Below are positions 1-34,645 of a stretch of DNA of 34,645 nt, piece after piece. Both the position numbers and the translations under genes were made by a program. Below the pieces are notes generated by a model. The model ran no database searches. It worked only from the letters and a program-made list of their open reading frames with translations, and had not been told where the DNA came from. The stretch comes from a virus, in the IMG/VR virus record IMGVR_UViG_3300049218_000422, positions 1 to 34,645 of that record, one strand, 5' to 3'. The stretch's first letter is position 1, and each line of letters opens with the position of its first letter.

Positions 1-24
1 CCCGGGGGCCCCGCTGTGAGGTCG

Positions 25-46
25 GGCCACCCCGGGTTTAGCCCCG
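25..46. repeat. Degenerate copy R1 of the intergenic dyad repeat
   Basis: The right arm reads CCCGGGTTTAGCC, one base off the consensus CCCGGGTTTCGCC, while the left arm is eroded. Directly downstream lies a second perfect 14-bp palindrome, CCCCGACGTCGGGG (42-55), and then a TANNNT hexamer. The arrangement (dyad, TANNNT, start codon) matches the better copies elsewhere in the window, which is why I count it despite its decay. Confidence 0.45.
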
Positions 47-57
47 ACGTCGGGGGT

Positions 58-63
58 TAGTCT
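58..63 (+). promoter_or_regulatory. TANNNT -10 hexamer, leaderless start of the peptidase gene
   Basis: TAGTCT ends 8 nt before the ATG at 72. No Shine-Dalgarno lies in between, so transcription would begin at or next to the start codon. Confidence 0.55.
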
Positions 64-71
64 CGGCATCC

Positions 72-914
72 ATGAGCGAGCATCGCCCACGCGGGTACAT
101 CAAGGACGACCACGACATCTCCAAGGACCCGCGCATGCACCTGCGCTTCGGCACGACGAGCGTCATGCCGATACCGAGTGAGTACTCGATGGAGGATCTC
201 GTCACGGGCACGGGCGGCTTGGGCGTGGACAACCAGCAGACGATGAGCGCGTGCGTCGGGTACGCGCTGGCCAACGGTCTGGATCTGCACCTGCGGGCGA
301 ACAAGATCGTGGCCCCTCGCGCCAGCCCGCTCGCCGTGTACACGTACGCGCGCGTTGTTCAGGCCCAGGACGACGGCAAGTCCGTCGTGGAGGAGCCGCT
401 GGTCGACGTCGGCTGCCAGCCCACCGACGCCGCGCGCGGGATGGCGCGCTGGGGCGTCGCCAGCCGCGACGTCTGGCCGCCCGACCCCGCCCGGGTCAAC
501 GCACTGCCTAGTCTCCAGGAGGACCTCGCGGCGAGTGCCTTCCGCGTCCAGGGGTGGCACCGGATCTTCTCCACCGGCCCGCAGCGCCTGGCGGAGATCC
601 GCCTGGCCATCTCCACGAATTGCCCGGTGGCCATCGGTGTCCAGATCGACCAAGCGTTCGAGAACTACTCGGGCAGCGGTGCTGTCCAGCCCTCGAATCT
701 CGCCCAGCTCTTGGGCGGCCACATGCTCCTGCTCGTCGGCTACCAGCGCGACGGCACGCTACGCGGTCTGAACTGGTGGACCAAAAACTGGGGCGATGGG
801 GGTCTCTTCACGGCCAATCCGCTCTGGGCGACGGATGCGAGCGTGGGCGACGTCATCGTGCTTACCGGCGAGCTCACTCCCCAGGGCGTCGCGACGTCGC
901 CGGAGGCTGCGTGA
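72..914 (+). CDS. Papain-like (C1-type) cysteine peptidase
   Basis: The 280-residue protein carries the papain-fold signature in the correct order. QQTMSAC places the nucleophile at Cys61 with Gln55/56 as the oxyanion-hole glutamine. GGHMLLLVGY supplies His217, and WWTKNWGDGG supplies Asn239, equivalent to the NSWG segment of papains. There is no signal peptide or pro-domain, so it is probably made in the cytoplasm of the infected cell. Such peptidases are uncommon in phage structural blocks. Possible roles are virion maturation, a virion-borne lysin cutting peptide stems, or attack on a host protein; the sequence does not decide. The start is fixed by the TANNNT motif 8 nt upstream. The stop overlaps the next gene as GTGA, implying coupled translation. 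Confidence 0.8.
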   Translation: MSEHRPRGYIKDDHDISKDPRMHLRFGTTSVMPIPSEYSMEDLVTGTGGLGVDNQQTMSACVGYALANGLDLHLRANKIVAPRASPLAVYTYARVVQAQDDGKSVVEEPLVDVGCQPTDAARGMARWGVASRDVWPPDPARVNALPSLQEDLAASAFRVQGWHRIFSTGPQRLAEIRLAISTNCPVAIGVQIDQAFENYSGSGAVQPSNLAQLLGGHMLLLVGYQRDGTLRGLNWWTKNWGDGGLFTANPLWATDASVGDVIVLTGELTPQGVATSPEAA

Positions 915-1222
915 GTAGCGCGTGCTGGCTGGCGACGGCGTGCGCGATCGGGGCGCTCTTGGGCGCGGCGGTCGGTGGGGTGGTGAGCTGCGCGGCGCAC
1001 CCCAAGTACGCGCTCAGCACGCCCGACGCCGACGCCGAGTACGTGGTGCCGGCGGACGCCGCGATGCCCGTGCCCGACCCCAACGGCGACGCGTGCTCAG
1101 TCACGTGCGCCCAGCGCCGGACGTGGGGTTGTGCGCACGAGGTTCCGGGCGGAGAGAGTTGCGAGGACAGTTGCCGGCGCCTGGCTTCGATCGGCGTGGT
1201 CGTGCCGGCGAGTTGCCCGTAG
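911..1222 (+). CDS. Small Cys-rich lipoprotein or exported protein
   Basis: This 103-residue protein starts at a GTG that overlaps the peptidase stop (GTGA). The N-terminal ~25 residues are a hydrophobic Ala/Gly-rich segment ending in GGVVSC, a passable lipobox with the cysteine at about residue 27. The mature part is short, acidic and proline-rich, then has a cluster of cysteines (CSVTC, GC, SCEDSC and a terminal SCP), which suggests disulfide-bonded folding outside the cytoplasm. Coupling to a peptidase gene, and a lysin candidate 1.4 kb away, fit a role at the cell envelope, such as an outer spanin or a superinfection-exclusion lipoprotein. I do not recognise a family. Confidence 0.65.
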   Translation: MSSACWLATACAIGALLGAAVGGVVSCAAHPKYALSTPDADAEYVVPADAAMPVPDPNGDACSVTCAQRRTWGCAHEVPGGESCEDSCRRLASIGVVVPASCP

Positions 1223-1230
1223 GCGGCTGG

Positions 1231-1236
1231 TAGCCT
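1231..1236 (+). promoter_or_regulatory. TANNNT -10 hexamer
   Basis: TAGCCT ends 8 nt before the ATG at 1245. The intervening CCGGGGAC is not a good ribosome binding site. Confidence 0.5.
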
Positions 1237-1244
1237 CCGGGGAC

Positions 1245-1883
1245 ATGAGCGCGATTCTCCTCAACGACACGATCGTCAACACCCCCGGCGGTCCCCTTCA
1301 GGTGCGGGCGGGCGCGACGGTGGTCGACTCCGGCCTGCTCGCGGCACTCCCCATAGCGGGCGGCGTCCTTTGGCCGTCCAATGACTTGACGGTGCTCGCG
1401 CAGGCCGCGATCGTCCTGACGAGTCGGGGCAAGAAGGGTTGGGAGGAGTACAAGGGCAGCATCGCGATGCTCGCGGCGGCCATCAACACGATGGCCCTGG
1501 GCGACACAGTGGTGAATCTGCCCGTCGCCGCGCTCACCAACGTCCAGACCGTGAGCGAGACCCCCAACGGGTACGTCCCCTCGACGCAGGGCGGCAACAT
1601 CGTCAGCGCCGTGTACATCCCGACGGGTGCCCTGACGGCGAGCAACTCGGCCTACGCCACCATCAGCGTGTTCAAACGCACGGCCGGCGGCGCGGGCGTC
1701 TTGCTCGCCGCGGTCACCACGCAGATCGCGGGGGGTTCGGGCAACTGGACCGCCTGGGTGCCGGTGAACATTCCCATCGTGTTGGCACCCGTCTCCGCAG
1801 GAGACGTCCTGACGTACACCATCACGCAGACGGGGGGCGGGGTCGCCGTCCCCGCGGGCCAGCTCGTCGTCAACGTGGACTGA
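1245..1883 (+). CDS. Beta-rich virion-type protein of unknown function
   Basis: The protein has 212 residues. The frame is open further upstream, but ATG 1245 is preferred because it follows the lipoprotein stop and sits 8 nt behind TAGCCT. Residues 1-95 form a mixed region with an Ala-rich helix (IAMLAAAINTMALGD). Residues 100-212 are a run of alternating hydrophobic and Thr/Ser/Gly segments typical of a beta-sandwich, such as IPTGALTASNSAYATISVF. This composition recurs in the proteins at 3858 and 29550 and suggests a virion surface or decoration domain. No enzymatic motif is visible and I do not recognise a family. Confidence 0.7.
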   Translation: MSAILLNDTIVNTPGGPLQVRAGATVVDSGLLAALPIAGGVLWPSNDLTVLAQAAIVLTSRGKKGWEEYKGSIAMLAAAINTMALGDTVVNLPVAALTNVQTVSETPNGYVPSTQGGNIVSAVYIPTGALTASNSAYATISVFKRTAGGAGVLLAAVTTQIAGGSGNWTAWVPVNIPIVLAPVSAGDVLTYTITQTGGGVAVPAGQLVVNVD

Positions 1884-1894
1884 GGGCCGCGCGG

Positions 1895-2491
1895 ATGCCC
1901 GGTGGAGCAGCCAAGTGGGCGCAGAAGCGCGCCGGCACGGAGTCGAAAGAGCCCCCCAAGGTCAAGCTCGCGCCGAGCTCCAGTGCGCCGTCCATGAGCT
2001 CCGTCAGCGCCGCCAGCAGCGAGAGCTTCGAGGATGGGGATAAGTTCCACCTGCCCGCCGACCACCAGCCGTTCGTGCTGCTGGTCGGATGGGACCAACC
2101 TCCGCTCCCGCCACCCGCCCCCGACGGAGGCTCCAGCTCCTCGGGATCGGGCAGTGACAGCGAAAGCGACTCGAGCTCCGAGTCGAGCGAGAGCGAGTCG
2201 GAGTCGGGCGAGAGCGGCTCCAGCGGATCGGACTCCAGCTCCGCGCCCCCGCCTCCAGCGCCTCCTCCGCCGGGCTTCGCGTGTGTGGATTGCGCGTTCT
2301 ACAAGATGATCGGCAACGGGCGGCACGGCTGCGAGAACACTGACTTCCAGCGGTGGGCGGGCACGGACTTGCTCTCCGAGACGAAGAGCGGGCGTCCGGT
2401 GCTCAATCCGACGCGCGCTTCGAGCGATTGGTTCCGACCCGCCACGGACCCGGGCTCTGCGCCCATCCCCACGCGCCACAACGCGAAGTAA
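1895..2491 (+). CDS. Ser/Glu/Asp-rich protein with a C-terminal Cys motif
   Basis: The 198-residue protein starts 12 nt after the preceding stop, with TGAGGG as a weak ribosome binding site. The N-terminal ~45 residues are basic and then Ser-rich. A short folded segment follows (HQPFVLLVGWDQPPLPPP). Residues ~85-125 are an extreme low-complexity run of Ser, Asp, Glu and Gly, then a polyproline stretch. The last ~70 residues look folded and contain CVDC, a further GC about 12 residues on, and aromatic residues, possibly a small metal-binding module. A similar Cys arrangement occurs in the ORF at 14116, and a comparable Ser/Glu tract in the gene at 24192. The function is unknown; the tract may be a flexible tether on the virion. 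Confidence 0.75.
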   Translation: MPGGAAKWAQKRAGTESKEPPKVKLAPSSSAPSMSSVSAASSESFEDGDKFHLPADHQPFVLLVGWDQPPLPPPAPDGGSSSSGSGSDSESDSSSESSESESESGESGSSGSDSSSAPPPPAPPPPGFACVDCAFYKMIGNGRHGCENTDFQRWAGTDLLSETKSGRPVLNPTRASSDWFRPATDPGSAPIPTRHNAK

Positions 2492-2496
2492 AATCA

Positions 2497-2570
2497 CCAG
2501 GGGAAGACCCCGCTCGGAACGAGCGGTGTGGGGGGGAAGGAGCGGTCGCCCCAAACGAGGTCTCCCCTGG
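2497..2570. terminator. Bidirectional terminator-like inverted repeat between convergent genes
   Basis: The outer arms CCAGGGGAAGACC (2497-2509) and GGTCTCCCCTGG (2559-2570) pair with a single bulge. Nested inside is a perfect 7-bp stem with a GAA triloop, CCGCTCG/CGAGCGG (2510-2516 and 2520-2526). It fills the 88-bp gap between two genes that converge, the usual place for a terminator serving both strands. There is no long T-tract, so the mechanism is uncertain. Confidence 0.6.
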
Positions 2571-2579
2571 CGGATAGGA

Positions 2580-3233
2580 TTATGCCGCGGCGACCGAGTC
2601 GTCCACGAGCCAGTGCATCGTCCCGCCCAGCAGGTCGGCCTTGCACTCGTCCACGTCGACTTGCACGCCCGCGAGGACGATGTTCTCGACGAGTTGCACG
2701 CACGCGAAGCCGCGGTGGGCGGGCGGCAAGGACGAGGGGCTGCTGGCCCAGTACAGACGCGGCGCCAAGCGCTGGTAGAGCGCGTCGGCGGAGAGGGGTA
2801 TGCCCCAGCCTTCGTAGAAGCACGTCTCTGTCTGGACGCGGACGACGCCGTCCCACGCGTTGGTGTATGAGACGACGTCGCCGGCGCTGGCCTTGGTCGT
2901 GCCCTCGACGTCGAGCGAGTTGGTTACCCCGAGGGGAATCTCCAGCGCGCGCAGGTTGGCTACCGCGCGCAGGCCGTCGCGGCTGCCCAGGCCGGCGCTC
3001 GGGGTCTCCATCGAGTCGCCGCGGGCCACGCCCACGGTCATCAGGCCCCAGCCGACCGAGAGAATGCTCGTCTTCTCGAGGAGAGTCAGGTTGTCGTGGT
3101 AGCGGAAGCAGCCGACGATCGGGCGACCGTTCCACATCGCGTTCTTCAAGCGCAGCAAGGCCGCGAGCGACAACGGCGCGTAACAGTCGATGAGACAGGC
3201 ACCTTCCGGTACGACGCGAACGGCGAGGGTCAT
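2580..3233 (-). CDS. DUF1906-like glycoside-hydrolase-fold lysin candidate
   Basis: The 217-residue protein resembles the DUF1906 (Rv2525c-like, TIM-barrel) family. Near the N-terminus is an acidic strand end, LIDCYAP (Asp16), then FRYHDN (Tyr45). GWGLMTVGVA follows, then an alpha-helix leading to the strand TNSLDVEG (Asp108 and Glu110), where the family carries its acidic residues. A late strand, VQVDVDE, carries Asp193 and Asp195. Families with this fold include peptidoglycan-active enzymes, so I infer a lysin or virion hydrolase; the substrate cannot be read from sequence. ATG 3233 is chosen because TACCAT lies 9 nt upstream on the minus strand. The gene is divergent from the + gene at 3265 and is the only minus-strand gene in the head region. 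Confidence 0.65.
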   Translation of the reverse strand: MTLAVRVVPEGACLIDCYAPLSLAALLRLKNAMWNGRPIVGCFRYHDNLTLLEKTSILSVGWGLMTVGVARGDSMETPSAGLGSRDGLRAVANLRALEIPLGVTNSLDVEGTTKASAGDVVSYTNAWDGVVRVQTETCFYEGWGIPLSADALYQRLAPRLYWASSPSSLPPAHRGFACVQLVENIVLAGVQVDVDECKADLLGGTMHWLVDDSVAAA

Positions 3234-3242
3234 GCTTCCCGA

Positions 3243-3248
3243 ATGGTA
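3243..3248 (-). promoter_or_regulatory. TANNNT -10 hexamer, minus strand
   Basis: Read on the minus strand this is TACCAT, 9 nt before the ATG at 3233 of the lysin candidate. Confidence 0.45.
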
Positions 3249-3264
3249 CTTGTGGGGGTGGACC

Positions 3265-3861
3265 ATGCAGGTGCAAGACACGCCCAGCCACGTCGTCGCC
3301 TGGGATCCCCAGGACGAATTTTGGGAGGGCGCGATCATCGACCACGCCACGTCCCGCCAGCTCGACTCCAAGGCGCGGGGACTGGTGAGCTTGCCCTGCG
3401 TGCCGGACCTCTTCCGCCACTCGGGCGTGGGCGGCTACGCGAAGAGGAGCTGGGGCGCGGGCATCCCGCTGGACATGATGAGCCCGACCTTGGTCGCTCC
3501 GCTCACGCTCTTCTGCGTGCCGGACGTGCGCGGCCTGACGTGGCGCGCGCGCCTGGTCCCGGACATTCGCGCCGACGGACGAGAGGTGTCGCGCGGCGGA
3601 CGCCACGAGGGCATGGTGCGGTTCTCGGCCGACTCCGGCCAGCGGACGCCCGTCAAGGGCTCGTACACGGAGGTGGACGAGCGCCCGGTACTGATGCGTG
3701 AGTTCGGCGAGCCAGACGCCTGGGGTGGCTGGACCATCGGCGGCCAGGGTCACGTCAGCATCTCGGGCGAGGGACACTACGGATACTCGCTCTATGCGAC
3801 CGCGCCGGGCTACCGGGTGGCCTGGGTGGCGGCGGCGCTCTGCCCCTTGAGGATGCGATGA
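3265..3861 (+). CDS. Virion-type protein of unknown function
   Basis: I take ATG 3265 (198 residues), preceded by GGGGGTGGA. An upstream ATG at 3232 in the same frame would add 11 residues and overlap the divergent minus-strand start at the shared CATG. The protein is rich in Trp, Gly and Arg with alternating hydrophobic strands (PLTLFCVPDVRGLTWRAR, GHYGYSLYATAPGYRVAWVA), so probably beta-rich. No catalytic motif is visible. Its stop overlaps the next start as ATGA, and the following genes lead straight to the portal, so it probably belongs to the virion set. Confidence 0.65.
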   Translation: MQVQDTPSHVVAWDPQDEFWEGAIIDHATSRQLDSKARGLVSLPCVPDLFRHSGVGGYAKRSWGAGIPLDMMSPTLVAPLTLFCVPDVRGLTWRARLVPDIRADGREVSRGGRHEGMVRFSADSGQRTPVKGSYTEVDERPVLMREFGEPDAWGGWTIGGQGHVSISGEGHYGYSLYATAPGYRVAWVAAALCPLRMR

Positions 3862-4343
3862 GAATGCAGGCGATGTTCCAGCGGGCCGTGACCGCAGGAC
3901 CCACCCTTTGGACGACGGACGTTCTGCCGACGGATGCAGCGGGCAACTACCTGCCCCCGAGGACGCCGGGGTCGACCAACAGCGCTCCGGTGGACAACGT
4001 CTTCACGGCAAGCCCCATCGACAAGCAGGGCAACCCCTCCCAGCAGATCGCCGTCGCCTATGCCGGGCCGACGGGCGCGGGCACCGTGGCGGTGACGCTT
4101 TACGTGTGGGACGCGCTCACGCACCAGTACTACGTCGTGCCGAGCGGCTCCGCGGTGGCGCTCACGTCCGGCACGATCAAGCTCTTCGCGGCCATCGCGC
4201 TGGGCGGCGCCCCCCCGAAGGTCGGCAACCTGGCCGACGCGATCCCCGGCGCAACGGACTACGTGCTTGTCACCAATCCGACTGGCCTGACGACGGTGGG
4301 CACGTACACGTTCGCGATGGCGAGCATCGTCGGGGTCACGTGA
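3858..4343 (+). CDS. Beta-rich virion-type protein
   Basis: This 161-residue protein is coupled to both neighbours by ATGA (upstream) and GTGA (downstream) overlaps. It has a short basic N-terminus and then a Thr/Val/Ala/Gly-rich body with regular strands (GTVAVTLYVWDALTHQYYVV, TDYVLVTNPTGLTTVGTYTF), consistent with a small beta-sandwich. Similar composition in the products of 1245 and 8128 suggests a set of small surface or decoration proteins. No family is recognised. Confidence 0.7.
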   Translation: MRMQAMFQRAVTAGPTLWTTDVLPTDAAGNYLPPRTPGSTNSAPVDNVFTASPIDKQGNPSQQIAVAYAGPTGAGTVAVTLYVWDALTHQYYVVPSGSAVALTSGTIKLFAAIALGGAPPKVGNLADAIPGATDYVLVTNPTGLTTVGTYTFAMASIVGVT

Positions 4344-4594
4344 TCCGCGACCGGCTGAGGGTGGGGGTGGGGGAGTTGTTCCTGAAGATCGGAACGCGCC
4401 TCCTGGCTCCCGAGATCGAGCGCGAGGTCGCAGCCATCCCCGAAGCACCGCGCGACGTCGAGCGTCGCGAGGAGCACGTGGGCTTTACGCGCGAGGCCCT
4501 GCGACTGATCGAGCAGCCCTCCGGCGAACCCCGGGTTTCGCCAGACGAGGAGCCGGAGCTGCGCGGTAGCCTGCGCTCGGTGGGGCGCCGCTAA
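4340..4594 (+). CDS. Small charged protein with a repeat-derived C-terminal segment
   Basis: The 84-residue ORF begins at a GTG in a GTGA overlap with the previous gene. Residues 1-50 are amphipathic and charged (RDRLRVGVGELFLKIGTRLL, then several Glu/Arg heptads) and predict a helical protein without a membrane segment. Residues ~61-70 (GEPRVSPDE) are encoded by a near-perfect copy of the dyad repeat that is intergenic elsewhere, so the C-terminus may have been created or extended by that element. It sits directly before the portal gene. The function is unknown. Confidence 0.6.
   Translation: MIRDRLRVGVGELFLKIGTRLLAPEIEREVAAIPEAPRDVERREEHVGFTREALRLIEQPSGEPRVSPDEEPELRGSLRSVGRR
4523..4542. 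repeat. Dyad repeat copy R2 (inside a coding sequence)
   Basis: This copy has one mismatch (A to C at 4529) to the consensus GGCGAAACCCGGGTTTCGCC. It is followed by TAGCCT (4567) and TAACCT (4592) before the portal start, so it keeps the repeat, hexamer, gene order although an ORF reads through it. Confidence 0.8.
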
Positions 4595-4618
4595 CCTACC
4601 CTTCTGGAGGCGAGCTCC

Positions 4619-6439
4619 TTGGCGATGCAGAACATGCAGGCTCAGGGGTCCAACCTCTTCGGCACCGGCGACTCCGGGCCGACGGGCAAGACCTTTACGG
4701 CGCGCGTCTTCATCGACAGCGAGCGGTTCCGCACGCTCGACCGGAGGCAGGCGTACTACGACTGCACGCAGCACGACTCCAAGCGCTACGACTTCGAGGG
4801 CCGCATCCTGATGACGGGCACGACGGAGCTGTCGTATACGCAGCCGATGCTCTCGTCGGAGAAGGCGAGCTTCGGTATCCCGTTGCGCGCGCGACGTCCG
4901 AGCTCACCCTATCGATTGGGCCGCGCCATTATCAATGCGTTCACCAACTTCGTTTTCGGCGAGGGGCGCTTCCCGGCCGTGCGCGTGCCCGGCGACGACG
5001 ACAGCCAGGACTTCCTCCAGATGTGCTCCAAGCTCGGCAAGCTGGGATTGCGCATGGTGCGGGCGCGCAACCTGGGCGGCGCCATCGGCACGGTGGGTCT
5101 CTCCCACGCGTACGTGGAAGGGCGGCCGCGCTTCAACGTGCACAACGGCAAGCACCTCTTCGTGCACGAGTGGCAGGACCGCCAGGAGCTCATTCCGCGC
5201 CACGTGACGGAGTGCTACCAGGTCACCAACGAGGAGTGGGACAACGAAAAGCGCGCCGTCGTGAAGGTGCCGTACTGGTACCGGCACGACTGGACGATGA
5301 ACGCGGAGATCGCGTTCCACCTGATCAAGGTCAACCCCGAGGAGGAGCCGAATTGGGAGGCCGCGATCGACCTCAATAAGAGCGTCAAGCACGACGATCA
5401 AGATCCGCACTTCGTCTGGGTCCAGAACACTCCAAACGAGGAGATTGATGGGCTGCCCGACTACGAGGGCCAGTACGAGGCGCTCGACGAGCTCGACGTG
5501 CTGCTCAGTGTGATGGTGCGCGGGGCGAAGCTGAACCTCGACCCGACGCTGCTCATCAAGGAGGACTACCTCAAGATCCAGCGTTTCGGCGTGAAGAAGG
5601 GTTCGGACAACGCGCTGGTCGTCGACAAGGAGGGCGGCGACGCGAAGTACTTGGAGCTATCCGGAAGCAGCATCACGGCCGGGATCGCGCTTTTCAACGA
5701 GAACCGCAAGGCGATTCTGGAGACGTGCGAGTGTGTCATCCCCAACCCCGACGAGATCGCGGCTCAGGGCCAGAGCGCCGTCGCCCAGAAGATGGTGTTC
5801 AGCCGCATGGCGTCCAAGGGCGGCGTCATCCAGGAGCAGTACGGCACGGCGCTGGAGCGGCTGATGGAGCCGATGCTCTACATCGCCCAGGCGCGCGTGC
5901 AAGTGCCGGTGCAGGTGGTGCGTCCCGACGGCACGATGGACGAGATCCCCCAGAAGTTCGATCTGCCCCCGCGGATCACGTCCAAGCCCGTCATGGGTGA
6001 CGACGGGCAGCCGACCGGCGACCACGAGAACGAGATGAGCGAGCGGCACCCGGGCTTCGGCACGAGCGTCGACCTCGAGTGGCCGCCGCGTTTCCCGCCC
6101 ACGCCCGCCGACCAGCAGTCGATGGTGACGTCCTTGACGACGGCCGTCTCCTCGAAGCCGATCATGAGCCAGCAGACGGCCGTAGAGCTCGCGATGACGT
6201 GCTTCGGGCGCGACGCCAGCGAGGAGTGGAAGCGAGTCCAGACCGACGCGAAGCAGGACGAGCAGAAGCAGGCGCAACAACTCCAGCAGCAGGCCGGCGC
6301 GTTCCAAGACGGTGCCGGTGGCGGGAGTCCCAAGCCCCCGGGAGGTTCGCCCAAACCGCCGGGCGGAAGTCCCAAGCCGCCGGGCGGAGGCAAAGACGGC
6401 GGAAGTGAGGAGCCGCCCGCCGAGGCGCCTGAGGAGTAA
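4619..6439 (+). CDS. Portal protein
   Basis: The 606-residue protein forms the dodecameric portal ring at the capsid vertex. Its size, position before a Mu F/gp7-type head protein, and layout fit the SPP1 gp6-like portal family. It has an N-terminal segment with IPLRARRPSSPYRLGRAIIN, a long central region with DELDVLLSVMVRGAKLNLDP and SGSSITAGIALFNENRKAIL as the stem/clip helices, and a Gln-rich coiled C-terminus. TTG 4619 is preferred over ATG 4625 because TGGAGG ends 8 nt upstream of it. The C-terminal tail holds three tandem GGSPKPP units (about 6318-6390) and an acidic end, an unusual low-complexity extension. The next gene also starts with TTG-GCG. Confidence 0.9.
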   Translation: MAMQNMQAQGSNLFGTGDSGPTGKTFTARVFIDSERFRTLDRRQAYYDCTQHDSKRYDFEGRILMTGTTELSYTQPMLSSEKASFGIPLRARRPSSPYRLGRAIINAFTNFVFGEGRFPAVRVPGDDDSQDFLQMCSKLGKLGLRMVRARNLGGAIGTVGLSHAYVEGRPRFNVHNGKHLFVHEWQDRQELIPRHVTECYQVTNEEWDNEKRAVVKVPYWYRHDWTMNAEIAFHLIKVNPEEEPNWEAAIDLNKSVKHDDQDPHFVWVQNTPNEEIDGLPDYEGQYEALDELDVLLSVMVRGAKLNLDPTLLIKEDYLKIQRFGVKKGSDNALVVDKEGGDAKYLELSGSSITAGIALFNENRKAILETCECVIPNPDEIAAQGQSAVAQKMVFSRMASKGGVIQEQYGTALERLMEPMLYIAQARVQVPVQVVRPDGTMDEIPQKFDLPPRITSKPVMGDDGQPTGDHENEMSERHPGFGTSVDLEWPPRFPPTPADQQSMVTSLTTAVSSKPIMSQQTAVELAMTCFGRDASEEWKRVQTDAKQDEQKQAQQLQQQAGAFQDGAGGGSPKPPGGSPKPPGGSPKPPGGGKDGGSEEPPAEAPEE

Positions 6440-6442
6440 TCC

Positions 6443-7462
6443 TTGGCGGCCCGAAAGAAGGACCCGCTCGAAGTCGCGCGCGAAGTCCTCGCGACCAACC
6501 GCGGCTACGCGCTGGGATATCTGCAATCGGCCGGTGAGCGACGCACGCGAGAGCTGTTGAAGTCCGCAGCCGAGGACCTCACCAAGCGCCTGAAGCAAGC
6601 GGAGGGCCTCAAGGGTCCGGGCAAGGACAGCTTCACCGCGGTGCAGTTGCGGGCGACGCTCGCGCAGGTGCAACAAGTGACGCGCGACCTCCAGCGCGGT
6701 CTGAAGGGCGTCCTGCTCGACCAGGGTCCGGTGGCCGCGGAGAAGGGCGCGGACGCCAGCGCGAAGTACTTGGTGGCCGCTGACAAGAGCTTCCGCGGCG
6801 TCGGCCAACAGCCGCTCGCCCTGCGGACGGCGGCGATGCTGGAGGCGGCGCGCGGCGGCAGTGCGGGCAGCATCCTCCGCCGCATCATGGGTGACCCGGA
6901 CCACCCGGCGCAGAGCGGCGTCCTCAAGCGCTACGGCGCGGCGACGATCCTGCACTTCGAGCGCGAGCTCCAAAAGGGCGTACTCGCGAAGAAGTCGCGT
7001 GCGCAGATGGCCGACGACCTCACGGAGCGGAGCCCGTTTCTCCAAGGAGCTCCGCGTCACTGGGCGGAGCGCATCGTCCGCACGGAGGGAGCGTTCGCGG
7101 CGAACCGTGGGCAGCTCGAGGGAATGAAGAGTGCGAGCAAGCAGCTCGGCGGCGACATGGTGAAGATCATCAGCGGCGTGTTCGACGACCGAACCGGCGC
7201 GGACTCCTTCGCCGTGCACGGCCAAATCCGCAGGCTCGAGGAGCCGTTCGAGACGTGGTTCGGGCTCGTCGACCACCCGCCCGATCGACCCAACGACCGT
7301 GCCGTCGTCGTGCCCCATCGTCTGGTCTGGCCGCTGCCCCCCTACCTCGCTTGGAAGGACGCCGGGCAGATCCTCAAGCGCTGGGTCGCTGAAGGTCGGA
7401 AGGGGGCGCCGCCCGATCGCCCGTTGATGACGACGATCCCACTATCGAAATTCGGATCGTGA
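6443..7462 (+). CDS. SPP1 gp7/Mu F-like minor head protein
   Basis: The 339-residue protein starts at TTG, 6 nt after GAGGAG and 3 nt after the portal stop. Residues 1-120 are helical and charged. The conserved Mu F region is near residues 205-265: RIVRTEGAFAANRGQLEG (Arg213 and Glu215), then FDDRTGADSFAVHGQ, corresponding to the family's D-x-R-T-C..C..L-H-G motif but with Gly and Ser where cysteines often stand. A proline-rich end with PPYLAWKDA closes the protein. Proteins of this family enter the procapsid with the portal and assist head assembly or DNA delivery. The stop at 7462 lies 23 nt before the next start. Confidence 0.85.
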   Translation: MAARKKDPLEVAREVLATNRGYALGYLQSAGERRTRELLKSAAEDLTKRLKQAEGLKGPGKDSFTAVQLRATLAQVQQVTRDLQRGLKGVLLDQGPVAAEKGADASAKYLVAADKSFRGVGQQPLALRTAAMLEAARGGSAGSILRRIMGDPDHPAQSGVLKRYGAATILHFERELQKGVLAKKSRAQMADDLTERSPFLQGAPRHWAERIVRTEGAFAANRGQLEGMKSASKQLGGDMVKIISGVFDDRTGADSFAVHGQIRRLEEPFETWFGLVDHPPDRPNDRAVVVPHRLVWPLPPYLAWKDAGQILKRWVAEGRKGAPPDRPLMTTIPLSKFGS

Positions 7463-7472
7463 TAAATGCCGC

Positions 7473-7478
7473 TATGCT
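7473..7478 (+). promoter_or_regulatory. TANNNT -10 hexamer
   Basis: TATGCT ends 7 nt before the ATG at 7486, in a gap with no ribosome binding site. Confidence 0.6.
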
Positions 7479-7485
7479 TCGGCCC

Positions 7486-7722
7486 ATGGCCGCTGCCCGC
7501 CGTCCCTTCCGCATCGACGCCACTCCCTCCAAGCCGGGCACGGCCGACGGCGAGAGCCCGGCGGTGCCCCGAGGGAAGAACACGACGCTCGTGCCCAACC
7601 AGCCGCTCCAGACGCCGAGCCAGGTGACCGACGAGGCGAAGCACGGGCACTCGCCGCAGATCGCCTGGCCCAAGGCGGGGGGCGCGGACGACGCGCGCAA
7701 GCCGATGAAGTTCCGCAATTGA
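7486..7722 (+). CDS. Small disordered protein
   Basis: This 78-residue protein is rich in Pro, Ala, Lys and Ser without clear secondary structure, ending in KPMKFRN. An in-frame GTG at 7459 exists, but the TATGCT hexamer lies between it and ATG 7486, so the later start is preferred. The protein resembles its neighbour at 7749 in composition and length. Small basic disordered proteins made next to portal and scaffold genes can be internal head proteins, but nothing here proves it. Confidence 0.65.
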   Translation: MAAARRPFRIDATPSKPGTADGESPAVPRGKNTTLVPNQPLQTPSQVTDEAKHGHSPQIAWPKAGGADDARKPMKFRN

Positions 7723-7735
7723 CTTCGGCGTTTGC

Positions 7736-7741
7736 TACGCC
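7736..7741 (+). promoter_or_regulatory. TANNNT-like hexamer
   Basis: TACGCC, followed by T, ends 7 nt before ATG 7749. It deviates at the last base but has the same spacing as the other sites. Confidence 0.4.
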
Positions 7742-7748
7742 TTGGTTC

Positions 7749-8063
7749 ATGGCTGGTACCCCCGACACCCTCCCGTTCGCGACCAAAGACGGCAACACCA
7801 AGGCTCCCGCGAAGGGCGGCAGCGGCGGCAACGACTTCTTGACCGACCCGCAGGGCAAGGGCACGAAGGGTGGGGTGAGCTTCGATCCCATGAAGCAAAG
7901 CCGGTCCCAACCCAAGATGAGCGCGCAGGCGGGCAAGCCCGACGCGGCGAGCATCCCCAGCGGCGGCAAGATCTTGCTCGCCGACCCGGGCGCGGTGAGC
8001 AAGAAGGTCTCCGGCACTGCGGCGGGACCCATCGAGCCGAAGCCGTTCAAGGGCCTGAAGTAA
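7749..8063 (+). CDS. Small Gly/Lys-rich disordered protein
   Basis: The product has 104 residues, Gly/Lys/Pro/Ser-rich with little predicted structure (APAKGGSGGNDF, PQGKGTKGGVSF) and a C-terminus ending in KPFKGLK. The in-frame TTG at 7719 overlaps the previous stop, but the start is placed at ATG 7749 from the hexamer 7 nt upstream. It pairs with the protein at 7486 as a second small basic protein of the head region. No family is recognised. Confidence 0.65.
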   Translation: MAGTPDTLPFATKDGNTKAPAKGGSGGNDFLTDPQGKGTKGGVSFDPMKQSRSQPKMSAQAGKPDAASIPSGGKILLADPGAVSKKVSGTAAGPIEPKPFKGLK

Positions 8064-8074
8064 CGCGGATCGTC

Positions 8075-8100
8075 TCTGGCGAAACCCGGGTTTCGCCAGA
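8075..8100. repeat. Dyad repeat copy R3 (26-bp perfect palindrome)
   Basis: The core GGCGAAACCCGGGTTTCGCC is extended by TCT and AGA to 26 bp without a mismatch. It begins 12 nt after the stop of the 7749 gene and ends 28 nt before the GTG at 8128. Confidence 0.9.
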
Positions 8101-8115
8101 CGGGCACGCTGCGGA

Positions 8116-8121
8116 TAGGCT
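8116..8121 (+). promoter_or_regulatory. TANNNT -10 hexamer
   Basis: TAGGCT ends 6 nt before the GTG at 8128 and lies 16 nt downstream of repeat R3. Confidence 0.65.
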
Positions 8122-8127
8122 GGGCGA

Positions 8128-8538
8128 GTGCAGGACACCATCCAGCTCGGCGAAGCGACGCTCCTGGCCGGACCGTCGGAAATCTGCGAAGGCGACACGT
8201 TTCCGGCCGGCGGGACGACCATTCCACTGGCGCTGCTCGGGACGTGGAAGCCGTACGTCGTTGACAGTGGGCGGCAGCTTTACAATGTCGCGTCGCCCGC
8301 GGCATTCGTCCCGCTCAACGGCGTGGGCACGAGTGGCCCGGTGACCCAGGCCCACACGATCTACCTGAGGGTGCTCGCGCCCGTCCAGGTGCAGCTCACG
8401 TACTTCGGGATCGTCGGCACCCAGGTCGTCTACCTGAGCGGGCTTCTCCTCTTCGAGCCCGACCCGGCCTATCCCGTTACGGCCGTCGCGATCATGGGCA
8501 CCGCGCAGGTGGAGTTTCTCGCCGTGGGCAACTTGTGA
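8128..8538 (+). CDS. Beta-rich virion-type protein
   Basis: The 136-residue protein starts at GTG 6 nt after TAGGCT. It consists almost wholly of alternating hydrophobic strands and turns (TIYLRVLAPVQVQLTYFGIV, QVVYLSGLLLFEPDP), ending in VEFLAVGNL, with no charged helices. This is typical of a small beta-barrel or beta-sandwich, and its place between portal and scaffold genes suggests a capsid decoration or stabilisation protein. No family is recognised. Confidence 0.65.
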   Translation: MQDTIQLGEATLLAGPSEICEGDTFPAGGTTIPLALLGTWKPYVVDSGRQLYNVASPAAFVPLNGVGTSGPVTQAHTIYLRVLAPVQVQLTYFGIVGTQVVYLSGLLLFEPDPAYPVTAVAIMGTAQVEFLAVGNL

Positions 8539-8545
8539 GGGGGGT

Positions 8546-8551
8546 TACCAT
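8546..8551 (+). promoter_or_regulatory. TANNNT -10 hexamer
   Basis: TACCAT ends 7 nt before ATG 8559. This is the main support for the short ORF that follows. Confidence 0.5.
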
Positions 8552-8558
8552 CTTGGGC

Positions 8559-8711
8559 ATGCCCGAACAAGACGCAGTCCAAGTCGCCGATTCCGACGAG
8601 ATCGGGATCAGCGTTGCGGATGCCAAAGTGTTGCTCGCGGCTTTGGAACCGGCCTTGCACCAAATTTGGCGCGAGAAGAACGACCCGCCGAACTCCCCTC
8701 CGACGGGGTGA
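8559..8711 (+). CDS. 50-residue acidic small protein
   Basis: The short ORF encodes MPEQDAVQVADSDEIGIS and continues with an amphipathic helix (VADAKVLLAALEPALHQIW) and a Pro/Asn-rich tail. It is supported by the TACCAT hexamer at the standard 7-nt spacing, by a start only 20 nt after the previous stop, and by consistent G/C third positions. The function is unknown; it could be a small capsid-associated or regulatory peptide. Confidence 0.6.
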   Translation: MPEQDAVQVADSDEIGISVADAKVLLAALEPALHQIWREKNDPPNSPPTG

Positions 8712-8725
8712 ACCTGGGCCGCTGT

Positions 8726-8731
8726 TAGCGT
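8726..8731 (+). promoter_or_regulatory. TANNNT hexamer with a 36-nt leader
   Basis: TAGCGT lies 36 nt before ATG 8768. Here a ribosome binding site (AAGGGAGA, 8748-8755) is present, so the transcript would have a conventional short leader. Confidence 0.35.
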
Positions 8732-8767
8732 TTCTCGTACAACGCACAAGGGAGACCGCAAGGCGCC

Positions 8768-9589
8768 ATGACTATCGCGACCGTGACCAATTCGCTCAAG
8801 CAGTTGCTCGACCGAGCCACTCCCAATCAGATCGCGACGTTCCTCCAGGTCCTCCAGTCGGGGAGCGTCATGCGGTCGACGACCGTGGCTCTGCGGCGCT
8901 GCAACCCGAACGCGGCGGCGATCAACCCGTACATCCCCGGGGTGGCCTGCCAGAGCGTTGCGGAGACGATCACCGGCTCCAGTCCCGCGGCCAGCCCCGG
9001 CGCCAACTTGCTCGGACAATTGCCGGACGACGCGAAGTGCGCGTACATCCTGCGAGCCACCGCGATGGCCGGGACGACGACGGCAGCAGAGCTCTCCGTC
9101 AACACGACTGCGCAGAACGCGACGGCCTTCGCGACGGGTGCCCCGGGCGTCCTCACGGGGAATATCGGCGTGTCGCCCAACGGGGACATTGCGGTGTGTG
9201 CGGCGGACGCCTGGACGAGCGTGGATGTCTTTTACGTCCCGGAGCAGGTGGATGTGATTGAGCTCACGCTCACGCCTGCGACGGGCGTCGTCACCCTTCC
9301 GGCGCTCTGCAACTTGCCCGGTGCGACGGCGACGACTCCGGCGACCGTGCTCCTGATGGAGGCGGAGATCCTGACCGGCACCGTCACGGGCAAGTGCGCG
9401 ATCCTTCCCCCCGCGACGGCGGCCCCCGGGGCGACCAAGCAAGCGTGCTTGAACCTCGCCAAGACTCTCGTCGACTTCAAGGTGTCCGATGCCCCGACCA
9501 GCGTCCGCCTGAAGCTGGGCCTCGCCAAGACGTGCAGCGGCGGCGTCAACGTCAACCAGCTCCTCGAAGCCATCGCCCCGGTTTTCTGA
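8768..9589 (+). CDS. Virion protein, possible head decoration or fibre
   Basis: The protein has 273 residues. Residues 1-45 look helical (TNSLKQLLDRATPNQIATFL). The remainder is Thr/Ala/Val-rich and beta-type with several cysteines (RRC, VACQS, AKCAY, AVCAA, ALCN, GKCA, ACLN, TCSG), an unusually high number for a phage structural protein. The start is chosen from the AAGGGAGA ribosome binding site 12 nt upstream. The gene lies immediately upstream of scaffold and capsid genes, where decoration or head-vertex proteins are often encoded. A specific role is not supported by any motif I can see. Confidence 0.7.
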   Translation: MTIATVTNSLKQLLDRATPNQIATFLQVLQSGSVMRSTTVALRRCNPNAAAINPYIPGVACQSVAETITGSSPAASPGANLLGQLPDDAKCAYILRATAMAGTTTAAELSVNTTAQNATAFATGAPGVLTGNIGVSPNGDIAVCAADAWTSVDVFYVPEQVDVIELTLTPATGVVTLPALCNLPGATATTPATVLLMEAEILTGTVTGKCAILPPATAAPGATKQACLNLAKTLVDFKVSDAPTSVRLKLGLAKTCSGGVNVNQLLEAIAPVF

Positions 9590-9600
9590 TCCCCCGGAGG

Positions 9601-9606
9601 TACGCT
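9601..9606 (+). promoter_or_regulatory. TANNNT hexamer upstream of the scaffold leader
   Basis: TACGCT precedes the leader hairpin at 9631. A transcript starting about 7 nt downstream would begin with that hairpin and run into the scaffold gene. Confidence 0.35.
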
Positions 9607-9630
9607 GCCCTGTAGGTGAGGGCGCGTCGC

Positions 9631-9668
9631 GAGAGGCCCACCCTCACACCCGAGGACGTGGGCCTCTC
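9631..9668 (+). terminator. 11-bp hairpin between the 8768 gene and the scaffold gene
   Basis: GAGAGGCCCAC (9631-9641) pairs perfectly with GTGGGCCTCTC (9658-9668) across a 16-nt loop. It is followed by GTCATTTTGCGG, only a weak T-run. It could terminate transcription of the upstream gene or act as a 5' stabilising structure on the scaffold/capsid message. Confidence 0.55.
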
Positions 9669-9688
9669 GTCATTTTGCGGAAAGGATC

Positions 9689-10537
9689 GTGGACATGCTG
9701 CCCGAAGAAACGCCGATCGTCGCTCCCGTAGTGCCCCCCGTAGTCGCGCCCCCCGTGGTGCCACCGGTTCCCAAGGTGGAGGGCGCTCCCAAGGTGGAGC
9801 CGTCCCCCCAGACCCAGAAGCGCGTCAGCCTCAAGGGCGACGAGGACATCCCCGACGACGCGGACCTTATCGAGATGAGCCCGCGCGCGTTCAAGAGCAA
9901 GCTCTCGCGGCACACGGCCAGTGAGCTGAAGAAGCGCTTCGGCACCGACGACCACGAGAAGATCCTGATGGACCTCAAGGAGCTCGAGACGCTCCGCGCC
10001 GACAAGGAAAAGGCGCGCCAAAGCCAGCTCACCAAGGAGCAGCAACTCGAGGAGAAGGCCCAGAAGGCGGAGACGCGCGCCCAGGCCGCGGAGACTCGGG
10101 CTCGACAAGTGGAGGAGGCGCGCACGTACGAGAAGGAGGACTCGCGCATGTCGCGACTGGCAGCCAAGTTCCTCGACGAGGACCACGTGGACGTGGAGCT
10201 GACGCGGTTCGCCAAGCACCTCACCGACCATTTCCCCCGCAAGGACCTGGAGCGGATGAAGCCCAAGGAAGTCGAGGCGGAGGCCACTCGGTACTTCGAG
10301 GAGCGGGTGAAGGCCAAGCCGAAGATCGGCCGGGAGTACGAGAAGCAGCGCGACGCGCAGATGCGGGAAGACATCAAGGCGGAGCTCACCGGACGGGCGC
10401 CGCGCAAAGTCACCAACGGGGGCACCGTGGGCAAGCCCGAAGGCTCCAAGGAGAAGGCGGCCGCGGAGGTCATCCCGGGCAAGCTCTCTCCTGACGAGCT
10501 CCGCAAGTGGAAGCGCGCGAACAACATGAATTGGTAG
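9689..10537 (+). CDS. Capsid scaffolding protein
   Basis: The 282-residue protein lies directly upstream of the major capsid gene, the canonical position for scaffold. Residues 1-40 are a Pro/Val-rich low-complexity arm (VVPPVVAPPVVPPVP). Residues ~85-160 are a long Glu/Lys/Ala/Gln coiled coil (ETRAQAAETRARQVEEAR). The C-terminus is basic and helical, ending in KLSPDELRKWKRANNMNW, like scaffolds that bind capsid protein through a basic C-terminal helix. GTG 9689 and ATG 9695 are both possible; GGAAAGGA ends a few nt upstream. It should assemble inside the procapsid and leave or be cleaved on maturation. I see no fused protease domain. Confidence 0.85.
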   Translation: MDMLPEETPIVAPVVPPVVAPPVVPPVPKVEGAPKVEPSPQTQKRVSLKGDEDIPDDADLIEMSPRAFKSKLSRHTASELKKRFGTDDHEKILMDLKELETLRADKEKARQSQLTKEQQLEEKAQKAETRAQAAETRARQVEEARTYEKEDSRMSRLAAKFLDEDHVDVELTRFAKHLTDHFPRKDLERMKPKEVEAEATRYFEERVKAKPKIGREYEKQRDAQMREDIKAELTGRAPRKVTNGGTVGKPEGSKEKAAAEVIPGKLSPDELRKWKRANNMNW

Positions 10538-10784
10538 AAGGCCGCTCGCGACCTCCGCCGCGGCAGCTTGTGGTAGCTCTCAAGAGGACGAGAGTCAGCA
10601 CGTAGCGGCGGAGGCGAAAGCCCCGAGGGTCACGCGGCACACCGGCGGTCAACAGGTGGAACTACCCGAGGGATTGAGCCGAAGACCGCGAAGGGCCGAC
10701 TGCCCGCCCGGGGAATCCTTCCCCGAGGAGGGGCACGAGGGTGCTTTCGCAGACTTCTGGATCAAAGGAAAGAGGTAGGACCAC
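10538..10784 (+). ncRNA. Structured 247-nt leader of the major capsid gene, unassigned
   Basis: No credible ORF lies between scaffold and capsid genes, but several stems do. CCTCCGCCGC (10552-10561) pairs perfectly with GCGGCGGAGG (10605-10614). Inside is CTCTC/GAGAG with an 8-nt loop. The outer stem is followed at once by GGC-GAAA-GCC (10613-10622), a GNRA tetraloop hairpin that shares two bases with it. Further down GGGGAA-TCC-TTCCCC forms another hairpin near 10712. The nested stems and GNRA loop look like a folded RNA rather than spacer. It may regulate the scaffold-to-capsid expression ratio, or be a free phage RNA. I recognise no known family. Confidence 0.5.
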
Positions 10785-12188
10785 ATGGCTGGTGGAATTT
10801 TGGTTGGGGTGCCCGCGTCCATCGCGCAACTCCAGCAGCAGGGGCTCCTGGAGCGCGCGTTTCACGACGGCTTGTTTCCGAACTTGGCGTACCGCGCCGA
10901 GGCGATGCCCGAGGAGTGGCCCGTCAACACGGGGCAACAGATCTTCATGACGCGGCCGGGATTGCTGAAGCCCCAGACGACGCCGCTGGTGCCGGGGTCG
11001 GACCCGGTGGGTCAGACCATCCCCTTTGAGCAATGGGTGGCGACGCTCGGCCAGTACGCCGACTCGATCGACATCCACATGCCGACGGCGGTCACGACCA
11101 ACGCCGACCTCTTCCTGCGCAGCATCAAGCAGCTCGGGCTGGCCGCGGGGCAGTCGATCAATCGCATCGCGCGCAACGCCGTGTTCCAGGCGTACTTGTC
11201 CGGCCAGACCGTCACGACGACGGCGCCGCTGACGGGTGACCTGGCCCTCTCCGTGGCGTCCTGCAACGGTTTCACGACCGTGATCAATCCGGGCGCCAAC
11301 GTCGCGCCCCAGACGGTCAGCACGACCAACCCCCTGCCCATCACCATCTACACGGCGACGGGCAGCACGACCAATCAGGTCGTGGGCTTTGTGCCGAACA
11401 ACGCGAACGACCTCAATGGGCCGGGCACGCTGCTGCTCGCGAGCGCGGTGGGCGTCTCCGGACTCACCACGCGCACCCCCGTTGTCAGCGCCTACGCGCC
11501 GACAGTCGTGCGCTCCGAGGGCGGGCGGTCCGTCGACTCCATCAGCGCGGGCGGGACGTTCGTCCTCCAGCAGGCCATCAACGCCGTTTCATTCCTCCGT
11601 CGCGCCATGGTGCAGCCGCACGAGGACGGCCTGTATCATGCGCACATCAGCTCTCTGGCCAACGGCCAAGTGTTCGCGGACCCCGTCTTCCAAGGGCTCA
11701 ACAAGTCGCTCCCCGAACACACCATCTACAAGGAGGGCTTCATCGGGCAGATGTCCGGCGTCGCATTCTTTATGAACCTGGAGAGCCCGGAGGTGAATTT
11801 CAACGTCGGCAACCAGACGGCCACCGCGCAGAGCGGCATCTACGGCCAGGAAATCGGCGCCGAGGTCACCAACGGGGCGGGCGTCAACATCGGGCGCGTG
11901 CTCATCACGGGCCAGGGCTCGGTTTACGAGAAGTACCTGGACGAGAGCAATTACGTGACCGAGGCGGGCACGACGGGCAAAACCGGCGAGTTCGACGTCG
12001 TCAACAACGGCATCTCGATCCTCACGGAGCGCATCCGTCTGGTCTTGCGCGCGCCCATCGACAAGCTGCAGCAGTCGGTGAGCGCGAGCTGGAGTATCAC
12101 GACCAGCTTCCCGGTGCCCAGCGACATCACCGCGCCGTCCGGCCCGCAGCAATTCAAGCGAGCGATCGTCTTAGAGCATGCCATATGA
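10785..12188 (+). CDS. Major capsid protein
   Basis: The 467-residue protein directly follows the scaffold gene and its leader, and AAAGAGGTAGGA lies just before the ATG. The N-terminal arm (GLLERAFHDGLFPNLAYRAE) and the sequence that follows (WPVNTGQQIFMTRPGLLKP) look like the start of an HK97-fold shell protein. A long central helix (NADLFLRSIKQLGLAAGQSI) follows, then a Thr/Val-rich insertion at about residues 145-245. The C-terminal half runs from a predicted helix (LQQAINAVSFLRRAMVQP) to strands ending in FKRAIVLEHAI. A large beta-rich insertion would make a surface-exposed domain. Identification rests on position, size and layout rather than on an invariant motif. Confidence 0.85.
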   Translation: MAGGILVGVPASIAQLQQQGLLERAFHDGLFPNLAYRAEAMPEEWPVNTGQQIFMTRPGLLKPQTTPLVPGSDPVGQTIPFEQWVATLGQYADSIDIHMPTAVTTNADLFLRSIKQLGLAAGQSINRIARNAVFQAYLSGQTVTTTAPLTGDLALSVASCNGFTTVINPGANVAPQTVSTTNPLPITIYTATGSTTNQVVGFVPNNANDLNGPGTLLLASAVGVSGLTTRTPVVSAYAPTVVRSEGGRSVDSISAGGTFVLQQAINAVSFLRRAMVQPHEDGLYHAHISSLANGQVFADPVFQGLNKSLPEHTIYKEGFIGQMSGVAFFMNLESPEVNFNVGNQTATAQSGIYGQEIGAEVTNGAGVNIGRVLITGQGSVYEKYLDESNYVTEAGTTGKTGEFDVVNNGISILTERIRLVLRAPIDKLQQSVSASWSITTSFPVPSDITAPSGPQQFKRAIVLEHAI

Positions 12189-12196
12189 GTATCTAG

Positions 12197-12228
12197 GGGG
12201 CTTTTCCCGGACGACCGGGGGAGGCCCC
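12197..12228 (+). terminator. Strong hairpin after the major capsid gene
   Basis: GGGGCTTTTCCCGG (12197-12210) pairs with CCGGGGGAGGCCCC (12215-12228) over an ACGA tetraloop. The 14-bp helix is continuous only if three G-U pairs are allowed, so it is stable in the + strand transcript and weaker in the other. It begins 8 nt after the capsid stop and probably ends or attenuates the capsid message. Confidence 0.7.
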
Positions 12229-12244
12229 TCGCGCGTTTGGTGGC

Positions 12245-12250
12245 TAGGCT
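12245..12250 (+). promoter_or_regulatory. TANNNT hexamer
   Basis: TAGGCT lies 21 nt before ATG 12272, directly after the capsid terminator, and restarts transcription for the neck genes. A GGAGGT ribosome binding site (12258-12263) sits between. Confidence 0.45.
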
Positions 12251-12271
12251 GGCGGGCGGAGGTCACGGACA

Positions 12272-12685
12272 ATGGCAAGACACAACGCGAGGGCGGCCGG
12301 CGCGCAGCCCCAGATGCAGGTGGCGGCCCGCTCCCAGGTCATCCCGGGCGGAGCGGCGGGTGTGCCCACGGTGGACGAGGGACCGCGGTTCCAACCGCAG
12401 GTCGTGCGCGGGCCGGAGGTGCGGGCCCAGCGGTACATGGTGGTGGACGGACCGCGCGACGGCACCGGCAGGATCCGGTACATGGACAGGGGCAGCTACC
12501 TGACGTCGCTCTCACCCGGCAAGGAAGTCACTGGCAACACCCACGACCTCGGCCACATGAGGGGCCAGGGCATCAAGCTGGAGCTCATCCCGGACATCAT
12601 CGAGGAGGAGGTGCCCCCCACGGTGACCGAGGTTCCGGCGGAAGGGTCGCCTTCCGAACCTTCGGACGACGGGACGGAGTCGTGA
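12272..12685 (+). CDS. Neck-region protein of unknown function
   Basis: This 137-residue protein has one of the clearest ribosome binding sites in the window (GGAGGT, 8 nt before ATG). Residues 1-45 are basic and Gln/Ala-rich (ARHNARAAGAQPQMQVAA), probably disordered. The middle, RYMVVDGPRDGTGRIRYMDR, looks like a small beta-hairpin domain. The end is acidic (IIEEEVPPTVTEVPAEGS). It follows the capsid gene where head-completion proteins lie, but no family is recognised. Confidence 0.7.
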   Translation: MARHNARAAGAQPQMQVAARSQVIPGGAAGVPTVDEGPRFQPQVVRGPEVRAQRYMVVDGPRDGTGRIRYMDRGSYLTSLSPGKEVTGNTHDLGHMRGQGIKLELIPDIIEEEVPPTVTEVPAEGSPSEPSDDGTES

Positions 12686-12722
12686 GCTGGAGCATCGAGT
12701 CGTCCGCGCATCACTGAAGCTG

Positions 12723-12728
12723 TAAGCT
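12723..12728 (+). promoter_or_regulatory. TANNNT -10 hexamer
   Basis: TAAGCT ends 7 nt before the GTG at 12736, with no ribosome binding site between. Confidence 0.6.
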
Positions 12729-12735
12729 CGGGGTA

Positions 12736-13143
12736 GTGGCTGTCACCGAGCACGATCGCAATCGCGCCAGGAAGCACCTGGGTTACGGCCAGGTGCAAGC
12801 CGCGGCGACGTTCGTGCTCGGCGTGCCCGCGGCGGTGGAGACGGCCTTCATGATCGAGGGTGCGTTCGACCGCATCTTGCCGAGCGCGGAGAGCTTCTTC
12901 CGCGAGGTGCTGGACAAGCTCGACGAGACGGGCCGCCAAATCTTCGAGAGCCAAAGCTCCATCGAGGCGAAGAAGATCGGCAACATCGAGATCAACGACA
13001 AGATGTTCGAGCAGCTCGTGCAGCGGTATCAGTACTGGCAGGGCGAGCTCGCGAACATGCTCCAGGTCCCGCCGAATCCTTTCGACCAGAGGTTCCGAGG
13101 ATACGGTGGGGGTGCGGGCATCAACATCTCCGTCTCCAACTGA
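12736..13143 (+). CDS. Head-tail connector (adaptor) candidate
   Basis: The 135-residue protein starts at GTG 7 nt after TAAGCT. It is nearly all helical: ARKHLGYGQVQAAATFVLGV, then AFDRILPSAESFFREVLDKL and a helix with ETGRQIFESQSSIEAKKI, ending in a Gly-rich tail. A small helical protein two genes after capsid and before an HK97 gp10-like protein fits an adaptor that docks on the portal, as gp6- or gp15-type connectors do. The N-terminal HLGYGQV resembles the start of such proteins. The assignment is from size, fold prediction and position. Confidence 0.6.
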   Translation: MAVTEHDRNRARKHLGYGQVQAAATFVLGVPAAVETAFMIEGAFDRILPSAESFFREVLDKLDETGRQIFESQSSIEAKKIGNIEINDKMFEQLVQRYQYWQGELANMLQVPPNPFDQRFRGYGGGAGINISVSN

Positions 13144-13156
13144 AGGAGTCCTCCCC

Positions 13157-13486
13157 ATGAAAGCCAAGTTCCTCGGCAACTTCCTCGTCTTCGCGTTCTT
13201 CGCGGCCACGTGGGCCTCGGCGGCGATCGCCGTGACGGCCTGCACCAAGACCGCCTTCAGCTCCGCCGTCAACGCGGCCGGCCAGGTCTGCGAGGTCGTC
13301 TTCCAGGCGATCGATCCGACGCTTGCCCCGCTGTGCACGACGGCGGCCGACGTCGCCCAAGCCATCGCGGACGTCGTGGGTACCCAGGCCGATGGCGGCA
13401 CCGGCGCTTCCCCCCTGAGCGCGGCGCAGGTCAACTCGCAGGTCTACGCGTGGCTCTTGTCCCACGGCGCCCAGCCCCTCAAGTGA
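13157..13486 (+). CDS. Small lipoprotein
   Basis: The 109-residue protein has AAGGAG 8-9 nt upstream of ATG. The first ~29 residues are a signal sequence: MKAK, then FLGNFLVFAFFAATWASAAI and a lipobox-like VTAC. The mature part is short, Ala/Val-rich and helical, with two more cysteines (GQVCEVV, PLCTT). It is the second probable exported lipoprotein in the window, encoded in the middle of the neck genes. A structural role is unlikely for a secreted protein. Superinfection exclusion or a spanin-like function are possible. The stop overlaps the next start as GTGA. Confidence 0.65.
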   Translation: MKAKFLGNFLVFAFFAATWASAAIAVTACTKTAFSSAVNAAGQVCEVVFQAIDPTLAPLCTTAADVAQAIADVVGTQADGGTGASPLSAAQVNSQVYAWLLSHGAQPLK

Positions 13487-14052
13487 GCCGGGAGAAGCCG
13501 CCCGTCCACCCCCTGACCGTCCCGGAGGCGCGCGGCTCGCTGGCCAACCGCCTCTCGCGGACGGCCGACCGGGTGCGCCAGGTGGCCACGCGCCTGGGCG
13601 CGCGTCCGTATCGCCTGGTCCTGGTCTGGTGCCGGTGGACCGGCGATGTCCGCGGCGAGGGCGAGATGAGGACTTTTCGGGAGATGGAGATCCTGCCTTG
13701 TCCCAAGGTCGCCACGCTGGATTCCGTTACGTTCAGCGTCTTCCACGCCGGCACCATCCCCGCCGGGTCGATCAAGGTGACCGAGGTCTCCACCCGCTAC
13801 ACGTTCGACGAGCTCCAGGGCCACATGGCGCCCGAGCTGCACGAGGACGTCATCCCGCAGCCGTGGACATTCTTCTACGAATTGCGTGAGGACGGCAGGG
13901 GCGACGCGCTGCCGATCCGGCAACGATTCACGCTGCTCACCGTGCCCACGAGGGACGCGGAGAATGTGCAGTGGACGCTGATGCTCGAGCGACGTTCCGA
14001 GGACCGGGACCGCGAGGGCAAGAGTCAGTACCTGAGCGGCACGCAGGGATAG
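13483..14052 (+). CDS. Neck/head-completion region protein, unknown
   Basis: The 189-residue protein starts at GTG overlapping the lipoprotein stop. The N-terminal ~50 residues are basic (SLANRLSRTADRVRQVATRL). The rest is beta-rich with WTFFYELREDGRGDALPIRQ and a terminal ENVQWTLMLERRSEDRDR. Position between adaptor and gp10-like protein suggests a head-closure or neck protein, but there is no diagnostic motif. It is clearly coding: consistent G/C third positions and coupling upstream. Confidence 0.65.
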   Translation: MSREKPPVHPLTVPEARGSLANRLSRTADRVRQVATRLGARPYRLVLVWCRWTGDVRGEGEMRTFREMEILPCPKVATLDSVTFSVFHAGTIPAGSIKVTEVSTRYTFDELQGHMAPELHEDVIPQPWTFFYELREDGRGDALPIRQRFTLLTVPTRDAENVQWTLMLERRSEDRDREGKSQYLSGTQG

Positions 14053-14115
14053 TTACTCGCGCGGCAGCTCTCCCCCTCTCACGTAGGCACGAGACGCAGC
14101 TTCCGCGAACGGGGG

Positions 14116-14397
14116 ATGTCCTTGTCCGCGCACGTGCCGCTCGGCAAGCTCGCACCATCGGTATGCGCCACGATGCTGCGTCCGTTCTCATCGACAAGAA
14201 GAAGCTTGCCCGTCTCCCACGGCTGCCATGGCGAACTGCCGATCGGCTGCATCAGTTGCGACAGATTCAGGGAGGGGAGTTGTCACGAGTTCCGGCGTGG
14301 TCCGCCGACGGTCGAGAGTCTCCACAGCGGCTTTCCGAGACGAGTGTGGACGAAGCGGGAGGACTCTCCCGGCAGGCGACGATCTCTTTGGACATGA
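14116..14397 (+). CDS. Possible small Cys-rich protein
   Basis: The 93-residue ORF ends 4 nt before the next gene and occupies an otherwise empty 350-nt stretch. A run GGGGG directly abuts the ATG, and a TAGGCA hexamer lies ~25 nt upstream. Its centre, GCHGELPIGCISCDRFREGS, continues with CHEF and gives Cys/His spacing like a metal-binding knuckle. The product of 1895 has the same pattern (CVDC, then an aromatic, then GC). Codon third positions are less uniform than in neighbours, so it may be decayed or not coding. The stretch before it, 14053-14115, holds nothing I can name. Confidence 0.45.
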   Translation: MSLSAHVPLGKLAPSVCATMLRPFSSTRRSLPVSHGCHGELPIGCISCDRFREGSCHEFRRGPPTVESLHSGFPRRVWTKREDSPGRRRSLWT

Positions 14398-14401
14398 GAA
14401 G

Positions 14402-14968
14402 ATGATTGCCGTGCCCAGCTTCCGCCTCGACGAGTTTGACAAGGTCGGCCAGTGGCTGGAGGAGGGCATCCACGGTGGCGTGCAGCGCGGCTTGCTCAGC
14501 GCTGGCCTGCGTTTGCTCGGGGTCATCCAGAATGAGCTGATCCCGGCGGAAAAGCCCCCGCCCATCTTCGACGGTGCGTATCGCGCGGCGTGGCGCGTGG
14601 ACACGGTGGAGGGGGGCGTCGAGGTCGTCAACGACATGCCCTACGCCAGTGTCATCGAGCGGGGCGCGCGAGCGGAGAACATCAAGATCGGACGCGCGAT
14701 GATCGACGCGCTGACGGAGTGGGCCCGGAGAAAGGGCCTCACCGGCCACGCCCCCGGCAAGCGAGCCAGCCCGGAGGCGCGCGCCCAAGCCCGCCAGATC
14801 GCCTGGGCCATCGCGCGCTCGATGCAGGGCACCGACAAGGTCGAGGGCAAGGGCATCTTCAACCGCGACGGCGAGCAGGGCCTGCACATTGCGCGCAAGG
14901 CGGCCCGTCGCGTTGCGGACTTCGTCGGTGAGGAGATCCGACGCGAGGTAAAGCGCTTCGGTCGGTGA
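14402..14968 (+). CDS. HK97 gp10-like neck/tail-completion protein
   Basis: Taken from ATG 14402 (188 residues); the frame is open further upstream without a good start. The N-terminus is helical (FDKVGQWLEEGIHGGVQRGL). A segment with AYRAAWRVDTVEGGVEVVND and MPYASVIERGARAENIKIGR follows. The pattern 'strand, NxxPYAxxxExGA' is characteristic of the HK97 gp10-like family, which joins head and tail. The C-terminal half adds helices ending in RREVKRFGR. It is the last + strand gene before the minus-strand island, with only 3 nt separating the two stop codons. Confidence 0.75.
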   Translation: MIAVPSFRLDEFDKVGQWLEEGIHGGVQRGLLSAGLRLLGVIQNELIPAEKPPPIFDGAYRAAWRVDTVEGGVEVVNDMPYASVIERGARAENIKIGRAMIDALTEWARRKGLTGHAPGKRASPEARAQARQIAWAIARSMQGTDKVEGKGIFNRDGEQGLHIARKAARRVADFVGEEIRREVKRFGR

Positions 14969-14971
14969 CCG

Positions 14972-15202
14972 TTACTTGGCGGATGGTTGACTGAGGACGG
15001 CGATGCCGGCACGAACCGCGGCGTCCTTGCTCTCGAGCAGCTTGCGCAGGGCGACGGACCTCTCCGCGTTGCGCGGCAGGGTGAGGATGACCTTCGCGAG
15101 CTCGCCGAAGGGTTGGGAGATGGCCCACAGCGGGGCGGGCAAGTGGGCGAACTGGAAGAACTGCATAATCGGCTCGTCTTGGTCGGGCATGGGCGGAATC
15201 AT
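14972..15202 (-). CDS. Small helical phage protein, Acb2/Tad1-hairpin-like
   Basis: The protein is 76 residues from ATG 15202 (GAGGTGA just upstream) or 72 from ATG 15190. The core reads MQFFQFAHLPAPLWAISQPF, then ELAKVILTLPRNAERSVALR and KLLESKDAAVRA. The last part is a signature of a very common small phage protein, and its helical-hairpin layout with a conserved ALRKLLExKDAA helix recalls the Acb2/Tad1 hairpin family, which sequesters cyclic nucleotides of CBASS/Thoeris defences. That link is by eye and unproven. It is the last gene of the minus-strand operon and converges on the gp10-like gene. Confidence 0.65.
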   Translation of the reverse strand: MIPPMPDQDEPIMQFFQFAHLPAPLWAISQPFGELAKVILTLPRNAERSVALRKLLESKDAAVRAGIAVLSQPSAK

Positions 15203-15231
15203 GTCACCTCGAATGGCTGCGACGAGGTCGA

Positions 15232-15609
15232 CTAGTCGTCTGGGCTGTTGTCCACGCAGACGTTGAGTCGGTGCAGCACGTACTGGACGGCGCCCGCGAG
15301 GCGGTAGACCTCGCACCCGGCGCCGCGCACGAACGTCGTCGCCATGCGCCGGCCGGTGAGCTCCAGGGCGACGGCGAAGCTCACGATCTCGCCCTCGCGA
15401 GCTCTCGCGAGTAGGCGCTTGAGGGCGGCGATGACGACTTCGTCGGGCTTGTTGTTCACGAGCGCAATCAGCGTGTGGGGCCGCCCGGAGGCCGAGACTG
15501 TCCCGGGCTTTTCCCCTGCTACTCCCTCAGCGGAATCAACGCGCCCTCCGCCATCCGTTGCGGCGAGCGCTCCTCCGTCGGCCTTTCTTTTTGGGAAGTC
15601 TTCCTTCAC
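15232..15609 (-). CDS. Conserved-type small phage protein, unknown function
   Basis: The 125-residue protein begins at GTG in a GTGA overlap with the upstream gene. Residues 1-45 are a disordered Ala/Gly-rich linker. Residues 46-118 form a compact domain: DEVVIAALKRLLARAREGEI, then SFAVALELTG and RLAGAVQYVLHRLNV. The helix, AREGEI, strand, GAV-helix layout matches a small protein frequent in actinophage genomes, whose function I do not know. It sits in the middle of the minus-strand operon. Confidence 0.6.
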   Translation of the reverse strand: MKEDFPKRKADGGALAATDGGGRVDSAEGVAGEKPGTVSASGRPHTLIALVNNKPDEVVIAALKRLLARAREGEIVSFAVALELTGRRMATTFVRGAGCEVYRLAGAVQYVLHRLNVCVDNSPDD

Positions 15610-15836
15610 TTGGGCAGTTTCCCGCCGGTCTCCACGCGGTCATCCAGCGGGCCGTCGGCGCCGTAGCCGGCGAGGATCGCGCGTAGCTCCTTCGCCTCCG
15701 CCGCGGTGATGTCCTTGCCGCCCTTGTGACGGACGCTGATCCAGATCTCGAAGGGCGGGCTGCCGTCGATGGCGACGGCGCTCTGCACGAGGCGCTCCAG
15801 ACGCGGGAGAGTGTTCTTCGGGATGGGGAATTTCAT
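15606..15836 (-). CDS. Small conserved-type protein, unknown
   Basis: The frame is open further upstream, but ATG 15836 forms an ATGA overlap with the HNH gene stop and gives 76 residues. It begins MKFPIPKNTLPRLERLVQSA and continues with a strand (PFEIWISVRHKGG) and a helix (TAAEAKELRAILAGYG). The product looks like a small alpha/beta domain. It is coupled to genes on both sides (ATGA, GTGA). No function is assignable. Confidence 0.6.
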   Translation of the reverse strand: MKFPIPKNTLPRLERLVQSAVAIDGSPPFEIWISVRHKGGKDITAAEAKELRAILAGYGADGPLDDRVETGGKLPK

Positions 15837-16291
15837 TTCGGGGCCGGGAGGGGTTTGGTTGCCTGCCTGTAGATGCGGGCGGGGCGAAAGTTCAGGCCGT
15901 ACTTCTGGCGCGCGTACTTGGCCCATCCTTCCACCGTCATGTCATGCCGCGCGGCGTTGCACGACTTGCACGTCGTCACCAAGTTCTGGGGATCGTCTTT
16001 GCCGCCTTGCACGCGAGGCACCAGGTGGTCGAGCTGGTGTTTGTCGACGGGATGGGCCGGGGGGATTCTGACCTCGGGCTTGCCGCAGTAGACGCACTTG
16101 TGCCCGTCGCGGGCCTTGATCATCAAGGCCACCTTGCCCAGGCGCTTGCCCAGCGACTCGCGATTGGGGCGCGCGGCCCACTCCTTGCGTGACGCCTTGA
16201 CGCGAAGACTCGAGCCACCGCCGTCGGTGAACTCGCCCTTGTCGTCCCTCGGGTGGCGCGCCTCCACCCATTCTGCGAGTCCCTTGTCCAT
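15833..16291 (-). CDS. HNH endonuclease
   Basis: The 152-residue protein has a clear HNH module at residues 58-116. CVYC (Cys66, Cys69) and CKSC (Cys108, Cys111) form the zinc-binding pair. QLDHLVPRVQGG provides Asp88-His89, and DPQNL provides Asn103, with NAAR after the last cysteine. Phage HNH proteins act as homing nucleases or as packaging cofactors next to terminase. No terminase is near, so a homing or mobility role is at least as likely. The N-terminal EARHPRDDKGEFTDGGGS resembles linkers attached to phage head proteins. It is fourth in the minus-strand operon. Confidence 0.85.
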   Translation of the reverse strand: MDKGLAEWVEARHPRDDKGEFTDGGGSSLRVKASRKEWAARPNRESLGKRLGKVALMIKARDGHKCVYCGKPEVRIPPAHPVDKHQLDHLVPRVQGGKDDPQNLVTTCKSCNAARHDMTVEGWAKYARQKYGLNFRPARIYRQATKPLPAPK

Positions 16292-16295
16292 CGGT

Positions 16296-16598
16296 TCAGT
16301 CGTTCTCCAGGTCCGAGGATGCCGTCTCTCGCGGGAGCACCGTCACGATGGTCGGCATCCGCCCGTGGGTCCTGTCAGCCTGCACGACCAGGCGCACCTC
16401 CCCGTCCGTGCCCGCGCGCCAGATCTCCTGGCCTCCGGGCGAGCGATCCTGGGTGCGGATCGCCCGCTCGCAGAGCGAACGGAGCTCCTGGCGGGCGGCC
16501 CCCACCGAGTACCCCGGGCACCAGTGCTCCCGGAAGCGGTCCAGCGCCAAGTCGCTCACCCAGAGCCGGGCCATCTCCCCCCAGAGACTGCCAGCCAT
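16296..16598 (-). CDS. Small protein, unknown (minus-strand operon)
   Basis: The 100-residue protein starts at an ATG sharing a base with the upstream stop (TAATG). It begins with a helix (WVSDLALDRFREHWCPGYSV), another helix (AARQELRSLCERAIRTQDRS), then two strands (VRLVVQADRTHGRMPTIVTV) ending in LPRE. This helix-helix-strand-strand layout is that of a small single-domain protein. The strand pair ending in VTVLP resembles small RNase-fold toxins, but I see no catalytic residues to support that. The function is unknown. Confidence 0.6.
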   Translation of the reverse strand: MAGSLWGEMARLWVSDLALDRFREHWCPGYSVGAARQELRSLCERAIRTQDRSPGGQEIWRAGTDGEVRLVVQADRTHGRMPTIVTVLPRETASSDLEND

Positions 16599-16870
16599 TA
16601 TATCGGGATCTTTTTCAGAACCGTCTTTTTCAGAACCGTCGTGTCCATCGTCCCCGCGTCCACTTCGAGTTGCAGGAGGATCGCCTTCTCCTCGTCGGTG
16701 GTCCCGTCGCCCGCGAGCTCCCAGAGCCCGGGCTCGACCAAGTTGGCGAGGACGTACAGGCCGTCGTCGTCGGGGTACAGGATGACGACGCGCTTGGGGT
16801 TGATCTCGCGCACCACGCGGTAGGAGCCTGACGTGACGAGATCTTGGATGGTGATGAACTGGTCAGCCAT
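16598..16870 (-). CDS. Small protein with a tandem-repeat C-terminus
   Basis: The 90-residue protein begins at ATG 16870, 20 nt after repeat R4 on the minus strand. The protein is beta-rich at the start (GSYRVVREINPKRVVILYPD), then has an acidic helix (TTDEEKAILLQLEVDAG). The C-terminus, TVLKKTVLKK, is encoded by a perfect 15-bp tandem duplication (16610-16639), which looks recent. No ribosome binding site is visible; upstream is GCGGCATTCC, also found before the minus-strand gene at 24793. The function is unknown. Confidence 0.6.
   Translation of the reverse strand: MADQFITIQDLVTSGSYRVVREINPKRVVILYPDDDGLYVLANLVEPGLWELAGDGTTDEEKAILLQLEVDAGTMDTTVLKKTVLKKIPI
16610..16639 (-). repeat. 15-bp perfect tandem duplication inside a coding sequence
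   Basis: CTTTTTCAGAACCGT occurs twice in succession (16610-16624 and 16625-16639). On the coding strand it adds five residues (TVLKK) in frame near the C-terminus of the 16598-16870 gene. Confidence 0.9.
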
Positions 16871-16890
16871 GGGGAGGAGGAATGCCGCTT

Positions 16891-16914
16891 CTGGCGAAAC
16901 CCGGGTTTCGCCAG
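16891..16914. repeat. Dyad repeat copy R4 (24-bp perfect palindrome)
   Basis: The 20-bp core is flanked by CT and AG. It abuts the stop codon of the 16915-17790 gene and ends 20 nt before the next start, both on the minus strand. This shows that the element accompanies minus-strand gene boundaries as well. Confidence 0.9.
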
Positions 16915-17790
16915 TCAGCGCGACAGCCAGGGCGGGACCAAGCGCCGGAACACGGGCGGCCAGTTCGCGCCCAGTTCGCGCGAGGGACCGGGAGCGTCGG
17001 AGGCGTCCGCGAGGTAGGCATACGCCGTATCGGGCTGCACGGGCAGCGGCGCCCCCTTTTGCGTGACCGGGACCGTCGTCGGGTAGGCCAGGTCGAACGC
17101 CAGACCCGTGTCCGCGTCGAAGTTCGTGCCCACGCTCACCTGCGGTCGGAAGGGCGCGTACCGCACCAGGCGTACGACGTTCGTGGTCATCATCATCTCG
17201 AGCTGAGCGTGGCGCCGACCCTTGGCCGCGTCGGCGTCGCTGTAGTTCTCCCTCCTCGTGAGCAGGAAGTGGCACGGCTGGCCGTAGTACTGATTCAGGA
17301 AGAGGCGCACTCCCGCAAGCTCCTCCACCGGGTTCATCGCCGTCTCCAGCCCGGCGAGCAGCGCCCGCAGCTCGGGCTCCTCGCTGGCCCAGACCTCCAC
17401 GTTGATCCGCTCTGCGTACTCGGATTGCCACTGCACGACGGTCCCCGGCGCGAAGCGGTCGCGTGTTTCCTCCTGGAGGAATGTCACGAAGCCCACGGCC
17501 TGGTAGTCGCCGCGCGACCCCTGAATGGAGACGGAGGGGAACTTCATTCCGCTGGGGAGGTTTTCCGGTTGCTCCAGCCAGAAGTTCTCCGGGCGGATGC
17601 GAAACGGCGTCACCGTGTTGTCAGGGCCGGGGCAATAGAACTCCAGGGCGCAGAGGTAGTCTCGCAGCGCCCGCAGGCCCCACGTGCGCCCGTCCACGGG
17701 CTGGATGGCGCGACGGGGAGACTCGCGCCGGGGGTGAATCCTCCCCCAGGGAGTGCCCTGTAGAATCGGGCGGCGCGTCTCGACGGGCAC
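16915..17790 (-). CDS. Tail terminator / tail-completion candidate
   Basis: The 291-residue protein begins at GTG 17790, 7 nt after a minus-strand TAACTT (a TTG three bases upstream is an alternative). The protein is alpha/beta with two notable segments: WASEEPELRALLAGLETAMN and RRHAQLEMMMTTNVVRLVRY. The region FYCPGPDNTVTPFRIRPENF precedes a strand-rich core. It lies exactly between the gp10-like neck gene and the sheath gene, where contractile-tail phages encode the tail terminator, although on the opposite strand. The assignment rests mainly on position and size; a baseplate or accessory protein cannot be excluded. First gene of the minus-strand operon. Confidence 0.55.
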   Translation of the reverse strand: MPVETRRPILQGTPWGRIHPRRESPRRAIQPVDGRTWGLRALRDYLCALEFYCPGPDNTVTPFRIRPENFWLEQPENLPSGMKFPSVSIQGSRGDYQAVGFVTFLQEETRDRFAPGTVVQWQSEYAERINVEVWASEEPELRALLAGLETAMNPVEELAGVRLFLNQYYGQPCHFLLTRRENYSDADAAKGRRHAQLEMMMTTNVVRLVRYAPFRPQVSVGTNFDADTGLAFDLAYPTTVPVTQKGAPLPVQPDTAYAYLADASDAPGPSRELGANWPPVFRRLVPPWLSR

Positions 17791-17797
17791 CAAGACG

Positions 17798-17803
17798 AAG
17801 TTA
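17798..17803 (-). promoter_or_regulatory. TANNNT -10 hexamer, minus strand
   Basis: TAACTT on the minus strand ends 7 nt before GTG 17790. It is divergent from TAGCTT at 17820 on the + strand, so the minus-strand operon and sheath operon fire back to back. Confidence 0.55.
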
Positions 17804-17819
17804 CCCCCTGCTCGGCTGG

Positions 17820-17825
17820 TAGCTT
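17820..17825 (+). promoter_or_regulatory. TANNNT hexamer upstream of the sheath operon
   Basis: TAGCTT lies 25 nt before a 14-codon leader ORF that itself overlaps the sheath start. Confidence 0.45.
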
Positions 17826-17850
17826 CGTTTCGGAGAGGGCGACTCCCACC

Positions 17851-17895
17851 ATGCTCTGTACAAAGGCGCGAATGAAAGGGTTGTCACGGTCATGA
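17851..17895 (+). CDS. 14-codon leader ORF coupled to the sheath gene
   Basis: ATG 17851 opens a 14-residue peptide, MLCTKARMKGLSRS, whose TGA overlaps the sheath ATG as ATGA. GGAGAGGG lies 11 nt upstream. The peptide is basic and unlikely to be functional itself. The arrangement suggests that translating the leader delivers ribosomes to the sheath start or tunes its output. Confidence 0.45.
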   Translation: MLCTKARMKGLSRS

Positions 17896-20555
17896 GCGCG
17901 TACATCAGAAGGTTCAACTTCGACCCTGGCAACGCAGTCCTCCTCAACATCGAGTCGATCAACGTTCTCGACCTGGACCCGCCCGCGGCGCTGCAGGGGA
18001 TCGGCTCCGGGACGGTGACTTGCGTGGGTGAGTACGAGGACGGTCCGTACAACTTCCCGCTCGAGGTCGACACGGCCGACAACCTGATGCGGCAGATGGG
18101 CGCCCTCGGCTACACGATCGGCGGGGTCCAGGCGAACAACGCCTCGGCCATCGCGCGCAAGGCCGACGGCGCGGGCGCCCCTGAGTACTGGAACGGCAAC
18201 GCCGTTGTCCAGCTGAACGGCAAGCAGTTCTCGCGCCTCATCGTCACGCGCGCCAACACGAGCGTGGGGTCAATCCAGCTCACCCCACTGCCCAGCGTCA
18301 CGTCCGCCACCAGCCAGCTCACCTACTCGCTCGCTACCGGCCAGGTGCTCTCGCTCGACGTCGGCGCGGGCGCCCAGAGCGCCACGTTCACCGGCGCGGT
18401 CGCGACCACCACGGGCAGCGGCGCGGCCTTCGGCTCCATCGCGGTCGGCAACCAGATCACCCTCGCGGTGGACGGCAAGGCCTCCTTCACCGTCACGTTC
18501 CAGGCCGGCGACACGACCATCGCCAACGTCGTCGCGCGGATCAACCAGTTTGCGGGCTTCACGTTCGCCAGCAACGCCGCGGGGCAGCTCGCGCTCTCCG
18601 GCGTGCAGGCGGGCACCGGCGGCCAAGTCCAGGTCGTCAGCGACAACACGAGCGGCACCACCATCACGCACCTCGGCCTGACCGTGGGCACGACGCTCGG
18701 CACGGGCAATGTCCTCAACATCGCGGCCGTGCAGCAGAGCGAGGTGGCCGCCGTCATTCAGGCGGCCGTCGCCAACACGCTGGTCCAGATCGACAGCCTG
18801 TCGCGCATCCGCATCTCCAACACCTCCCCGGGCACGGCCCCCTACGTCCAGATCAACGCCGCGCTCACGACGGCGCTGGGACTCGGGTTCCAGATCCCGA
18901 TCGGGGGACCGCCGCAAGCGGCTATCCCCGGCCAGACGATCGGTACCCAGCAGAACCAGGCCATCGTCGTCTCGTCCAACCAGACGTATACGCTCGCCAC
19001 CAACGACACCGTCACTCTCGGGTTCGACGCCTACCCGAACGTGATCGTCACGTTCCAGAGCACCGACAACACGGCGGCGCTCATCGTCACGCGCATCAAC
19101 CTGGCCTTTACGGCGGCGGGCCTTCCCAACATCGCATTCGCCGATGGGTCTTCGCGCATCTACCTGACAAGCGCCCTCCAGCAGACGACGGCGAGCAACG
19201 TGCGCGTTGTCGGCGCGAGCTCAGGCGCTGTCCTGGTGAAGCTCGGGCTGGTCGTGGGCACCGTCACGAGCCTCGGTCCGATCATCGGTCAGGTCCCGGC
19301 GGGCACCGTCGTCCAGGTGCCCGGCGCGAGCCAGACCAACGTCTTCGTCACGACGCAGACGGTTTACTTCAACGTCTCCGGGGTGCTCATCGGCGGCATC
19401 TCCACGGCGGGAGGAGGAGTGACGGTGACCCAGACGGGCCCGTACATCGTGCCGATCCGTCACGCCCTCGACGACGGCTCGGGGCTGAGCGCCACGGCGG
19501 GCGCCATCACGCAGTTCGCCAACTACCCGCCGGACGTCTTCAGCTTCTCGATCACCAACCTCTCCCCGACGACGGCGGCCCTAACGGAGACGCAGATCGA
19601 CGCGGCCTACGTTACGGCGCTGGCCTCGACGGTGGACGTCAACAGCATTGCCAAGCAGACGAACATCATTTTCTCCGCGCGCCAAAGCAACACGATCCGG
19701 TCGGCCTTGCGGACCAACGCCATTCAGGCGTCGGCCAACGGCTGCTACGGGCGGGTCGCGTGCGTGCGCCCGCCGCTCAACACGGACCGGTACACGGCCG
19801 TCTCGTTGGTGGCGCCGGGCGCCGGGGCGACCTCCGACCAGCGCACGATTTTCTGTTACATCGGCAGCAACGTCTTCGTGCCCGTCATCGGCACTCGCGG
19901 CATCGCGGGCAACCCGGTGGGCACCAGTTACACGGCCTTTACGGTGGACGGCAACGTGGACGTGGGCAGCGACTCGCTGATGGCGTCGATCCTGAGCCAG
20001 CTCCCGCCCGAGGAGAATCCCGGACAGGACACAGCCTTCGCGAGCGTCGTCAACGGGATCGAGAAGGGGGCCAACGTTCAAGGCTTCCAGATGAGCGACT
20101 ACATCAACTTCAAGGCTGCGGGCATCGCGGCGCTCCGCGTGGACGACGGCCAGGTGAGCTTCCAGAGCGGCGTCACCTCCGTCAACCCGCAGCTCTATCC
20201 GCAGCTCGCGCCCATCGCGCGGCGGCGCATGGCCGACTACATCCAGGACAGTCTCGCCATCGCGGGCAAGCCCTTCTCGAAAAAGATCAACACGTTCGTC
20301 CGGCGCAAGGCGTACGCGTCTGAGGTCAGGGCGTTCTTGGACGGCTTGCTGAGCGAGAAGAACCCCCAGTTCCAGCGCATTGCGGGGTACACGCTCGACT
20401 CCAAGACCGCCAACACTCAGGCCACCCTCGCCGCGGGCATGTTCCGTCTGCGCATCCGGGTCCAGACGCTCTCTTCACTCGACTCGATCGTGCTGGAGAC
20501 GACCATCGGAAACAACGTCAACACCGTCCAGCAAGTGCTGCCGCAAGCGGCTTGA
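17892..20555 (+). CDS. Contractile tail sheath protein with repeated surface domains
   Basis: At 887 residues it is far longer than typical sheaths of about 400-550. The N-terminal ~125 residues (with GTVTCVGEYEDGPYNFPLEV) and the C-terminal ~390 residues form the conserved sheath parts. The latter includes AYVTALASTVDVNSIAKQTN, SVVNGIEKGANVQGFQMSDY and a polymerising C-terminus (YTLDSKTANTQATLAAGMFR). Between them, residues ~125-500 hold three related Thr/Ala/Val-rich units, each with a pattern like IN-x-A-G...A-x-G-x-L-x-L followed by L-x-x-LGL, reminiscent of flagellar hook-associated IN repeats. These would project from the tail surface. Sheath contraction drives the tube through the envelope. 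Confidence 0.85.
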   Translation: MSAYIRRFNFDPGNAVLLNIESINVLDLDPPAALQGIGSGTVTCVGEYEDGPYNFPLEVDTADNLMRQMGALGYTIGGVQANNASAIARKADGAGAPEYWNGNAVVQLNGKQFSRLIVTRANTSVGSIQLTPLPSVTSATSQLTYSLATGQVLSLDVGAGAQSATFTGAVATTTGSGAAFGSIAVGNQITLAVDGKASFTVTFQAGDTTIANVVARINQFAGFTFASNAAGQLALSGVQAGTGGQVQVVSDNTSGTTITHLGLTVGTTLGTGNVLNIAAVQQSEVAAVIQAAVANTLVQIDSLSRIRISNTSPGTAPYVQINAALTTALGLGFQIPIGGPPQAAIPGQTIGTQQNQAIVVSSNQTYTLATNDTVTLGFDAYPNVIVTFQSTDNTAALIVTRINLAFTAAGLPNIAFADGSSRIYLTSALQQTTASNVRVVGASSGAVLVKLGLVVGTVTSLGPIIGQVPAGTVVQVPGASQTNVFVTTQTVYFNVSGVLIGGISTAGGGVTVTQTGPYIVPIRHALDDGSGLSATAGAITQFANYPPDVFSFSITNLSPTTAALTETQIDAAYVTALASTVDVNSIAKQTNIIFSARQSNTIRSALRTNAIQASANGCYGRVACVRPPLNTDRYTAVSLVAPGAGATSDQRTIFCYIGSNVFVPVIGTRGIAGNPVGTSYTAFTVDGNVDVGSDSLMASILSQLPPEENPGQDTAFASVVNGIEKGANVQGFQMSDYINFKAAGIAALRVDDGQVSFQSGVTSVNPQLYPQLAPIARRRMADYIQDSLAIAGKPFSKKINTFVRRKAYASEVRAFLDGLLSEKNPQFQRIAGYTLDSKTANTQATLAAGMFRLRIRVQTLSSLDSIVLETTIGNNVNTVQQVLPQAA

Positions 20556-20579
20556 TGCGGATAAGAAGAAAAGGGACTA

Positions 20580-21017
20580 ATGGTAGCGCAAAGGATAAAA
20601 GGCCAAGAAATTTCAATTTTGTTCAACCGGCGTGGCCAGTTGGAAGACACCCTGACGGACACGAGCGACTTCGAGTTCGAGCCCAAGATCGAGTTGAAGG
20701 AGGCCGGCTACCTCGGCGAGAAGAGCAACCGGCACGACGAGATCTTCAACGGGTGCAAGTTCTCCGGCACGCTCCACCTGCATTCGCAGCTCTGGTTCAA
20801 CTACCAAACCGCCATCATCCGCCGCGCCCAGCGGCTGGACCCGACGATCGTCTTCAACATTTCTGCGGTGATGCAGTTCCCCAGCGGCGATACGCCTGCG
20901 GTGCTGCTCTCGGACGTGCACTTCGGCCCCACTCCCCACGGCATTCGGGCGCGCGGCGATTACATGACCGTCAAGATCGAGGGCGCTTGCGACGACTTCA
21001 ACGTCACGCTGTCCTGA
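20580..21017 (+). CDS. Tail tube protein
   Basis: The 145-residue product follows the sheath by 24 nt with AAAAGGGA before the ATG. Length and order (sheath, tube, chaperones, tape measure) are those of contractile tails. The body shows the tube-type beta fold: FEFEPKIELKEAGYLGEKSN, then a helical segment, then FSGTLHLHSQLWFN, and a terminal DYMTVKIEGACDDFNVTLS. EKSN is the position where tube proteins carry an E-x-x-N/D turn. It polymerises into the inner tube and ends directly at the convergent minus-strand gene. Confidence 0.85.
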   Translation: MVAQRIKGQEISILFNRRGQLEDTLTDTSDFEFEPKIELKEAGYLGEKSNRHDEIFNGCKFSGTLHLHSQLWFNYQTAIIRRAQRLDPTIVFNISAVMQFPSGDTPAVLLSDVHFGPTPHGIRARGDYMTVKIEGACDDFNVTLS

Positions 21018-21299
21018 TCAAGCCTTGTCCTTCCGAGTGATGAAGGCGCGCGCCTCATCGCTCAGGTCCTCCAGTCGGATTCCCGCGCCGTAAGGCGGGA
21101 CACCATCCTTCTGGAGGATGAGGGGCCGGCGCATCTCGAACCGAAGGCAGGCGTACATCGCCATCTCTCGTATCTCGCTCGGCGAGAAGTGAAGTTGGTG
21201 GATGAGGTTCTCCAGGTGGTCGACGAACATCCGGTACTGGGAGTCGTTCCGGTATCTCTCGTCCTGCTTGGTCAGTGGGCACGTCATGGGCGACGTCAT
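21018..21299 (-). CDS. Small conserved-type phage protein, minus strand
   Basis: The 93-residue product is from ATG 21299; an ATG at 21287 is an alternative. Its stop abuts the tube stop with no gap. The core YRNDSQYRMFVDHLENLIHQ, then LHFSPSEIREMAMYACLRFE, resembles a small helical protein seen in many phages (pattern S/T-P-x-E-x-R-E-A). The C-terminus is polar (RLEDLSDEARAFITRKDKA). The function of the family is unknown to me. It interrupts the + strand tail operon between tube and chaperones. Confidence 0.65.
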   Translation of the reverse strand: MTSPMTCPLTKQDERYRNDSQYRMFVDHLENLIHQLHFSPSEIREMAMYACLRFEMRRPLILQKDGVPPYGAGIRLEDLSDEARAFITRKDKA

Positions 21300-21331
21300 G
21301 CCGTGGCACCGTCGTCGACGGAGGTGGCCGC

Positions 21332-21928
21332 TTGAACAAGAAGCACGTCGTCGAGGAGTTACAGGAAGAGGACGCAGGTGGAGTGCTGGAGGAAGAGAGC
21401 GGGAACGAGGCGGAAATTCCCGCGTGGGCGCGAACGGCCATCCCGCAGGGGATGAAGATCCCCCCGGGCAAACAACTGAGCTTTTTGCGGTTCAAGAGCG
21501 AGTGGACCGACGCGCCCGAGAAGGGCAATGCGACCACGTTCCGGCGCAAGAAGCCCGGCACCGAAGGTGACGCCGTCGCCATCATGGAGGACTACGAGGC
21601 GCTGTCGCGGGTGCTGGTCACGTGGCCGCTGACGGTGGCCGAGGAGCGCCTGGCGCTCAAGCGCGCCCGGGGCGAGGTGGGCCGGGCGTCCGACGAGCTG
21701 GCGATGCAGATGATCCGTGGCGTGGATGGCAAGCGCATCGACTGGACGGGAGAGTGGGCCAAGAACGCCGACGAGCTCGAGCCGGCGGAGCGGCTCTGGA
21801 ACGAGATCGGGCCGAAGTGCCGGCCCCTGGTCATCAACTTGTACCGGCAACTCCACACGCTCAAGGCTGAGGAGCTGGTCGATTTTTTCGTCGACTGTCT
21901 CGTTGTCGCTCGCCCGACGGGTGGCTAG
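21332..21928 (+). CDS. Tail assembly chaperone, short form (G-like)
   Basis: The 198-residue product starts at TTG with GGAGGTGG a few nt upstream. It lies between tube and tape measure, the fixed place of tail assembly chaperones. The N-terminus is acidic and disordered (EELQEEDAGGVLEEESGNEA). A helical domain follows (AEERLALKRARGEVGRASDE, RPLVINLYRQLHTLKAEELV). Near the end, at residues 185-186, lies a slippery heptamer allowing a -1 shift into the next frame. The chaperone is expected to bind the tape measure during tail assembly and not to be part of the virion. Confidence 0.75.
   Translation: MNKKHVVEELQEEDAGGVLEEESGNEAEIPAWARTAIPQGMKIPPGKQLSFLRFKSEWTDAPEKGNATTFRRKKPGTEGDAVAIMEDYEALSRVLVTWPLTVAEERLALKRARGEVGRASDELAMQMIRGVDGKRIDWTGEWAKNADELEPAERLWNEIGPKCRPLVINLYRQLHTLKAEELVDFFVDCLVVARPTGG
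21883..21889 (+). promoter_or_regulatory. -1 programmed frameshift slippery site
   Basis: T-TTT-TTC matches X-XXY-YYZ exactly in the reading frame of the chaperone gene (codons GAT TTT TTC). After a -1 slip the frame is open with no stop through 22224. Confidence 0.75.
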
Positions 21929-22224
21929 GCCCGGGGGGTGAGCCGACGGAGGACGCCCGCGACGCGATGCTCGCAGGAGTCACCGTCTGGACCGACAACG
22001 AGGCGCACAACGCGCTCTGGCACTTGCTCGTCGAAGTGGACGCGGGTGAGGTCCTGGCCAACCGTGACAAGCAGCTTGTGCAGTTGGCTCGTTACGCGCA
22101 CGCCGGACAGCCCGGTGAGTGCATGGGTTGGGGGGACGTGGAGATCTCCGAGTTCAAGGCCAAGTACCGGGCGCTCTCCGAGGTTCTGGCCGAGGAGGGG
22201 CCGAGCGGGGCGTTCGAGCAGTGA
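21889..22224 (+). CDS. Tail assembly chaperone frameshift extension (T-like)
   Basis: Read in the -1 frame from the slippery site, this adds 26 codons (RRLSRCRSPDGWLGPGGEPT, then EDARDA) and continues into the 85-residue ORF beginning at Met 21967, giving a fusion of about 297 residues. The extension is helical and Glu-rich (EAHNALWHLLVEVDAGEVLA, FKAKYRALSEVLAEE), as expected for the T part of a GT protein. Independent starts are poor: ATG 21967 has only a distant GGAGGA. The extension ends before repeat R5. Confidence 0.7.
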   Translation, partial: RRLSRCRSPDGWLGPGGEPTEDARDAMLAGVTVWTDNEAHNALWHLLVEVDAGEVLANRDKQLVQLARYAHAGQPGECMGWGDVEISEFKAKYRALSEVLAEEGPSGAFEQ

Positions 22225-22229
22225 CAAGA

Positions 22230-22247
22230 GCGAAACCCGGGTTTCGC
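22230..22247. repeat. Dyad repeat copy R5
   Basis: Eighteen bases are perfectly symmetric (GCGAAACCCGGGTTTCGC); the outermost left arm has decayed. It begins 6 nt after the chaperone stop and ends 17 nt before the tape-measure ATG. Confidence 0.85.
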
Positions 22248-22251
22248 CAGG

Positions 22252-22257
22252 TAGCTT
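22252..22257 (+). promoter_or_regulatory. TANNNT -10 hexamer
   Basis: TAGCTT ends 6 nt before ATG 22264. It lies 5 nt from repeat R5. Confidence 0.65.
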
Positions 22258-22263
22258 CGACCC

Positions 22264-24135
22264 ATGCCCGGTGACAACGAAGCCGACGTAAAGGTCCGCC
22301 TGATGGTGGACGAGGGCGCCACCAAGAGCGCGGCCGAGGGTGTGCGCGAAACGCTCAAGGAGACCAATGAGGAGTCGGAGAAGCTCCCGCGCCACGGCAA
22401 GGAGTTCGGCAGCGAGTTGCTCAAGGCGGAGCTCTACACGCGCTTGATCTTCGAGGGGGCGAAGCTCGTCGGCGAGGGCTTCCACCAGGCGTTCGAGTTC
22501 GCCGAGAAGATGGCCGATTCTGCGATGGAGGCGGCCAACGAATCCAACGTGCAGGTGCGCGCGTCGGCCGGGCTGATGTCGATGATGGACCGCGGAGCCC
22601 ACTCGATGGGCGAGGTCCGCGAGTACGCCAAGGGCATCCGCGAGGAGCTCGCGGCCGCGGGCACCCAGGCGGGCGTGTCCACTCGCGCGATGCAGGAGAT
22701 GTACGACCACGTCATCGAGCGCGGCGGGATGAGCACGGAGAAGGCCAAGGAGCTCACCGAGCAGATGGCCATGGTCGGCAAGGTCGTCCCGCAGGGGATG
22801 GAGGGCCTGGCCCAGGGTTTCTCGATGATGGAGCTCGGGATCATTCGGGCGCGCAACCCCCTCGTCCAGCTCATTGCGTCTACCGGCGTCCTCAAGGGCA
22901 ACGCCCACGCCGTCGCCGCGGCGATGCAGAAGATGACCCCGGAGAACCAGATCGCCCTCGCCCAGAAGGCTATCTCTCAGCAGGCCGCCAGCATGAAGGG
23001 TGGCGCGGGAGTCGGTCCGGCGACGCTCGAGGAGATGAAGGCGAGCTTGGGGAACATCCGCGAGGGGTTCTTGGAGGCCGTGGGCCAGCCCCTACTCGAC
23101 CGCATTGTCCCGAGCCTCTCCACGTTGCGGGACTACCTCGCTTCCCATTCCGAGGAGATCGCGAAGTACGGCGAGGAGGTGGGCCAGGCCCTGGGCAACG
23201 TCGTCCAGAAGGTGGAGGGGCTCGTCGGGGACGTGTACCGGGGAGGGGTCCGCGACTGGGAAGAGATCAAGCACGAGCTGGGCGCGGCGGAGCAGAACTG
23301 GAAGGACACGTGGGACATCGTTGCGGGCAACAGCAAGGACATCCACACACAGCTCGCGGACGCGGCCAAGGAAATCGCGGGCGCCTTCGCGACGGCCAGC
23401 CGCATCACCGAGGCGATGGCGGAGACGTACCGCAACATCGTGAGCTGGGGAGACGACTACTTCGGCCAGACGACCGACAGGCTGAAGGCCGCTTCGGCCG
23501 GCAAGGAGATGGAGGGCAAGGCCGGGGTGGGGGGGTCGACTGCGGACTTCGAGGCGGTCATCGATAAATTCCGCGCTGCTTCGATGAAGGAGATCGAGGG
23601 GCAGCACGGCAAGTCTGGTGCCGGTCACGACGCGGCCGTGGACCTCTTGGACAAGCAGATCGAGGCTCAGCGCTCTTTCCGCGAGGCGGAGTTGCGCGAC
23701 TTGGATGCCTTTCACGCCAAGGTGGACAGCTCCAACGCGGACGCCATCGCGTCCCAGATTCAGAAGGCGCGCGACCTGCACGACGACGCGTTCCTCGGGG
23801 CGGCGCTCAACGTCATCGGCGGCAGCGACGCGATGACCGCGGCGCTCATGCACGGCGGGATCAAGATCCAGGGCGGCTTCGACTCGCTGAAGGAGATCAT
23901 CGAGCGCAACGCGCCGGACCTCGCCGAGCGGATGCGCAAGATCCAGAAAGAGTCCTTCGGCGACAAGGGCATCGAGGGGCACGGCCCGACGATGAATTTC
24001 TTCGGGGGCGTTCACATCAAGCAGGACTTCCGCGATCAGGACCCGGACCGCATCATCGCGGTGTTCCGACGTGACCTCGCGCAACAGGCCGTCAGTCGGC
24101 GCCAGGCGCGGACGGGGATCCTGGGCGGCTTGTGA
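22264..24135 (+). CDS. Tail tape measure protein
   Basis: The 623-residue product lies directly after the chaperones and before baseplate genes. It is almost entirely alpha-helical, with long charged helices (EGVRETLKETNEESEKLPRH, EKMADSAMEAANESNVQVRA) and a central region rich in Ala, Met and Gly (MQEMYDHVIERGGMSTEKAK). The final 70 residues are basic and polar. Tape measure length sets tail length; at roughly 1.5 angstrom per residue this predicts a short to medium tail. No transglycosylase or peptidase domain is visible. Confidence 0.8.
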   Translation: MPGDNEADVKVRLMVDEGATKSAAEGVRETLKETNEESEKLPRHGKEFGSELLKAELYTRLIFEGAKLVGEGFHQAFEFAEKMADSAMEAANESNVQVRASAGLMSMMDRGAHSMGEVREYAKGIREELAAAGTQAGVSTRAMQEMYDHVIERGGMSTEKAKELTEQMAMVGKVVPQGMEGLAQGFSMMELGIIRARNPLVQLIASTGVLKGNAHAVAAAMQKMTPENQIALAQKAISQQAASMKGGAGVGPATLEEMKASLGNIREGFLEAVGQPLLDRIVPSLSTLRDYLASHSEEIAKYGEEVGQALGNVVQKVEGLVGDVYRGGVRDWEEIKHELGAAEQNWKDTWDIVAGNSKDIHTQLADAAKEIAGAFATASRITEAMAETYRNIVSWGDDYFGQTTDRLKAASAGKEMEGKAGVGGSTADFEAVIDKFRAASMKEIEGQHGKSGAGHDAAVDLLDKQIEAQRSFREAELRDLDAFHAKVDSSNADAIASQIQKARDLHDDAFLGAALNVIGGSDAMTAALMHGGIKIQGGFDSLKEIIERNAPDLAERMRKIQKESFGDKGIEGHGPTMNFFGGVHIKQDFRDQDPDRIIAVFRRDLAQQAVSRRQARTGILGGL

Positions 24136-24147
24136 CGGCTCGCGAGA

Positions 24148-24169
24148 CGGCGAAACCCGGGTTTCGCCG
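24148..24169. repeat. Dyad repeat copy R6 (22-bp perfect palindrome)
   Basis: CGG...CCG extends the core to 22 bp. It begins 13 nt after the tape-measure stop and ends 22 nt before the next ATG. Confidence 0.9.
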
Positions 24170-24179
24170 GGTGGGTTGG

Positions 24180-24185
24180 TAGGCT
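24180..24185 (+). promoter_or_regulatory. TANNNT -10 hexamer
   Basis: TAGGCT ends 6 nt before ATG 24192, with no ribosome binding site. Confidence 0.6.
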
Positions 24186-24191
24186 TTGCCC

Positions 24192-24419
24192 ATGTTCGGT
24201 AAGAAGCCCATGCCCGCTGCCTCCTCGTCGAGCGCCCCCAGCCAAAGTCCCGCGTCGTCCAGCTCCGAGAGCGAGGACCCGAGCGGCAGCGCGAGCAGCA
24301 TGAGCGCGGCGAGCGGCGCGTCGAGCGAGTCATCCTCGACGGATTCGGGGGCGAGCTCCGCGTCGAGCAGCAGCAACCCGCTGAGCCTCTGGGCGAAGCG
24401 CCGGAGCCAAGGCGGCTAA
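24192..24419 (+). CDS. Ser-rich low-complexity small protein
   Basis: A 75-residue product is predicted from ATG 24192; a TTG six bases earlier is less likely given the hexamer. The first nine residues are MFGKKPMPA. About 55 residues are then Ser, Ala, Gly and Glu/Asp in short repeats, with a small basic end (LSLWAKRRSQGG). It resembles the Ser/Glu tract in the 1895 gene product. It may act as a flexible spacer or be heavily modified. The stop overlaps the convergent minus gene by 3 nt. Confidence 0.6.
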   Translation: MFGKKPMPAASSSSAPSQSPASSSSESEDPSGSASSMSAASGASSESSSTDSGASSASSSSNPLSLWAKRRSQGG

Positions 24420-24793
24420 AAGCCGATCTTGATCTTCGTCTGGACATTGTTCGGTCCGTCGGACACGGACAGGACCACGGCGACCACGGGCAGACCCAGG
24501 CAAAGCGACAGGGCCTTCAGGGAGCGCAGGCGCCATTGCCGCTGTTCGGACATCTGTTCGATCGCGAAGTAGGAGTCTCCGACGGGTACCCTCAAGTCGG
24601 CGACGGACTTGAGAATCTGCTGCAACCCGTCTCGGATCTCTTGGACCTCCTCCCGCAGGACGTCACGCATCTTGTTCATCAGGCGGGCCCTCTCAGTGAG
24701 GATGTCGTCCCGGTACTGCTCCTGCTCCTTGCTGACGCCCGGGGGTGGGTTGGACGTATCGCGGAGGACGGATTCCTTTTTTGCTTTGGCCAT
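24416..24793 (-). CDS. Coiled-coil, single membrane-segment protein (holin or spanin candidate)
   Basis: The 125-residue product has a charged N-terminal tail (AKAKKESVLRDTSNPPPGVS), a long helix with coiled-coil spacing (ERARLMNKMRDVLREEVQEI, then RDGLQQILKSVADL), and near the C-terminus one hydrophobic segment, LKALSLCLGLPVVAVVLSV. A short polar tail follows. One C-terminal membrane segment with a cytoplasmic coiled coil is compatible with a small holin-like or spanin-like lysis protein, but no family match is evident. Upstream on the minus strand is GCGGCATTCC, shared with the start at 16870. Confidence 0.6.
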   Translation of the reverse strand: MAKAKKESVLRDTSNPPPGVSKEQEQYRDDILTERARLMNKMRDVLREEVQEIRDGLQQILKSVADLRVPVGDSYFAIEQMSEQRQWRLRSLKALSLCLGLPVVAVVLSVSDGPNNVQTKIKIGF

Positions 24794-24812
24794 GACGAGC
24801 GGAATGCCGCGT

Positions 24813-24818
24813 TACCTT
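24813..24818 (+). promoter_or_regulatory. TANNNT -10 hexamer
   Basis: TACCTT ends 7 nt before GTG 24826 and starts 19 nt from the divergent minus-strand start at 24793. Confidence 0.6.
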
Positions 24819-24825
24819 CGGCCCA

Positions 24826-26145
24826 GTGCCCCTCGACACGACCAACTCCGGGGTGCTGCCCCCGCCCCAGCCGTTCGGGCAGGGCGACCTAGCGAGCTCC
24901 CTCTCGTCGGATTACTCGAGCAGCATCACCATCGAGGAGCTCGCGGCGCCCGCCGGCCAGCAGCCCCGGAGTGTCATGCTCTGCGGCCCGGGGCTGCCCT
25001 TTCAGGGGGCCAACTGGGGCGGCACCAACGCGCTGGCGACGAAGTGGTACCCGGGCAACGGGGACGAGGCCACCCAGCAGCACCTCGGCCCGATGGAGGC
25101 CCCCACCAACTGGAAGGGGGAGTGGAACAACACGCGCATGGTGCGCGCTCCGAGCTACTACAGCGGCGGTAGCGGCCTGACGACGGTGGTCGACCCGCTC
25201 ACCCTCGCGACCGTCCTGGAGGGCATCTTGCGCGGCGGCGCACGCCTGCGGGTGACGTGGGGGCAGTCGAGCGAGAGCCCGAGCAACCGAGGCAAGTTCG
25301 TGCGCGAGGGCCGCGCCAAGGACTGGGATTTCTCGGTTGTGCGTATCCAGGACATTTCCTGGACCGTCGGCTGGGAGTGGCAGTCGCGCGGCACCCGCAA
25401 GCAGACGGTCACCAGCGTCCGGGACGGCGCCCTCGACGCGAGCAGCGCGAAAATGAACCTGGCGACGGCCAACCTCGCCAGCCAGATCGCGAGTGCGCCC
25501 TTCATCGCGAGCAACTCGAACATCTACAAGAGCGCGACCTCCATCACGCTGGGCCAGATCGAGAGCATGGCCAACTCCCCGACCGTGCTCGCCAACTCGC
25601 TGCAGCGCGACGTCCTCCAGGTGCAGACGCAGCTCCAGCAGGTGGCCGACATCGCCAACACGCTCGCGTCCCAGCCCACGGCCGTCGTCAACGCGGCCAT
25701 CAACACGGCCAAGAGCGCCGTCGCCACGGCCAACGCCTTCGTCGACCAGATGGGGCAATTGCCCATTGAGCTGATGAGCAACAAGACCACCGTCCACGAC
25801 CTTCTGCGCGGGTACGTGTACTTCGAGACGACCAGCGACCTCACATACCAGGCGGCGCTGGCGGCGCTCGCCGTCGTCCGGCAGATGCAGTCGCGCGCGC
25901 CCACGCCGTCGGGCGCCGGGCACCTCAGCCCGCAGGACGCGCAGTCGCAGTCGGGCGACATGATCGCGGTCTACGTGACCAAGGACGGCGACACGCCCGC
26001 GCGCCTGTCGGTGCGGTTCTACGGGTCGATGGACCACGGAGTCGACATCCTCCAGGCCAACCGCTACCCCTGGCACCAGGCGACGTTCCCCAAGGGTCAG
26101 ATCCTCTGGATCCCTCGGCTCACCACGCAGCAGAAGACGAGTTGA
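24826..26145 (+). CDS. Baseplate protein with a LysM-like C-terminus
   Basis: The 439-residue product starts at GTG. Early residues include RSVMLCGPGLPFQGANWGGT, typical of phage baseplate proteins. Residues ~200-330 are a long Asn/Ala/Gln/Ser-rich helical region (QTQLQQVADIANTLASQPTA). Residues ~385-435 resemble LysM: DGDTPARLSVRFYGSMDHGV, then DILQANRY and KGQILWIPRL, the usual 'D-T-x-x-x-I-S..Y-G..I...N....G-x-x-L-x-I-P' pattern. In contractile tails such a protein often follows the tape measure, bridging tube and hub. It leads into the hub gene with a 19-nt gap. Confidence 0.75.
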   Translation: MPLDTTNSGVLPPPQPFGQGDLASSLSSDYSSSITIEELAAPAGQQPRSVMLCGPGLPFQGANWGGTNALATKWYPGNGDEATQQHLGPMEAPTNWKGEWNNTRMVRAPSYYSGGSGLTTVVDPLTLATVLEGILRGGARLRVTWGQSSESPSNRGKFVREGRAKDWDFSVVRIQDISWTVGWEWQSRGTRKQTVTSVRDGALDASSAKMNLATANLASQIASAPFIASNSNIYKSATSITLGQIESMANSPTVLANSLQRDVLQVQTQLQQVADIANTLASQPTAVVNAAINTAKSAVATANAFVDQMGQLPIELMSNKTTVHDLLRGYVYFETTSDLTYQAALAALAVVRQMQSRAPTPSGAGHLSPQDAQSQSGDMIAVYVTKDGDTPARLSVRFYGSMDHGVDILQANRYPWHQATFPKGQILWIPRLTTQQKTS

Positions 26146-26164
26146 CCTCCGCGGGGTCTTCCCC

Positions 26165-28006
26165 ATGACCAACAACAACAGTGGGTACGAGTACCCGGAG
26201 CAGTCTTACTACCCGCGCTGGAAGGTCCGACTCATCTTGCGGTTCAGCGAGTTTGGCCAGCTCGCGACGCTCAACAACCTGGCGCCGCCCGCGCCCACCC
26301 GCTCCCTCAGCGGCGTGGACCTCTCGCGCGGCGCGCTGCAGGTGGCCGCCGACCCGGAGAGCCCGCCGGGCACGACGCGCTTTCTCCTCCAAGCCCCCGG
26401 CGGCCAGCCGGGCGTACGGGCGTTCGGGCCCCAGGCCCGGCAGCAGAGCAAGGACGGGCTCACGCAGGTCATCGAGGGGATCGTCCCCACCGACTTTCAC
26501 CTGTCCACCAACGGCTTGCGGACGGCGAGCTCGCTCAAGCTCACGATGCCCTTCGTCGCTTGCCCCATCGACCCGAGGACGCTACGGGCGTGCGCCGTGG
26601 AGTTCTACCTGGGCACGATCCCAAGGGGTGACGCCGTCGCGGAGAACGCGGGCCGGGACTCCGCCCGCACCGACGGCTCCGTCAACATCGACGCCGAACC
26701 GCTCGACGTCTTGCCCGACACGTGGACCGACGCCGCGGGCCAGCCGCGCACCAACTTGCGGTTCCAGGGCTGGGCGGACAGTTGGGAGTGCGAGTGGTCC
26801 GGGGACAAGATCAGCGACATCAACCTCGACTGCACCGACAACACACGCCTGCTCCTGAACGTGGACGCGCCGGCCAAGGGCCAGGTGTCCAAGGACCTGC
26901 CGCTGGACCAGGCCGTCGCCAAGTACCTCACGTTCAGTCCGATCTTTGGCGGTCTGTCGGTGGAGTACCGGCCCGGCACGGAGACGGCTCCGAAGCTCGC
27001 CTCGGTTCTCCACTCTTCTGCGTTCATCCCCGGGCAGGGGCCGCCCGTGTCGCTGCTCGCGGGCGGCCAGTACGAGAAGGCCAGCGTCTTCGACTACCTG
27101 AGCGACGTTTGCCGGTCCGTGGGCCACTCGCTCTTCGTGGACGGGATCGTGCTGGTCATCCAGCGCGTGCGGAGCATCACGAGCTCCAACGTCCCTTCGC
27201 GCCTCAACGACCCGTACCTGCCGCGCACGATGCCCGACGGCACGGTGCTGCCCTACCGGAGGTTCGTCTACGGGCGCAACCTGTCCAAGATCCACTTCAA
27301 ACGCAACATGACGCGTCACGCGCCCGCGAACATCAGCGTGCGCGCGTACAACCCGGACACCAAGCAGGTGCTCGTCGAGCGCTTTCCCCTCGCCGCGGAC
27401 GTGCAGGCCCTCGCGCTTCCCGGCGACACCGTGGAGCAGAAGTGGCTGGAGCTCAACATCGGCGGGGGCATTGTCGACAGGAAGACCATGCGTGTTTACG
27501 CCCAGGAGGTGTACGAGAGTCTCTGGCGCCAGGAGGTGGGCGTGGCGCTCGAAACGATGAATTTGTCGAGCTACGGCGGGGGCAACGACGACCCGGACAT
27601 TCTCGACCTCCAGTTCGGCGACACGGTGGAGGCGCTCTTCTCCCGCGACGACTTCTACTCGACGCTTGGCCCCACCCAGCAAAAGCTCGACGCCGTTGGC
27701 GCCAATGCCCAGCTCCTGAAGGACGTGGGCTTCCCCGACGACTTCGCCCAGATGTACGCCGCGGCGTACACCCATGCGGGTCTCCAGCAGATCTACCGCG
27801 TGCACAACGTCGACATCGAGGGCTCGTCCCAGGACGGCGTGAGCGTCAAGATCCATTGCGTCAACTATGTCGAGGTCACCAGCGACAAGAGTCTCGACGC
27901 CTCGGAGGAGCCGCCCGCGGCTCCCGCTGCAGCGTCGCCCGCGACGGTGGCCCCAGCAGTTCAGGGGCTGCCCGTCCTGCCTCCACCGTCCGTGGGGCCG
28001 ACATGA
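26165..28006 (+). CDS. Baseplate hub / gpD-like tail protein
   Basis: The 613-residue product follows the LysM-type protein and precedes a gpV-like spike, the standard order of a contractile baseplate hub. Its four-domain feel matches gpD/gp27-type proteins: an N-terminal beta region (RWKVRLILRFSEFGQLATLN), LRFQGWADSWECEWSGDKIS, a middle part with LPLDQAVAKYLTFSPIFGGL, and a C-terminal barrel with YRVHNVDIEGSSQDGVSVKI. The extreme C-terminus is a Pro/Ala linker. No lysozyme domain is visible. It shares an ATGA overlap with the next gene. Confidence 0.75.
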   Translation: MTNNNSGYEYPEQSYYPRWKVRLILRFSEFGQLATLNNLAPPAPTRSLSGVDLSRGALQVAADPESPPGTTRFLLQAPGGQPGVRAFGPQARQQSKDGLTQVIEGIVPTDFHLSTNGLRTASSLKLTMPFVACPIDPRTLRACAVEFYLGTIPRGDAVAENAGRDSARTDGSVNIDAEPLDVLPDTWTDAAGQPRTNLRFQGWADSWECEWSGDKISDINLDCTDNTRLLLNVDAPAKGQVSKDLPLDQAVAKYLTFSPIFGGLSVEYRPGTETAPKLASVLHSSAFIPGQGPPVSLLAGGQYEKASVFDYLSDVCRSVGHSLFVDGIVLVIQRVRSITSSNVPSRLNDPYLPRTMPDGTVLPYRRFVYGRNLSKIHFKRNMTRHAPANISVRAYNPDTKQVLVERFPLAADVQALALPGDTVEQKWLELNIGGGIVDRKTMRVYAQEVYESLWRQEVGVALETMNLSSYGGGNDDPDILDLQFGDTVEALFSRDDFYSTLGPTQQKLDAVGANAQLLKDVGFPDDFAQMYAAAYTHAGLQQIYRVHNVDIEGSSQDGVSVKIHCVNYVEVTSDKSLDASEEPPAAPAAASPATVAPAVQGLPVLPPPSVGPT

Positions 28007-28974
28007 ACGTGCACGACTACCCGATCACCCCGCGGCCGGGCAACGACCCGCGCCAGTGGACCAGCTACGGCCTGGTCAAGGCGGACACGCCCCAGTCGCG
28101 TAGCGTGCTCTTTGTCGACGAGCAGGGCAACCCGCGCCCCTACCCCGTCGTGCTCGTGACGCTCCAGCCGTCGGGCATCGACGTCGCGTGCCGGGTGGCG
28201 AGTCAGACGGCCGGTGCGGGCACCGGGGAGTGGCACCCGTTCGTGGCGGGCGATGAGGTCGTCGTCTCCATCATGCAAGGCGACGAGCACGATTGCGTCA
28301 TCACCGGGCGCCTGGGCCAGGCCGCCGACGCGTTCCCGACGATGGTCGGGGGCAACGACCCGACGCAGAACAACGTCGCGTTCAAGCGCGTCCTGGAGCC
28401 GTACATCCTGGAGAGCGGCACGGCACTGCTCTTTCGCACGACGCCGACGGGGGCCTTCCTCTCCATCGGCGACACGGGCAACGTCGTCGCCCAGAGCGGC
28501 GACGGGCACTACCTCGCCCTCCAGCACGACCAGCTCTCGATCCAGACGGCGGACTTGTCGTGTTGCTTGCAGATCGACCCCAGCGCCCAGACGGTGTTCC
28601 TCCAGGCCGGACCCACTCAGCTCTTGCTCGACTCCGCCGGCAACAGTGCCTGGGTGAGCGAGGGAGCGCTGAGCGTCACGGCGGGCAACGGCGGCTATGC
28701 GTTGGGTCACGCCATCACCCTCGAGCAGGTGGTCGCGATTTTCAACGCGTTCGGAATCGCGGCGTCTCTCGCCGCGACGACTCCCATCTCGCTCGTCGCG
28801 TTCTTCGCCAGCCTCTCCACACCCGCGACGTTGAGCGCCATCCTGGAGGCGGCCACCGTCTCGCCCACGGGGGCTATCTCCGCGTTCTCGGCGGCCATCG
28901 CGTCCGCGCTTCAGGTACCACCCGACCCGACCGGAACGCTGCCGGGAATCGGGCGCCCGAGTTTCCTTTACTGA
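28003..28974 (+). CDS. gpV-like baseplate spike protein
   Basis: The 323-residue product starts in an ATGA overlap with the hub gene. Residues ~40-110 look like the OB-fold of gpV/Gp45 spikes: PVVLVTLQPSGIDVACRVAS, then HPFVAGDEVVVSIMQGDEHD and CVITGRLGQAAD. Residues ~145-225 are short alternating strands (GAFLSIGDTGNVVAQSGDGH, YLALQHDQLSIQTADLS), fitting the triple-stranded beta-helix. The C-terminal 100 residues are Ala/Ser-rich and helical, an extension unusual for simple spikes. It trimerises at the baseplate centre to puncture the envelope. Confidence 0.75.
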   Translation: MNVHDYPITPRPGNDPRQWTSYGLVKADTPQSRSVLFVDEQGNPRPYPVVLVTLQPSGIDVACRVASQTAGAGTGEWHPFVAGDEVVVSIMQGDEHDCVITGRLGQAADAFPTMVGGNDPTQNNVAFKRVLEPYILESGTALLFRTTPTGAFLSIGDTGNVVAQSGDGHYLALQHDQLSIQTADLSCCLQIDPSAQTVFLQAGPTQLLLDSAGNSAWVSEGALSVTAGNGGYALGHAITLEQVVAIFNAFGIAASLAATTPISLVAFFASLSTPATLSAILEAATVSPTGAISAFSAAIASALQVPPDPTGTLPGIGRPSFLY

Positions 28975-29024
28975 CGGCCCGGCGGTAAACCGCGGTCGCC
29001 ACCCCCCGAGGCCTGCAGAGCGCC

Positions 29025-29044
29025 GGCAAAACCCGGGTTTCGCC
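29025..29044. repeat. Dyad repeat copy R7
   Basis: GGCAAAACCCGGGTTTCGCC has one mismatch to the consensus (at 29028). It lies 50 nt after the spike stop and 56 nt before ATG 29101, with a small GCGGT-AA-ACCGC hairpin between stop and repeat (28982-28993). Confidence 0.85.
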
Positions 29045-29076
29045 ACCTCAGGAGGCGTCCAGAGCGGCGCAAGGTA

Positions 29077-29082
29077 TATGCT
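29077..29082 (+). promoter_or_regulatory. TANNNT hexamer
   Basis: TATGCT lies 18 nt before ATG 29101 in the gap behind repeat R7. Confidence 0.4.
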
Positions 29083-29100
29083 CCGAGGCACCGCCCGCAG

Positions 29101-29172
29101 ATGGCTGGGCTCAACCCCCGAGTGGCACACCAGGGGCTGCAAGCCGTCAACGAGTGTGCTCGGATGAAGTGA
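29101..29172 (+). CDS. 23-codon ORF coupled to the spike-tip gene
   Basis: A 23-residue ORF (MAGLNPRVAHQGLQAVNECA, then RMK) ends in a TGA overlapping GTG 29169 as GTGA, the coupling seen repeatedly in this window. The peptide is a single amphipathic helix. It has a TATGCT hexamer upstream and a weak GAGG. It may be a translational leader or a micro-protein; I cannot choose. Confidence 0.4.
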   Translation: MAGLNPRVAHQGLQAVNECARMK

Positions 29173-29528
29173 ATCGGGGCGGTGACTATCCTCTGCCATT
29201 CGTGGGCACCCCTCCGCAACCTTCCGGTCCCGATCCCGGCGCGTCCGGTCCGACGCTCGCCCTGCCGCCGTCGCCTAGCGCCTCGAGCCTCTGTACGTTC
29301 AAGTTCCCGCCCACTCTCCAGATCAAGCTCGGGTTCAAGCTGCCGAGCGGCGGGATCCAGATCCCGCCCCCGCTCCCCAAGCCGCACCTCGGGCTGGCGC
29401 TGAACTGCTCCTCGAGTAACCCCTTGGCGGTCCAGGCGGGACTCGGGTGGGCCGCGGGCAGGGCCCCCAACGCGCCCCCCGATCCCGACCTCCAGGAGCA
29501 AGCCCAGTACGTCGGCTCGCAGCAGTGA
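29169..29528 (+). CDS. Small spike-tip or baseplate protein candidate
   Basis: The 119-residue product starts at GTG in the overlap with the short ORF; GTG 29154 is an in-frame alternative. After ~40 Pro/Gly/Ser-rich residues it reads LCTFKFPPTLQIKLGFKLPS, then repeated short strands with Pro/Lys, LNCSSSNP, and an acidic tail (PDPDLQEQ). The repeated 'K-x-P-P-x-L' strands and two Cys could form a compact tip. Its place right after the gpV-like spike is where a PAAR-like tip is usually encoded. No PAAR motif is present, so this is an inference from position. Confidence 0.55.
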   Translation: MNRGGDYPLPFVGTPPQPSGPDPGASGPTLALPPSPSASSLCTFKFPPTLQIKLGFKLPSGGIQIPPPLPKPHLGLALNCSSSNPLAVQAGLGWAAGRAPNAPPDPDLQEQAQYVGSQQ

Positions 29529-29549
29529 GGGCTGCTTAGATAGCAGTCA

Positions 29550-30335
29550 ATGTCGGCGGCAATCGTCTTCACGCAGAGCAGCGTCTCTTCGCCTGCTGGG
29601 CAGAGCGCTTTCGGCGTGGTGGGCGTCGCGGTGACGGTGAGCAACGGGGGCACGAGCGCCCCCCAGTACCGGTTCACGCTCCTCTGGGCACCCATCGGCA
29701 GCGCATTCTCGCCGGGCATCGTACAGTTTGGGTCGAGCTCCTCCTGGACGTTCACACCGGACGTGCAGAACGGCTACACGGTCCAGCTCGACCTCTGCGA
29801 CTCGCTGGGCAACACGCTCAGCACCGACGTGCGCATGTTCGGGATCAAGCGCACGAGCGGGCGTTTCATCCCCGGGTTCTGCAACGTCCCGCCGACGATG
29901 AATTTCGGGGGCAACCAGTACGGGTGGGCGCCGTACGAAGAGGCGTGGCTCGACTACCTGGACGGCCTGGTCAGCGGCACCGGCAACACGGCCATCGTCG
30001 GCCAAGTCACCCTCACCAACGGGATCAACGCGGACATCGCAATCCCGGCAAACGCCAACGTCATCGAGCTGACGGGGGGAGGAGCCAGCGCGCAGATCAA
30101 TGGCTTCGTCTACGCGGCGAACGTCACGTGCAAGCTGGTCAACCTCACGGGTAACCCTATCCTCCTCAAGCACGAGGACACGGCGAACGAGACGACGGCG
30201 CGCAACCGCTTGTACATCCTCGGCATCGCCACGGCCCCCAACACGATCGACGCCACGCTCAACACCACGACAGTGATTCGTTGCGCGCCGTCACTCTTCA
30301 CGGGCGCGGGAAGAGTTCTGGTCGAAGCCACGTAG
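29550..30335 (+). CDS. Beta-rich tail-associated protein
   Basis: The 261-residue product starts at ATG, preceded by TAGATA 7 nt upstream. It is Thr/Val/Gly-rich with a clear sequence of strands (FGVVGVAVTVSNGGTSAPQY, YTVQLDLCDSLGNTLSTDVR). Aromatic residues cluster near NYG-like turns (NFGGNQYGWAPYEEAWLDYL), and the C-terminus is a Thr/Asn-rich beta region. It is encoded next to the fibre and may be a fibre-attachment or receptor-binding component. No enzymatic motif is visible. Confidence 0.6.
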   Translation: MSAAIVFTQSSVSSPAGQSAFGVVGVAVTVSNGGTSAPQYRFTLLWAPIGSAFSPGIVQFGSSSSWTFTPDVQNGYTVQLDLCDSLGNTLSTDVRMFGIKRTSGRFIPGFCNVPPTMNFGGNQYGWAPYEEAWLDYLDGLVSGTGNTAIVGQVTLTNGINADIAIPANANVIELTGGGASAQINGFVYAANVTCKLVNLTGNPILLKHEDTANETTARNRLYILGIATAPNTIDATLNTTTVIRCAPSLFTGAGRVLVEAT

Positions 30336-30365
30336 CGGGGGCGGTCGGGGGAGAATGCGGGGACG

Positions 30366-33300
30366 ATGAAGAAGCTCCTCCTTTTCCTGGCCCTCGCGGC
30401 CTGCCTGCTCGCCCCGGACTCTCGGGCGCAGGGACCCATCCCCGGCTACCCGTTCAGTTGGCCCCAGACGACCGACGGCACGTCCGACGTCAACTGCCCG
30501 ACCTCGACGCCGGGCAAGTGCACGACGCTGCGTCTCAACGGGCAGGTCTTGCCGTCCTTCACCAACGGCGCGCTCACCTGGAACTCGGGAAGCTCCACGC
30601 TCGCCTGGGTGCCGTCTTTGACGCTGGGGAGCGTGACGGGCTCGGGGCTCTGGCACTCGACCTCCTCCTCACTCGACTCGGCCGCGCTCAACGGCACGGC
30701 GGACCAGCTCGTGGGAGAGAACCACGCGGGCACCGACACGACGTTCTTCACGCCGTCCGGCGACCTCGCCCTGAGCAGCGGAGCGTTCACGTTCAACACG
30801 GTCAACGCCAACGTCGGGACATTCGGAGACTCCTCCCACTCCCTGACCCTCACGCTGAACGCCAAGGGCCTGGTCACTGCGGCTTCCGCCTCGACGATCG
30901 CGGCCCCTCTCGCGAGCGCGACGGGGACGCTTGCCATCGGGCAGCTCCAACCTGGAACGGCGGCCCAGCTTTTGGTCACCAACAGCGGGGCGACCGCTCC
31001 CGTCTGGGTCACGGCGTCCGGCGACGTGACGGTCGCCGCAACGGGCGTTCACACGCTCGCTTCCGTTGTCACCGCGGGGACGGTGGGCAGCGGCAGCGCG
31101 ATCCCGGTCATCACGTACGACGCGAAGGGCCGCATCACCTCCGCCACGACGGCGGCCATCGCGTCAGGAGGTCTGCCGACCATCGCGCTCACCGGCGACA
31201 CGACGGGGACGGGGAGCGGAGGAACGGTGCCCACGACCACGACCAAGCTCCAGTCGTTCAGCGGGCCGCTGACGGCGCCGGAAAACGGGTCGTGGTCGCA
31301 GACCGCTTGGTACGTGGACGCGCAAAGCGCCGTGGCTGCGTGCTCGGACTCCAACGCGGGCACTTCCTCCGCGGTGCCTCTCTGCACCTTCGCGGAGATC
31401 GCACGGCGCTGGGGGACGCTTTCGCCGAACCTCGCCAGCGCCACCACGATCACGGTGGAGAGCAACGCCGGGTCCACGGACATCTTCGCTCCCACTCCGC
31501 TGAGCCAGAACCTCACCATCGTGGGGGTGACGGGGTCCGGCCAACAGACGAGTTCCGGGACCATCTCGGGCTTCGTCGCAAGGAATCAGTCCACGGGGCA
31601 GCTCACGGGACTCTCCAAGCTCACTGGCATGGCGGTCGGCAACTTGATCGTCAACACGACGCACGCCTCGTACGCGTGGGTGTACGCGATTTCCGGCAGC
31701 AACGTCACGGTGTCCCAACCCCTCATCGCGGCCAACCCTTGGACCGAAGTCAACTCGTGGGCCAACGGCGACTCCATCACGACCTACTCCCTCCTGACGA
31801 CCAAGATCCCGACCGTTGGGACGGGAGTGACCCTCCAGACTGTCAACGACACGTCGTCCGTCGTCAACGTCGCGCCAGGGACGAGTCCTGCCCTGGATAG
31901 GTCGTTCGTCACCGGAGGGGTGATGTTCACTCCAACGGGGGGCGCGTTGGTCGACTCGACGATCACCACAAATGTCTATTACGGGAGTGCCGTCTCGAAC
32001 ATCTCCGATACGGTCAACACCAACTCCTTCTTCTTCACCAACCTCACGCTCTACGGGGGAGTCGTCAACCAGTTGGGAGGGAGGTTCAACCTCTACTTCG
32101 ACATCATCCTTGCGAACAACGGAGGGTCGCGTCGCCACGCCTGGACCGGCGGCGTGACGGAGGGGGTCTACGTCGATACGCAGCAGCTCCACGTGACCGA
32201 CAACGTGGTCGGAGTGTATGCCCCGATCTGGGGGTCGGGTTTGGTGCAGTTGACAGCACTCGGGTCGATGGTCATCCAGGGGACCGCGGCGTCCCTCCTC
32301 CTGACGTCAGGATCGATCATCTTGACGCCCGCGGCGTGCGCCACCACGATCACGGGAATCGCATGCGGAACGATCCCGTTGACTCCGGCGAACATTGACT
32401 TGGCCGCAGGATCGGGCGGGTACAACGGTTATGCGTTCGCTCTCGGTGGAGGTTACATCTCCACCTCGGCGGGCGTCCTCACCTCGTTCGCTGCGGGAGT
32501 CTCCTCCACGTACATCTCAGGCACGGGAATCGCGCACGTCACGTCCGGAACGCTCGACACCACAGCGAGCATCGGCACGGCCGATCAGATCCTCGACACC
32601 AATCACGCGGCGACGGCCACGGAGTGGTTCACGCTCGGAGGCGACGCGACGTTCGCGAACCACAACCTCACGCTCGCGACGGTCAACAGCAACGTCGGGA
32701 CGTTCGGCGACTCCTCCCACTCCCTCACCCTGACGTTGAACGCGAAGGGTCTGGTGACCGCAGCGTCCGCTCCGACGATCGCCGCGCCGCTCGGAAGCGC
32801 GACGGGGACGCTCGCCGTCGGCCAGTTGGCCCCCGGCACTGCAGCTCAACTCCTCGTGACCAACAGCGGGGCGACGGCGCCCGCGTGGGTGACGGAGTCG
32901 GGAGACGTGACGCTGGCCGCGAGCGGTGTCCAAACGCTCGCGACGGTGAACTCGAACACGGGTACCTGCGGCGACTCCACTCACGTCTGCCAGGTCACCC
33001 TCAACGCCAAGGGCCTCGCCACGGCTGCGGCGGCCGTAGCCATCGCGTCGGGAGGTCTGCCGACCATCACACTCACCGGCGACACGACGGGCAGCGGCAG
33101 CGGAGGAACGGTCCCGACCACGACGGGAAAGATCAACGGTGCTTCCGTGCCGGTCGCGGGTGCTCTCGCCACGGGCAACACGCTCGGCGTCACGGGGAGC
33201 TCCACGCTGGCCTATTCCGCGCTGAACCTGGCCGGCGGAGCCGGGTACGTGACAGGGTCGCTCCCGGCGGCCAATCAGGCCAGCCAGACGATGACGGGAG

Positions 33301-34645
33301 ACGTCGGCGGCACGACCGCGGCGAACGTCGTCAACAAGGTCTCCGGGGCGAGCGCCATCTCCATCTCGCAGCCCGCGTTCACGTGGACCGCGGGCGCCGG
33401 AGCCGTCGACCTTTCGCAGGCGGCAGCGACTTCTGGAGCGGGGTCCAACTTCACTTTCTGTGATGCGCAATCCGCCACGACGAGTGGCGCGAGCGGGTCG
33501 TGTATCGCGAACGTGAAGGCGCCTGCTTCGGGGACGACGGAGGGGTACCTGGGGTTCAATCGGGCGGGGAGCACGTTGTTCAAGCTTCAGGGCCTCGTGG
33601 GTGCACCCACCGGAGACTGGGCCATCTACGGCGGGGGGTTGACGGCGGGCACGTCCAACTTTTCCATCGCCTCGGACACGTCCGGCACCAACCTCATTTT
33701 GAACGCGGCCACGGCCGGTTACCAATACGTCAACAACACGCCTGTCACGGCCATCAAGAGTGGCTCCGCGCAGTTCGCCCAGCCGCTGCAAGGGGGCGAC
33801 GGCACCATCATCGCGGCGACTCCGTTCGCGTTGGGTCGACTCGGTACGAACGTCTCGATCAGCACGACCAATGTCGTGTTGACGGCGGCGCAATACGAGC
33901 TCCCCGTCATCCCTTTGTCCGGCACGATGACGGGCAATCGTTCCCTCACGTTCCCCAACGTCAACGGCCACTACGAGCTCGACACAAACAACATCAGCCT
34001 GAACGGCTTCCAGTTGGCGCTCATCGCAGGGGGTGGATCGCAAAGCCTCTCCGCGAATCCGCTCGGGGTCTTGTGCCCGCTCATCACCGTCGACACGGCG
34101 CCCAACGAGGTGGCGGCGTCATGCGTGAACTACCAGCCGAGCTGGCACATCGTCACGTACTGCTCTTCGGGGTGCACGGGAACGACGGGGGCCACGTACA
34201 CGCAGCAAACGAACATGATGACCGTCACTGCGTGCGGGGGCGGCGCTGGTGGAGGTGCCGGGTCGGTGGCCCTCGTCGGGCCTTCCTTCCCCGGGGGGTA
34301 CGGGGGAGGAGGAGGGGGAGGGAGTCCCATCCAAACCATCCAAGTGCCCGGGGGTGGAGTTGGAACGTCGATCGCGGTGACGGTGGGCAGCGGGGGCGCC
34401 GGGGGCACTGGCGGGTCCTACGGAAGCGAGGGAGGTCAAACGACGTTGTCCCAAGCGAGCGTGCCGATCGCGATCTGGCCGGGAGCTGCCGGCGGATCCA
34501 CCCCTTTCATCGACTACTTCAATGGATTGATCGCATTCGCCCTCGGGGGAAATCCCACGACGAGTACCGGAGGGACCGTTACGGGTTCTCCCGTGTACAC
34601 GGAGTTCCTCCTACCCACCGCTCCGGGTCAGGGAGGAACGGGGGG
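30366..34645 (+). CDS. Large tail fibre/spike with an N-terminal signal peptide (partial at right edge)
   Basis: The reading frame is open for 4,280 nt (at least 1,426 residues) to the window end. The N-terminus is a classical signal peptide: MKK, hydrophobic LLLFLALAACLLA, then a likely cleavage after DSRA. An 89-residue unit at 30801-31067 recurs at 32682-32948 with 78 of 89 residues identical, each with LTLNAKGLVTAAS and LLVTNSGATAP. A third, shorter related segment follows the second copy. Between the copies is a ~480-residue region that looks beta-helix-like (WYVDAQSAVAACSDSNAG, then CTFAEIARRWG). A Gly-rich domain (GGGGGGGSPIQTIQVPGGG) near the window end resembles receptor-binding tip domains. 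It presumably recognises the host surface. Confidence 0.75.
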   Translation, partial: MKKLLLFLALAACLLAPDSRAQGPIPGYPFSWPQTTDGTSDVNCPTSTPGKCTTLRLNGQVLPSFTNGALTWNSGSSTLAWVPSLTLGSVTGSGLWHSTSSSLDSAALNGTADQLVGENHAGTDTTFFTPSGDLALSSGAFTFNTVNANVGTFGDSSHSLTLTLNAKGLVTAASASTIAAPLASATGTLAIGQLQPGTAAQLLVTNSGATAPVWVTASGDVTVAATGVHTLASVVTAGTVGSGSAIPVITYDAKGRITSATTAAIASGGLPTIALTGDTTGTGSGGTVPTTTTKLQSFSGPLTAPENGSWSQTAWYVDAQSAVAACSDSNAGTSSAVPLCTFAEIARRWGTLSPNLASATTITVESNAGSTDIFAPTPLSQNLTIVGVTGSGQQTSSGTISGFVARNQSTGQLTGLSKLTGMAVGNLIVNTTHASYAWVYAISGSNVTVSQPLIAANPWTEVNSWANGDSITTYSLLTTKIPTVGTGVTLQTVNDTSSVVNVAPGTSPALDRSFVTGGVMFTPTGGALVDSTITTNVYYGSAVSNISDTVNTNSFFFTNLTLYGGVVNQLGGRFNLYFDIILANNGGSRRHAWTGGVTEGVYVDTQQLHVTDNVVGVYAPIWGSGLVQLTALGSMVIQGTAASLLLTSGSIILTPAACATTITGIACGTIPLTPANIDLAAGSGGYNGYAFALGGGYISTSAGVLTSFAAGVSSTYISGTGIAHVTSGTLDTTASIGTADQILDTNHAATATEWFTLGGDATFANHNLTLATVNSNVGTFGDSSHSLTLTLNAKGLVTAASAPTIAAPLGSATGTLAVGQLAPGTAAQLLVTNSGATAPAWVTESGDVTLAASGVQTLATVNSNTGTCGDSTHVCQVTLNAKGLATAAAAVAIASGGLPTITLTGDTTGSGSGGTVPTTTGKINGASVPVAGALATGNTLGVTGSSTLAYSALNLAGGAGYVTGSLPAANQASQTMTGDVGGTTAANVVNKVSGASAISISQPAFTWTAGAGAVDLSQAAATSGAGSNFTFCDAQSATTSGASGSCIANVKAPASGTTEGYLGFNRAGSTLFKLQGLVGAPTGDWAIYGGGLTAGTSNFSIASDTSGTNLILNAATAGYQYVNNTPVTAIKSGSAQFAQPLQGGDGTIIAATPFALGRLGTNVSISTTNVVLTAAQYELPVIPLSGTMTGNRSLTFPNVNGHYELDTNNISLNGFQLALIAGGGSQSLSANPLGVLCPLITVDTAPNEVAASCVNYQPSWHIVTYCSSGCTGTTGATYTQQTNMMTVTACGGGAGGGAGSVALVGPSFPGGYGGGGGGGSPIQTIQVPGGGVGTSIAVTVGSGGAGGTGGSYGSEGGQTTLSQASVPIAIWPGAAGGSTPFIDYFNGLIAFALGGNPTTSTGGTVTGSPVYTEFLLPTAPGQGGTG

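Follow-up and report, generated by a model that had tools for sequence, protein, structure and literature searches.

The window, that is, the whole stretch of 34,645 nucleotides that was analysed, comes from a bacterial virus represented by metagenomic sequence alone and carries a pair of overlapping open reading frames (ORFs) among its tail genes. The features on which the interpretation of this pair depends are listed below.

17892-20555, plus strand: tail sheath (phrog_23 tail sheath, E 3.2e-7), also present in relatives
20580-21017, plus strand: probable tail tube, from its position after the sheath; conserved in relatives, without a family match
21332-21928, plus strand: upstream ORF resembling the G protein of tail assembly chaperones (TAC), zero frame, 198 aa, with a TTG start behind GGAGG and a TAG stop at 21926-21928
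21869-21874, plus strand: SD-like GAGGAG, a possible stimulator, 8 nt upstream of the heptamer
21883-21889, plus strand: slippery heptamer T_TTT_TTC in zero-frame phase; read directly, compared among relatives and with its chance computed
21889-22224, plus strand: -1 frame extension with a putative T-like domain, 111 aa after the shift; the fusion would have about 297 aa
22264-24135, plus strand: tape measure protein (phrog_167 tape measure, E 7.3e-5), also present in relatives

The chaperone pair is placed between the tube and tape measure genes, as the first-pass annotation had proposed. Sheath and tape measure are recognised by PHROG matches, while the ORF between them has none and is labelled a tail tube by position only, because it follows the sheath.

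Direct reading around the slip site gives ...GAGGAGCTGGTC GAT TTT TTC GTC..., where ORF 21332-21928 has the codons GAT TTT TTC at 21881-21889, with a run of six T at 21883-21888 followed by C at 21889. Position 21883 is a third codon position, which gives the heptamer the phase X_XXY_YYZ. The -1 frame, which from 21889 reads RRLSRCRSPDGWLGPGGEPTEDARDAM..., contains 26 codons up to Met 21967 and is then open to the stop at 22224. The first-pass annotation had placed the heptamer in the correct phase of the 198-residue gene and described a -1 frame open for 26 codons and then through an 85-residue ORF; the translation agrees, and both the stated coordinates and the FF-RRL junction predicted there were right. 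In nine long genes of the window (4299 codon positions), T_TTT_TTC is the sole in-phase X_XXY_YYZ site with both triplets made of A or T, and six consecutive T occur just twice on the plus strand in 34.6 kb. With the protein sequence and codon usage taken as fixed, a heptamer of A/T type would fall in phase within the overlap with a probability of about 0.01, which for the window by itself is moderate evidence; the relatives are decisive.

When the upstream protein, the sheath and the tape measure were used as queries, 25 further distinct viral pairs emerged. A genome scan with the single upstream protein as query gave no match, and one with the alignment A1 as query matched one MAG (Methylocystis, L048), so that the set of 27 pairs comprises the window, 25 other viral contigs and this MAG. 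The pair on the Methylocystis contig (L048:5001-5707) contains T_TTT_TTC and is accompanied by sheath, tube and tape measure genes; the contig is likely a prophage or a misbinned phage. A tblastn search of annotated phages with the chaperone and with the sheath returned no match. Pairwise identity among the 26 viral sequences has a median of 36% and a maximum of 64%.

The first-pass annotation had called for a comparison of the heptamer and its phase in related phages, and this comparison supports it: T_TTT_TTN is found in phase at the same place in 25 of the 27 homologous pairs, with two variants in the remainder. A distance of 24-36 nt usually separates the heptamer from the zero-frame stop (84 in L036 and 66 in L038). 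The P-site codon is TTT in all 27 sequences and the base preceding it is T in 26, even where the residue that it helps to encode is Thr, Ala, Arg or Tyr. At nearly all nearby third positions T is in the minority, GAC and TTC are preferred in most of the 27 genomes, and in the structural genes of the window GAT accounts for 7% of Asp codons and TTT for 13% of Phe codons. The joint log10 probability of the conserved T-TTT under local codon usage is about -40, a rough guide given that the sequences are taken as independent. Since T-TTT is kept despite changes of residue and despite these codon preferences, selection acts on the DNA letters and not on the protein alone.

With regard to the two variants, the G_TTT_TTT of L004 still allows full re-pairing of the A-site tRNA. 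The other, T_TTT_CTA in L029 (4530-4545), is one synonymous change if TTA is taken as the starting codon, and could be explained by faulty sequencing, by weaker slippage in the P site or by genuine loss. Loss of the heptamer with both ORFs kept, which the first-pass annotation had named as evidence against its reading, was thus seen in this one pair and in none of the other 26, too little to overturn the frameshift.

From the site, its phase, its conservation and the linked ORFs we infer, with very high confidence, a -1 ribosomal slip at T_TTT_TTC that yields a G-like protein and a GT-like fusion, and the virus probably makes two versions of its tail assembly chaperone by this route. ORF 21332-21928 would encode the short, G-like form. 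A minority of ribosomes would slip back one base on T_TTT_TTC, the P-site tRNA-Phe moving from TTT to re-pair on TTT and the A-site tRNA-Phe from TTC to re-pair on TTT, and would then pass the stop at 21926 to produce a GT-like fusion of roughly 297 aa with a predicted helical T-like domain. The lambda system suggests roles for the two parts: G may attach to the tape measure protein, and T may bring in tube subunits.

The best surviving alternative, itself very improbable, is that the downstream ORF is translated on its own, as a separate gene, from the ATG at 21967, or reached by termination-reinitiation near the 21926 stop. Such an ATG does exist, with GGAGG about 14 nt upstream and an ORF of 85 aa behind it, but the SD spacing is poor. 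Furthermore, the first -1-frame ATG of most relatives is found at codon 39-94 after the heptamer, within the conserved domain, and four relatives have no ATG at all in the extension, one of them (L006) being truncated. The earliest -1-frame ATGs of the family are those at codon 11 in L005, codon 26 in the window (Met 21967) and codon 31 in L027. The -1 domain has the conserved motifs GWLxPG and DPD upstream of any ATG, and the residues that precede Met 21967 in the window align with the conserved GW and DPD motifs. An independent start is therefore unlikely, as the conserved domain usually lacks a preceding ATG and these motifs come before Met 21967; a separate gene would also leave the conserved T-TTT codons without a reason. 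The first-pass annotation had described the 85-residue ORF as having no good start of its own and had named independent downstream starts in homologues as the other adverse observation; nearly all homologues have no ATG ahead of the conserved domain.

Slippage of RNA polymerase on the T run, which would give the fusion by transcriptional frameshifting, is less probable still. The homopolymer of six T (eight in L027) speaks for it, yet six T is a short run for a transcriptional frameshift, and the phase is always X_XXY_YYZ. L011, L013 and L015, phages at a greater distance that were recovered through their related sheaths, have dissimilar upstream ORFs, each with a -1 partner ORF, and by coordinates their in-phase heptamers are T_TTT_TTC, G_GGA_AAC (L013) or G_GGT_TTT (L015). 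L013 and L015 thus lack a long homopolymer but still have a heptamer in phase and a -1 pair, and because other classical heptamers fill the same role, ribosomal slippage is favoured over polymerase slippage on a T run. That the heptamer is fortuitous and the two ORFs result from gene breakage or misassembly has a negligible probability: the P value of the window alone is not extreme, but the same arrangement recurs in 27 distinct sequences, and conservation already refutes this explanation.

As for elements that may assist ribosomal slippage, the internal SD-like GAGGAG might aid the slip, and most relatives have similar purine-rich words 8-12 nt upstream of the heptamer. The mean anti-SD duplex energy of the 27 sequences was matched by 1 of 300 synonymous resamplings, uncorrected for phylogeny; this signal is suggestive at most, because common descent links the sequences and conservation also extends to the Glu-Glu codons. 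Downstream of the heptamer no RNA structure is conserved, the 26-sequence set showing no clear excess (mean z -0.2 vs -0.1 in controls). The window's own downstream hairpin is stable (z -2.6 in a 50-nt frame, z -1.7 for the 81-nt fold); a stimulatory role was rejected, since its stem begins about 18 nt past the heptamer and the 26 sequences show no excess. It can be proposed, tentatively and with considerable doubt, that this unnamed TAC family uses T_TTT_TTN stimulated by an internal SD-like element 8 nt upstream rather than by downstream RNA structure, and that occasional members (L029) shift without a canonical heptamer. The upstream element would recall the -1 frameshift of E. coli dnaX, which, in contrast, also uses downstream structure, none being conserved here.

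The AlphaFold model of the upstream protein (pLDDT 88.9) has as its two best PDB matches YqbN of B. subtilis (3klu) and the HK97 tail assembly chaperone (2ob9), with non-significant Foldseek E values of 0.29 and 0.53, respectively. Re-alignment gave Z 6.7 for 3klu and Z 5.0 for 2ob9, modest scores at 6-7% identity that place both among the best solved structures for this model; Z 2 was reached by just six of 945 chains. The VIA-align comparison covered four listed entries, and families outside this list may still fit. The two PDB matches are compatible with a TAC fold but do not establish one. For the T-like half the model is weak (pLDDT 71.6, pTM 0.43).

Neither half matched Pfam or PHROGs, the Pfam scan of the downstream half being that of the window's own sequence, and no homologue matched convincingly. 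For this reason the pair is classified by its arrangement and assigned to no named sequence family: it follows the well-known G/GT organisation of lambda and represents a new family of this kind, as yet unnamed, in a contractile-tail phage. In lambda, gpG and gpGT are made at a ratio of 30:1 and have distinct binding roles, and the shift is widely conserved in long-tailed phages (PMC5009743), a conservation for which that article cites Xu, Hendrix and Duda (2004). Annotated TAC frameshifts also form the training set of PRFect (PMC10274946). As in lambda, the present pair consists of ORFs that overlap and are flanked by the tube and tape measure genes; the predicted -1 shift falls at an X_XXY_YYZ site towards the end of the upstream ORF, and the second ORF, in the -1 frame, has no conserved start of its own. 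Unlike in lambda, no TAC family of Pfam or PHROGs matches the sequence of the pair, the phage has a contractile tail with a sheath, and the heptamer is T_TTT_TTN, whereas the slip site of lambda is G-rich. The first-pass annotation had regarded the locus as established family knowledge applied to a new sequence. The known picture of the G/GT frameshift is unchanged; the users of a -1 shift gain a wide, unannotated family of contractile-tail phages, one slip site is now available in 27 natural variants, and annotation pipelines could join the two ORFs.

Between the tube and the chaperone genes, a minus-strand ORF of 93 aa (21018-21299) has no family match and a codon-position GC of 0.60/0.39/0.83, like that of a real gene. 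Other minus-strand ORFs occupy the same gap in L003, L007, L029 and L031, and the gap may be an insertion spot for cargo genes.

The 18-base palindrome GCGAAACCCGGGTTTCGC is found six times with no more than one mismatch (at 4524, 8079, 16894, 22230, 24150 and 29026), compared with 0.07 expected. Several copies directly follow stop codons, for instance behind the chaperone pair and the tape measure gene, and the palindrome is possibly a terminator-like or regulatory repeat.
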